Shown here one piece after another: positions 1 through 42,761 of a stretch of DNA of 42,761 bases (its first letter is position 1; every line of letters begins with the position of its first letter). Under the pieces are notes generated by a model. That model worked only from the letters and a program-made list of their open reading frames with translations. It had not been told where the DNA came from and ran no database searches. This stretch comes from Chloroflexota bacterium (GTDB lineage: Bacteria > Chloroflexota > Limnocylindria > Limnocylindrales > CSP1-4): NCBI GenBank assembly GCA_003153755.1, contig PMBG01000045.1:1-42761 (forward strand). Direction: 5' to 3'. A program made the translations under genes and the position numbers.

Positions 1-1692
1 ATCGAGGCCGTCGAGAACCACATGCCGCAGGTCATCGTGATCGACGAGATCGGGACGGAGCTGGAGGCGGTCGCCGCCCGGACGATCGCCGAGCGCGGCG
101 TCCAGCTGATCGGCACGGCCCACGGCAACAACCTGGACAACCTGATGCTCAACCCCACGCTCACGGACCTCATCGGGGGTATCCAGACCGTCACGTTGGG
201 CGACGAGGAAGCGCGGCGACGACGCTCGCAGAAGAGCGTTCTCGAACGCAAGGCCCCGCCGACATTCGATGTCATCGTGGAGATCCTCGACCGCGAGAAG
301 GTCGTGGTCCACGCGGACGTGGCCGAGACCGTGGACGCGATGCTGCGCGGCGAGGAGGTCTCGGGCGAGCTGCGTTGGCGCGACGAGGGCGGAGTTCACC
401 GTTCGCAGTCGCGGCCAAAGCCGTCGCCACGCGAGGCGCTCACCAGCGACCGTTTCGGCAGCGACCGCTTCGCGGGTCTCGTGGGAGCCGGTTCGGGCTG
501 GCGGACAGAGCCTGGTTGGCGCGGCGCCGGCTCGTATCACGCCCCAAGCGACCTGCGCGAAGCCGACCGCGGCGTGCGATCCGGATACCGGCCCGGCGGC
601 GGTGGCGGCTGGCGGGCGCCGGCTCGCGGCGCGCGAGAAGTACGCGACGTCGCGCGCCGAGCGCGAGGCGACGGCAGCTCAGGCGGCGCGACCGGAGGCC
701 CGAACTCGGGCGGCGCCGGCGGGACCGGAGCGCCTGGCCAAGCTTGGCCCTCGGGCGGGCCGAACTCAGCAGGCCGGACGCTCCCAGGCGAGCGATTCGC
801 CATGCATCCCGGAGCGCCGGCTCGGCCGGGCATTCCGTCACGAGATGCCGTCCCGGGCTCGCTCCGTCCCGATGAGCTGGCTGATCGCGGCCCGATCGAG
901 CGGCCTGCGCTGCCCGTTCCCGAGCCGCGGGCGCGGGACCTGCGCGAACTCGAGCGGCAGGCGGCCTGGGCCAAGCAGGCGACGCGTGCCCTAAACGCTT
1001 ACCGGGCCGACGCCGTCGAGGAAGAGGAGCCGTCGCAGACGGCGCTCGCCGTGGATGATGACGAGCCGGAAGACGACGAGGATCTCGCTGCCGAGATCGA
1101 ACTCGAGGAGGCCGAGGATGATGAATCCGTTGCGGATGTCTTCCGGATGCGCGTCGAAGGCGAGGAATCCGACGAGGCCGAGGATTCCGAACTAGACGCC
1201 GACGGCGGCCCCGTCCTTCGGATCCGTGATGGCGAGTCGATCCTGCCCACACTCCGCGTCTTCCCGCACGGCATCAGCCGCAAGCGGCTCGAACTGGCCA
1301 TCCGCGAGCTGCAGCTGCCCGTGATCATCGCCCGCGACTCGGACGAGGCCGACGTGGTGATGACGCTGAAGAGCGAGTATCGCCAGAAGACCCCGGCTCT
1401 TCGCGACGCCGAGGACAAGGGCCTTCCGATCTACGTGCTGAAGAGCAACACGATCGTCCAGATGCAGGCGAGCCTGACTTCGATCTTCTCGCTCGAGATA
1501 GACCCACGCGAAGCGGCACTGCGCGAAGCTGAAGAGGCCATCGGCGTTGTCATCCGCCAATCGCAGCCGGTGGAGCTGTCGCCGCAGAACCCGTACATCA
1601 GGCGCCTGCAGCATCAGATGGCCGAACGGGCAAACATCATTTCGAGGTCACGCGGCCGCGAACCGTACCGCCGGGTGCGCTTCTACCCGTAG
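1..1692 (+). CDS. R3H-domain AAA ATPase, Ycf45/SpoIIIAA-like (5' truncated)
   Basis: The reading frame is open from the first base, so the start lies outside the window. What remains is the end of a P-loop ATPase domain with a Walker B strand ([12 protein letters not shown]), followed by the conserved IGTAHG and [15 protein letters not shown] stretches of the Ycf45/SpoIIIAA-like family. A long low-complexity linker follows, first Gly/Arg-rich (about residues 130-300 of the visible part), then strongly acidic (about 340-410). The C-terminus has a small alpha/beta segment and a clear R3H single-stranded nucleic-acid-binding motif: [13 protein letters not shown], then [14 protein letters not shown]. 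The family is an RNA/ssDNA-associated ATPase of unknown precise job. The family call is firm; the cellular role is not. Confidence 0.85.
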
Positions 1693-1731
1693 CACCGGTT
1701 TGTCCGGCCTGGTGGGAGTCCGGCTCGCGTC

Positions 1732-2559
1732 CTACTTGATGGGTGCCGTGATCGTGACGCCGGAGAACTTGGTGAAGGCGTAGCTCGTGTTTATGACAGT
1801 CGGGCGAGCCACGCCGTTCACGGTGGGGGTGTACGAAAGCACCGTCTCGACCGCGACGGGCGTCCCGTCGTCCTTGACCCAGATCTTGAGCGTACTCTGG
1901 GCCAGCGTCCCTGCCAGCCCTTCGACGTGCTTCTCGTAATAGGAGGAGTACTGGACGGCGTCGCTGACCTCCAGCCGGTGCGTCTTCACGCCGTTCTTCG
2001 TGTCGGTTCCCTTGTCCGCAAGGCCGGTATACCTGAGAAGGAAGATCGGGTCGCAAGTCAGGTTTCCGCGGGCCGTCTTCGTCCACGCCGCGTTGTCGGT
2101 CTTCTTGTACTCATCGGAACCGATCATGACGACCTGGAGCTTGGCGTACGAGCCGCCGGTGTAGTTCTGGACGCTCGAACAATCGTCGCCGTGGGCGGAT
2201 TCGATGCCCGACTCGGTTCCGGAGATGACAGCTTTGCCGTTGAAGGACACGGTCTCCTTGCTCGTGGCCTCGAACTGGAAGTCGCTCCGGACGACGAGCT
2301 TCAAGTACGCATCCAGAGGAGGCAGCGGTGACGGCGACGGCGTCGGCTTGGCCTTGGGAGTCGGCGAGGTCGGGGCGTGGCTGACCGACGCACCGGGCGA
2401 AGTGGACGCGGCCACGAGCCCTGCGACGTCCACGTTCGGCATGCTCCAGTGCGCACCGACGGCACCGGCGATCAGGGCTGCGCCTGCGACCCACAGCGCG
2501 GCCTCGGCCGAGAACGCCGTGAATCCCCCGAACTTGCTCAACGCTGCCTCCCGGGGCAT
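1732..2559 (-). CDS. Membrane-anchored LppX/LolA-like secreted protein
   Basis: 275 residues from the ATG at 2559; a TTG 25 codons upstream is possible but adds only an Arg-rich tail. One hydrophobic segment at about residues 21-38 is followed by a Ser/Pro/Thr/Lys linker (about 50-82) and then an extracytoplasmic beta-rich domain. The domain has two Cys (about residues 127 and 172) that could form a disulfide. Strands such as KIWVKDDGTPVAVETVL and INTSYAFTKFSGVTITAP resemble the concave sheet of LppX/LprG/LolA-type lipid-binding proteins. There is no lipobox, so the anchor is a TM helix. It is convergent with the R3H gene and divergent from tmk. Function is inferred from fold-like pattern only. 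Confidence 0.75.
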   Translation of the reverse strand: MPREAALSKFGGFTAFSAEAALWVAGAALIAGAVGAHWSMPNVDVAGLVAASTSPGASVSHAPTSPTPKAKPTPSPSPLPPLDAYLKLVVRSDFQFEATSKETVSFNGKAVISGTESGIESAHGDDCSSVQNYTGGSYAKLQVVMIGSDEYKKTDNAAWTKTARGNLTCDPIFLLRYTGLADKGTDTKNGVKTHRLEVSDAVQYSSYYEKHVEGLAGTLAQSTLKIWVKDDGTPVAVETVLSYTPTVNGVARPTVINTSYAFTKFSGVTITAPIK

Positions 2560-2749
2560 ACCGTGGGAGACGTGCGGTCGATCGCACGCTCGGTAGCAAG
2601 GATACCCAGCCGAGCGGCGCGCGAACCGGCCCAATCGGCCCAGGGGGTCCCAGGACTGCCGGGCTACTCCACTGTCGCGGCGTGCGGCCCGGGCCCGGCT
2701 GCTCGACCAACCCTCTTATGCCGCGCAGGCTCAGACGCCGCGACGCCAC

Positions 2750-2785
2750 TTGACCCGGCCCCGGCTGGGCTAGACTCGACACATG
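2750..2785 (+). promoter_or_regulatory. Candidate leaderless promoter for thymidylate kinase
   Basis: A TTGACC box (2750-2755) and a TAGACT box (2771-2776) lie directly before the ATG at 2783. The -10-like box ends 6 bases before the start codon, so transcription would begin at or next to the A of the ATG. No Shine-Dalgarno is present. The 15-base spacer is short, so the -35 assignment is uncertain. Confidence 0.4.
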
Positions 2786-3556
2786 CACCTCGACGGCCGC
2801 CGCGGAAGCGGCTTCTTCCTGACCCTCGAGGGACCGGAGGGTTCGGGCAAGTCGACCCAGGGGCAGCGGCTCGCAGGCCGGTTGAACGCGGCCGGCTATC
2901 GCTGCGTCCTTACGCGTGAGCCCGGTGGCACACGCATGGGCGAGAGCGTGCGCGACATCCTGCTCCACCAGCACTCGCCGGTGCCGGCCGCGGACGCCTT
3001 GCTCTTCAACGCGGCCCGCGCGCAGCTCGCGGCCGAGGTGATCGAGCCGGCGCTCGCCAGAGGCGAAATCGTGATCTGCGACCGGTTCGGCGACTCCACC
3101 CTGGCCTACCAGGGATACGGCGCCGGTCAACCACTCGACGGTCTGCGGCGGCTGGCACAATTCGCGGTGGGTGACCTCGCGCCGGACCTCACGATCCTCA
3201 TAGACTTGCCCGTGGACGAGGGACTCCGCCGGAAGCAGGGGGGCGACGAGATCACCAGGTTCGAACTGCACGTGGATCTGGAATTTCACGAGCGCGTCCG
3301 CGAGGGATTCCTTGCCCTGGCGGCCGCCGAGCCGGTGCGTTTCGTAGTGCTGGATGGGCTCATGAGTCCCCAATCGATCGAACGATCAATCTTCGAAACC
3401 GTCCGGGCCCGACTGGACGTCAATGGACTCACGCCCCAAGGCGGCGCGCTTCCTCACGGCGACCTGTTGCCTGCGAGCAACCTCAACGCATCAGCTGATG
3501 GGCGAATGTTGGACTTTAGTGAACCGGACGGCGCCTCCGTGCGTAGGAACAAGTGA
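2783..3556 (+). CDS. tmk: Thymidylate kinase (dTMP kinase)
   Basis: Phosphorylates dTMP to dTDP with ATP in the cytoplasm, an essential step in dTTP synthesis. The P-loop GPEGSGKST is at about residues 17-25. The TREPGGT motif that contacts the substrate follows, and then DRFGDSTLAYQGYG, which holds the DR(Y/F/H) catalytic motif. A LID-like stretch rich in Arg/Lys (about 150-165) is present. At 257 residues it is about 45 longer than usual: the last ~45 residues after the core (from about 213) are polar and probably disordered. The stop codon overlaps the GTG start of the sigma-factor gene. Confidence 0.95.
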   Translation: MHLDGRRGSGFFLTLEGPEGSGKSTQGQRLAGRLNAAGYRCVLTREPGGTRMGESVRDILLHQHSPVPAADALLFNAARAQLAAEVIEPALARGEIVICDRFGDSTLAYQGYGAGQPLDGLRRLAQFAVGDLAPDLTILIDLPVDEGLRRKQGGDEITRFELHVDLEFHERVREGFLALAAAEPVRFVVLDGLMSPQSIERSIFETVRARLDVNGLTPQGGALPHGDLLPASNLNASADGRMLDFSEPDGASVRRNK

Positions 3557-4206
3557 GGGACTCGGTGGTAGCGCCCCAGCCGCCGGTCACTCCCGACGAA
3601 TCGTCGGAGGGACATGCGGAGGCTGAACTAATGCGGCAAGTGGCCGCCGGCGAAATCGGCGGACTCGAAACCCTATACGACCGCTATCACGCGATGGCGT
3701 ACGCACTTGCCTTGCGGATCACCACCGAATCAGGGCTGGCGGAAGACGTCGTCCAGGACTCGTTCCTGGGCGCGTGGCGCAATGCCGCCCGCTATGCGGA
3801 GACGAAGGGCAGCGTCCGAGGGTGGCTTCTCGCAATCGTCCGTCATCGGGCCATAGACGCGATCCGGCGGCAGCGTAACGGGGTTGCCCTCGCTGACGAG
3901 TCGGAGGAGGTTCTTCCGTCGGCTCTCACGCTGCCGGACATCTGGCCCGAAGTCTCCGGGCGTCTCGACGCCGAACAGGTTCGCCGCGCCATTGCGAAAC
4001 TCCCCGCCAATCAGCGCGAGGCCATCGAACTCGCCTACTTCGACGGGCTCACCCAGCGTGAAATCGCAGACAAGACCAGTGCGCCTCTCGGTACGGTCAA
4101 GAGTCGAATGCGACTCGGACTCGTTGCCCTGCGCGAAGAGCTCGTTGGACTGGGCGAAGCGGCGCATACGCCGTCGCCCTCCAACAGCAAGAAAGGTATG
4201 GCCTGA
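3553..4206 (+). CDS. ECF-type RNA polymerase sigma factor (sigma-70 family)
   Basis: 217 residues from a GTG that overlaps the tmk stop codon; the GTG at 3565 is a possible alternative. Sigma region 2 spans about residues 41-108: LYDRYHAMAYALA, then AEDVVQDSFLGAWRNA, and a -10-melting segment ending IDAIRRQR. Region 4 spans about 142-196: LPANQREAIELAYFDGLTQ and a helix-turn-helix with TVKSRMRLGL. A linker rich in acidic residues separates them, and region 3 is absent, as expected for an extracytoplasmic-function sigma. The anti-sigma gene starts 2 bases after the stop, so this factor is almost certainly held inactive at the membrane. Target genes cannot be read from the window. Confidence 0.93.
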   Translation: MRDSVVAPQPPVTPDESSEGHAEAELMRQVAAGEIGGLETLYDRYHAMAYALALRITTESGLAEDVVQDSFLGAWRNAARYAETKGSVRGWLLAIVRHRAIDAIRRQRNGVALADESEEVLPSALTLPDIWPEVSGRLDAEQVRRAIAKLPANQREAIELAYFDGLTQREIADKTSAPLGTVKSRMRLGLVALREELVGLGEAAHTPSPSNSKKGMA

Positions 4207-4207
4207 G

Positions 4208-5032
4208 ATGGCCACCAAAATGACCTGTGAGAAGGTCCGCGAGCTTGCCTCGGGCTTCGTGCTCGGCGCACTCGACACGGACGAACTGATTGCCGTTCAG
4301 GATCACCTGGACACGTGCGCCAAGGGCCATCCGGAGATCGACGAGCTGGGCGGCGTGGTGCCGTACCTGGCCGTCACCGTAGAGCCGGTCGAGCCGCCCG
4401 AGTGGCTGCGCGAATCGGTAATCGCGGCTGCCAGGGCGGACCTCCAGGCAAGCCGGCGTGTCGGCAAGGTCATCGAGCGTCGTGCCGCCGAACCCGTGGC
4501 GGTCGCGGTCCCCGCGGCAGTCCAGCCGGTGACGGCCGGGCCCCGGAACGTCGTTTCGCTCGCGGCCCAACGCATCGCTCGGCGCCGCAAGGCGTTCATC
4601 TACAGCCTGTCGGCCGCGGCTGCGGCGCTTGCGCTGATAGTGGGCGGCGTCGCCTTCGTGATACCCGGTCAAACCGCCGATCCCAGCGCCCAGTGGAATC
4701 TCTATGTGGACAAGCCGGGCACGCACGTCCTGCCGGTCTCCGGTCCCGTCAGCGGGAAGATCGCCCTGTTCCCCACCGGACACCTGCTGTTCCAGCTGAA
4801 CGGTTTCGAGCAGACTCACGGCGACGAGACGTACGTGGTCTGGGTCACCTCGGACAACGGCGTTCTGACCAAACTCACGTCGTTCCGTATCGCCGGCCCC
4901 GGTGCCGTCCTCCTCGACGCCGGCAGCGTGCCCAACTCGGCCAGCCTCTGGGTGAACATCACCAAAGAAGCGAACGACAAGGTGACCAAACCCACAGGGC
5001 CGTCCGTCGTCAGCGGAGCCATTCCGCTCTAG
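4208..5032 (+). CDS. RskA-like transmembrane anti-sigma factor
   Basis: 274 residues. The N-terminal part (1-60) is an anti-sigma domain resembling RskA, with the helical signature SGFVLGALDTDELIAVQDHL. The usual zinc-binding pattern HX3CX2C is altered: H33 and C37 are present but the last Cys is replaced by a run ending at H41, so the zinc site is uncertain. One TM helix lies at about 130-152, preceded by Arg/Lys residues. The extracytoplasmic C-terminal domain (about 160-270) matches RskA C-terminal domains, with WNLYVDKPGTH and ETYVVWVTSDNG. It is coupled to the upstream sigma gene and would sequester that sigma factor until a surface signal triggers release or proteolysis. Confidence 0.9.
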   Translation: MATKMTCEKVRELASGFVLGALDTDELIAVQDHLDTCAKGHPEIDELGGVVPYLAVTVEPVEPPEWLRESVIAAARADLQASRRVGKVIERRAAEPVAVAVPAAVQPVTAGPRNVVSLAAQRIARRRKAFIYSLSAAAAALALIVGGVAFVIPGQTADPSAQWNLYVDKPGTHVLPVSGPVSGKIALFPTGHLLFQLNGFEQTHGDETYVVWVTSDNGVLTKLTSFRIAGPGAVLLDAGSVPNSASLWVNITKEANDKVTKPTGPSVVSGAIPL

Positions 5033-5078
5033 GCCGCCAAACCCGCGGCGCCTTGCCCGTGTCCTTGGGTCCTTGCGG

Positions 5079-6110
5079 CTACTCAGTCGCGGGGGCCGCC
5101 GCCACCCTGCCGCCGCCGGCTTCGCGTGCGCTGTTCATGGCCGAGTCGGCCGCTGCGAGCAGCTCTTCCGGGGTGCGACCGTCCAGCGGGAAGCTCGCGA
5201 TCCCGGCCGAAACCGAGATCGACTTGCCCTCCACGGGCGGCAGCGCGGCAATCCCACGAACGAGTCGCTCGGCAACGATCAGCCCGTCCGGACCCGGCGC
5301 CAGGATGATGAATTGTTCATTTCCGTAGCGGGCGACCGCATCCACGAGCCGTACCGATTCGGCCAGGAGCTGAGCGACGCGGCGCAAGGCTTCGTCGCCG
5401 GCCGTGTTCCCGCCGGCCTTCTGGATCTCGGAGAAGCCGTCCAGCTCGAGGATGGTGACGCTCAGCGGCACTCCCTGCCTGCCGGCTCGAGCAACCTCGA
5501 GTTCGAGCATCTGATCCAACGTCCGTCGATTGGCGAGCCCCGTAAGCGGGTCCGTATGCGCCAGCCGGTCGAACCACTCGGCGCGCTCGGAACCGAGGGA
5601 CAGGGCCAGGGCACGTTCCACCGCGACCGCGGCGAGGTCGGCAAGCGGTTCGGCGGCCACGAGGGCCTCATGCGACGGCAATGGGCCGGCAAAGCCGAGC
5701 GCCATCACACCCAGCGCGACTTCGATCCCGTCGCGGCGGACCACGAGCGGCAGCGCGAGGGCCGTCCTGGCCGATCGCAGGATCGCGATGTGGGCGGCGT
5801 CGTCCACTTCCAGCGGGTGTCGCGATCGGATCACGTCCGCAAGCGGGTCGTGGCTCTTGGACGCGTCCCCGACGGACGAGCTTCCGGCCGCGTCCTCGTC
5901 TCCGACGCGCAGGGTGATCGCCAGCTCGAGCTCGTCGTGATCCGCGTCGAGGATGTATGCGGCCCCGATCTCGGCGCCGAGACTGTCGGCTGCCAGCCCG
6001 AGCAACTGCGCGAGCTGATCGTCGAGGTCGTCGCCCCGAGCAACGGCCGCCGCCGCAGCCGCGAGAAGCTGACCGTCTGTCCGTTCGATTCGCTGCCGAT
6101 CCCCCGACAC
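5079..6110 (-). CDS. GAF-GGDEF protein with degenerate GGDEF motif
   Basis: 343 residues from the GTG at 6110, chosen because AGGAGG lies 4 bases upstream; an ATG 19 codons earlier lacks this. Residues about 27-168 look like a GAF sensor domain. Residues 183-335 form a GGDEF-type cyclase domain beginning TDPLTGLANRRTLDQ. The signature motif reads GNEQF (263-267) instead of GGDEF/GGEEF, and the usual first metal-binding Asp of the DID motif is Glu222. The inhibitory-site motif RxxD (R254-D257) is intact. Known degenerate GGDEF proteins with an intact I-site often act as c-di-GMP receptors rather than synthases; I infer that here. No membrane segment is present, so it is cytoplasmic. Confidence 0.88.
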   Translation of the reverse strand: MSGDRQRIERTDGQLLAAAAAAVARGDDLDDQLAQLLGLAADSLGAEIGAAYILDADHDELELAITLRVGDEDAAGSSSVGDASKSHDPLADVIRSRHPLEVDDAAHIAILRSARTALALPLVVRRDGIEVALGVMALGFAGPLPSHEALVAAEPLADLAAVAVERALALSLGSERAEWFDRLAHTDPLTGLANRRTLDQMLELEVARAGRQGVPLSVTILELDGFSEIQKAGGNTAGDEALRRVAQLLAESVRLVDAVARYGNEQFIILAPGPDGLIVAERLVRGIAALPPVEGKSISVSAGIASFPLDGRTPEELLAAADSAMNSAREAGGGRVAAAPATE

Positions 6111-6259
6111 AGTTCCTCCTGATGCTCGGAATGTCCCTCGGCGCGATTGTAGGGCTCGAAACCGCATCCGGCGATAGGGCCCGCAATCTGGCGCGGACGT
6201 GCGCGAAGCCGCCTGACTGAATCGTCACCTTGATACGCCGCCGCGCCCGGAAGTCCGCA

Positions 6260-6274
6260 TATACTCGGTCGGTG
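6260..6274 (+). promoter_or_regulatory. Candidate leaderless -10 box for the c-di-AMP receptor gene
   Basis: TATACT (6260-6265) is followed by exactly 6 bases and then the GTG start at 6272. There is no Shine-Dalgarno. This is the same geometry as at tmk and fits a transcript that starts at the start codon. No good -35 box is seen at 16-18 bases. Confidence 0.4.
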
Positions 6275-6601
6275 AAACTGATCGTCGCCGTCGTACACAA
6301 CGAGGACGCCCGCGTCCTGATCGACGCCCTGCTGGCTCACGAATACCGAGCCACGTGGCTGCACAGTTCGGGAGGCTTCCTCAAGCAGTCCAATGCCACC
6401 GTTCTCGTGGGCGTCGAGGACGACAAAGTGGAGGACGCGGTCGCCCTGGTCCGGGCCAACTGCCACTCGCGAACTCAGACTGTGAGCCCGATTCCACCGA
6501 TCATGGAGCCGGGTGAGTTCTTCATGCCATATCCCCTCGAAGTGGAAGTGGGCGGCGCCGTGGTCTTCGTGCTTCCGGTGGACCGTTTCGAGCGGATCTA
6601 G
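6272..6601 (+). CDS. darA: Cyclic-di-AMP receptor, PII-like (DarA/PstA family)
   Basis: 109 residues, the normal size for the DUF970 family. The ferredoxin-like PII fold is visible: an N-terminal beta strand KLIVAVVHNEDA, the ligand-loop region ATWLHSSGGFLKQSNATVL with the family's S/TGGFL motif, and the segment VGVEDDKVEDAVALVRANC. In Firmicutes this trimeric cytoplasmic protein binds c-di-AMP. Its output is not known here, and the window has no c-di-AMP synthase. It is divergent from the GGDEF-like gene across 161 bases. The Nudix gene follows 62 bases downstream. Confidence 0.9.
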   Translation: MKLIVAVVHNEDARVLIDALLAHEYRATWLHSSGGFLKQSNATVLVGVEDDKVEDAVALVRANCHSRTQTVSPIPPIMEPGEFFMPYPLEVEVGGAVVFVLPVDRFERI

Positions 6602-6663
6602 CCGAACCGGCCCGTTCGCGCTCGACCCGCGCCCTCGTCCGCTTGCTCGTGAGGTGACCGCAA

Positions 6664-7179
6664 GTGAGCCCGTTCCGCCCCGACCTCGTGGACGTCTGGA
6701 TCTTCAGGGAGCGCCCGACCGGCACCGAAAGCGCCGTGCCCGCGCCGATCGAGATCCTGATGCTGCGCCGTTCGCCTGGCCGGATCCTCCCAGGCCTTTG
6801 GCAGTGCGTTTCGGGCAGTCTCGAGGACGGGGAGTCCGTCACCGCCGGCGCGCTCCGCGAGCTGGTCGAAGAGACGGGCTTTGGGCCGCACGAGATCGTC
6901 GCGCTGTACGACCTGGATCAGGTCAACCAGTTCCACGAACCGTCCGTCGGGGCCATCGTCAGCGGGGCGGTGTTCGCGGTTCGTGTGCAGCCCAACCGTG
7001 AACCGCGGATCTCCCATGAGCACAACGCCATGCGCTGGGTTACTCCGGAAGAGGCGCTCGATCTGGCCGTCTGGCCCGCCTATCGCGAGTCGATAAGGCG
7101 GATCCTGGAGAACCTGCTCGATCCGCGGCGTGCGATCTGGTTCGAGCTGACGCTGGACGGCCGGCGGGCAAAGGACTAG
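6664..7179 (+). CDS. Nudix hydrolase
   Basis: 171 residues from a GTG with GAGGTGA upstream. The Nudix box is complete at about residues 51-73: G-SLEDG-E, seven residues, then RELVEETGF, giving the metal-binding GX5EX7REUXEEXGU pattern. The flanking sequences (PGLWQCVSGSLEDGE before; FHEPSVGAIVSGAVFAV and SHEHNAMRWVTPEEAL after) resemble the dihydroneopterin-triphosphate/dATP pyrophosphatase-like group. It hydrolyses a nucleoside diphosphate-X type bond, but the substrate cannot be set from sequence. It probably shares a transcript with the c-di-AMP receptor gene. Confidence 0.9.
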   Translation: MSPFRPDLVDVWIFRERPTGTESAVPAPIEILMLRRSPGRILPGLWQCVSGSLEDGESVTAGALRELVEETGFGPHEIVALYDLDQVNQFHEPSVGAIVSGAVFAVRVQPNREPRISHEHNAMRWVTPEEALDLAVWPAYRESIRRILENLLDPRRAIWFELTLDGRRAKD

Positions 7180-7194
7180 CGACGCGAGGGCCCG

Positions 7195-7656
7195 TCAGTC
7201 CTTCTTGACCCGAAGCCCCAGCTTTGCGGCCGCGCGTTCGATGATGGCCACATCGCTCGTTCCACGGAAACCGGAGAACGCGGCTGCCATCAGCTCGCCG
7301 TCTTCGGTCAGCACCGGCACCCCGCCCGTCCAGCCGATGAAGTCCGGATGCTCTATCCCGAACTGGTGCGGATCAAGTCGGCCCGAGAAGACGAGCTCCT
7401 CGAAACGGCCCGTGGCGTAGCCGGTCACGCGAACCTGTATAGCCTTCCGGGTCGCGTTGCCGAACGTGGCCCTGGTGGCGTCGCGGTCCGTGCCGAACAT
7501 CCGGCCGGCAATGCCGCCGGAGGGATCTATCACGATCACGGCGCCGTTGCCGTTCGACATGCCGAAGTCGATCGGGTCAGCGAGGTACTCAGGCACGAGC
7601 GCGGCGACTTCGTCGATGAGCTTCCGAGCGATCGAGGCGTGCTGTTCCGGCGTCAT
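7195..7656 (-). CDS. GlcG/HbpS-family protein (DUF336-like)
   Basis: 153 residues from the ATG at 7656, which has AGGGAG about 8 bases upstream. The pattern of an N-terminal helix (TPEQHASIARKLIDEVAALV), central strands around GNGAVIVIDPSGG, and a C-terminal GGVPVLTEDGELMAAAFSGFRG block is that of the GlcG/HbpS family. Some members bind haem or cobalamin and some sit in glycolate operons. The usual GAIG-type glycine motif is here FSGFRG. No signal peptide is visible, so it is cytoplasmic. It converges with the Nudix gene at a 15-base gap. Ligand is unknown. Confidence 0.75.
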   Translation of the reverse strand: MTPEQHASIARKLIDEVAALVPEYLADPIDFGMSNGNGAVIVIDPSGGIAGRMFGTDRDATRATFGNATRKAIQVRVTGYATGRFEELVFSGRLDPHQFGIEHPDFIGWTGGVPVLTEDGELMAAAFSGFRGTSDVAIIERAAAKLGLRVKKD

Positions 7657-7742
7657 GACCTGCTCCCTGGCGATGATGGTGCGATTCGGACGCCGCGGCA
7701 CTCGGCGTCCGGCGTCTAGGCCCCGCGGTAAGGATGTAGCGG

Positions 7743-8456
7743 TCAGGCCGCGAACGCGAAGCTCGCGAGGAACGCGTCCATATCGGGTGAGCCGTCCACG
7801 GCCGGCGCCCAGTACGCATACACCATGTACAGGTTGTCGCCCACGACGAACAGGTATCCCTTTGCGGTGGCGCCGGTAGAGGTAAGCGTGAACGACTTGC
7901 CCGCGTGGCCGCTCACCGTGACGTCTCCCTGCGCGGAGATCGTCATCCCGGTCCCGCTCTTGGCCATCCCGGCCAGCGCGTTGGTGTAGACCGTGGCCGC
8001 CGGCTGCCCGCTGAGCGATCCTTTCGTGTACTTCGCCTCGGCAACGAAATAGGCGAGGTCCGCGCCGTCTTCGTACGTCCAGAGCGAAGTCGTCGCGTCG
8101 GTGGAGTTGCTCGTCTTGAGCACCGGCTCACCGGGCATCAGGACCGAGAACCCCGCCCCGGCCGGAGCGAATGTGCTCCATCCCGCGGTCACGTCCGCGG
8201 AGCTCGCGACTTCGGTTGGAGTCGGCGCCGCTAGAGTCGGCGCCGCCTTCGTCTTGGTGGCGACGGGCGAAGGCTTCGACGACGGCGTGGTGGAGCTTCC
8301 CGTCACGGCCTGTGACGCGGCGGAGCTCGCACCTGGCCAGAAGCTCGAGGTGCCGCAAGCGGAAGCCAGGAGGGCGCTGCCGAGCGCAAGTACGAACAAG
8401 CGGCGCAACGTGGACCTCGCTATCGCTGATGGCGCTTCTGGTCCAGCGCCTGGCAT
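7743..8456 (-). CDS. Secreted lipoprotein of unknown function
   Basis: 237 residues from the ATG at 8456 (AGAGG 3 bases upstream); ATGs at 8483 and 8498 are possible. A signal peptide with a lipobox (LLASAC) marks it as a lipoprotein anchored through Cys at about residue 34. A Ser/Thr/Pro/Lys linker (about 40-80) precedes a roughly 150-residue domain. This begins TAGWSTFAPAGAGFSVLMPGEP, a pattern common to small surface domains that start with a membrane-bound or fatty-acid-like stress sensor repeat, and it ends DMDAFLASFAFA. I do not recognise a catalytic motif. Overall similar layout to the lipoprotein at 23342. Confidence 0.8.
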   Translation of the reverse strand: MPGAGPEAPSAIARSTLRRLFVLALGSALLASACGTSSFWPGASSAASQAVTGSSTTPSSKPSPVATKTKAAPTLAAPTPTEVASSADVTAGWSTFAPAGAGFSVLMPGEPVLKTSNSTDATTSLWTYEDGADLAYFVAEAKYTKGSLSGQPAATVYTNALAGMAKSGTGMTISAQGDVTVSGHAGKSFTLTSTGATAKGYLFVVGDNLYMVYAYWAPAVDGSPDMDAFLASFAFAA

Positions 8457-8642
8457 CGGCCTCTGGATGGGCTCGGTCCGCATTGTCGGTCTTGGCATGT
8501 GTCCAAGTAAAGGCCCATCGCGTTGCGCGCCCCGAGCCTGCGTGTCTCGGACCGCGGTGTGGCCGCGCCGACCTACCGGCCGATGGGCGATGATTGCGGC
8601 GGTGGTCGCGGATCCTGCGATCCCTGCCAGGAGGGCCGTCCG

Positions 8643-8936
8643 ATGTTCGTCACAGTCGTCTATGTCCACGTCAAGCCCGAGCACGTGGCCGACTTCATCG
8701 ACGCGACCCGGATCAACCATGAGGCCTCGATCCGCGAGCCGGGCAACCTGCGCTTCGACATCCTGCAATCGCCCGAGGACGCCACGCAGTTCGTTGCATA
8801 CGAGGCGTATGCCGGCGAGGCCGCGGCCAGGGCGCACAAGGACACCCCGCACTACCTCGTCTGGCGCGACACGGTAGCCGGCTGGATGGCGGAGCCACGG
8901 CGTGGCGTCCGGTACGACGGGCTCTTTCCGGAATGA
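8643..8936 (+). CDS. Antibiotic-biosynthesis-monooxygenase (ABM) domain protein, YgiN/LsrG-like
   Basis: 97 residues, one dimeric alpha/beta-barrel ABM domain. It starts at ATG 8643 with AGGAGGG 7 bases upstream. The family pattern is clear: MFVTVVYVHVKPEHVADFIDA, NHEASIREPGNLRFDILQS, FVAYEAYAGEAAARAHKDTPHY. Members act as cofactor-free quinol monooxygenases or as the LsrG isomerase of phosphorylated autoinducer-2. Its stop codon overlaps the start of the alcohol dehydrogenase gene, so the two are translated together. The pairing suggests a joint role in handling a small carbonyl or quinone substrate, but no other lsr genes are present. Confidence 0.85.
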   Translation: MFVTVVYVHVKPEHVADFIDATRINHEASIREPGNLRFDILQSPEDATQFVAYEAYAGEAAARAHKDTPHYLVWRDTVAGWMAEPRRGVRYDGLFPE

Positions 8937-10363
8937 CGATGGATTTGAAAGGACCGCCCCAGACCAGCCTGGCCATGGACGCGGGAGCCGTGGCGGATCC
9001 GTCGTCGGGGCGGTCTGCGTTTGCGCTGGCGCGCCTGCCTCGAATCATGTTCGGGGCCGGCAAGTCCGGGGAGTTGCCCGAAATCGTCCTGAGTTACGGG
9101 CCCCGGGCGCTCGTCATTGTTCGCGGCCGCGGATTCACCGCCACTCCAGACTGGGCGCGCATCGGTACGGCCCTATTCGCCGCGGGCGTGGACCTCGTCG
9201 TCGCGGAGGTCGACGGGGAGCCGTCGCCGGCGCAGATCGACGAGATCGTGGCCGGGGTCCGAGGTGGCTCGGCGGGGAGTGCCGTGGCGCCGGTCGATGT
9301 GGTGGTGGGCATCGGCGGCGGCAGCGTCCTGGACACGGCCAAGGCGGTCGCCGGGCTGCTCATCCCCGGCAACTCGGTGATGGACCATCTCGAGGGCGTG
9401 GGACCGCAGTTGCCATATCGGGGTCCGTCGGTTCCGTTCGTCGCCGTACCAACCACCGCCGGCACCGGCAGCGAGGCGACCAAGAACGCCGTCCTGTCGA
9501 CCCACGGCGAGGGTGCGTTCAAGAAGTCGTTCCGCGACGAAGCTCTGGTTGCGGCGGTGGCCATCGTGGATCCAGACCTGCTCGCGGGCTGCCCGCCGGA
9601 CCTCATTTCCAGCAACGGCATGGACGCTGTCACGCAGCTCATCGAGTCGTACGTCTCGCTCCGCGCCAACCCGATCACGGACGCCCTGGCCCTTTCTGGC
9701 CTGGCCGCCGCCCGCGACGGTCTCCTGGCCTGGTACGAAGAGGCTTTCTCCGGGCCCGGGGGCGCGGGCGCTGGGGGCGCGGGCACGGGGCACGACGGCG
9801 CGGACACCGGGCACGACGGCGCGGGCGCCCCATCCAGCCCGGTCGCGATTGCCCGCGAGCGGATGGCCTACGCGGCCCTGTGCTCGGGCATCTGCCTGGC
9901 CAACGCGGGGCTGGGTGCGGTACACGGACTGGCATCGCCCCTCGGCGCGCAGTTCCCGATCCCACACGGTGCCGCATGCGGATCCGTACTCGCGGCGACC
10001 ACGCGTGTGAACATCCGGGCGCTGGAGTCGCGAGCCCCGGAGAGCCCGGCGCTCCGCCGCTACGCGGATGTAGGGCGTGTGCTTGCCGCCGGCGGTACGG
10101 GTGGCGCATCCGGAGCCGCGGGCGCGACCGGAGCCGCGGGCGCGGCCGCGAGCGCGATGTCGGACGTCGAGGCACGCGCGGCGCTGGTCTCGCTGCTGGA
10201 CAACTGGCGCGCAACCCTGGTGGTCCCGTGGCTTTCGTCGTTCGGGATCCGCGAGTCGATGATCCACGGGATCATCCTGGACAGCCGCGGCAGCAGCATG
10301 AAGACGAACCCGATAGTGCTCACCGACGAAGAGCTGGCCGTGATTCTGCGCGTGTCGCTCTAG
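8933..10363 (+). CDS. Iron-type (group III) alcohol dehydrogenase with low-complexity insertions
   Basis: 476 residues. The NAD(P)-binding half has GIGGGSVLDTAKA (about 127-139) and PTTAGTGSEATKNA (173-186). The metal-binding half has NGMDAVTQLIESY, with D231 as a ligand; the usual His four residues later is Gln235, a variant found in a known subfamily. H331 (VHGLASPLG) and H345 (PHGAACG) are present. Two Gly/Ala/His/Asp-rich insertions break the helical domain, at 274-302 and 385-408, making the protein about 80 residues longer than usual. It reduces or oxidises an alcohol/aldehyde pair, or a maleylacetate-like compound; the substrate is unknown. It is coupled to the ABM gene. Confidence 0.9.
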   Translation: MTMDLKGPPQTSLAMDAGAVADPSSGRSAFALARLPRIMFGAGKSGELPEIVLSYGPRALVIVRGRGFTATPDWARIGTALFAAGVDLVVAEVDGEPSPAQIDEIVAGVRGGSAGSAVAPVDVVVGIGGGSVLDTAKAVAGLLIPGNSVMDHLEGVGPQLPYRGPSVPFVAVPTTAGTGSEATKNAVLSTHGEGAFKKSFRDEALVAAVAIVDPDLLAGCPPDLISSNGMDAVTQLIESYVSLRANPITDALALSGLAAARDGLLAWYEEAFSGPGGAGAGGAGTGHDGADTGHDGAGAPSSPVAIARERMAYAALCSGICLANAGLGAVHGLASPLGAQFPIPHGAACGSVLAATTRVNIRALESRAPESPALRRYADVGRVLAAGGTGGASGAAGATGAAGAAASAMSDVEARAALVSLLDNWRATLVVPWLSSFGIRESMIHGIILDSRGSSMKTNPIVLTDEELAVILRVSL

Positions 10364-10392
10364 CGAGAAGTCTCGGCGCCGCGGGCCGGCTC

Positions 10393-10413
10393 GATGCTCA
10401 TCCCGTGAGCATC
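10393..10413 (+). terminator. Stem-loop after the alcohol dehydrogenase gene
   Basis: GATGCTCA, loop TCCCG, TGAGCATC: a perfect 8-bp stem 30 bases after the stop codon. No T-run follows, so it may end transcription only weakly or mark the mRNA 3' end. Confidence 0.45.
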
Positions 10414-10645
10414 CGCGATGACTCGGGGTCAGAGATGACGGTCCGTCGGCTAGACCTGCCCATCCAGACGCACAGAATCGACCTGGGACGCTGAGTCGGC
10501 GTTGATGCTGTGTCCCGATTCGGACAGAAGCAACCTGCCGCCTGCCGGCCCGCACCGTTCTGTCGCATATGCTCACCCGGTGAGCGGCCGGCCTGCGCCG
10601 CGGGCCGCAAAGGCGCCCCCACTTTCCCGGCTCCTGCCCCGGAAT

Positions 10646-10685
10646 CGAAGAGCGGCCGGGCCATGCGGGGCGCGGCCGCTCTTCG
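10646..10685 (-). terminator. 13-bp perfect inverted repeat, likely terminator of the small ORF
   Basis: CGAAGAGCGGCCG (10646-10658) and CGGCCGCTCTTCG (10673-10685) form a perfect 13-bp stem with a 14-base loop. On the minus strand it begins 19 bases after the stop codon of the small ORF at 10705-10818 and is followed by ATTCC, with no long T-run. Its position suggests a 3' end for that small transcript. Confidence 0.5.
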
Positions 10686-10704
10686 CGGTGACGGAGATGT
10701 GCGG

Positions 10705-10818
10705 TTACTTGGCCCCCACGTTTTCAAGGCAGGCTTCGCCGGACGCATATACGAGGATCTGCCCGAGCCGGCCGTTCCAGGCTCCGCAGTTCGTGAGGTT
10801 CAGCGACATTGCCAACAT
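10705..10818 (-). CDS. Candidate small protein of 37 residues
   Basis: An ATG at 10818 has a strong AGGAGG 8 bases upstream, opens 37 codons, and ends in TAA 19 bases before a strong hairpin. The peptide begins MLAMSLNLTNCG and ends ACLENVGAK; it has two Cys (positions 11 and 30), one Trp and little charge. It does not resemble a leader peptide or ribosomal fragment that I know. It stands alone in a 900-base gap, and its 5' region is lower in GC than its surroundings. Evidence is signal-based (Shine-Dalgarno, stop, terminator, isolation); no homologue could be checked. Codon use is GC-rich but not diagnostic at this length. Confidence 0.4.
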   Translation of the reverse strand: MLAMSLNLTNCGAWNGRLGQILVYASGEACLENVGAK

Positions 10819-10858
10819 TGGCTGCTCCTCCTGTGCCCGGACCCGGGCCGGCTCACGT

Positions 10859-10885
10859 TAGTGCGGGAGGAATCGAATCGCACTA
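10859..10885 (-). promoter_or_regulatory. Stem-loop in the presumed leader of the small ORF
   Basis: TAGTGCG and CGCACTA (10859-10865 and 10879-10885) form a 7-bp stem about 40 bases upstream of the small ORF on the minus strand. On that strand the 13-base loop carries CCTCC, which could pair with the AGGAGG site of the small ORF. This would be a possible switch, by inference. Confidence 0.3.
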
Positions 10886-11261
10886 CCTACGATGACTCAT
10901 AGCAGATCGTGGAAGTATCAGTAAATACCGCCGTCTCTTGAGTCCGTAGCAAAGAGTGGCGGCTCCCGGCGAGGTCAGACGCGGCGCAGCGGCGCAGGCC
11001 ACGGGACTGGATCGCGCCCGCCAGCTAACGCGTTGAGAACTGTTAGTAAGCCTGCCGGCGGCAGGGCGCGCGCTACTCGCGAGCGAGGCAATCGCGACGA
11101 GTACCAGTGCCGAGATGCCGCCCGCGGCCCGGCGACGAACCGACCGGCGCCGTCGGACGGTCACGGATTTCTGGCCGCGCCACGCTGCCGGGATTGGCGG
11201 CCGCGCCGAGCCGGGCCGTGCACCAAGCCTCTGGCACGCGCGCCGCCGGCGAGGTACGCTC
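10886..11261. other. Intergenic region before the cobalamin riboswitch
   Basis: No supported gene. A short AT-richer stretch (about 10895-10935) on the minus strand has TTTACT and TATGAG boxes 18 bases apart, a possible promoter for the small ORF. A minus-strand frame encodes a hydrophobic run, but its C-terminal half does not look like protein. The plus-strand promoter of the riboswitch operon should lie between about 11030 and 11260, but I cannot place its boxes. Confidence 0.4.
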
Positions 11262-11466
11262 AGCACGTCAATCGAATAAAGCCGCTCGATTCAGGGAAGC
11301 CGGTGCAAAACCGGCGCTGTCGCGCAACTGTAAGCGAGGAGCGGCTGGTCCCGAGCCATTGGGCACACGCCCGATGCTCAGCCACTGGGGAAACCCGGGA
11401 AGGCGACCAGCCAGCGTAGTTATCGCCAACGCCGATGACTCACATTCGCGAGCCAGGAGACCTGAC
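11262..11466 (+). ncRNA. Cobalamin (B12) riboswitch
   Basis: The aptamer core is clear. GGGAAGCCGGTGCAAAACC (from 11294) is the GGGAA-NC-GGTG-NAAA-CC element. It is followed by GGCGCTGTCGCGCAACTGTAA, the AGCCACTG segment (11380-11387), GGGAAACCCGGGAAGGCG, and the B12 box AGCCAGGAGACCTG (11451-11464). The 5' boundary is approximate. Riboswitches of this class bind adenosyl- or aquo-cobalamin and lower expression of the downstream operon. The genes that follow are an ECF transporter and two secreted proteins, so the operon is most likely a B12 uptake system. The expression platform is listed separately. Confidence 0.93.
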
Positions 11467-11479
11467 CGAACGGCGAAGG

Positions 11480-11499
11480 CCATTGGCCAGCCAATGGCT
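11480..11499 (+). promoter_or_regulatory. Hairpin between the aptamer and the first gene
   Basis: GCCATTGG, loop CCAG, CCAATGGC: an 8-bp perfect stem about 15 bases after the B12 box. No T-run follows, so it is not an intrinsic terminator by itself; it may be part of the switching structure. Confidence 0.4.
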
Positions 11500-11531
11500 C
11501 AGTCACCCACCTGCGCGGATCGGTTGGGCGG

Positions 11532-11579
11532 CCTCCGGCGGCGAGGTCCCTTCCGGCAGGCGGGCTATGCCGCCGGAGG
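11532..11579 (+). promoter_or_regulatory. Shine-Dalgarno-sequestering stem of the B12 operon
   Basis: CCTCCGGCGGC (11532-11542) is perfectly complementary over 11 bp to GCCGCCGGAGG (11569-11579). The latter contains the GGAGG ribosome-binding site 4 bases before the ATG at 11584. This pairing would hide the site and block translation. An upstream GCCGCCGGC (11242-11250) could compete for the same anti-Shine-Dalgarno strand. The sequence therefore points to translational rather than transcriptional control by the riboswitch. Confidence 0.6.
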
Positions 11580-11583
11580 AACA

Positions 11584-13026
11584 ATGCGAAGACTCGTCGT
11601 CGCCAGCGCGATACTGGCGGCACTCCTCACGTGGCCTATTGCGCAGGCCGCGGCTTCCCCCTCGAACCTCGCACTTGCGGGCACCGATTCGCAGCGTGCC
11701 ACAGCCGCGCTCGAGTACCTGCTCGCCGCCCAGGGCACCAACGGGTCGATCGACGGCTCGATTGGCGAGACTGCCGATTTCGTGATCGGCGCGGCGGCGG
11801 CCGGCTATGACCCGTCCACGTTGAAGGGCTGCGCCGGCGGCACTGGCGCGCTCTCGTACCTCGCCACGGCGTCCGACGGCGCTACAGGAGACGCGGCCAA
11901 GACCGGCAAGACGATCCTGGCCGTCGTGGCGGCAGGGAGCGATCCGGCCGCATTCTCGGGACGCGATCTGTCGGCGCGACTCGCCGCGGTATACGGCTCG
12001 GCCACCGGTTCCTACGGCGACGGAGCCACCTTCAGCCAGGCGTTCGCGATCCTGGCGGTGACCGCTTCCGGCGGCTCCGTGCCGGCGGCGGCAACGGCCA
12101 GGCTTGCCGCACTTCAAGGTTCGGACGGCAGCTGGAGCTACGGCACGACACCCGCGACCGCCGGTAACGGCGACACGAACTCGACGGCGATAGCGCTCAT
12201 TGCGCTCGACTCGGCGGGCGTCCACACGGCCGACGCCGCGGGCCTCGCCTACCTCCACACTCAGCAGCTCGCCGACGGCGGTTTTCCGTACCAGAACTCG
12301 TCGACGTACGGGCCGCCCGCCAGCGACCCCGACTCGGACGCGTCCGTCCTGGAGGCCATGGTCGCCGCGGGTCAGAACCCCGAATCGGCGGGCTGGACGG
12401 CGACCGGCGGCACGGTGTTCACTCACCTTCGATCGATGCAGGGGCCGGACGGCGGTTTCGAGTACCCGGGTTCCGGCGAAAGCGCCTTCACCACGAGCCA
12501 GGTTCCGGCAGCGCTGATGCGCAAGCCATACGCGGCGGCGGTCACGTTCACAGCCGGCCGAGCGGTCCCGACGACGGCCTGCCCCGCTCCAAGCCCCACG
12601 ACGACGCCGACCCCAACCGCGACGCCGACACCGACGCCGACGCCGACGCCAACAGCGACGGCGACGCGAACGCCAACGCCCACGCCGACGAAGAAGCCGA
12701 CGCCGAAGCCCACGACCAAGCCCACGACCAAGCAGGTCGCCGTTGCGACGTCCGCGCCGGAGCCGACCGATACGCCCGGCCCCACGCCGGCTCCCACGGC
12801 CCAGCCGACCGCGAGCCCAACGCAGTCCGCCACGCAAGCAGTCGCCGGGATCACGAACCACTCGTCCCCGGCGCCGAGCGCGCCCGGAGACCAACCCAAG
12901 TCGCCCGGCTCCGACGGTGGAGTCCCCGTGGCGTTGATCTACCTCGCCGCCGCCCTCGGCGGCCTGGCCGTGGTGGCCGGCGCCGGGTGGCTCTACGTTG
13001 AGCGGCCCTGGGAGCAGCGCCGATGA
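11584..13026 (+). CDS. Secreted alpha/alpha-toroid (squalene-cyclase/intrinsic-factor-like) protein, membrane anchored
   Basis: 480 residues. A signal peptide (1-25, cut near AQAAA) leads to about 290 residues of repeats with the prenyltransferase/squalene-oxidase pattern. Examples are YLLAAQGTNGSIDGSI, ARLAALQGSDGSWSYG, AYLHTQQLADGGFPYQ and HLRSMQGPDGGFEYPG, each followed by a helix of the kind S/TAIALIAL. The alpha-domain of gastric intrinsic factor and transcobalamin has the same fold. No DxDD-type cyclase motif is seen, so binding rather than catalysis is likely. A long Thr-Pro linker (about 335-400) and a C-terminal TM helix (about 450-472) with Arg-rich tail place it at the cell surface. 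It is the first gene after a B12 riboswitch and overlaps the next gene by 4 bases. I infer cobalamin capture. Confidence 0.85.
   Translation: MRRLVVASAILAALLTWPIAQAAASPSNLALAGTDSQRATAALEYLLAAQGTNGSIDGSIGETADFVIGAAAAGYDPSTLKGCAGGTGALSYLATASDGATGDAAKTGKTILAVVAAGSDPAAFSGRDLSARLAAVYGSATGSYGDGATFSQAFAILAVTASGGSVPAAATARLAALQGSDGSWSYGTTPATAGNGDTNSTAIALIALDSAGVHTADAAGLAYLHTQQLADGGFPYQNSSTYGPPASDPDSDASVLEAMVAAGQNPESAGWTATGGTVFTHLRSMQGPDGGFEYPGSGESAFTTSQVPAALMRKPYAAAVTFTAGRAVPTTACPAPSPTTTPTPTATPTPTPTPTPTATATRTPTPTPTKKPTPKPTTKPTTKQVAVATSAPEPTDTPGPTPAPTAQPTASPTQSATQAVAGITNHSSPAPSAPGDQPKSPGSDGGVPVALIYLAAALGGLAVVAGAGWLYVERPWEQRR
12595..12735 (+). repeat. Thr-Pro codon repeat (low-complexity linker)
   Basis: Near-perfect tandem runs of ACGCCG/ACGCCA/ACGCCC encode a Thr-Pro linker between the toroid domain and the membrane anchor, ending in Lys-Pro-Thr units. 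It is a spacer across the cell wall, not a CRISPR or VNTR locus. Confidence 0.7.
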
Positions 13027-13886
13027 CCAGGTTCCTCCGATTGGGATTAGCACTTGGACTGGCGTCGTTCATGGCCGGGCTCGTTTCACTCGCGCCGGCC
13101 TCTCCGGCAGTCTCGAGTTGCGCCGCCGCGGGGCCGAACCATGCGGCCGTGGTAATCCAGCACGGCGACGGCTCGGTCCTCAAACGCTGCGTGGACTTCG
13201 ACGGGGCCACGATCACCGGCGAGGCGACGCTCAACCAAACGGGGATCGCATGGTCCGGCCAGGTCTTCGGCGGGTTCGGGAACGCCGTGTGCGCGGTCGA
13301 TAGCGAACCGGCACGCTATTCCAGCTGCCCGGGCCAGGACTACTACTGGGCCGTGTTCGTGTCGCGAGGCGGCGGCGCGTGGCAGCTATCCGCGTTGGGC
13401 ATATCGTCGCTGACGCTTGCCGACGGCGACGCCGAGGGCTTCAGATACGAACCGGCGGCAGGGGCCGTGCTCGCGCCCGCGACGCCCGCGAGTGTGTGCG
13501 CGGCGGCCACTCCGGCGCCGACTCCGGCGGCCACGCGGGCGGCCACTCCGACTCACGGCGCAGGCACGACGGCCGGTGCCACGGCCGGCGCCACGACCGG
13601 TGCCGCGGCCGGCGCGACGGCCGGCGCCACGGCCGGGGCCGCGGACTCCGGCTCGGGCTCGCCCATCGCGGCCGCGGACTCGGGTTCCGTGGAGATCAAC
13701 GGCGCCACGTCCGGCGCAACGTCCGCCGAAACCACGCCCGATCCCGCGGCGCGGACCGCGGCAACGCCCGCGTCGGACTCGGGGCACGGTCCCGACCCGG
13801 GCTTGGTCCTCACGGCGATCGCCGCCGGCGGCCTGGGAGGGCTCCTGATCATCCGGGTCCTTACCGCTCGCCGCCGAACTCGGTGA
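13023..13886 (+). CDS. Secreted transcobalamin C-terminal-like (DUF4430-like) protein, membrane anchored
   Basis: 287 residues; the ATG overlaps the stop of the toroid gene. A signal peptide covers about 1-31. A Cys-rich domain follows at about 32-160: KRCVDFDGATITGEATLNQTG, FGNAVCAVDSEP, SSCPGQDYYWAVFVSRGGG, and a closing LTLADGDAEGFRYEP. This matches the order and spacing of DUF4430/transcobalamin-like C-terminal domains (aromatic-rich strand, then a DGD turn and a final strand). A Thr/Ala/Gly linker (about 165-255) and a TM helix (about 262-282) with RRRTR tail anchor it outside. In human intrinsic factor the alpha toroid and this beta domain are one chain holding cobalamin between them; here they would be two proteins. 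The function is inferred. Confidence 0.8.
   Translation: MTRFLRLGLALGLASFMAGLVSLAPASPAVSSCAAAGPNHAAVVIQHGDGSVLKRCVDFDGATITGEATLNQTGIAWSGQVFGGFGNAVCAVDSEPARYSSCPGQDYYWAVFVSRGGGAWQLSALGISSLTLADGDAEGFRYEPAAGAVLAPATPASVCAAATPAPTPAATRAATPTHGAGTTAGATAGATTGAAAGATAGATAGAADSGSGSPIAAADSGSVEINGATSGATSAETTPDPAARTAATPASDSGHGPDPGLVLTAIAAGGLGGLLIIRVLTARRRTR
13555..13640 (+). repeat. Short tandem repeat encoding Gly-Ala-Thr-Ala units
   Basis: About seven imperfect 12-base units of the type GCCGGCGCCACG encode the linker of the DUF4430-like protein. Such units change copy number easily, so linker length may vary between strains. Confidence 0.6.
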
Positions 13887-14767
13887 GCGAGACCACGTCC
13901 GCCGATCGCGCCACCGGCCTCGCCCGGCGCGCGTGGATCGTATGGTCGCTGGCCGCCGTCGTGGCGGCGCTTTCGACGGACAACCCGGTGTACCGCGGTC
14001 TCGTGACGCTGGCCGCGCTCGACGTCCTTCTGACGTGGCTGCCCCGAGGCCGGAGCCTGCGGAGGCTGGGTGCCGCCGTGGCCTTCTCGGCGCTGTTCGC
14101 CGTGCTCGTCAATGTGGTGGTGAGCCACACCGGGGCGGACGTCCTCTTCCGAATACCGGATGCCATCCCCGTGTTCGGGGGCCCCGTCACCGTGGAGTCG
14201 GTCGCCTTTGGGGTGACCGTCGGGCTCGGGCTGACGGCCGCGCTCGTCGCCGTCGCTCCCCTATCGCTGATCCTGGAGTCGCACGACATCGTGGACGCCC
14301 TGCCCCGTCCCCTGGAACGCACCGGCATCGCGCTTGCGACGGCGATGAACCTGGTCTCCGGTTTCGGCCGGACTTTCGCTTCCGTGCGCGACGCGCAACG
14401 AATGCGCGGCTGGCGCCCTCGAGGAATCCGGTCGTGGAACGAGGTGATGGTGCCGGTCGTCCTGACCGCGATCGAGGACTCCGTCCTGCTGGCCGAGGCG
14501 ATGGAGTCGCGCGGGTTCGGGGCGGGACCCAGGACGAGCTTCGCAAGCCATCGATGGCGCCTGTGGGACGTCGCCGTCTGCGCCACCTCGGTGGTCGCCG
14601 CGACGCTCTTCATCGTCCTGAGATTCGCCGGCGCTCCCGTGGACTGGTACCCGTACCCCACGCTTGCGCTCCCGGAGGTCAATCCGATCCTCGTCGCGGC
14701 CTGTCTTGCCCTGGCATTGCCCGCCTTCGCGCCGCCGGCGCCGCAGGTTCGGGAGCCGGTCAGATGA
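13883..14767 (+). CDS. ecfT: ECF transporter transmembrane protein EcfT
   Basis: 294 residues from the GTG at 13883, which overlaps the previous stop codon. It has about 6-7 hydrophobic helices. Two cytoplasmic coupling motifs with the family's Ala/x-Arg-Gly pattern are present: QRMRGW at about 172-177 and MESRGF at about 207-212. EcfT uses these to touch the two ATPase subunits and pass motion to the S component. Genes for both partners follow with 4-base overlaps, so this is a dedicated (group I) ECF module rather than a shared one. The substrate should be cobalamin or a precursor, from the riboswitch upstream. Confidence 0.93.
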   Translation: MSETTSADRATGLARRAWIVWSLAAVVAALSTDNPVYRGLVTLAALDVLLTWLPRGRSLRRLGAAVAFSALFAVLVNVVVSHTGADVLFRIPDAIPVFGGPVTVESVAFGVTVGLGLTAALVAVAPLSLILESHDIVDALPRPLERTGIALATAMNLVSGFGRTFASVRDAQRMRGWRPRGIRSWNEVMVPVVLTAIEDSVLLAEAMESRGFGAGPRTSFASHRWRLWDVAVCATSVVAATLFIVLRFAGAPVDWYPYPTLALPEVNPILVAACLALALPAFAPPAPQVREPVR

Positions 14768-16371
14768 GCGGACCGATCGCGCGCCTGGAGCACCTCACCT
14801 ACTGGTACCCGAACGCGGCCTCGCCGGCCCTGCGCGACGTGACCCTCGAGATCGAGCCCGGGCTCACGCTCGTCGCCGGTGGCTCGGGCGGCGGCAAGTC
14901 CACGTTGCTACGCGTATTCGACGGGCTGGTGCCGCAGTTCCACGGTGGCCGCATATCCGGCTCGGCGATCGTCGCCGGACTCGACGCGTTTCGGACACCG
15001 ATACCGAGGCTCGCACGGCACGCGGGTCTCGTCTTCCAGGATGTGGAGACGCAGTCGGTCTACGGCACCGTCGAGCGCGAGATCGCCTTCGGGCTCGAGA
15101 ACGCGGGTATGGCCCGGCCCGAAATGCACGACCGCGTCGACGAGGCGCTGCACCTGCTGGGCATCGAGAAGCTGCGCGTTCGGCGCCTGGCAACGCTGTC
15201 CGGGGGCGAGCGGCAGCGTGTCCAGCTTGCCGCGGTGCTGGCACTCCGACCGCAGCTCGTGGCGCTCGACGAGCCCACGTCGCAGCTGGATCGCGAAGGC
15301 GCGGATGCCGTGCTGGCCGCGTGCCTGAGCCTTGCGACACGAGGACGCTCGGTGCTGCTCGCGGAGCACCGGCTCGAGCAGGTGCTCCCCGCGGCCGACC
15401 GGTTGCTGTTGATGGAGAACGGCAGTGCGCTGGGGCCGGGTCCGGTCCGCGAGCTGGCGGCGCGCCTCGCGAGTCCCCCGCCGCTGCTGGAGCTCGCGAT
15501 ACGGGCGGGATGGATGCCGCTACCGCTGACCGTGGAGGAAGCGGCGAACTCGGTCTCGCGCGATCTAAACCTCAGCCATCCCGCCGCCCGGTCCGTGCCG
15601 CGTGGCACCGGGGACGAGCCTGCCTGGGAGGCGCGAGACCTGACCGTCGGCCCCGCGGCGGATCCGGTCCTGGAGGGCTTCTCGTTCGCGGCCGCTCAGG
15701 GCGAGGTCGTCGCGATAGTCGGAGCGAATGGATCGGGCAAGACGACGCTCCTCCGGACGCTCGCCGGACTGCTGCCGCCGCTCTCCGGCACCGTGCAGAG
15801 GCATGGAGGCCGTGCCGGCTACGTGCCGCAGAACCCCGCTTCGATGCTCCATCTCCCCACGCTCAGGGCGGAGGTGGAACTCACAGTCCGCCGCCTTGGC
15901 GTGACCACAGCCGCCGAAGCCGGCACCGACACCGCGGACGGAGTCCTCGCCGATTTCGGCCTTGCGGACCTCGCCGGCAGATACCCGCGCGACCTCTCGT
16001 CGGGTGAGCGTCAGCGCGGGGCGATCGCGGCGACGCTTGCCGGCCGTCCCGATTTCGCGTTGCTCGACGAGCCCACGCGCGGCATGGATCTCGCGGCCCG
16101 CCGATCGCTCGGCGCCTACATTCGGCGCTTCAGCGCGCGGCCGTCGTCGGTCGTGATTGCCACACACGACATCGATCTTGCCGCCGAGGTCGCGGACCGT
16201 GTCGTTCTCCTGAAGGACGGCCGGGCCGTGGACCTGGGTCCGCCGGAGGTCGCGTTCGCGGCCGGGTCGGAGTGGGTGACGCAGATCGGACGTCTGTTCC
16301 CCGGCGGTCCGGTCACGGTCGGCGGAGCGCTGAGCGCGCTCGACCGAGACATCGCGCGAGGGCGGAGATGA
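14764..16371 (+). CDS. ecfA: Fused ECF ATPase (EcfA-EcfA')
   Basis: 535 residues with two complete ABC ATPase domains in one chain. Domain 1: Walker A GGSGGGKST (about 39-47), Q-loop FQDVETQ, signature LSGGERQR, Walker B LVALDEPTS, switch His in LLAEHRLEQ. Domain 2: Walker A GANGSGKTT (about 320-328), Q-loop YVPQNP, signature LSSGERQR, Walker B FALLDEPTRG, switch His in VIATHDID. Both sites look competent. It powers the ECF transporter from the cytoplasmic face. A fused pair is known in many actinobacterial and Chloroflexota ECF systems. Start and stop overlap its neighbours by 4 bases. Confidence 0.95.
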   Translation: MSGPIARLEHLTYWYPNAASPALRDVTLEIEPGLTLVAGGSGGGKSTLLRVFDGLVPQFHGGRISGSAIVAGLDAFRTPIPRLARHAGLVFQDVETQSVYGTVEREIAFGLENAGMARPEMHDRVDEALHLLGIEKLRVRRLATLSGGERQRVQLAAVLALRPQLVALDEPTSQLDREGADAVLAACLSLATRGRSVLLAEHRLEQVLPAADRLLLMENGSALGPGPVRELAARLASPPPLLELAIRAGWMPLPLTVEEAANSVSRDLNLSHPAARSVPRGTGDEPAWEARDLTVGPAADPVLEGFSFAAAQGEVVAIVGANGSGKTTLLRTLAGLLPPLSGTVQRHGGRAGYVPQNPASMLHLPTLRAEVELTVRRLGVTTAAEAGTDTADGVLADFGLADLAGRYPRDLSSGERQRGAIAATLAGRPDFALLDEPTRGMDLAARRSLGAYIRRFSARPSSVVIATHDIDLAAEVADRVVLLKDGRAVDLGPPEVAFAAGSEWVTQIGRLFPGGPVTVGGALSALDRDIARGRR

Positions 16372-17135
16372 GACTCCTCGCTACGTCCCTGGTCGGGGCG
16401 GCGCTCTTCCTGTGGCCGTTCCTGGGTTCCGGGCTTCCGGCGGAGACCCCGGCGCTGGCGATGACGATCGGGGCCGTTGCCATGCTGGTGGCAATGGAGA
16501 CGGGCTCGCGACGTCTTGACTCGGGCCGGCTGGCCCTGCTCGCCGCGCTCGCTGCCGTGGACGCGGCTTTGAGGCTGGCGATGGTCAATGGCGTAGGCGG
16601 CTTCAGCCCCATCTTCTTCCTGGTTATTGCCGCGGGTTACGAGTTCGGGCCAAGCTACGGCTTCCTCGTTGGGTCGTTCGCCCTGCTGGTATCCGCCCTG
16701 GTCACGGGCGGCGTGGGTCCGTGGCTGCCGTACGAGACATTCGCCGTCGGCTGGGTGGGCGTTGCGGCCGGCGTTACAGGGCAAGTCGTCCGACGCGTGC
16801 GTCCGGCGCGGGTCGGCTGGCTCCCAAATCGCGTCGACATCGGCGTGCTGGTGGCCGTCGCCATCGTGACCGGTTTCGCCTACGGAGCCCTGACCGACAT
16901 TTACGGCTGGGTGGCCTTCTACCGCGGCGTTGAGAACATCGGCTGGATCCCGGGGCTGTCGGCCGGGGAGACGCTCTCGCGGTACGTCCGCTACTACGCC
17001 CTGACGTCGGTTGCCTGGGATGCGTTCAGGGCCGTCGGCGATGCGCTCGTGGTCCTGGCATTCGGTACGCCCGTGCTTGCGGCGCTCGGCCGGCTGCGCG
17101 CCCGTCTCGGTTACGAGATCGTCGCGGACTCCTGA
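16368..17135 (+). CDS. ECF transporter S component (substrate-specific), probably cobalamin
   Basis: 255 residues, about 6 TM helices, last gene of the B12-riboswitch operon. The central GGFSPIFFLVIAAGYEFGPS and FLVGSFALLVSALVTGG segments are typical of S components in ECF operons, with the small-residue packing that lets the S component bind EcfT. The helices after PWLPYETFAVGWVGV are followed by an Arg-rich cytoplasmic loop. Specificity for cobalamin is inferred from the riboswitch and neighbouring capture proteins; sequence alone does not place it with certainty in the CbrT group. Its last 25 bases overlap the 3' end of the convergent glycosyltransferase gene. Confidence 0.88.
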   Translation: MRLLATSLVGAALFLWPFLGSGLPAETPALAMTIGAVAMLVAMETGSRRLDSGRLALLAALAAVDAALRLAMVNGVGGFSPIFFLVIAAGYEFGPSYGFLVGSFALLVSALVTGGVGPWLPYETFAVGWVGVAAGVTGQVVRRVRPARVGWLPNRVDIGVLVAVAIVTGFAYGALTDIYGWVAFYRGVENIGWIPGLSAGETLSRYVRYYALTSVAWDAFRAVGDALVVLAFGTPVLAALGRLRARLGYEIVADS

Positions 17136-18448
17136 GCGGCCGCGGGATCGGCGGCACGCCACAACCGACGGACAAAGAGGATCCACAAGGCCAGCAGCCC
17201 GTACAGCGACGACGACCAGGCCAGCGTCACCACGGCCGAGAGTGGTCCTGCGGCGGGTGGCTCGACGGCCCAAACGGCGGCCCATGCCACGGCGCAGCCG
17301 AACCACGTCACGAGGAGCGCGAGGTCGATCCGGCCGAGCCGTCCCGGGTGCAGATCGGGCGCCTCCACCGCCAGCAGCAGTCCGGCGCACAGGAGCGTGG
17401 CCGATTCGTTCCAGAAGCTGTTCTTCGGGGCGCCGATCGTGCCGGCTACCAGCGCCAGGCCCAGACCAAGCGCCAGACCCCGCCGCGTGCCCAGGCGATC
17501 GCGCGCGCCCCAGAGCACCCACAGGGTCGCGACACCGAAAGCGGCGGTGAGACCGAGCATGAGCGCCCTCGGGTCGAGCGCTCCCGGGACGATCGCCACG
17601 GACCTGTCCGTGGCCAGCACGAGCCGGCTCACGAATCCGTTGATCGACTGGTTCGTGTAGAAGGCATCCGTGTCGAAGAGCGAGGACAGGCCGCCGCTCC
17701 CGGAGGCCGCCCACGGTGCAAGGGCTGTGGCGAGAGCCAGCGCGCCGGCCGCGCCGGCCAGGATCCCGCCCGCCGCCCGGAACCTCCGCCCGAGCATGAG
17801 CGGCACCACCAGTGCGCCGGGGAAGAGCTTCACGATGGCGGCGACACCCAGGACGACGCCCCCCGCCGCCTGCCGGCCGCGGCCGCTTCCGTCGAGTGCC
17901 AGGGCCGTGCCGAGGGCCAGCAGCGGGAACAGGATGAGGTTCGCCTGGCCCATCGCCACCGTGCCGTAGACCGGCGGGTACACCCCCGCGGCCAGGGCGA
18001 GAAGGAGACGCCGGCGGCCGAGCAGTGGATCGGCTCCATGAGCCCAAACGATCCAGCCGGCAACCGACACTCCGAACGCCGCGATCGACAGCGCGTTGAA
18101 GAGGACCACCGATTCTTCGAACGGCAGCGCCCCGAACGGGACCATCGCCACCGCGAAGGGAAGCGGGTACGAATACCCGCCGCCGAGCAGGAACGTCAGA
18201 TGCTCGCGAGTGGCGAGATCGGCAAGCGCCTGCGCGTCGTAAGGGGAGTGGCCCTGCAACACGAGGCGGCCGGCAAGCCAGTAGTCGTGGAAGTCGTTGG
18301 GGCCGAGGTGAAGGATGAAGGCCCAGAACATCCAGCCGGCGATGGGCACGATCGCGGCGGCCGCGGACAGACGGAGGATCTCGGCGGCGTGACGCTTCGC
18401 ATGAGCGCCCTGCCGCGCGGCGGATAGTCGTGTCGGAGCCGTTCGCAC
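17111..18448 (-). CDS. Polytopic membrane glycosyltransferase, GT87-like (DUF2029)
   Basis: 445 residues from a GTG start, with about 10 hydrophobic helices. The N-terminal loop after helix 1 has GPNDFHDYWLAGRLVLQG, then SPYD; the acidic pair in this first extracytoplasmic loop is the hallmark of GT-C enzymes such as GT87 polyprenyl-phosphate-mannose alpha-mannosyltransferases. A later motif GVYPPVYGTVAMGQANLILF fits the same family (conserved GQ-N). It would transfer a sugar from a polyprenyl-phosphate donor to a surface glycan or lipid. It stands alone, so the acceptor is unknown. It is convergent with, and overlaps, the S-component gene. Confidence 0.85.
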   Translation of the reverse strand: MRTAPTRLSAARQGAHAKRHAAEILRLSAAAAIVPIAGWMFWAFILHLGPNDFHDYWLAGRLVLQGHSPYDAQALADLATREHLTFLLGGGYSYPLPFAVAMVPFGALPFEESVVLFNALSIAAFGVSVAGWIVWAHGADPLLGRRRLLLALAAGVYPPVYGTVAMGQANLILFPLLALGTALALDGSGRGRQAAGGVVLGVAAIVKLFPGALVVPLMLGRRFRAAGGILAGAAGALALATALAPWAASGSGGLSSLFDTDAFYTNQSINGFVSRLVLATDRSVAIVPGALDPRALMLGLTAAFGVATLWVLWGARDRLGTRRGLALGLGLALVAGTIGAPKNSFWNESATLLCAGLLLAVEAPDLHPGRLGRIDLALLVTWFGCAVAWAAVWAVEPPAAGPLSAVVTLAWSSSLYGLLALWILFVRRLWRAADPAAAQESATIS

Positions 18449-18510
18449 AGTCGAGACATCGTGACATCTCCGGGCGCGTACGTTCCGGCAGCCGCGTCTC
18501 GTTCGCGGGA

Positions 18511-19479
18511 TCAGTCGCGGCCGGCCGTCCCGGAGTCGGGCACGGTGGACTGTCGGATGACGAGTTCGGTGGGGAATATCACCTGCGTCGGGGTTCCACC
18601 CGGCTCGTCCATCTCGTGAAGCATGACGTTGACGGTCTCGCGGCCGATCCTGTCGATGTGCTGTCGGATGCTGGACAGCGGCGGATCGGAGACGCTGGCA
18701 GTCCGGGAATCGTCGAAGCCGATGACCGCCACGTCTTCCGGAATCCGCTTCCTGGCCTGGCGCAGGACGCCGAGCGCGGCCACGGCCATGGAGTCCGATG
18801 CCGCAAAGACTGCGTCCACGTCGGGATGATTCAGGAGGAGCCGCTCCATTGCCATGTGCGCTCGCTCGGGAAGGTAGTCCGCCACTTCCTCGAGTGTGGG
18901 GTCCAGGTGGATGCCCGCCGCGGTCAATGCATCGCGATAACCCAGTCGGCGGTCGATGGCGTCCACCTGGTCGAGCAGGCCCGAGATGACGGCGATCCTT
19001 CTTCGGCCGATGGAAAGCAGATGCTCAACGGCGAGCTGGGCGCCGTGACGGTTGTCGCTGTCCACGTAGCTGATCACCATCCCGCGCGGCGGAGTCCCGC
19101 GGAGGACAACAGACACGCCTGCATCCCTGAGCCGTTCCGGCAGCGAGTGGCTTCCGTCCGGGTTGACCAGAATAACCCCGCTTACGTGCCCGCCGAGCAG
19201 GTACTCCTGGGCTGCGGTCACCTCGTCTGGAGTCTGCGGCGTGATCATCACCGGCAGCAGTGAGTACTCGGCCAACGCCGCGTTCATGCTGCGCAGCAGC
19301 TCCGAGAAGAACTGGTCGCCGTAGACTCGGTCCGTTGGCGCGGTGACCACGAGGGCGACCGATCGGGTCGCGGCGGTGCCGGGTCCGATGCGTGCGGGGG
19401 TGCGATCGGCATCCGCGCCATCGACATTGACGAGGGGCGCGTCGCACGGGAGTCCGTTCCGGCGCATCTGCTCAGTCAA
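18511..19479 (-). CDS. LacI/GalR-type ligand-binding protein lacking the DNA-binding domain
   Basis: 322 residues from the TTG at 19479, chosen because GGAGG lies 7 bases upstream; an internal ATG at 19465-19467 has no ribosome site. From about residue 40 the chain is a full type-I periplasmic-binding-like domain of LacI regulators: SVALVVTAP, GVILVNPDGS, DNRHGAQLAVEHLLSIGRRRIAVISG, GYRDALTAAGI, DAVFAASDSMAVAALGVL, VAVIGFDDS, PLSSIRQHIDRIGRETV. The usual N-terminal helix-turn-helix (about 55 residues, T-DVA--AGVS-TTVSR) is missing, and no such sequence is found in any frame just upstream. No signal peptide is present. It may be a co-regulator, a sugar-sensing remnant, or carry a diverged DNA-binding N-terminus. 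Confidence 0.85.
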   Translation of the reverse strand: MTEQMRRNGLPCDAPLVNVDGADADRTPARIGPGTAATRSVALVVTAPTDRVYGDQFFSELLRSMNAALAEYSLLPVMITPQTPDEVTAAQEYLLGGHVSGVILVNPDGSHSLPERLRDAGVSVVLRGTPPRGMVISYVDSDNRHGAQLAVEHLLSIGRRRIAVISGLLDQVDAIDRRLGYRDALTAAGIHLDPTLEEVADYLPERAHMAMERLLLNHPDVDAVFAASDSMAVAALGVLRQARKRIPEDVAVIGFDDSRTASVSDPPLSSIRQHIDRIGRETVNVMLHEMDEPGGTPTQVIFPTELVIRQSTVPDSGTAGRD

Positions 19480-19850
19480 ACGTCGACCTCCGATCGAATC
19501 CTGGTCGACCTCCTACCGGAAGGCCTCCGGAGGAGTAGTCGGCAGATCGGAGCCCAAGCCGAGGCCCCCGCAGCGCCCTCGATGCCGTGTCCCCGAATCC
19601 GTCCCGGGAGCGAGGGGCTGTGCGGTGGTTGGGGCTGTTGGCTGGGGCGCAACGCGGAGGGGAATGCGCTGCGCCCCACGACTTAGATAGTCGAATGACT
19701 GGCTGACAAAAGCCTGAAACTCGGCGGCCGGGAGTGGGACGTAGCGCGACGCGATCCACCAGGTCCCCGCCGCGTCTGGACAGAGAGGTCCCTGCCGGTC
19801 ATGCTGCGTTCGGGGTCCGTCACGACAGTATCTGGAGGCCCGAGCTCCCA
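19480..19850. other. Divergent intergenic region
   Basis: 371 bases between the LacI-like gene (minus) and the hybrid kinase (plus). An AT-richer patch at about 19681-19715 contains AGTCGAATGACT, a short inverted repeat (AGTC/GACT), and may hold a promoter or operator. Open frames across it in both directions show no family pattern. The kinase frame is open back to 19734, so its start could be earlier. Confidence 0.4.
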
Positions 19851-21983
19851 GTGAGCGCGAGTCCGGAAGCGTCCCGCAATCTGGCAGCGCCTGTGCCCGA
19901 CCGTGCAACGCGTCGTGCCGCGCGGGTGCTTGCGGTGGCCGTCGCGATCGCGATCCCCATCGCGTGCCTGCTTCAGCTCGCCTTTCTCCCTAGCGCGCTC
20001 AGTGAGAAGGCGCCCCTCCTGACGATCATCATCGGGGCGTCTTGCGCGTGCGCTCTCGTCTTCGTAGGTGTACGGGGATCGTGGCGGACGCTCGCGATTC
20101 CGGCCGTGGTTGTGATAGATGCGGGCGCGATACTCGCCGGTGGCGTGCTTCCGCTCGGCCTGGACATTGCGGTGTCCGTGCCCATCCTCGGCGCGATACT
20201 CGTGGTGTCGATCCTCGACGGCTGGCCGATGCGTATCGCGCTCGCGAGCTCCTGGTTGTCGGGCGTGGTCGGAGCGTGGCTTGCTCGTTCGAGCCCGGAG
20301 GTCGCGTCCATCCCCAACGTGGCGCCGGTGCCGTTCGCGGTGGGGATGCTGGGCGTGGGCACTTTCCTGGGCTATCTGGTCCTCGCCTGGGCGGCCGGGC
20401 ACTGGAGGGCTTCGGTCGCGCAGAAGGAGGGCGCCGCCGAAGCTGCGCGATTGGCCGAGAGGACCGCGAGCACGGCGCTGGAGCGGCTGCGGACCACGGT
20501 CGAGAACTCCCCGCTACCAACGGTCACGCTGGATCGTGACGGGATCGTGGACTCCTGGAACCCGGCATCCGAACGTCTTCTCGGCTGGGCCGCCGGAGAA
20601 GTCATCGGGTCCCGCATCACGGAGATCGTGCCTGAGAACCTGCACCCGGCCGTCCGAGAGAGGCTCGCGCAGGCTGCGGACGGCCAGCTTCCGGGCCCCC
20701 GAAGCACCTCATTCCTTCACAAGAACGGCACCGAAGTCCGGGCCGAGGTCCACGATGCGCTCGAGCGCGACGGCGACGGCAACATCGTGGGGATCGTGGT
20801 CCAGTTCCTGGATCTCACCGAGCGCGAGTCGATCGCCGCCCGCCTGGTGGAGTCTCAGCGCCTCGAGGCGGTTGGTCAGCTCGCCGGCGGCGTGGCCCAT
20901 GACTTCAACAACAGCCTTACCGCCATCGCCGGGTTCGCGTCCCTGATCGCCTCCGGTGACAGCCCGGACCCGAGCGAGGATGCTCGAACGATCCTGACGG
21001 CAGCCGAGCACGCCGCCACCTTGACTCGCCAACTGCTGGCGTTCTCCCGCCGGGTGCCGCTGAATGCTCAACTCGTCGACCTGCGCGAATTCCTCATCGG
21101 GGTCGAGCCTCTGGTCCGGAGCCTGGTAGGCGAGACGATCCATGTGCGAATCGAGTCGGAGAGGTCACCGGAGCTCGCGGAGGTGGATCCGCCGAGCCTG
21201 GAGCAGGCGATACTCAACCTGACCGCCAACGCACGCGACGCCATGCCGCAGGGCGGCGAGTTGACTCTGGCCGTGCGGCGATACGCCAACTGCGTCGCCT
21301 CCGGCGAGGACGACCCCCAAGCTCACGTGGCGCTGGTCGCCTCGGACACCGGCACCGGGATCCCGGCAGGCTCGATCGACCATGTCTTCGAACCATTCTT
21401 CACAACCAAACCGCCGGGCAAGGGGACGGGATTGGGCCTCGCCATGGTCCATGGTTTTGTGGCCCAGTCGGGCGGGCACGTGGTCGTTAGTTCGCCGCCG
21501 GGCCAGGGTGCGACGTTCGAGCTTCACTTCCCCGCGGCGTCGGGCGTCGTGCCCGCGGCGTCCGGCCTCGGCGGGCCGATCGGCGGCACCGAATCGATTC
21601 TGTTCGTCGAGGATGACCCAGGCGTGGCGTCATTCGGGCTGGCGTGCCTGCGTCGTCTCGGGTACGACGTCACTCCCGCGATGAACGGCAGCGAAGCGAT
21701 CGTGCTGGCCTCGTCTCGAGAGCACCCGTTTGACCTGTTGTTCACCGACGTCGTAATCCCCGGCATGTCCGGGCCGGAACTCGCCGCGCTGATCCATCGC
21801 CACCACCCCGACACCGCCATCCTGTACTCGTCCGGATACGGTCCGGATCAGATCGGCGATACCGTCGCGGACGTGGACGCGCCGATGCTGGAGAAGCCCT
21901 ACTCGCTCGAAAGGTTGGCCTCGATGGTTCGGAAGTCGCTCGAGACCCGGCACAACGGCCGGGGCTCCACCCGTCCCGACTGA
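19851..21983 (+). CDS. Hybrid sensor histidine kinase (TM - PAS - HisKA - HATPase - REC)
   Basis: 710 residues from the GTG at 19851 (GGAGG 12 bases upstream); a GTG at 19734 is possible but adds only an Arg/Pro tail. Six or so TM helices (about 20-180) form a membrane sensor without a large outer domain. A PAS domain (about 215-330: ENSPLPTVTLDRDGIVDSWNPA) follows. The HisKA box has H350 in GGVAHDFNNSLTAI, then an HATPase domain with NLTANARDAMP, DTGTGIP and GTGLGLAMVHGF. A C-terminal receiver domain has FVEDDPG (about 586), phosphoacceptor D633 in FTDVVIPG and Lys in EKPYS. It probably phosphorylates its own receiver and needs a phosphotransfer partner not seen here. Confidence 0.9.
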   Translation: MSASPEASRNLAAPVPDRATRRAARVLAVAVAIAIPIACLLQLAFLPSALSEKAPLLTIIIGASCACALVFVGVRGSWRTLAIPAVVVIDAGAILAGGVLPLGLDIAVSVPILGAILVVSILDGWPMRIALASSWLSGVVGAWLARSSPEVASIPNVAPVPFAVGMLGVGTFLGYLVLAWAAGHWRASVAQKEGAAEAARLAERTASTALERLRTTVENSPLPTVTLDRDGIVDSWNPASERLLGWAAGEVIGSRITEIVPENLHPAVRERLAQAADGQLPGPRSTSFLHKNGTEVRAEVHDALERDGDGNIVGIVVQFLDLTERESIAARLVESQRLEAVGQLAGGVAHDFNNSLTAIAGFASLIASGDSPDPSEDARTILTAAEHAATLTRQLLAFSRRVPLNAQLVDLREFLIGVEPLVRSLVGETIHVRIESERSPELAEVDPPSLEQAILNLTANARDAMPQGGELTLAVRRYANCVASGEDDPQAHVALVASDTGTGIPAGSIDHVFEPFFTTKPPGKGTGLGLAMVHGFVAQSGGHVVVSSPPGQGATFELHFPAASGVVPAASGLGGPIGGTESILFVEDDPGVASFGLACLRRLGYDVTPAMNGSEAIVLASSREHPFDLLFTDVVIPGMSGPELAALIHRHHPDTAILYSSGYGPDQIGDTVADVDAPMLEKPYSLERLASMVRKSLETRHNGRGSTRPD

Positions 21984-22068
21984 CGGCCTCGATCAGGTTC
22001 GCCGCCCCACCCGGCAGATTTCGGTATCGTTCGGACCACACATAGCCGTCAGCTCAAGGAAGACACCC

Positions 22069-23274
22069 GTGTCGCTGCCCGTCCGATCCCTGACGCCCGC
22101 TCCCGCCGATCCGATCCTCGGACTCGCCGAGACCTTCAAAGCGGACCCCCGCCCCACGAAGGTCAACCTCTCGGTGGGCGTATACGTGGACGAAACCGGC
22201 ATAACTCCGGTGATCCCGTCGGTGCTCGAAGCCGAGCGCCGTTTGCTCGCGAAGGCGGGGCCCAAGGGTTACCTGCCGATCGACGGCCGTCCCACCTACA
22301 AGTCGGCCGTACGCGACCTCGTCTTCGGTCCCGACCACGAGATCGTGACCAATGCCCGGTCTGCCACTGCCCAGACGCCCGGGGGCACTGGTGCCTTGCG
22401 AGTGGCCGCGGACTTCCTGCTGCAAACCGGCTCCTCGCGCACGATCTGGCTGAGCGAGCCCACCTGGCCCAACCACCCGCAACTCTTCACGATGGCCGGG
22501 TTCACGCCGCGGACATATCCGTACCTGGATGACTCGGGGCGCAACGTGGATGTGAGCCGGATGCTCGCGGGTCTCCGCGGCGCCGCCTCGGGCGATGTGG
22601 TCCTCCTCCACGGCTCGTGCCACAACCCGAGCGGCGTGGACCCGGATCCGCGGACCTGGGCGGAAATCGGCCAGGTCGTTGTCGAGCGTGAACTCGTGCC
22701 GATCGTAGATTTCGCTTATCAGGGATTCGGCCACGGACTGCGCGAGGATGCCGACTGGCTCGACGGCCTGGCACAGCCGGGGCTCGAGTTCCTCGTCTGC
22801 TCGAGCTACTCGAAGAACTTCGCGCTGTACAACGAGCGAGTAGGCGCGCTGACGGTCGTGGCCGCCGACTCGGCGCGCGCCGCCTCGGCTCTGAGCCATG
22901 TGAAGATCGCCATCCGGTCCAACTACTCCAACCCACCGGCCCACGGCGCCGACATCGTGGATACGATCCTCAACGATCCAGATCTGCGGGCCCAGTGGGA
23001 AGTAGACCTTGCCGGGATGAGAAACAGGATCCTCGCGAACCGGGCGGCCCTGGTGGACGCCCTCGTCGCAGCCGACGTCCCGGGTAACTGGGAGCCGATC
23101 CGCCGGCAGCGCGGTATGTTCGCCCTCCTTGGCCTGGGCGCGGACCAGGTGGCGCGCCTGCGCGACGAGTTCGGCGTATACGTGGTCAGCAGAGGCCGGG
23201 TAAACGTCGCCGGGTTCTCGGCCGCGAACCTGCCGACCGTGGTCGCGGCGGTGAAGGCGGTCATTACCGGCTAG
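22069..23274 (+). CDS. Aspartate/aromatic aminotransferase (class I, TyrB/AspC-like)
   Basis: 401 residues from a GTG with AAGGAAG upstream. This is the subgroup Ia/TyrB branch: PADPILGLAETFKADPRPTKVNLSVGVY at the N-terminus, quoted in part; TPGGTGALRVAADFL; the pocket Trp in SEPTWPNHP; HGSCHNPSGVDP; DFAYQGFGHG; the PLP Schiff-base Lys in SYSKNFALYNERVG; and the substrate-carboxylate Arg near the end (SRGRVNVAGFS). It moves amino groups between aspartate or aromatic amino acids and 2-oxoglutarate. With alanine dehydrogenase and malic enzyme nearby it fits amino-acid/C4-acid interconversion. Exact substrate preference cannot be read. Confidence 0.93.
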   Translation: MSLPVRSLTPAPADPILGLAETFKADPRPTKVNLSVGVYVDETGITPVIPSVLEAERRLLAKAGPKGYLPIDGRPTYKSAVRDLVFGPDHEIVTNARSATAQTPGGTGALRVAADFLLQTGSSRTIWLSEPTWPNHPQLFTMAGFTPRTYPYLDDSGRNVDVSRMLAGLRGAASGDVVLLHGSCHNPSGVDPDPRTWAEIGQVVVERELVPIVDFAYQGFGHGLREDADWLDGLAQPGLEFLVCSSYSKNFALYNERVGALTVVAADSARAASALSHVKIAIRSNYSNPPAHGADIVDTILNDPDLRAQWEVDLAGMRNRILANRAALVDALVAADVPGNWEPIRRQRGMFALLGLGADQVARLRDEFGVYVVSRGRVNVAGFSAANLPTVVAAVKAVITG

Positions 23275-23341
23275 GCGGAACCAGGACTCGCCTGCGGGCG
23301 TCGATAGGGGCATGATTGCCACATCGCAACTGGGGACGACA

Positions 23342-24286
23342 ATGCCAGCAAGATCGCTCGGCTTCTTCAGGCTCCTCGGAGCTTCGCTACTCGTAACGGC
23401 CACCCTGGCCGGTTGTTCGGTCGCGGGCACCTCACCTGTATTCCCCGCGTCGCCCGTCCCGTCTCATGACGCGGGCCTCTGCCTGCCCACTGACCCGCCG
23501 TTGCCGGGTTCGTCCACGGCCTGTGCGTCGCCGGCCCCGGTGGCGCCCACGCCGGGCACGTCGGTGTCGACCACGGGTTTCTACATGCGCGTCTGGCAGA
23601 CCCAGGCGCTCGCCCTGAAGTACACGTTCGGCTGGCTTCCCGCCGCGACGATCTCGGACGGGCAGTTCGTCAGCGGTCTGATCGCGATTCCCACAATTTA
23701 CCCGGGGCCCATCTACGTCGGGCCCGTGGCGCGGACGATCAGCGACAAAGGGGTGGCCACGGTCATCGATGAGGCCAGGAGGGACGGCCTTCTCGAAGGC
23801 AAGACCGACTATGCCCAGGGGATCGCGCCCGGATCCATCGTCGCCCACATCCGCCTGGTGGTAGATGGGGTCACCCACGATCTGACGGGGCCGATCCAGG
23901 CGAGTGACTCCGAGCCGGGAGCCGCCTTCGCCTCGTTCTGGACGCGAGTCCACTCCCTCGACGCATGGCTCGCGCCCGAACTCGGCAAAGAGGCCGCGTA
24001 CGCGCCGACCGCCGTGGCGGTGATGACGCAGCCGGTGGCCGAGCCCCAGGCCGGGTTTACGGCCAAGGAGGTCCAATGGCCGCTGGCCGGCAACTTCGAT
24101 ACGCTCGGCAGCGCGTTGGGTAGTGACGGCACCAGGTGCGCGACCGTCACCGGCGCCGACCTGACCAAACTGCTGCCCATCCTCCAGAACGCCAACCAGC
24201 TGACACGCTTCGTTGACTCCGCCGGGGTCAAGAAGTCGCTGCAGGTTCGCGTCCTCCTCCCAGGCGAGGACAGCCCCTGCGGCTGA
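23342..24286 (+). CDS. Lipoprotein of unknown function
   Basis: 314 residues from ATG 23342 (GGGGA 5 bases upstream); an ATG 10 codons earlier is less likely. Lipobox TLAGC, lipidated Cys at about residue 25. A Pro/Ala/Ser linker is followed by a long domain of about 240 residues with no family I recognise. It contains FYMRVWQTQALALKYTFGWLPA and SDGQFVSGLIAIP, then a helical part with FWTRVHSLDAWLAPEL. Three Cys occur outside the lipobox (two near 50-60, one each near 265 and 313), so a disulfide is possible. It follows the aminotransferase gene on the same strand after 67 bases. Confidence 0.75.
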   Translation: MPARSLGFFRLLGASLLVTATLAGCSVAGTSPVFPASPVPSHDAGLCLPTDPPLPGSSTACASPAPVAPTPGTSVSTTGFYMRVWQTQALALKYTFGWLPAATISDGQFVSGLIAIPTIYPGPIYVGPVARTISDKGVATVIDEARRDGLLEGKTDYAQGIAPGSIVAHIRLVVDGVTHDLTGPIQASDSEPGAAFASFWTRVHSLDAWLAPELGKEAAYAPTAVAVMTQPVAEPQAGFTAKEVQWPLAGNFDTLGSALGSDGTRCATVTGADLTKLLPILQNANQLTRFVDSAGVKKSLQVRVLLPGEDSPCG

Positions 24287-24321
24287 GACCGAGAGGGGTG
24301 GCGAGTCGAGGGTCGGTACCT

Positions 24322-24340
24322 CGGGTAGTACGACTACCCG
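24322..24340 (+). terminator. Short stem-loop after the lipoprotein gene
   Basis: CGGGTAGT, loop ACG, ACTACCCG: perfect 8-bp stem 35 bases after the lipoprotein stop and 60 bases before malic enzyme. No T-run follows. It may be a 3' end or an operator palindrome for the malic-enzyme gene. Confidence 0.4.
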
Positions 24341-24400
24341 CTCCTGCTACGGGCCGAACGGACGTTGCCGCCCACGCCGTTCAGGGCAGATGCTGAACGA

Positions 24401-26152
24401 ATGAGACAACTCCCTCGCTCCGTCAAGGAGCTGCGTCCGTCCGGTATTCAGCGCATCCCGCAGCGCGGCGCCGATCTCCTCGCGCGCCCGCTACTGAACA
24501 AGGACACCGGCTTCGACGAGGGCGAGCGGCACGTCTTTGGGCTACGCGGGCTGCTGCCGCCGCGAATGTCCGTCATCGAGGATCAGGTCGGCCTGGAACT
24601 CGAGCACATCCGTCGAAAGCACGACGATCTGGAGCGGTTCATCGGTCTGTCTTCGCTGCAGGACCGCAACGAGACGCTCTTCTACCGGCTCCTTCTCGAG
24701 AACCTCGAGGAGATGATGCCGATCATCTACACGCCGACCGTGGGCCGGGCGTGCCAGAAATTCAGCCACATCCTCCGCCGGCCGCGCGGACTGTGGATCA
24801 CTCCCGACGATATCGAGAGGATCCCCGAACTCCTCCGCAACGCCCGGCCCGATGCCGGTAGCGATGGGCCCACGCCGGACGAGATTCGCTTGATAGTCGC
24901 GACCGACAACGAGCGCATCCTGGGCCTCGGTGACCAGGGAGCGGGCGGCATGGGGATCCCCATCGGCAAGCTGGCGCTCTACACCGCGGGAGCAGGGATC
25001 TATCCCTCCCACACCCTGCCGGTCTGCCTTGACGTGGGCACCGACAACGAAGCGCTCCTGGCCGACCCCCTCTATATCGGCTACCGAAACAGGCGCCTGC
25101 GCGGCCCCGAATACGACGACTTCATCGAGGCATTCGTCGCCGCGATCCTCGATGTGTGCCCCCGAGCCGTGCTTCAGTGGGAGGACTTCAAGCAGCACAA
25201 CGCGATCCGGATCCTGGATCGCTATCGCGGCCGGATTACCAGCTTCAACGACGATATCCAGGGCACCGGGGCCGTGGTTCTGGCCGGGGTCCTCGCGGCG
25301 GCCCGGGCGCTCGGCCGCCCGATCTCCGAGCACCGCTTCGTGTTCGTCGGCGCGGGAGCAGCCGGTACCGGTATCGCACGAATGGTCCGAGCAGCCATGC
25401 AGGCCGCGGGCGCGGACGACGCCACGATCAAGCGCGCAATCGTCACGGTCGATTCGCAGGGTCTCTGCTTCGCCACTCGCGATCCCATCGACGCCGACAA
25501 GCTGGAGTTCGCGCTCGGTCCCGAGGGGATGGCCGCGTACGGCCTCTCGGGCGTGGCGCCTGCCGGGCGGCTCAACATCGAGGCGGTCGTGGCCGCCGTC
25601 AAGCCCACGATGCTCATCGGAACGAGCGGCGTGCCGGGCAACTTCACCCAGGAAGCGATTCGGGAAATGGCCGCGCACACGGAGCGGCCCGTCATCTTCC
25701 CGCTGTCCAACCCCACCGCGAAGTCGGAGGCCATCCCGTCCGACATCCTTGCCTGGACCGGAGGACGAGCGCTGATCGCCACCGGCAGCCCATTCCCGTC
25801 CGTGACTGTGGACGGCCGGACTCATGTCGTCGGCCAGGCGAACAACGTCTTCATCTTCCCTGGGGTTGGCCTAGGCGCGATCGTCGCCGAAGCCCGCGGC
25901 ATCACGGACGAGATGTTCCTGCTCGCGGCGCAGACACTGGCGGAGATGGTCACTCCCGAGCGGCTGGAGGCAGGCGCGCTGTATCCGGCTGTGGCCGATC
26001 TGCGGGCGGTCTCGCGCCGGATCGCGGTCCAGGTCGTGAGCCAGTGCCGCAACTGCGGTGTCGGCAGGCTCTACCGAGACGATGAGATCGAGGCGGCCGT
26101 GGACGCGGCCATGTGGTATCCGGCCTACTTGCCCTACCGGCCCGCGTTGTAG
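24401..26152 (+). CDS. maeA: NAD-dependent malic enzyme (oxaloacetate-decarboxylating)
   Basis: 583 residues from ATG 24401; a TTG at 24365 is possible and neither has a strong ribosome site. Converts L-malate to pyruvate and CO2 with NAD(P)+. The long-form signatures are present: LLNKDTGFDEGER and GLRGLLPP near the start, IYTPTVGRACQKFS with the catalytic Tyr, GDQGAGGMGIPIGKL, the metal-binding ENT/EDF region as WEDFKQHNA and FNDDIQGTG, the nucleotide-binding FVGAGAAGTGIARM, and PLSNPTAKSEA. Length fits bacterial/eukaryotic large malic enzymes (about 560-600). NAD preference is assumed from the family and not shown. It stands alone on the plus strand. Confidence 0.95.
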   Translation: MRQLPRSVKELRPSGIQRIPQRGADLLARPLLNKDTGFDEGERHVFGLRGLLPPRMSVIEDQVGLELEHIRRKHDDLERFIGLSSLQDRNETLFYRLLLENLEEMMPIIYTPTVGRACQKFSHILRRPRGLWITPDDIERIPELLRNARPDAGSDGPTPDEIRLIVATDNERILGLGDQGAGGMGIPIGKLALYTAGAGIYPSHTLPVCLDVGTDNEALLADPLYIGYRNRRLRGPEYDDFIEAFVAAILDVCPRAVLQWEDFKQHNAIRILDRYRGRITSFNDDIQGTGAVVLAGVLAAARALGRPISEHRFVFVGAGAAGTGIARMVRAAMQAAGADDATIKRAIVTVDSQGLCFATRDPIDADKLEFALGPEGMAAYGLSGVAPAGRLNIEAVVAAVKPTMLIGTSGVPGNFTQEAIREMAAHTERPVIFPLSNPTAKSEAIPSDILAWTGGRALIATGSPFPSVTVDGRTHVVGQANNVFIFPGVGLGAIVAEARGITDEMFLLAAQTLAEMVTPERLEAGALYPAVADLRAVSRRIAVQVVSQCRNCGVGRLYRDDEIEAAVDAAMWYPAYLPYRPAL

Positions 26153-26451
26153 GTCCGCCGGCCTCACCGCCCGCCCTACCCGAATCACCCATGCGCCGCT
26201 TACGCCCGGGTCCTTGATCGGCCCACGAACCGGGCATAGCTTCACGATGGTTCGGCTCGACCCCAGATGCGGAACGCGCATTAGGACCACCGGAGGTGCG
26301 GGCAGGGCCTCTTGATGCGTCAAGTTGATGTCGGCCGATGCCGAAACCTCTGAGGACTCGCCTGGTAGCCAGTCCTTGGTTTGGCCCGGCAACACGGTTG
26401 ATTCGACCGCTCGGTCGTGACCCGGGGTCCGCGGGTGAAAGGGAGAAGACT
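26153..26451. other. Intergenic region after malic enzyme
   Basis: 299 bases without a convincing gene. Small stems occur: CTTGA-TGCG-TCAAG near 26311 and TCGGC-CGAT-GCCGA near 26332. A promoter for the next gene is probably here but no boxes stand out. Confidence 0.4.
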
Positions 26452-27006
26452 ATGGCCGTAGGCACTTTCAACCCCGCAATGGGCACGGCGGGAATCATCG
26501 TCACGCGAAAGAAGCCCGGCCACTTCGTGGCGCTCACCGAAGATGGGCGCATCGATGCCGTGCTTGCGAAAGGCGGCGTCAAGCTCGCCGACGCACTCGA
26601 GAAGCGCGCCGCGATCGACGTCAGCAGCCCCCAGCAGGGCAAGAACGAAGGCGGCCCGCTGTCCCCCGCGAGCCTCAAGAACGTCGACCCATACGACATC
26701 ACGATTGCAATGCCCGCCGAAGACGGTGAGCCTGTGGTCAGCGATGCCGACAGGGACGCCTGGAGCAAGTTCCGGGTGGCATACGACGTGACGCTCACGG
26801 CCACGCCGTTCACCGTGTCGGGCGTGCTTCTCCTCCTGCCGTCCCAGGACCCGCTGTCGCTGACCGAGCGCGGCACGGAGCTGTTCCTGCCCGTCTTCAG
26901 CCCGTCCGTGAGCGTAAACGGCGTGACGCTGAGAGACACTCCCCGCGACGTGCTGCTCGTCAACCGCTCGCACATCCGGAGAGTCAACGCGAACATGCGG
27001 CGCTGA
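26452..27006 (+). CDS. Conserved-looking small protein of unknown function
   Basis: 184 residues from ATG 26452, chosen because GGGAGAAG lies just upstream; the frame stays open further but is Arg-rich there. No signal peptide, TM helix or Cys. The first part has IIVTRKKPGHFVALTEDGRIDAV. The second half is beta-rich and ends RDTPRDVLLVNRSHIRRVNANM, a pattern seen in DUF6812-like small domains (FTVSGVLLLLPSQDPLSLTERG, then FLPVFSPSVSV). The family name is a guess from memory. It is followed by three strong hairpins and then alanine dehydrogenase. Confidence 0.7.
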   Translation: MAVGTFNPAMGTAGIIVTRKKPGHFVALTEDGRIDAVLAKGGVKLADALEKRAAIDVSSPQQGKNEGGPLSPASLKNVDPYDITIAMPAEDGEPVVSDADRDAWSKFRVAYDVTLTATPFTVSGVLLLLPSQDPLSLTERGTELFLPVFSPSVSVNGVTLRDTPRDVLLVNRSHIRRVNANMRR

Positions 27007-27072
27007 GCGCAAACGCTTCACCGTCGTGTCCCCGTACGGCCATTGGGACACGGCAGTCGCTGGAATGCTCGT

Positions 27073-27109
27073 GCAGACGGCGCGACTACGGGCCAGTCGC
27101 GCCGTCTGC
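27073..27109 (+). terminator. 15-bp perfect hairpin after the small protein gene
   Basis: GCAGACGGCGCGACT, loop ACGGGCC, AGTCGCGCCGTCTGC: perfect 15-bp stem 66 bases after the stop at 27006. It is the strongest inverted repeat of the window. No T-run follows; in high-GC genomes such stems still end or protect transcripts. Confidence 0.6.
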
Positions 27110-27121
27110 GCATGTCCGGGA

Positions 27122-27141
27122 CCGGCCGGTTCGCCGGCCGG
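27122..27141 (+). terminator. GC-only stem with TTCG tetraloop
   Basis: CCGGCCGG, loop TTCG, CCGGCCGG: perfect 8-bp stem 12 bases after the 15-bp hairpin. UUCG loops are very stable. The two hairpins together probably make a strong transcription stop before the alanine dehydrogenase gene. Confidence 0.5.
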
Positions 27142-27210
27142 CCGCAACCACCGGACCGGCTGATACCGCGCCGGGCAGCTTCCGACCCAAGTGGCAGAAT
27201 GGTGCAAACG

Positions 27211-27233
27211 GCTCGTCGTGCGCAGCGACGAGC
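27211..27233 (+). promoter_or_regulatory. Stem-loop in the alanine dehydrogenase upstream region
   Basis: GCTCGTCG, loop TGCGCAG, CGACGAGC: perfect 8-bp inverted repeat about 60 bases before the ATG of ald. It could be an operator or 5'-leader hairpin. The role is open. Confidence 0.35.
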
Positions 27234-27293
27234 GTCCGAGACGAGTAGCGGATCGCAAGCCAAGCGCGTGTTCGACACAGCAACGAGGTCGAG

Positions 27294-28412
27294 ATGCTTG
27301 TCGGTGTACCCCGCGAGATCAAGGACAACGAGTACCGGGTTGGTCTCACTCCAAGCTCAGTTCGTGAACTGACCGCCCACGGCCACCAGGTCGTCGTGCA
27401 GGCGGGCGCGGGCGAGACCATAGACCTGAGCGACGACAACTACAGGGCCGCCGGGGCTGAGATCGTTCCGGACGCGGCCACCGTGTACGCCCGAGCCGAG
27501 CTCGTGGTCAAGGTCAAGGAACCGCAGCCCACCGAGATCGCGATGCTGCGAGAGGGCCAGGTCCTGTTTACGTACCTGCACCTGGCCCCCGACCGCGCCC
27601 AGACCGAGGGCCTGCTCAAGGCTCGCTGCATCGGCATCGCCTACGAGACGGTCACCGACGAGCGGGGCGGCCTGCCCCTGCTGGCCCCGATGAGCGAGGT
27701 GGCCGGCCGGATGTCGATCCAGGCGGGTGCCCACGCTCTCGAGCGTGAAGCCGGCGGGCGTGGAATCCTCCTCGGCGGCGTCCCGGGTGTTCCCCCGGCG
27801 AAGGTCGTGATCCTCGGCGGCGGGGTAGTCGGCATGAACGCACTGCGAATGGCGCTCGGTCTCGAGGCCGACGTCGTGGTGCTCGACCGATCTCTGCCGC
27901 GTCTCAAGGAACTCGACCTGATCTTCGCGCCGGCGCTGAAGACCCGGTACGCAACGACCGACGCGATCGAGGAAAGCGTCATCTCGGCGGACCTGGTGAT
28001 CGGCGCCGTCTTGAGTCCCGGCGGTACGGCGCCTCGGCTTGTGACCCGCGAGATGATCCGTGGCATGCGGCGCGGGTCCGTGGTCGTGGACGTTTCCATC
28101 GACCAGGGTGGCTGCTTCGAGACCTCCCGACCCACGACCCACTCGGATCCCACCTACGTCGTGGACGGCGTGGTCCACTACTGCGTCACCAACATGCCGG
28201 GAGCGGTCGCCCGTACCTCCACATTCGCACTCAACAACGCGACGCTTCCGTTCACGCTCGCCCTGGCGGACAAAGGCCACCGTGCCGCGATGGCCGCCGA
28301 CTGCCATCTTCGCGACGGTCTGAACGTGTTCGCCGGCAAGGTGACACACGAGGCCGTGGCGCGAGATCAGGGCCTCGAGTACGTAACACCCGAGGAGGCC
28401 CTCGGGCTCTAG
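27294..28412 (+). CDS. ald: Alanine dehydrogenase
   Basis: 372 residues, normal length. ATG 27294 with GAGGT 6 bases upstream. Interconverts L-alanine and pyruvate plus ammonia with NAD. The N-terminal signature MLVGVPREIKDNEYRVGLTP includes the substrate Arg. KVKEPQPTE carries the catalytic Lys. FTYLHLAPD has the catalytic His. The NAD-binding motif ILGGGVVGMNALRMALGL follows, and near the end are DVSIDQGGCFETS, YVVDGVVHYCVTNMPGAV and RTSTFALNNATLP. It may supply or remove pyruvate and ammonia together with the malic enzyme gene 1.1 kb upstream. The next gene begins 3 bases after the stop, so the two likely form an operon. Confidence 0.97.
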   Translation: MLVGVPREIKDNEYRVGLTPSSVRELTAHGHQVVVQAGAGETIDLSDDNYRAAGAEIVPDAATVYARAELVVKVKEPQPTEIAMLREGQVLFTYLHLAPDRAQTEGLLKARCIGIAYETVTDERGGLPLLAPMSEVAGRMSIQAGAHALEREAGGRGILLGGVPGVPPAKVVILGGGVVGMNALRMALGLEADVVVLDRSLPRLKELDLIFAPALKTRYATTDAIEESVISADLVIGAVLSPGGTAPRLVTREMIRGMRRGSVVVDVSIDQGGCFETSRPTTHSDPTYVVDGVVHYCVTNMPGAVARTSTFALNNATLPFTLALADKGHRAAMAADCHLRDGLNVFAGKVTHEAVARDQGLEYVTPEEALGL

Positions 28413-28415
28413 CCG

Positions 28416-29126
28416 ATGCGATACGACATCTACCTGGAGTCCGGCCCGCAACGCCGGAAGACCTGGCTCTATGTGCCCGGACTCCCAGGCTGCTCTACGG
28501 TGGCCGCCACGTCGGACAGCGCGGCCGAGGCCGCAAGGGAGGCGATCCACGAACGCATCGAATTCCTGCGCCGCCACGGCGACGACGTAACCAATCTGGA
28601 GCCGATCGGACTCGTCGTAGCCGAGCACGTGATCGAGCGCAAGTTCCTCGGCTTCGGACAGGGAGCGTTCCCTCAGGACCGGCTGCCGCTCAGCGCGTCG
28701 GACGCGGAGCGGCGGCTCCGCTGGGCCGGGTGGTCACGCGTGGAACTCGTGGCCGCGGCGATGGCGCAGACTCGGCCACTCCACGAGAAGCCGTCCTCGA
28801 GCGGGCGCTCGGCCGCGAGCATCCTCTCGCATGTGGCGGAATCGGAGTGGTCGTACGTGAGTTCGACGCTGGGGACGCTTCGCGGCGGCAGTGCGGTCAT
28901 GGCCGCGATCGAGGCGGCGGGCGAGCGGCCGTGGGACGCTCTCGCCGCCGAACGGGAAGCGCTCATGGCCAGGCTTCGCGCAATGACGCCCGACGAACTC
29001 AGCCGAGTCGTGGAGCGCGGCGAGGGCAAACCTCCCCGCTCTGCCTCGCGGATGCTCCGCCGCATGCTCGAGCACGAGTGGGAGCACACCCTGGAACTTC
29101 GAGCGCGCGCGACGGACGAGCCGTAG
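28416..29126 (+). CDS. HicB-like/DinB-like fusion protein
   Basis: 236 residues. Residues 1-75 resemble the HicB antitoxin fold: RYDIYLESG, LYVPGLPGCSTVAATSDSAAEAAREAIHERIEFLRRHGDD, shown here in part, with the helix after the PGLPGC turn. Residues about 85-230 are a four-helix DinB-like domain. The His ligands expected in DinB are partly present: a His in SILSHVAESEWSYV, and a late His in MLEHEWEHTLELR. There is no HicA toxin gene next to it and no DNA-binding domain. The role may be redox or thiol transfer chemistry, as for other DinB proteins, with the HicB part as a binding module. Co-transcription with ald is likely from the 3-base gap. Confidence 0.75.
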   Translation: MRYDIYLESGPQRRKTWLYVPGLPGCSTVAATSDSAAEAAREAIHERIEFLRRHGDDVTNLEPIGLVVAEHVIERKFLGFGQGAFPQDRLPLSASDAERRLRWAGWSRVELVAAAMAQTRPLHEKPSSSGRSAASILSHVAESEWSYVSSTLGTLRGGSAVMAAIEAAGERPWDALAAEREALMARLRAMTPDELSRVVERGEGKPPRSASRMLRRMLEHEWEHTLELRARATDEP

Positions 29127-29236
29127 AGACGGCCACTCCCCTCCTGCACGGAGGCGCCGGAGCACGCCGAAGCCGCAGCCAGCAAGTCTGGCGAGCGAAG
29201 CGAGGTGTCTGCGAGCGAAGGCTTCGAGTGCCCGTA
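29112..29236. repeat. Structured repeat, copy 1
   Basis: First of two imperfect direct copies with a 125-base period. It begins ACGGACGAGCCG, inside the end of the DinB-like gene, and contains the shared core TCTGGCGAGCGAAGCGAGGT (from 29187). The core sits between arms CGAAGCC (29168-29174) and GGCTTCG (29219-29225), so it can form a stem-loop. The stem differs from that of copy 2, while the core is identical. Confidence 0.6.
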
Positions 29237-29358
29237 ACGGACGAGCCGCTGGGACGGCCACTCCCCTCCTGGCGTGGAGGCGCCGGAGTGCGCCCCCTGC
29301 CGCAGTCCGAACGTCTGGCGAGCGAAGCGAGGTGTGTTCGGACGGAGGCAGGGGCGCG
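29237..29358. repeat. Structured repeat, copy 2
   Basis: Second copy. It shares ACGGACGAGCCG, GGCCACTCCCCTCCTG and the core TCTGGCGAGCGAAGCGAGGT (from 29314) with copy 1. Its arms are different and longer: GTCCGAAC before the core pairs with GTTCGGAC after it, and CCCTGCC pairs with GGCAGGG further out. The paired arms differ from copy 1 but remain complementary, which points to selection for the structure. Confidence 0.6.
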
Positions 29359-29372
29359 ATCCGGCGCCGTGC

Positions 29373-29900
29373 CTAGACCCCCAGAACTACCCGCGCGATT
29401 TCGGGGTCCAGCTCATCGGCGAACAGTGTCGCCAACCGGTCGGCGGCGCGCTGAGCCAGCGGGGTTCCCATCGTGAACCGCGCGCTTGGCTGGCTGATGT
29501 CGGTTTCTTCGACGCGCGACTGGCTGAAGCGGGCTCCCCTGTGCCGTTCGCAGCAGTTGATGATCAGGTTCTCGTCTGTATCCAGGCCGAGGCACGTGAT
29601 GTAGTGAGTGCCCACCTTTGCCAGGAACTCGACAGGGCCGGTGCCGTTCGAGTAGAAACCCATCGGAATGACGGCGTCGCGGCCCAGCCACGTCATGATC
29701 GCCTCGACGAGGACAACGGACGTCTTGGCCTCGCGCCAGCCATCGCCACGCACGATCTGAGCAACCGCACGACCGATGCCGGCCGCTTCCTCGGATACGA
29801 GGACGGCCTGAAACGAACGGTTGAGCGAAGCCAGGGCCTGACTCGGGACCTTGGCGGTTGCGACTGATTGCTGACTATCGGGCTGATCCACCGGTAGCAC
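29373..29900 (-). CDS. Conserved-looking protein of unknown function
   Basis: 175 residues from a GTG at 29900 with a weak ribosome site. No signal peptide or TM helix. The first 25 residues are polar; the rest looks like a compact alpha/beta domain. It includes ASLNRSFQAVLVSEEA, a helix GIGRAVAQIVRGDGWR, strands SVVLVEAIMTWLG and VIPMGFYSNGTG, and two adjacent Cys in NLIINCCERHRG. I cannot place it in a family. It lies between the repeat pair and the phosphoglucomutase gene, on the same strand as the latter but 200 bases downstream. Confidence 0.65.
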   Translation of the reverse strand: MLPVDQPDSQQSVATAKVPSQALASLNRSFQAVLVSEEAAGIGRAVAQIVRGDGWREAKTSVVLVEAIMTWLGRDAVIPMGFYSNGTGPVEFLAKVGTHYITCLGLDTDENLIINCCERHRGARFSQSRVEETDISQPSARFTMGTPLAQRAADRLATLFADELDPEIARVVLGV

Positions 29901-29932
29901 TCATCTCATGCGGGCCTTGCGCGTCAACGGTA

Positions 29933-29952
29933 GACGAGCCTGGCGGCTCGTC
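29933..29952 (-). terminator. Stem-loop between phosphoglucomutase and the unknown gene
   Basis: GACGAGCC, loop TGGC, GGCTCGTC: perfect 8-bp stem about 150 bases after the phosphoglucomutase stop (minus strand) and 33 bases before the GTG of the next gene. No T-run. Terminator or leader hairpin. Confidence 0.4.
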
Positions 29953-30100
29953 AAGACCGGCCTTACGGCCCACCTGAACAGTACTTTCGGGTGCACCGAC
30001 AAGGGGCCCTCGGGTCCGCCGACATTGTTGCGCGCCGTCAACCTCGGCGTGCGGCGCTGGGACATCTGATGTTGATAACTCGGAGCCCGAGACGAGCGCG

Positions 30101-31744
30101 TCATCCGGGGTGACCTGCGAACGCGTCGGCCACCACCGACTGAGCCTCCGCGATCAACCGGCCCAGGTGCTCGTCGCCCTGGAAACTCTCCGCGTAGATC
30201 TTGTATACGTCTTCCGTTCCGGAAGGCCGCGCGGCGAACCATCCGTGCTCGGTCGTCACCTTCACGCCTCCGATCGGCGCGTCGTTGCCCGGAGCCCTCG
30301 TGAGCACCGCCGTGATCGGCTCTCCGGCGAGCTGCGACGCGGTGATCTGCGCCGGAGACAGCCGGGCGAGAATCGCCTTCTGATCTCGCGTTGCGGGCGC
30401 ATCGATCCGGCGATAGGCGGGCGCCCCGTACCTGGCCGTCAAGGAGTCGTAGGCCGCAGCCGGGGTGCTCCCGCTCGATGCGGTCAGTTCGGCGGCCAGG
30501 AGGCACGCGATCAAGCCGTCCTTGTCGGTTGTCCAGACCGTGCCGTCGCGGCGCAGGAAGGAGGCTCCGGCGCTCTCCTCTCCGCCGAAACCCAGCGTGC
30601 CGTCCACCAGGCCGTCCACGAACCATTTGAAGCCCACCGGGACCTCCAGGAGCTTCCGTCCGAGTTCGGCGGCCACCCGATCGAGCATGCTGGTAGATAC
30701 GAGCGTCTTGCCCACCGCAACACTCGAGCTCCAGCCGCGGTTCCGGTAGATGTAGGCCACGGCGGCCGACAGGAAGTGGTTGGGGTTCATGAGACCCGAC
30801 GGTCCGGACACGATGCCGTGCCGGTCCGCGTCCGTGTCGTTGGCGAACGCGACGTCGAAACGGTCCTTCAGGGCCACGAGCCGGGCCATGGCGTACGGCG
30901 AGGAGGGATCCATGCGGATCTTGCCGTCCCAGTCTACCGTCATGAACCCGAACTGCGGATCGACGACGTCGTTAGTGATCGTCAGGTCGAGGCCGTAGCG
31001 GTCGCGAATTGCCGGCCAGTATCCGATGCTCGCGCCGCCGAGCGGATCCACTCCGAGCTTCAGCCCCGAGCCGCGGATCGCATCCATGTCGATGACATTG
31101 GCGAGATCCTCGACGTAGGCGGCAGTGAAGTCGTGGAACCCGATCTCACCGGCCGCCCGCTCCCAGCTGAGCCGGCCGATCCCGGTGGCGCCGGCACGCA
31201 ACAGCGCATTTGCGTCGTTCTGGATCACGGACGTGATGTCCGTATCTGCCGGGCCGCCGTTGGGCGGGTTGTACTTGAAGCCCCCGTCCTCCGGCGGGTT
31301 GTGCGACGGCGTCACCACGATCCCATCGGCGAGACCGCTCGTCCGGCCGCGGTTGTAGGTGAGGATCGCGTGGGAGACGGCCGGCGTGGGCGTGAGGGCG
31401 CCGCCCGCGCTGGCCAGGACCGACACTCCGTTGGCGGTCAGCACTTGCACGGCCGTACGGAATGCCGGCTCGGACAGCGCATGGCTGTCTATTCCGATGA
31501 ACAGCGGGCCGTCGATACCCCTGCCGCGCCGGTAGCGGCAGATGGCCTCCGAGGTCGCGAGGATGTGGTCTTCGTTGAAGGACGAGCTGAACGAGGAGCC
31601 CCGGTGTCCGGACGTCCCGAATGAAACGGCCTGAGCCGGAAGGGCCGGGTCCGGGTGCAGGTCGTAGTAGGCGCCGATCAGCCGATCCACGTCCACCAGC
31701 ATCGAAGTCTCGGCCGGCTTGCCCGCCCGCTCGCTTACTGCCAC
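30101..31744 (-). CDS. pgm: Alpha-D-glucose phosphate-specific phosphoglucomutase
   Basis: 547 residues from the GTG at 31744, chosen because AGGAGG lies 9 bases upstream. Interconverts glucose-1-phosphate and glucose-6-phosphate, linking glycogen and cell-wall sugar synthesis to glycolysis. All four signature loops are present: VSFGTSGHRGSS near the start, the phosphoserine loop VTPSHNPPEDGGFKYNPP, the Mg-binding DTDADRHGIV, the sugar-binding GFGGEESAGAS, and the phosphate-binding RPSGTEDVYKIYAES. Length and motif order match the E. coli Pgm type rather than the shorter PMM/PGM enzymes. It stands downstream of a small DUF6855-like gene with a 39-base gap, same strand. Confidence 0.97.
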   Translation of the reverse strand: MAVSERAGKPAETSMLVDVDRLIGAYYDLHPDPALPAQAVSFGTSGHRGSSFSSSFNEDHILATSEAICRYRRGRGIDGPLFIGIDSHALSEPAFRTAVQVLTANGVSVLASAGGALTPTPAVSHAILTYNRGRTSGLADGIVVTPSHNPPEDGGFKYNPPNGGPADTDITSVIQNDANALLRAGATGIGRLSWERAAGEIGFHDFTAAYVEDLANVIDMDAIRGSGLKLGVDPLGGASIGYWPAIRDRYGLDLTITNDVVDPQFGFMTVDWDGKIRMDPSSPYAMARLVALKDRFDVAFANDTDADRHGIVSGPSGLMNPNHFLSAAVAYIYRNRGWSSSVAVGKTLVSTSMLDRVAAELGRKLLEVPVGFKWFVDGLVDGTLGFGGEESAGASFLRRDGTVWTTDKDGLIACLLAAELTASSGSTPAAAYDSLTARYGAPAYRRIDAPATRDQKAILARLSPAQITASQLAGEPITAVLTRAPGNDAPIGGVKVTTEHGWFAARPSGTEDVYKIYAESFQGDEHLGRLIAEAQSVVADAFAGHPG

Positions 31745-31783
31745 CGGCAACTGCCTCCTGTTGGTCAATCCCGCCCGGGGATG

Positions 31784-32197
31784 CTATATCGCCCGCATCC
31801 GGTTGTTCTTGGGATTGTGCTCCACCTCGGCCAACCCCAGAGCCTCCATCAGCGGCGGCACGTACATCCCGAACCGTCCGCGCAAGCCCTTCTTCAGGCC
31901 GTACCACCCGCCGACCGGATTGGACTCGGAGCGCGCCCAGGCTTCGACTGTGCCGGGGCCCGCGGGTTTCTGCTCGTCGGCACTGCCGAGCATCATCCAG
32001 TCTCCGTTGGCCTTGAGCATCGCGTGGAGATCCTCGACGCACCTGAGTCTGTATCGGAGCACGGTGGTCCCCACCGTGCACACGATCGCCGGCGGATCCG
32101 CCGTCTCGTCGCGGTACATCGTGTACTCGGACGTCCCGCTGGGCGTCTTCAGCTGCCACGGGTGCTCTCGGGTTCCGTCTCCCTCGACCTTTGCCAT
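31784..32197 (-). CDS. DUF6855-like small protein
   Basis: 137 residues from ATG 32197 with GGAG upstream. The sequence has a recognisable conserved layout: HPWQLKTPSGTSEYTMYRDE, VCTVGTTVLRYRLRCVEDLHAMLKA, GDWMMLGSADEQKP, ESNPVGGWYGLKKGLRGRFG, and YVPPLMEALGLAEVEHN near the end. These match a family of short cytoplasmic proteins of unknown function that I recall as DUF6855. No catalytic residues can be named. It is followed by pgm on the same strand, so the two may be co-transcribed. Confidence 0.75.
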   Translation of the reverse strand: MAKVEGDGTREHPWQLKTPSGTSEYTMYRDETADPPAIVCTVGTTVLRYRLRCVEDLHAMLKANGDWMMLGSADEQKPAGPGTVEAWARSESNPVGGWYGLKKGLRGRFGMYVPPLMEALGLAEVEHNPKNNRMRAI

Positions 32198-32289
32198 GGT
32201 GTCTCCGCCGCTTCTGATGGTGAAGGCCATCATGCCCTCACAGGGCACCGCTCCACGCCGTATGCCGGAGATGTCCCGGCTGCCGGCCG

Positions 32290-33294
32290 TCAGTAGTCGA
32301 ACGCCAGCGGTTTGGCCTTCGCCGCCTCACCCAGCGCCGGAAGGCCCCAAGCATCCTCGATCGTCCTCAGCATCGAGTAGTGGTTGCAGTCGCCGGAGTA
32401 GCGCGAACCAGCGGCCATCCCCGGCGTGGCCACGATCGTGGCTATGTGGCCGCCACCACGATCCGAGCTGGTTCCCTCATCCCAGGTGATGAGCAGCAAC
32501 GAGCCGGCGAAGGCCGCGCTCTCGGTGATCTGCGGAACGAACGCCTTCAGGAATAGATCTCCGGCGTTCACCGAGCTGCTGTGCATGTCGTTGATCTGGT
32601 TGGGGATGATCATCTCGAAGTCGGCGGCGGCGGGGTCGAAGCCCGCGAGCTTGGTGATGTTGGCGCAGCGGGACGGATTGCCGCTGATCGAGGTGTAGCT
32701 GATGGCCGGGTTGTGCTTTCGTGCGTACTGGCCGACAGCGCCCGGGCCGTCGGTCACGGCATCGGCGATGTACGGCTTGTAGCAGCCGCCCGGATAGCCC
32801 TGGGCGTAGACGTGCCAGGTGCGCCCCGACGCCTCCACCTGATCGAAGAGATTCGGAGCGTCGAGGTTGTACGTGGCGTCGATGGTGGTCCCCTGGAGGC
32901 CGCCGGACGTCATGGCGATGTAGTTTGGCTCGGATGGGTGCGTCTCGGCGTAGAAGCTCGTAGCGAGGCCGTAGCGGGCGATCAGCGAGTTCAGGTACGG
33001 CGCGGCCGACGCACCCACGATGCTTCCGTACTCGCGATTCTCCAGAACGATCACGTACACGTGCTTGAAGTTGGGGACCGCGGGCGTCGGGGACGGAGCG
33101 GCCGACACAGACGGCGAGACATCGGCGGTGATTCCCGCCGTCGGGATGGGGGTCGGCGCCGCTGGCGACGCCGCTGAAGTTGCGGCCGGATTCGATGCGA
33201 CCGACGGCGACGCGGCGGGCCCGCCCTGGCAGGCTGCGAGGACGATTGCCAGCACCAGGATGCCGCACGGCGAGATTGGGATTCGGCGCTTCAT
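32290..33294 (-). CDS. Secreted phosphoesterase lipoprotein (phospholipase C/acid phosphatase family)
   Basis: 334 residues from ATG 33294. The signal peptide ends in lipobox LAAC, so it is a surface lipoprotein; a Ser/Ala/Pro linker (about 25-75) precedes the enzyme domain. The domain matches PF04185-type phosphoesterases: KHVYVIVLENREYGSIVG with the metal-binding Glu-Asn, AETHPSEPNYIAMTSGG with the conserved His-Pro-Ser-x-Pro-Asn, FDQVEASGRTWHVYAQGYPG, LLLITWDEGTSSDRGGGH with the second metal-binding Asp-Glu, and NHYSMLRTIEDAWGLP. It likely releases phosphate from outside phosphomonoesters. Its upstream hairpin marks the end of the exporter transcript. Confidence 0.88.
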   Translation of the reverse strand: MKRRIPISPCGILVLAIVLAACQGGPAASPSVASNPAATSAASPAAPTPIPTAGITADVSPSVSAAPSPTPAVPNFKHVYVIVLENREYGSIVGASAAPYLNSLIARYGLATSFYAETHPSEPNYIAMTSGGLQGTTIDATYNLDAPNLFDQVEASGRTWHVYAQGYPGGCYKPYIADAVTDGPGAVGQYARKHNPAISYTSISGNPSRCANITKLAGFDPAAADFEMIIPNQINDMHSSSVNAGDLFLKAFVPQITESAAFAGSLLLITWDEGTSSDRGGGHIATIVATPGMAAGSRYSGDCNHYSMLRTIEDAWGLPALGEAAKAKPLAFDY

Positions 33295-33316
33295 CGCTTT
33301 GATTGTCGCCCTGAAT

Positions 33317-33351
33317 CGAAGAAGCCGCAGGACGTGCCTGCGGCTTCTTCG
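33317..33351 (-). terminator. Terminator of the DHA2 exporter gene
   Basis: CGAAGAAGCCGCAGG, loop of 5, CCTGCGGCTTCTTCG: perfect 15-bp stem just after the exporter stop codon (33363) and 23 bases before the phosphoesterase start. On the minus strand it is followed by ATTCAGGG, with a weak T content. Position and stem strength make it a convincing terminator. Confidence 0.75.
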
Positions 33352-33362
33352 TGAAATCCCGA

Positions 33363-35033
33363 TTACTCGGCCGCCGGCTTCGGCGTGGCCGCGACTGTCG
33401 CTGCGGGCGCGGACGCGAGCCCGGCCCGAGCAGCCTGATCCGCGTGGAAGTGCGCGCGGAGCGGCTTCTCCTTGAGTGCGAACACCGTCACGGTCGCAAG
33501 CGCGGCCGCGCCGACACCCACCCACATCGATTGAGCCAGGGCAAGCGTGAATGCCTCGTGGAACCCGGAAACGTAGAACCCGATCAACTCCTTGGGAACG
33601 CCGGCGAGCGCGTCCGCGGGGGTGCTGCCGACGGCCGTGAGGCTGCCGATATCGAAACCCTTCGGGGCGACGGCCGGAACCGCCCTTTCCGGGGCTCCGG
33701 CGGCCACGACCGAGTTGTGGATCAGCGGCCAGGTGAGGTTGTTGCGGAAGAAGGTGAACGCGACGGTGAGGCCCAGCGACGTCCCGATCTGGCGGATCAG
33801 GGTCAGGTCGCTCGTTGCCGTGCCGAGCCTGTGGAAGTCCACGTCGTTCTGCACGATCAGCGTGAAGATCGCCATCGTGGGACCCACGCCGAGTCCGGCG
33901 ATGAGCATCCACAGCCACAGCACAGGATCGGATGTCTCCGCCCGCAGGTTGGTGAAAAGGACCAGCCCGAGAGTAAGGACGGCCATTGCGCCGGCGAGCA
34001 GGTACTTGTACCGGCCCGTCCGGCTGACGAATTGGCCGGCCGCGATCGAACTGAAGATCAGCCCGAACAGGAACGGGAACAGCGCGTAGCCGGAGGCCGT
34101 GGGGCTAAGGCCCTTGACGACCTGGAACCACAGCGGCAGGAAGATGATCAGCGTGGAGAACCCGAAGATCGCGAATAGCGTCGCGACGGCGGAAACCGCG
34201 AACGTCCGGTTCCTGAACAGATCTAGCGGGATTATCGGATCCTCGGCACGCGCCTCAACGAAGAGGAACGCGATCAACGCGACCAGGCTGACACCGAACG
34301 ACGCGAGCACCGGCACGTCGACCCAGCTGCCGGTTTCGGCCAGAGTCAAGGCGACGAGTGCCGGAACCACGGCGAGCGTCAACAGCACGACGCCGGGGAT
34401 GTCGAGCGTGAAGCGGGCGCCCGCCCTGCGCACGTTGGGCAGTAGCCGCCAGATGAGAATCAGCGAAACAAGCCCCACGGGCAGGTTGACGAAGAAGATG
34501 TAATGCCAGGACAGGTTCTCGGTGAGAACCCCGCCGATGAAGGGGCCGACAAGGAACGCGATGCCGAACACGGCGCCGAACAGACCCTGGTACTTGCCTC
34601 GCTCAGCCGGGGTGAAGAGGTCCCCGATGACGGCGAGCGAGATCGGGAACAGCGCGCCGGCGCCCAGGCCCTGGACGCCGCGGAAGGCGATCAGCTGCCA
34701 CATCGTCTGGCTGAAGCCCGAGAGGACGGACCCGACCAGGAACAGAATGATGCCGATTATCAGCAGCGGCTTCCGTCCGTAGAGGTCGGACAGCTTGCCG
34801 TAGATGGGGATCGCGGCCGTGCTCGTGACCAGATACGAGGTCACGACCCACGTGTATAGATCGATACCGTTGAGATCCTTGGCGATCGTCGGCAGCACCG
34901 GGCCCACGATCGTCTGGTCGAGGGCGCCGAGGAACAGGGCTAGCAGAATCGCTCCCAGGATCTCGAATCGCGCTCTCGAGTTGACCTCGATCGCAGGGTG
35001 TGCGGGCGCGCCCAGGGCGTCTTCCGCGGTCAT
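33363..35033 (-). CDS. DHA2-family MFS drug exporter (EmrB/QacA type, 14 TM)
   Basis: 556 residues from ATG 35033 with AAAGGAGG just upstream. Proton-coupled exporter of the 14-helix DHA2 group: about 14 hydrophobic segments, motif D1 LDQTIVGPVLPTIAKDL, motif A GKLSDLYGRKPLLI, the helix-4 RGVQGLGAGALFP, and motif C GLFGAVFGIAFLVGPFIGG. It moves cationic or amphipathic drugs from the membrane or cytoplasm to the outside. The C-terminal 40 residues are Ala/Pro-rich. No MarR/TetR regulator is next to it, but the gap upstream contains a palindrome and a TATATA box. The nearest gene on the left is the phosphoesterase. Confidence 0.95.
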   Translation of the reverse strand: MTAEDALGAPAHPAIEVNSRARFEILGAILLALFLGALDQTIVGPVLPTIAKDLNGIDLYTWVVTSYLVTSTAAIPIYGKLSDLYGRKPLLIIGIILFLVGSVLSGFSQTMWQLIAFRGVQGLGAGALFPISLAVIGDLFTPAERGKYQGLFGAVFGIAFLVGPFIGGVLTENLSWHYIFFVNLPVGLVSLILIWRLLPNVRRAGARFTLDIPGVVLLTLAVVPALVALTLAETGSWVDVPVLASFGVSLVALIAFLFVEARAEDPIIPLDLFRNRTFAVSAVATLFAIFGFSTLIIFLPLWFQVVKGLSPTASGYALFPFLFGLIFSSIAAGQFVSRTGRYKYLLAGAMAVLTLGLVLFTNLRAETSDPVLWLWMLIAGLGVGPTMAIFTLIVQNDVDFHRLGTATSDLTLIRQIGTSLGLTVAFTFFRNNLTWPLIHNSVVAAGAPERAVPAVAPKGFDIGSLTAVGSTPADALAGVPKELIGFYVSGFHEAFTLALAQSMWVGVGAAALATVTVFALKEKPLRAHFHADQAARAGLASAPAATVAATPKPAAE

Positions 35034-35204
35034 TGCTCCTCCTTTACGTTGCGCTGTCTGGAGCGATCTTCATGAGCCGGCCGGAAGCGCGCGGCCAGTC
35101 CACTTCGCGAGGTTGAGCTCGGCTTGTGCAGGACTTGTGAATGTGCGCCGGAGATCCAACGAGGACCCGGGCAGTCCGTCCGCCACGCGCGACCTCGCGC
35201 GTTG

Positions 35205-35257
35205 TGACGTCGTCATCGGCCCGTGCGAGAGGGCCGCAACAGGGACGGTATATATAC
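35205..35257 (-). promoter_or_regulatory. Candidate promoter/operator region of the exporter
   Basis: GTATATATAC (35248-35257) is a perfect 10-base palindrome in very GC-rich surroundings and could hold a -10 box for the minus strand. TGACGTCGTCA (35205-35215), a perfect inverted repeat around one base, lies about 33 bases downstream of it in the exporter direction and may be an operator. No matching repressor is known from the window. Confidence 0.35.
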
Positions 35258-35315
35258 ACGGAATCCGACTAATTCGCCAGGAATTGCCCGCCTGGCGCGC
35301 AAGGCGCGGGACGGC

Positions 35316-36188
35316 CTACAGGAACGCTGCCGCCGCGTATCCCACAGTCCTGCGTGGATCGCCGCCGGCGTCGGCGGAGGTCGCCGCGCCCAGGAGCATC
35401 CCTCGGGAGGCGCCCATTTCGCCGAGGGCAGACAGCGCGAAACGGACCGGATCGATGCCGCAGAGCCCGCAGACGAGGCCGGGCCTCCCCGCACGCGTCA
35501 CGCGCAGGTCCAACTCGCCGAGCGCGTCGGCATCCATGCGCAGCAGAGGTTCGAGAAGCTCGGCGTCGGTCTCTTCGCAGACTCGCGCGGGCGGGTAGTG
35601 GGCCATATCCGAACTCGCCACGAGCAGGATCCGCTCTCCGGCAGCACGGCGTTCGAACAGCAACTTTCCGAGGCGCCGACCGGCGTCCGTGTGCGTCCTG
35701 AGGCGCGGGCTCACGGCGAGCGGCACGATTCGCGCATGCGGCAGGACGCGCATGAGCAGCGGCAGCTGGACCTCCAGCGAATGCTCGTCGAGGTGAGCGT
35801 CGTTGTCCGCGGCGAACGGCGACCCGAGCTCGGCGATCGCGGCGGCCAGCGAACTGCCGATCTCAACCTCGCCCAGGGGGGTCTGCCACGGACCGCCGGT
35901 CCAGACGCCCACTCCTGCCGCCAACGCCTGGTGGTCCGTGCCCGCCAGCACGATCGTGGCCGGGTCTATCTCGCCGGCGAGTCGCCAGGCCAGGGCCGCG
36001 ATCGCGCCCGAATAGACGAGCCCGGCGTGCGGCACCATCAGGCCGGCCACGCTGTCCGAAGCCAGTCCGGCGGGCCTGGCGGCGAGCGACGCGGCCTCCA
36101 GAAGTGTCGTTACGAGACGATCCAGCTGAGTGCGCTGCCCCGGATAGAAGCTGCCGGCGACGGCCGGCGGACGCGGCGCCGGGTTCAT
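35316..36188 (-). CDS. amrB: AmmeMemoRadiSam system protein B (MEMO1 family)
   Basis: 290 residues from ATG 36188, which overlaps the stop of the radical SAM gene. The MEMO1 fold (class III dioxygenase-like) is clear: RPPAVAGSFYPGQRTQLDRL at the start, LMVPHAGLVYSGAIAALAW with the first His ligand, DEHSLEVQLPLL with a second His, LLVASSDMAHY and CGLCGIDPVRF with the conserved Cys. Human MEMO1 binds metal through His/His/Cys at the same places. The bacterial protein works with AMMECR1 and a radical SAM enzyme in a modification system of unsettled chemistry. Residues for metal binding are intact. Confidence 0.93.
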   Translation of the reverse strand: MNPAPRPPAVAGSFYPGQRTQLDRLVTTLLEAASLAARPAGLASDSVAGLMVPHAGLVYSGAIAALAWRLAGEIDPATIVLAGTDHQALAAGVGVWTGGPWQTPLGEVEIGSSLAAAIAELGSPFAADNDAHLDEHSLEVQLPLLMRVLPHARIVPLAVSPRLRTHTDAGRRLGKLLFERRAAGERILLVASSDMAHYPPARVCEETDAELLEPLLRMDADALGELDLRVTRAGRPGLVCGLCGIDPVRFALSALGEMGASRGMLLGAATSADAGGDPRRTVGYAAAAFL

Positions 36189-37279
36189 GCGTCCGCCTCC
36201 GACGACACGGCCGATACGGGAAGCCCGAGGCCGATCCCCGCAAGCACCCGGCCGCAGCGAGCACAGGCGCCGCCACTCAGAGCCGCTGTGCGCAGGGCGG
36301 AGAAGCCCCGGCGGCGTATCAGAATCTCGCCACAGCCCGCGCACAGTGTGTCCTCGTCGTCGCCGGCCAGATTGCCCGAGTAGACGTGGACGAGCCCCGC
36401 CGACCGTCCGATCTCGACAGCTCGACGGATGGCGGCGGCGGGCGTGGCCGGGACATCCGTGAGCCTGTACGTCGGGAAGAAGCGGCTCACATGCCAGGGC
36501 GTTTCCGGACCGAGCTCCGCTACGAGCCAACGAGCCATCGCGGTCAGCTGTTCGGGCGCGTCATTCAGACCGGGTATCAGCAGAGTGGTCACCTCCACCC
36601 AGAGCCCGCGGCGGCGCATCCCGACGAGCGTGTCCAGGACGGGCTTCAGCCGCGCGCCGCAGACCCTGCGGTAGAACCCGTCGTCGAACGACTTGAGATC
36701 CACGTTTGCCGCGTCGATCAGCGGGGCCAGCACCTCGAGCGCCTCGGGCGTCTGATAGCCGTTCGTGACAAGCACGTTGGCGAGGCCGGCCACCCGGGCC
36801 AGACGCGCCGTCTCCACGACGTACTCGATGAAGACCGTCGGCTCCGTGTAGGTGTAGGCGACACAACTTGCTCGCGCCGCCAGGGCCTCAGCCACGACTC
36901 GCGCGGGAGGCAGGTCCATGGCCGGCACGTCGAGTCGATCGCGCTCGCACTGGGAGATGCTCCAGTTCTGGCAGTGCAGGCAGTGGTAGTTGCAGCCGCG
37001 TGTCGCGATCGAGAAGGCCACCGTGCCCGGATAGACGTGGAACAGCGGCTTCTTCTCGATTGGATCCGCGCCGGCCGACACTGCCTCGCCGAACACGAGG
37101 CTCACGAGCTCGCCTTCGCGGTTCTCGCGGACGTGGCAGATGCCCTGCCGCCCCGGGCGAATCAGACAGCGATGGGCGCAGGCCACGCAGCGGACGGCGC
37201 CGTGCGGCTGGGGCACACCCAGGATGGCTGGCGTGGCGTGGTGTTGCGATCCGGTCTGCATGGGCACGAGCGGTGGCAC
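36185..37279 (-). CDS. amrS: AmmeMemoRadiSam system radical SAM enzyme
   Basis: 364 residues from the GTG at 37279 (GAGGA about 10 bases upstream); ATG 37261 is the alternative. An N-terminal Cys pair cluster, CVACAHRCLIRPGRQGIC, is followed by the radical SAM motif CNYHCLHCQNW (CX3CX2C) and the GGEP-like turn as YTYTEPTVF. The C-terminal part has two more pairs, CAGCGEILIRRRGF and CARCGRVLAGIGLG, a zinc-ribbon-like or extra cluster site. PIEKKPLFHVYPGT and GLNDAPEQL are typical of this family. The stop overlaps amrB by 4 bases, so the two are translated together. It should use SAM to start a radical modification of an unknown target. Confidence 0.93.
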   Translation of the reverse strand: MPPLVPMQTGSQHHATPAILGVPQPHGAVRCVACAHRCLIRPGRQGICHVRENREGELVSLVFGEAVSAGADPIEKKPLFHVYPGTVAFSIATRGCNYHCLHCQNWSISQCERDRLDVPAMDLPPARVVAEALAARASCVAYTYTEPTVFIEYVVETARLARVAGLANVLVTNGYQTPEALEVLAPLIDAANVDLKSFDDGFYRRVCGARLKPVLDTLVGMRRRGLWVEVTTLLIPGLNDAPEQLTAMARWLVAELGPETPWHVSRFFPTYRLTDVPATPAAAIRRAVEIGRSAGLVHVYSGNLAGDDEDTLCAGCGEILIRRRGFSALRTAALSGGACARCGRVLAGIGLGLPVSAVSSEADA

Positions 37280-37329
37280 AGGTTTGATTCCTCGCCGCCC
37301 ATGCTCGGCGCGATGGCACGCGAGGCAAA

Positions 37330-37343
37330 GGGCCGAAAGGCCC
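37330..37343 (-). terminator. Small terminator-like hairpin between PPOX gene and amrS
   Basis: On the minus strand GGGCC, loop TTTC, GGCCC, then TTT. It lies 58 bases after the PPOX stop and 51 bases before the amrS start. Short but in the right place for a weak terminator. Confidence 0.4.
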
Positions 37344-37400
37344 GAGGTGCCTAACCGGTGTACGGCCTGCCCGGCGGTGGCTCGTCCGGTTGCCGGCGGT

Positions 37401-37835
37401 CTACCAGCCCCAGACCTGCAGGTCCGTGATCTCGATCGGCACGGAGTACTGCTCCGCGAAGCCCTCGAAGGTCTTGCCCCAGGCGCTGTCACTCTCGATC
37501 AGGTCGCGGTAGCGGTCTACGTATGGCTTGAAATTGGGGACCTGTGGCAGGTTTAGCTTGATCCTGGCCGTGCCGCGTATGACGTGAACCTGGCCGCCTT
37601 CGGGCGTGCAGTTGAAGTTGAGCGCCACGTGGTTGTTCTGCATCACGTTGGCGATGCGGCGCGCGCCGGTCTTGCTGTAGACGATGATGTGCTCGCCCTC
37701 CGGAGTACGCTCATACAGGAACCAGACCGGTGCCGGCTGGGGCGCGCCCTGGTCCACCGTCGTCATCCAGATGACGCGTTCCGTGTTGAGGCGTTCCAGG
37801 ATGGTCTCGCCAAGCGACGTAGACTCGTCGATCAT
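37401..37835 (-). CDS. PPOX-class (flavin/F420-dependent) pyridoxamine oxidase-fold protein
   Basis: 144 residues from ATG 37835 with GGAG 8 bases upstream. Split-barrel fold of the pyridoxamine-5'-phosphate-oxidase superfamily: LNTERVIWMTTVDQGAPQPAPVWFLY, quoted in part, EHIIVYSKTGARRIANV with the phosphate-binding S-T/R, NNHVALNFNCTPEGGQVHVIRGTARI, and a long C-terminal helix. Many such actinobacterial and Chloroflexota proteins bind F420 or FMN and reduce or bind redox substrates. The cofactor cannot be decided here. It lies between amrS and amrA, divergent from amrA. Confidence 0.88.
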   Translation of the reverse strand: MIDESTSLGETILERLNTERVIWMTTVDQGAPQPAPVWFLYERTPEGEHIIVYSKTGARRIANVMQNNHVALNFNCTPEGGQVHVIRGTARIKLNLPQVPNFKPYVDRYRDLIESDSAWGKTFEGFAEQYSVPIEITDLQVWGW

Positions 37836-37953
37836 TTCTTTCTCCGTTGCGGCCGTCGAATCGAGGCCATGGTATCCCGCGGATCGCAGATAGCTCCATT
37901 CGACTCTGGCGGCAACTCCAGGGGCGCGTAGCCTTGAAGCCGGCACGCACGAG

Positions 37954-38562
37954 GTGAATGTGTTCCAGCTCGAAGCATCCGACCGGAACCTGTTGCTTTC
38001 GATCGCCCGCCGTTCGATCGAGAGGGCCGTTCACGGGCGTGCGCACGGACTCGGGACGGATCCGGAGCCCACGGATTCGCTGATGCAGCTGGCCGCCGCG
38101 TTCGTGACCCTCCATGAGAGGGGCGAGCTCCGCGGTTGCATCGGCCTGATGAGATACGAAGTCCCGCTCTGGGCGAACGTTCGCGAGGCGGCCGCCGCCG
38201 CGGCACTCGACGATCCGCGATTCCGGCCGGTCGAGCCGTCCGAGCTCCCCGCGCTCAGCATCGAAGTCTCCGTCCTTGAACCCCCCGTGGGACTGCCCGA
38301 TCCGGCCGGGTTCATTGCCGGACGCCACGGGATCATCGTGGAGCGGGGGCACCGCCACGCGCTGCTCCTGCCGCAGGTTGCCGGCGAGATGGGATGGAGT
38401 TCGGCCCAGATGCTGGAGGCCGTGTGCCACAAGGCGGGGCTGCAGGGCGACGCCTGGCGCGACCCATCCACTCGCTTGCTCGTGTTCGAATCGATCTGCT
38501 TCGGCGAACCCGAGCGTGTCACGGAACCCCCCACGCCGGGGCCCGCATCGCCGTCCCGCTAG
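37954..38562 (+). CDS. amrA: AmmeMemoRadiSam system protein A (AMMECR1 family)
   Basis: 202 residues from GTG 37954; a GTG two codons later has a better placed GAGGTG. AMMECR1 hallmarks: LMQLAAAFVTLHERGELRGCIGLM with the family motif LRGCIG, then DDPRFRPVEPSELPALSIEVSVLEPP, quoted in part, GRHGIIVERGHRHALLLPQVAGE and SSAQMLEAVCHKAGL. The reactive Cys of LRGCIG is conserved. With amrB and amrS on the other strand this completes the three-protein AmmeMemoRadiSam set. Its C-terminal tail is Pro-rich and not conserved. Divergent from the PPOX gene. Confidence 0.93.
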   Translation: MNVFQLEASDRNLLLSIARRSIERAVHGRAHGLGTDPEPTDSLMQLAAAFVTLHERGELRGCIGLMRYEVPLWANVREAAAAAALDDPRFRPVEPSELPALSIEVSVLEPPVGLPDPAGFIAGRHGIIVERGHRHALLLPQVAGEMGWSSAQMLEAVCHKAGLQGDAWRDPSTRLLVFESICFGEPERVTEPPTPGPASPSR

Positions 38563-38690
38563 GGAGCCCCGCCCGGCGGAACGACGCTTTTCACGCGCCG
38601 GCCAATTCAGATTCAATTCAGCCCCGGGTTCGAGTATCCCCCTGTCGTCCGCCACCAGTTCACCGTTGGGCGGCGGCCAGGAGGTAACTT

Positions 38691-39809
38691 GTGAGCCACA
38701 CTTCACGGCGCTTCAACCGCCGGTTGATCGCCCCAATCTCGGTTCTCGTGTTCGTTGGACTCGTTGCCGCGGCGTGCGGGTCCGCTGCGACGGTCGACAA
38801 GGCGGGCGGAAGCACGCCCACTACGGCTGCGGCCGTCGCGACCAAGTCACCCGCCGGAAACGTGCCCGCCGCGCTGGCCGCCGCGACGCCGAACCCGGTC
38901 GTGGTCAGTTCCGACGCGTCGAGTGGGGCGCTTGCCCTGCAGGCACAGATGGTGGCCGTCATCAAGGCCGTCAGCCCGTCCGTGGTGGAGATCCAGACGG
39001 ACTCCGGACTGGGCTCGGGCATCGTGTACGACGGCAAAGGTGACATCATCACCAACGCCCACGTCGTGGGCACAGCCACAACCTTCCAGGTAACGCTCGC
39101 CGACGGCAAGACGTATCCCGGTACCCTCGTGGGCACCTATGCTCCCGACGACATCGCGGTGATCCACGTCGCGGGCGCCGGCCTCGTCCCCGCGAAATTC
39201 GGCGACTCGTCTACGCTCTCCGTCGGTGACTTCGTCCTTGCGCTCGGCAACCCGCTCGGCCTCCAGTCCAGCGTCACCGAGGGCATCGTGAGCGCCGTTG
39301 GCCGCCAGGTCAGCGAGCCCACCGGAAACGCCCTTCCCGACGTCATCCAGACGAGCGCCGCGATAAACCCCGGCAATAGCGGTGGCGCGCTCGTGGATCT
39401 GCTCGGCAACGTGGTGGGCATCCCCACTCTCTCTGCCGGCGATTCGAACGGCAGCGTCCCCGGCATCGGCTTCGCGATCTCGAGCAATCGTGCCAAGGTG
39501 ATCGCGGACCAGCTGATCACGACCGGCAAGGTCACCAGCACCGGCCGGGCGTACATGGGCATCCAGCTCCGTGACGGCACGGCCGGGCCGACGGTCGTCT
39601 CAGTCGCGGCCGGCAGCCCCGCCAAGACCGCCGGAATCGTGGTCGGCGACGTGGTTCTTTCCATCGACGGGAAGTCGACGCCGGACAGCGCGACGCTGAT
39701 CGAGGCTACGGCGGCCCACCACCCCGGCGACACGGTCCAGCTTTCGATCCGGCATCAGACGGGAACGACTTCGACAGTCAGCGTGGTCCTGGGCCAGCTG
39801 CCCAGCTGA
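38691..39809 (+). CDS. HtrA/DegP-like serine protease lipoprotein with PDZ domain
   Basis: 372 residues from GTG 38691 with AGGAGG 7 bases upstream. A signal peptide with lipobox VAAAC anchors it to the outer face of the membrane. Residues about 85-270 form a trypsin-like domain: LGSGIVYDGKGDIITNAHVV with H124, DDIAVIHV with D154, and INPGNSGGALVDLLGN with S230. All three triad residues are present. A single PDZ domain (about 280-365: RAYMGIQLRDG, AAGSPAKTAGIVVGDVVLSIDGK) follows. It degrades or refolds damaged exported proteins. It converges with the two-component genes across a strong terminator. Confidence 0.95.
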   Translation: MSHTSRRFNRRLIAPISVLVFVGLVAAACGSAATVDKAGGSTPTTAAAVATKSPAGNVPAALAAATPNPVVVSSDASSGALALQAQMVAVIKAVSPSVVEIQTDSGLGSGIVYDGKGDIITNAHVVGTATTFQVTLADGKTYPGTLVGTYAPDDIAVIHVAGAGLVPAKFGDSSTLSVGDFVLALGNPLGLQSSVTEGIVSAVGRQVSEPTGNALPDVIQTSAAINPGNSGGALVDLLGNVVGIPTLSAGDSNGSVPGIGFAISSNRAKVIADQLITTGKVTSTGRAYMGIQLRDGTAGPTVVSVAAGSPAKTAGIVVGDVVLSIDGKSTPDSATLIEATAAHHPGDTVQLSIRHQTGTTSTVSVVLGQLPS

Positions 39810-39833
39810 TCGAGACTTCTAGTCACGCGCTTG

Positions 39834-39857
39834 GAGGCGGCCGGAAACGGCCGCCTC
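39834..39857. terminator. Bidirectional terminator between the protease and the sensor kinase
   Basis: GAGGCGGCCG, loop GAAA, CGGCCGCCTC: perfect 10-bp stem with a GNRA tetraloop, followed on the plus strand by TCTCGTTT. It lies 25 bases after the protease stop and 16 bases before the kinase stop on the other strand. Confidence 0.85.
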
Positions 39858-39872
39858 TCTCGTTTGGCAGGA

Positions 39873-41072
39873 CTACGTTGCGGCGGTGGCCGCGGGAAGA
39901 TCGAACGTTATGACCGTGCCTCCGGCCTCCGGTACCTCGGCTCTGATGCTCCCGCCGTGTGCCTCCACGAGGCGGCGGGCTATGGCCAGGCCCAGGCCGG
40001 AGCCGCGCGAGTTGTCCGACTTGGCGAATCTCTCGAAGATGCGGGGCATCAGCTCCGGATCGATGCCGGGCCCGTGGTCCGTGACCGAGACCGCCATTCC
40101 GATGGCCGTCACGGCTCCGGTGATGGCGACCTCCGACCCGGCCGGGGCGTAACGCAGCGCATTCGCGACAAGGTTCCCGATCACCTGCTGGATCCGGAGC
40201 GGATCGAGATCTACGAGCGGCATGTCGTCCGGCATGCGCACGGCCAGATGGACGCCGGCTGCCGCCGCCATCGCCTCGAACGAGCCGGCCGCCTCCTGGG
40301 CCAGGATCGCGAGATCGGTTTGTTCCCTGTGAAGGGCCAGGGTGCCGGCCTCGGCGAGGGCCAGAGTGCGCAGGTCCTCCACGAGCTGAGTGAGCATCCC
40401 AATCTGGTCAACGGCCTTGCCAAGGTTGGCCTCGTCCATCGGATGGACGCCGTCGATCATGGCCTCGAGCTCGCCGCGCAGGACCGCAAGTGGCGTCCGC
40501 AATTCGTGGCTCACGTCCGCCAGGAGCGTTCGACGCTGGAGTTCGTCCGTCTCGAGGCGGGCGGCCATGGAGTTGAACGCCTCGGAGAGCCAGCGCATCT
40601 CTCGCACGCCACGAGCCGGCACAACGACGCGAGTCGTGTAGTCGCCCGCCTCCACGCGGCCCGTCGCCTCGATGAGGTCTCCGAACGGCACCGCGAACCG
40701 CCTGGCACCGCGGGCACCGGTCGCGAGGCCCAGGATCATGACCGCGACGATCACGACGGCCAGGAACCGCGGGCCCGGTTCCGGCAGGCCGGTGGCAGAC
40801 AGAATCTGACCGATGAGGACGATGGGCCCGAGGACCAGCAGGATGAAAGCTATCGCGATGAAGATGGCGAATCGGGCGAAGAAGCGGCGCCTGACCTTTC
40901 GCCAGGGAAACTCGCCGGCGGGCGGCCAGGCTTCGTCCAGCGGCCACCACTTGGGCCGCGGCCTTGGACGATCCCAGTGCCCGTAATAGGAGTGGCGGCC
41001 GTAATGCCCGCGGCGCCCATGCCGCGACTCACGCGAGGAGCGACGGTCGGAGTGGCGGTCGGGCTCGTTCAC
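39873..41072 (-). CDS. Sensor histidine kinase with His-rich N-terminus
   Basis: 399 residues from a GTG that overlaps the response-regulator stop. N-terminal 60 residues are rich in His, Arg, Tyr and Trp (HGRRGHYGRHSYYGHWDRP). Two TM helices at about 66-90 and 104-122 enclose only about 13 residues outside. A HAMP-like linker (about 125-180: FGDLIEATGRVEAGDYTTRV) leads to HisKA (LLADVSHELRTPLAVLRGELE, with the phosphoaccepting His in SHELRTP) and HATPase (NLVANALRYAPAGS, DHGPGIDPE, SRGSGLGLAIARRLVEAHGG). With almost no outer domain, it probably senses the membrane or an inner partner. The His-rich tail suggests metal binding, by inference. Confidence 0.93.
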   Translation of the reverse strand: MNEPDRHSDRRSSRESRHGRRGHYGRHSYYGHWDRPRPRPKWWPLDEAWPPAGEFPWRKVRRRFFARFAIFIAIAFILLVLGPIVLIGQILSATGLPEPGPRFLAVVIVAVMILGLATGARGARRFAVPFGDLIEATGRVEAGDYTTRVVVPARGVREMRWLSEAFNSMAARLETDELQRRTLLADVSHELRTPLAVLRGELEAMIDGVHPMDEANLGKAVDQIGMLTQLVEDLRTLALAEAGTLALHREQTDLAILAQEAAGSFEAMAAAAGVHLAVRMPDDMPLVDLDPLRIQQVIGNLVANALRYAPAGSEVAITGAVTAIGMAVSVTDHGPGIDPELMPRIFERFAKSDNSRGSGLGLAIARRLVEAHGGSIRAEVPEAGGTVITFDLPAATAAT

Positions 41073-41755
41073 TCGGCGGCCTCAGCGAAGCGGTAACCCA
41101 CCCCGTACACAGTCAATACGTAGCGAGGCCGGCTGGGATCTTCCTCGAGCTTGCGGCGAAGGTTCTTTATGTGGGCGTCGATTGCGCGCTCGTACGACTC
41201 GAAGGCCAGGCCGTGCACGGCGTCGAGCAACTGCGCTCGCGTGAAGATCCGGCCCGGCTGACGGGCCATCGTCACGAGCAGCTGGAACTCGGTCGGGGTC
41301 AACTCGACGACACGGCCACCGGCCTCCACCTTCATTCTGGACAGTTCGATCGACACACCGCCGGCCTCGATGCGATCACCGGGTTCCGTTTGCCGGTCCA
41401 CCCGCCGCAGGATCGCCCGTATCCGGGCCACGAGCTCGCGCGGGCTGAAAGGCTTGGTGACATAGTCGTCCGCGCCCATTTCGAGGCCCAGAATCCTGTC
41501 AACCTCGTCGTCGCGAGCGGTGAGCATCACTATGGGGATGGAGGATTCACGCCGCAGTTCGCGTGCCACATCCAGGCCGTCCATGCCGGGGAGACCGAGG
41601 TCCAGGACGAGGACGTCGGGCTTGCGGGTCCTGGCCGCCCGAAGCGCCGAGGGGCCGTCTGTAGCGGTGAGTACGGCGAAGCCCGCATGCTCCAGGTAGT
41701 CGCGGGCCAGGTCCACGATTCGGGGTTCGTCGTCAACGACCAATATCGTCTTCAC
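41069..41755 (-). CDS. OmpR/PhoB-family response regulator
   Basis: 228 residues from GTG 41755. Receiver domain (1-115): ILVVDDEPRIVDLARDYL with the acidic pair, phosphoacceptor Asp in DVLVLDLGLPGMDGL, the Thr of VMLTARDD, and the Lys in VTKPFSPREL. The winged-helix output domain (about 130-225) has VELTPTEFQLLVTMARQPG, then RIFTRAQLLDAVHG, DAHIKNLRRKLEEDPSRPRYVLTVYGVGYRF, quoted in part. It binds DNA after phosphorylation by the kinase that follows in a 4-base overlap. Target genes are not known; the His-rich membrane gene upstream and the protease gene nearby are candidates. Confidence 0.96.
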   Translation of the reverse strand: MKTILVVDDEPRIVDLARDYLEHAGFAVLTATDGPSALRAARTRKPDVLVLDLGLPGMDGLDVARELRRESSIPIVMLTARDDEVDRILGLEMGADDYVTKPFSPRELVARIRAILRRVDRQTEPGDRIEAGGVSIELSRMKVEAGGRVVELTPTEFQLLVTMARQPGRIFTRAQLLDAVHGLAFESYERAIDAHIKNLRRKLEEDPSRPRYVLTVYGVGYRFAEAAE

Positions 41756-41852
41756 AAGCGCATCCTAGGCCCCGCCGACGGGGCAGTGTGCAGATAGCGG
41801 CAGCCGGCGGTCCGCGACTTCGCGCCCGCCGGCTTCCGCCGCCGCCCTGTGA

Positions 41853-42272
41853 CTACTGCGCCTGATCGGTCTGTGACCCGCCGCCACGCTCGTGCGACTT
41901 GCGATGCCACTCGTCGAACGCGTTCTCGCCCGCCTGGCGCCACTCGCTTCGATGCCAATCATCCGGACCGGGACCGAAGTGGCCGGGGCCGTAATGGCCC
42001 CATCCGCCGCGTCCGGCCCAGCCGCGATGCGGGTGGCCGCCGAAAGCCGCCACCATCAGCCGGATCACGATGAACAGGACGAACAGCGCGATGATGAAGC
42101 CGAACAGGTGCCCGGCCCCGAAGGCGCCGCCGTACGCCCACGGCGCCGGGGGCATGTTGTTCGAGCCCGAACCGGCCGCGTATCCGGCGCCGTATGCACC
42201 GGCCGTGATCAGCCCGATGAACCCTATGAGCAATACCGCGGCCACGAACCTGAAGCCGCCTCCGTGTCGCAT
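41853..42272 (-). CDS. Small His/Gly/Trp-rich membrane protein
   Basis: 139 residues from ATG 42272 with GGAG 7 bases upstream. Two TM helices (about 9-34 and 54-78) separated by a Gly/Asn/Pro-rich loop. The C-terminal 60 residues are rich in His, Gly, Trp and Phe (GGHPHRGWAGRGGWGHYGPG, HFGPGPDDWHRSEW), much like the N-terminal tail of the sensor kinase downstream. Both tails would face the same, inner side if the usual topology rules hold. It is the first gene of the two-component operon, 97 bases before the regulator. I infer a partner or target of the kinase, perhaps metal-linked. Confidence 0.8.
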   Translation of the reverse strand: MRHGGGFRFVAAVLLIGFIGLITAGAYGAGYAAGSGSNNMPPAPWAYGGAFGAGHLFGFIIALFVLFIVIRLMVAAFGGHPHRGWAGRGGWGHYGPGHFGPGPDDWHRSEWRQAGENAFDEWHRKSHERGGGSQTDQAQ

Positions 42273-42401
42273 TTCGATCTCCAAGTGCCCGCTCCCGGCT
42301 TCGTCGAGGATCGGCGGGAGCGCCTACCGACCTCAACGTCAGATTGGCGCGGGCATGTGAAGGAGTCGTGAACGCGTGCCGGAGGAGTGGTGTGCCCGGC
42401 G

Positions 42402-42761
42402 CTACATCGTGAAGTAGCCCGTCACGTCGAAGACCACGTCGGCGGGGCCGTTGACGCCCTCATATGTGACCCAAAGGACGCCTCCGGCTCCTAGCTGCAC
42501 GGTGACGCCGTTGGCTCGGTTGTCACCGGGTGGGAAGTTGAGAGTGGAGACACCCGGGATGCCCGAAGGCTGTGCCGGCGTCAGGCTGAAGTAGCCCGAA
42601 GAACGGTTGCCGGCCACTGTGAGGTTGCCCGTGATCGCCACGGCACCCGATGGAATGTTCTTTGTCGCGTCACCGGGCACCCGGTCCGTCACCTGGAACG
42701 AGACGGGCACGTTGGTCGTAAGCGAGTGAGCGACACCCTTGAGGTACGCGGGTCGCGAGTC
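42402..42761 (-). CDS. C-terminal part of a large secreted beta-domain protein (5' truncated)
   Basis: The frame is open to the window edge, so the start lies outside. The visible 119 residues form one beta-rich domain: AVAITGNLTVAGNRSSGYFSL, then STLNFPPGDNRANGVTVQLG, GVLWVTYEG and a final VVFDVTGYF. This pattern (AV-NLTV, S-LNF--G--RAN, and DVTGYF at the end) is common at the C-terminus of large extracellular actinobacterial and Chloroflexota proteins. It is likely a wall- or matrix-associated domain. Full function lies in the missing part. Confidence 0.8.
   Translation of the reverse strand, partial: DSRPAYLKGVAHSLTTNVPVSFQVTDRVPGDATKNIPSGAVAITGNLTVAGNRSSGYFSLTPAQPSGIPGVSTLNFPPGDNRANGVTVQLGAGGVLWVTYEGVNGPADVVFDVTGYFTM

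Follow-up and report, generated by a model that had tools for sequence, protein, structure and literature searches.

A candidate B12-scavenging operon of Chloroflexota with a putative corrinoid clamp split between two secreted proteins

The animal B12 carriers intrinsic factor, transcobalamin and haptocorrin have an alpha/alpha toroid and a beta-grasp domain in one chain, toroid first. The beta domain of these carriers is the first to bind, and some organisms possess the beta domain only (PMC11107200). Burroughs et al. (2007, PMC1796856) predicted that CbiO/CbiQ operons of B12-auxotrophic organisms encode toroid and transcobalamin-like proteins; the clade was reported there for low-GC Gram-positives, planctomycetes and certain euryarchaea. 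They also proposed that the animal carrier was acquired from Gram-positive bacteria. The text of that study mentions neither riboswitches, Chloroflexota, Streptomyces nor circular permutation. According to a 2009 survey, about 10% of the organisms taking up B12 lack a BtuFCD-type system (PMC2667541).

Operon layout and transporter genes

The window analysed here, a stretch of 42,761 nucleotides from a Chloroflexota bacterium (the host is a soil bacterium), exhibits one cobalamin riboswitch followed by five genes (11584-17135), every junction of which is a 4-base overlap:

11293..11463, + strand: cobalamin (B12) riboswitch aptamer, RF00174 (cmscan, model positions 45-169)
11584..13026, + strand: gene 1 (P1), secreted alpha/alpha-toroid protein (translation, AlphaFold2, structural matches)
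13023..13886, + strand: gene 2 (P2), secreted SCO2322-like beta domain protein (translation, NF040672)
13883..14767, + strand: gene 3, EcfT, CbiQ-like membrane coupling subunit with a GTG start (PF02361)
14764..16371, + strand: gene 4, fused EcfA-EcfA' ATPase (PF00005 in two stretches)
16368..17135, + strand: gene 5, ECF S component, substrate-binding membrane protein (PF12822)

The riboswitch scores 70.2 bits (cut-off 31.5; E-value = 1.8e-15, cmscan) and is the sole Rfam match within the window. The source genome (69% complete) exhibits no second cobalamin riboswitch. This score and the gene coordinates confirm the arrangement of a B12 riboswitch and five overlapping genes described in the initial annotation.

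By sequence, genes 3 to 5 provide a full ECF transporter set, made up of EcfT, a pair of EcfA ATPase domains and the S component, in agreement with the same annotation. Gene 3 is a CbiQ/EcfT homologue (PF02361, E-value = 2.5e-7, over the cut-off). Gene 4 encodes a tandem of ABC ATPase domains (PF00005, E-value = 3.9e-49), its best ECF ATPase models being TIGR04520 and TIGR04521, both under their cut-offs. Gene 5 matches PF12822 (E-value = 6e-8, over the cut-off) and has 544 relatives by tblastn of genome contigs; it exhibits similarity to FolT (E-value = 3.8e-4) and a weak match to CbrT (6fnp, E-value = 0.059).

The secreted proteins and their fused relatives

The translation of gene 1 begins with a signal peptide, followed by the toroid (11659-12573); a Thr-Pro stalk then leads to a C-terminal membrane segment. 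Its AlphaFold2 model is an alpha/alpha toroid (pLDDT 93.9, pTM 0.91), a fold that is borne out by structural comparison with intrinsic factor (Z = 21.6; 243 residues aligned at an rmsd of 3.0 A), haptocorrin (Z = 21.0) and transcobalamin (Z about 20). The toroid is slightly nearer to squalene-hopene cyclases, its best single-domain structural matches (Z = 24.6), and 35 of the 41 gene 1 family members match SQHop_cyclase_C. The DxDD catalytic acid motif is absent from the gene 1 protein and from 40 of the 41 aligned sequences. Gene 1 thus encodes a secreted toroid without the cyclase acid motif, as initially annotated. Its likeness to the animal carriers is found in structure: at the sequence level the window shows no significant resemblance to these carriers and no match to Pfam Cobalamin_bind (PF01122), which matches four of the 41 gene 1 sequences weakly (the best among the matches listed has 22.2 bits, cut-off 25). 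Searching the PDB with the gene 1 sequence yielded no meaningful match, and a profile search returned cyclases and no B12 carriers among the 60 best matches. With the toroid alone as a Foldseek query against the PDB, transcobalamin appears at rank 19 (E-value = 1.2e-4).

Gene 2 has a parallel layout, in which a signal peptide precedes a Cys-containing domain that a Gly-Ala-Thr stalk joins to a C-terminal membrane segment (translation); the beta domain lies at about 13131-13448. NF040672 (SCO2322 family) is matched by 42 of the 49 family members and by the window copy with an E-value of 0.0017, under the curated cut-off. The secretion and the Cys-containing domain proposed earlier for this protein are thus upheld, but the DUF4430/transcobalamin pattern is not recovered by Pfam: DUF4430 (PF14478) matches none of the 49 sequences (gene 2 and 48 relatives), and the gene 2 beta domain is without any Pfam match. 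A profile search of gene 2 against the PDB gave no matches. Three lines of evidence link gene 2 to DUF4430: the modelled structure of a fused relative, profile-profile comparison and the position of the gene. The beta domain in that model, which is not of the window copy, folds as a hairpin, a short helix, a second hairpin and further strands. The gene 2 family compares with bacterial DUF4430 at a probability of 71% (hhalign, pairwise E-value = 3.6e-5). As to position, a true DUF4430 lipoprotein occupies the place of gene 2 in a sister lineage; DUF4430 lipoproteins are found directly before EcfT-EcfAA-S in three other Chloroflexota genomes, preceded in two of them by a toroid gene; these DUF4430 versions of the operon exhibit no recognisable cobalamin riboswitch. 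Together with the Foldseek result given below, the model and the hhalign comparison support a predicted transcobalamin-type beta-grasp domain in the gene 2 family, as modelled for the fused relative.

Five proteins combine toroid and beta domain in a single chain, in either order; three of the relatives (L073, L078 and L122) are toroid-first fusions, and toroid-toroid-beta proteins are a further form. Such natural fusions support the earlier claim that genes 1 and 2 encode separate halves of one carrier-like unit. When the model of one fusion was compared with the PDB by Foldseek, the 14 best matches were all B12-carrier chains of transcobalamin, haptocorrin or intrinsic factor (E-values 2.8e-10 to 4e-8), with alignments some 440 columns long for a query of 441 residues and both domains covered, the mutual placement of the domains being not predicted in this model (rmsd 22 A, pTM 0.69). 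As carriers take the first 14 places with the fusion and transcobalamin only rank 19 with the toroid alone, the beta domain probably contributes to the match. The VIA-align list for the same model holds toroids only, since matches to a single domain take up all its places.

Distribution, proposed function and alternatives

The arrangement recurs across the genus wherever contigs are long enough, the exception being one species without gene 1, and is far from a chance one. A cobalamin riboswitch stands upstream of gene 1 at 13 of the 16 loci from the genus and family, and before 28 of the 35 operons scanned in Chloroflexota, Dormibacterota and Actinomycetota (a contig edge cuts three of the remaining seven), usually 20-230 bases from the first gene. 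Conversely, all eight cobalamin riboswitches in the seven genus genomes precede a homologue of gene 1 or of gene 2. No other class of vitamin riboswitch was found in the related operons. None of the three outcomes named in the initial annotation as refuting its interpretation (a different fold, a cyclase-type active site, homologous operons mostly under other riboswitches) was thus obtained, and that interpretation is supported. These counts are from Rfam scans, since a simple B12-box text pattern missed most riboswitches. Streptomyces members of the SCO2322 family sit in the same operon type; the Streptomyces toroid is circularly permuted, and there are suggestive signs that the beta domain of the Streptomyces type is permuted relative to gene 2 as well.

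The metabolism of the genus is consistent with a need for external B12. The corrin-synthesis marker CbiC is absent from all seven genus genomes and B12-dependent (B12-binding) enzymes are present in all seven. Six of them exhibit no FecCD (BtuC-type) permease over the cut-off.

We propose, with a probability of about 0.78, that the locus is a B12 (corrinoid) scavenging operon, in which two anchored clamp halves would hand a corrinoid to the ECF S component. The host would be unable to make the corrin ring, and low internal cobalamin would let the riboswitch permit expression. The two surface proteins, on their long flexible membrane stalks, would each supply one half of a transcobalamin/intrinsic-factor-type clamp, the toroid as its alpha part and the beta-grasp domain as its beta part, with one half taking the corrinoid first and the other closing over it. 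The loaded clamp may then be kept near the membrane and release its cargo to the S component, with EcfT/EcfAA powering the import. A more specific proposal is that an unrecognised SCO2322-like beta-grasp family and a separately encoded, separately anchored toroid form a B12 clamp whose two tethered parts close in trans. This would be the bacterial equivalent of an intrinsic factor divided between two chains, present across Chloroflexota, Dormibacterota and Actinomycetota, the Streptomyces version having a circularly permuted toroid and perhaps also a permuted beta domain; we hold this to be somewhat better than an even chance.

The corrinoid might instead be taken up without any clamp, the beta protein alone binding and delivering it, and the toroid serving for wall tethering, for scavenging from B12-binding proteins or as a decoy. 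Gene 2 and the ECF genes are indeed found without gene 1 at 14 loci where 8 kb or more of upstream sequence is available, and a congener keeps them with gene 1 missing genome-wide; the toroid is therefore not indispensable. In one case (G012) a toroid gene stands alone with its own riboswitch, and both the beta-first binding of the animal carriers and the beta-only organisms fit this view. Nevertheless, repeated fusion of toroid and beta domain in both orders and their conserved adjacency favour joint action, and the fused chain as a whole matches two-domain carriers, so that we regard uptake without a clamp as unlikely. Far less probable is that a CbiMNQO-like ECF transporter imports Co2+, with the secreted proteins as accessory metal binders: cobalamin riboswitches also regulate cobalt transporters (PMC3766115), gene 3 is CbiQ-like and gene 5 exhibits a CbiM match (PF01891, 19.5 bits) under the cut-off of 23.1, but the absence of CbiC from all seven genus genomes implies no B12 synthesis for cobalt to feed, and the secreted pair, as seen in the fusion model, folds like corrinoid carriers. 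That the toroid is a terpene/squalene cyclase-like enzyme of an operon in lipid metabolism, as its best single-domain matches and SQHop_cyclase_C might suggest, is hardly credible for proteins that are secreted and anchored, almost always lack DxDD, and are encoded within a cobalamin-riboswitch ECF operon.

Comparison with known systems

The concept of B12 scavenging by toroid and transcobalamin-like proteins is already known (Burroughs et al. 2007, PMC1796856), and the operon exhibits the characters of that prediction: secreted SLBB and toroid proteins, a CbiO/CbiQ operon and B12 auxotrophy. Since the general idea and the Gram-positive origin of the animal carrier were both published in 2007, the novelty is smaller than initially hoped, and, of the suggestion that the system is an ancient or convergent form of that carrier, the convergent reading is less favoured. 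New elements are a beta family that had gone unrecognised, the division of the system between two chains in Chloroflexota, Dormibacterota and Actinomycetota, its association with riboswitches and the circularly permuted Streptomyces toroid. The split two-protein form is widespread. We found no account of such an operon in the literature on SCO2322, on DUF4430 with cobalamin, or on ECF with squalene and riboswitch.

These results suggest a likely function for two widespread groups of unannotated secreted proteins, and a candidate B12 importer for organisms without BtuFCD-type systems. With simple two-chain systems, the proposal that intrinsic factor and transcobalamin are of bacterial origin can be put to the test, and the workings of the alpha/beta sandwich can be studied through its naturally occurring variants (split, fused, reversed, tandem and permuted).

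Among the described systems, ECF-CbrT of Lactobacillus delbrueckii is likewise an ECF-type, ATP-driven B12 importer, whose use has been proposed in organisms that lack BtuCDF, and it was assayed in E. coli lacking metE, btuC and btuF; CbrT draws on a single ECF module that also serves other S components, and the parts of that report drawn on here describe no surface clamp (PMC5997447). The SCO2322 family (NF040672) has Streptomyces members in the same operon, and its model name gives no function. The SLBB (DUF4430) systems of Burroughs et al. share with the present one the secreted toroid and transcobalamin-type beta domains, the ECF module genes, the lack of B12 synthesis, the predicted B12 scavenging and fusions in either order. 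They differ in that the beta family described here is missed by Pfam DUF4430, the halves are separate membrane-anchored proteins, and control is by a cobalamin riboswitch. The likeness to animal intrinsic factor, transcobalamin and haptocorrin lies in the alpha/alpha toroid and the beta-grasp domain, over both of which the fused relative matches them. In contrast to these single-chain carriers, the window system has two chains from separate genes, tethered to the membrane, with an ECF partner in place of a receptor.

The riboswitch-led operon

Five genes follow a cobalamin riboswitch, the only Rfam match in the window, each overlapping its neighbour by four bases.

Features of the operon (window coordinates)
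11293-11463, cobalamin riboswitch (Rfam, 70.2 bits, E-value = 1.8e-15)
11584-13026, gene 1: signal peptide, low-complexity stalk, C-terminal membrane segment (read from sequence)
13023-13886, gene 2: signal peptide, low-complexity stalk, C-terminal membrane segment (read from sequence)
13883-14767, gene 3: EcfT/CbiQ (Pfam)
14764-16371, gene 4: two ABC ATPase domains (Pfam)
16368-17135, gene 5: ECF S component (Pfam)

The Rfam match and the gene coordinates bear out the B12 riboswitch and five overlapping genes of the initial annotation, and Pfam its EcfT, double EcfA ATPase (EcfAA) and S component as genes 3-5. Genes 1 and 2 of the window have no Pfam match; the signal peptide, stalk and membrane segment read in both agree with the proposal that their products are secreted and anchored on stalks. 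No intrinsic terminator was found in the window between riboswitch and gene 1. This interval contains a perfect 9-base inverted repeat (GCCATTGGC-CA-GCCAATGGC, 11479-11498), possibly part of the riboswitch expression platform.

The order riboswitch-gene 1-gene 2-EcfT-EcfAA-S is kept, with one exception, across the genus relatives having long enough contigs. One genome per species was scanned with the S component, giving 544 relatives. Among the best 80 of these, 52 loci have at least 8 kb upstream: gene 2 is present in 48, accompanied by gene 1 in 34 and alone in 14. Loci of this type span Chloroflexota, Dormibacterota and Actinomycetota, including Streptomyces. As to whether homologous operons sit under other riboswitches, 28 of the 35 loci scanned have a cobalamin riboswitch in the operon upstream region, and none has another vitamin riboswitch beside the operon. 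The other seven comprise three whose contigs start inside gene 1 (L080, L116, L117) and four in which no such riboswitch scores above the gathering threshold (L122, L099, L110, L114). All eight cobalamin riboswitches of the seven genus genomes precede a homologue of gene 1 or gene 2.

Several arrangements vary. Actinomycetota loci L082-L084, L086, L094, L096, L101, L104, L124 and L126 have gene 2 and ECF genes with no toroid gene in the available stretch. At L068, L091, L095 and L108, genes 1 and 2 and the ECF genes are divergently transcribed, and a cobalamin riboswitch precedes gene 1 (L095 has a riboswitch on both sides). Genome G012 has a second, solitary toroid gene (L178:3662-4948) with its own cobalamin riboswitch and no ECF genes.

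The toroid and its beta partner

The AlphaFold2 model of gene 1 (41 family sequences) is an alpha/alpha toroid (pLDDT 93.9, pTM 0.91), as initially annotated. The cyclase DxDD motif is missing from the window protein, again as initially annotated, and from 40 of the 41 aligned sequences. The toroid alone cannot settle function, because the VIA-align Z-scores of this model are high for squalene-hopene cyclase (24.6) and B12 carriers alike (intrinsic factor 21.6, haptocorrin 21.0, transcobalamin about 20). A Foldseek search of the PDB with this toroid alone places transcobalamin at rank 19 (E-value = 1.2e-4). Gene 1 homologues with tandem double toroids occur at L042, L055:4622-6883, L057:4791-7037 and L079:5844-8207.

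Pfam offers no meaningful match to the gene 2 family, of whose 49 members 42 match NCBIfam SCO2322. Five proteins join toroid and beta domains in a single chain, toroid first at L073, L078 and L122 and beta first at L069 and L080; toroid-toroid-beta chains occur in genomes G218, G248 and G382. With the L078 fusion model (pLDDT 88.3, pTM 0.69), the 14 best Foldseek matches in the PDB are transcobalamin, haptocorrin and intrinsic factor (E-value = 2.8e-10 to 4e-8), over about 440 alignment columns for a query of 441 residues. A matching beta domain would be expected to lift the carriers above the cyclases in this way; the comparison with the gene 1 toroid involves queries from different species and is no strict control. 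The rmsd of 22 A means that the model does not predict how the two domains sit relative to each other. In the modelled beta domain a short helix separates two hairpins, and further strands follow; Burroughs et al. (PMC1796856) name a hairpin in this position, following the helix, as the feature of the transcobalamin clade.

In three other Chloroflexota genomes (L172, L174, L176) a Pfam-recognised DUF4430 lipoprotein gene directly precedes EcfT-EcfAA-S, so that DUF4430 and the gene 2 family occupy an identical operon slot in separate lineages. A toroid gene lies ahead of it in L172 and L174, the L176 contig stopping there, and L177 joins toroid and DUF4430 in one chain. The DUF4430/transcobalamin pattern initially read in gene 2 finds no Pfam match; its support comes from hhalign (probability 71%, pairwise E-value = 3.6e-5, gene 2 family against the DUF4430 domains of these loci), the shared slot and the L078 matches. 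In the DUF4430 loci no cobalamin riboswitch exceeds the gathering score. At L174 and L177 a regulator gene of winged-helix (MarR-like) appearance adjoins the toroid gene.

Nine Streptomyces/Kitasatospora toroids (L099, L109, L110, L111, L114, L118, L119, L121, L123) gain 28-65 bits when the profile is cut at domain residue 110 and rejoined, this cut being optimal in all nine; normal members score best with the uncut profile. By these profiles, the nine toroids are circularly permuted relative to the window protein. Gene 2 homologues of these and other actinobacteria favour a rotated profile in 15 of 19 cases; as the gain is just 3-10 bits or so, permutation of the beta domain is only suggested.

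Corrinoid supply and a proposed capture mechanism

CbiC, a corrin-synthesis marker, is found in none of the seven genus genomes (its model matches in 7 of 14 control genomes), and B12-binding enzymes occur in all seven. The initial annotation proposed checking for a lack of BtuBFCD; six of the seven have no FecCD-type (BtuC-like) permease above the cut-off. The window's genome is 69% complete, and these absences rest mainly on its six relatives (90-95% complete). Its single PF01497 protein has no signal peptide and no adjoining permease or ATPase gene. G002 (L035, L181), where the riboswitch directly precedes gene 2, is the sole congener with no toroid gene genome-wide and the sole one with a complete BtuF/FecCD-like ABC locus.

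The proposed split B12 capture is supported at the level of sequence, predicted fold and context. In animal carriers, the beta domain is the first to bind cobalamin, the alpha domain closes afterwards, and alpha-beta association requires cobalamin (PMC11107200). By analogy, the simplest reading is that the products of genes 1 and 2 would perform this closing on a corrinoid as two tethered chains, the closed pair then releasing it to the S component; we infer binding, closure in trans and hand-over alike. Several lineages have gene 2 and no gene 1, which fits a leading role for the beta half. The same distribution is compatible with an alternative in which the toroid assists but can be dispensed with.

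Relation to known systems

The central idea was already published in 2007: Burroughs et al. (PMC1796856) reported bacterial proteins in which a transcobalamin-like beta-grasp domain is combined with a toroid, encoded in operons that also carry CbiO- and CbiQ-like genes, in hosts without B12 synthesis. They predicted B12 scavenging and proposed transfer from low-GC Gram-positives to animals. Scavengers of this kind apparently remain a prediction. ECF-CbrT is a proven ECF B12 transporter (PMC5997447). Relative to the 2007 proposal, and within the open-access literature, the new points are a beta family that had gone unrecognised, the use of two anchored chains, control by a riboswitch and a wider distribution. 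The text of PMC1796856 is silent on riboswitches, Chloroflexota, Streptomyces and permutation.
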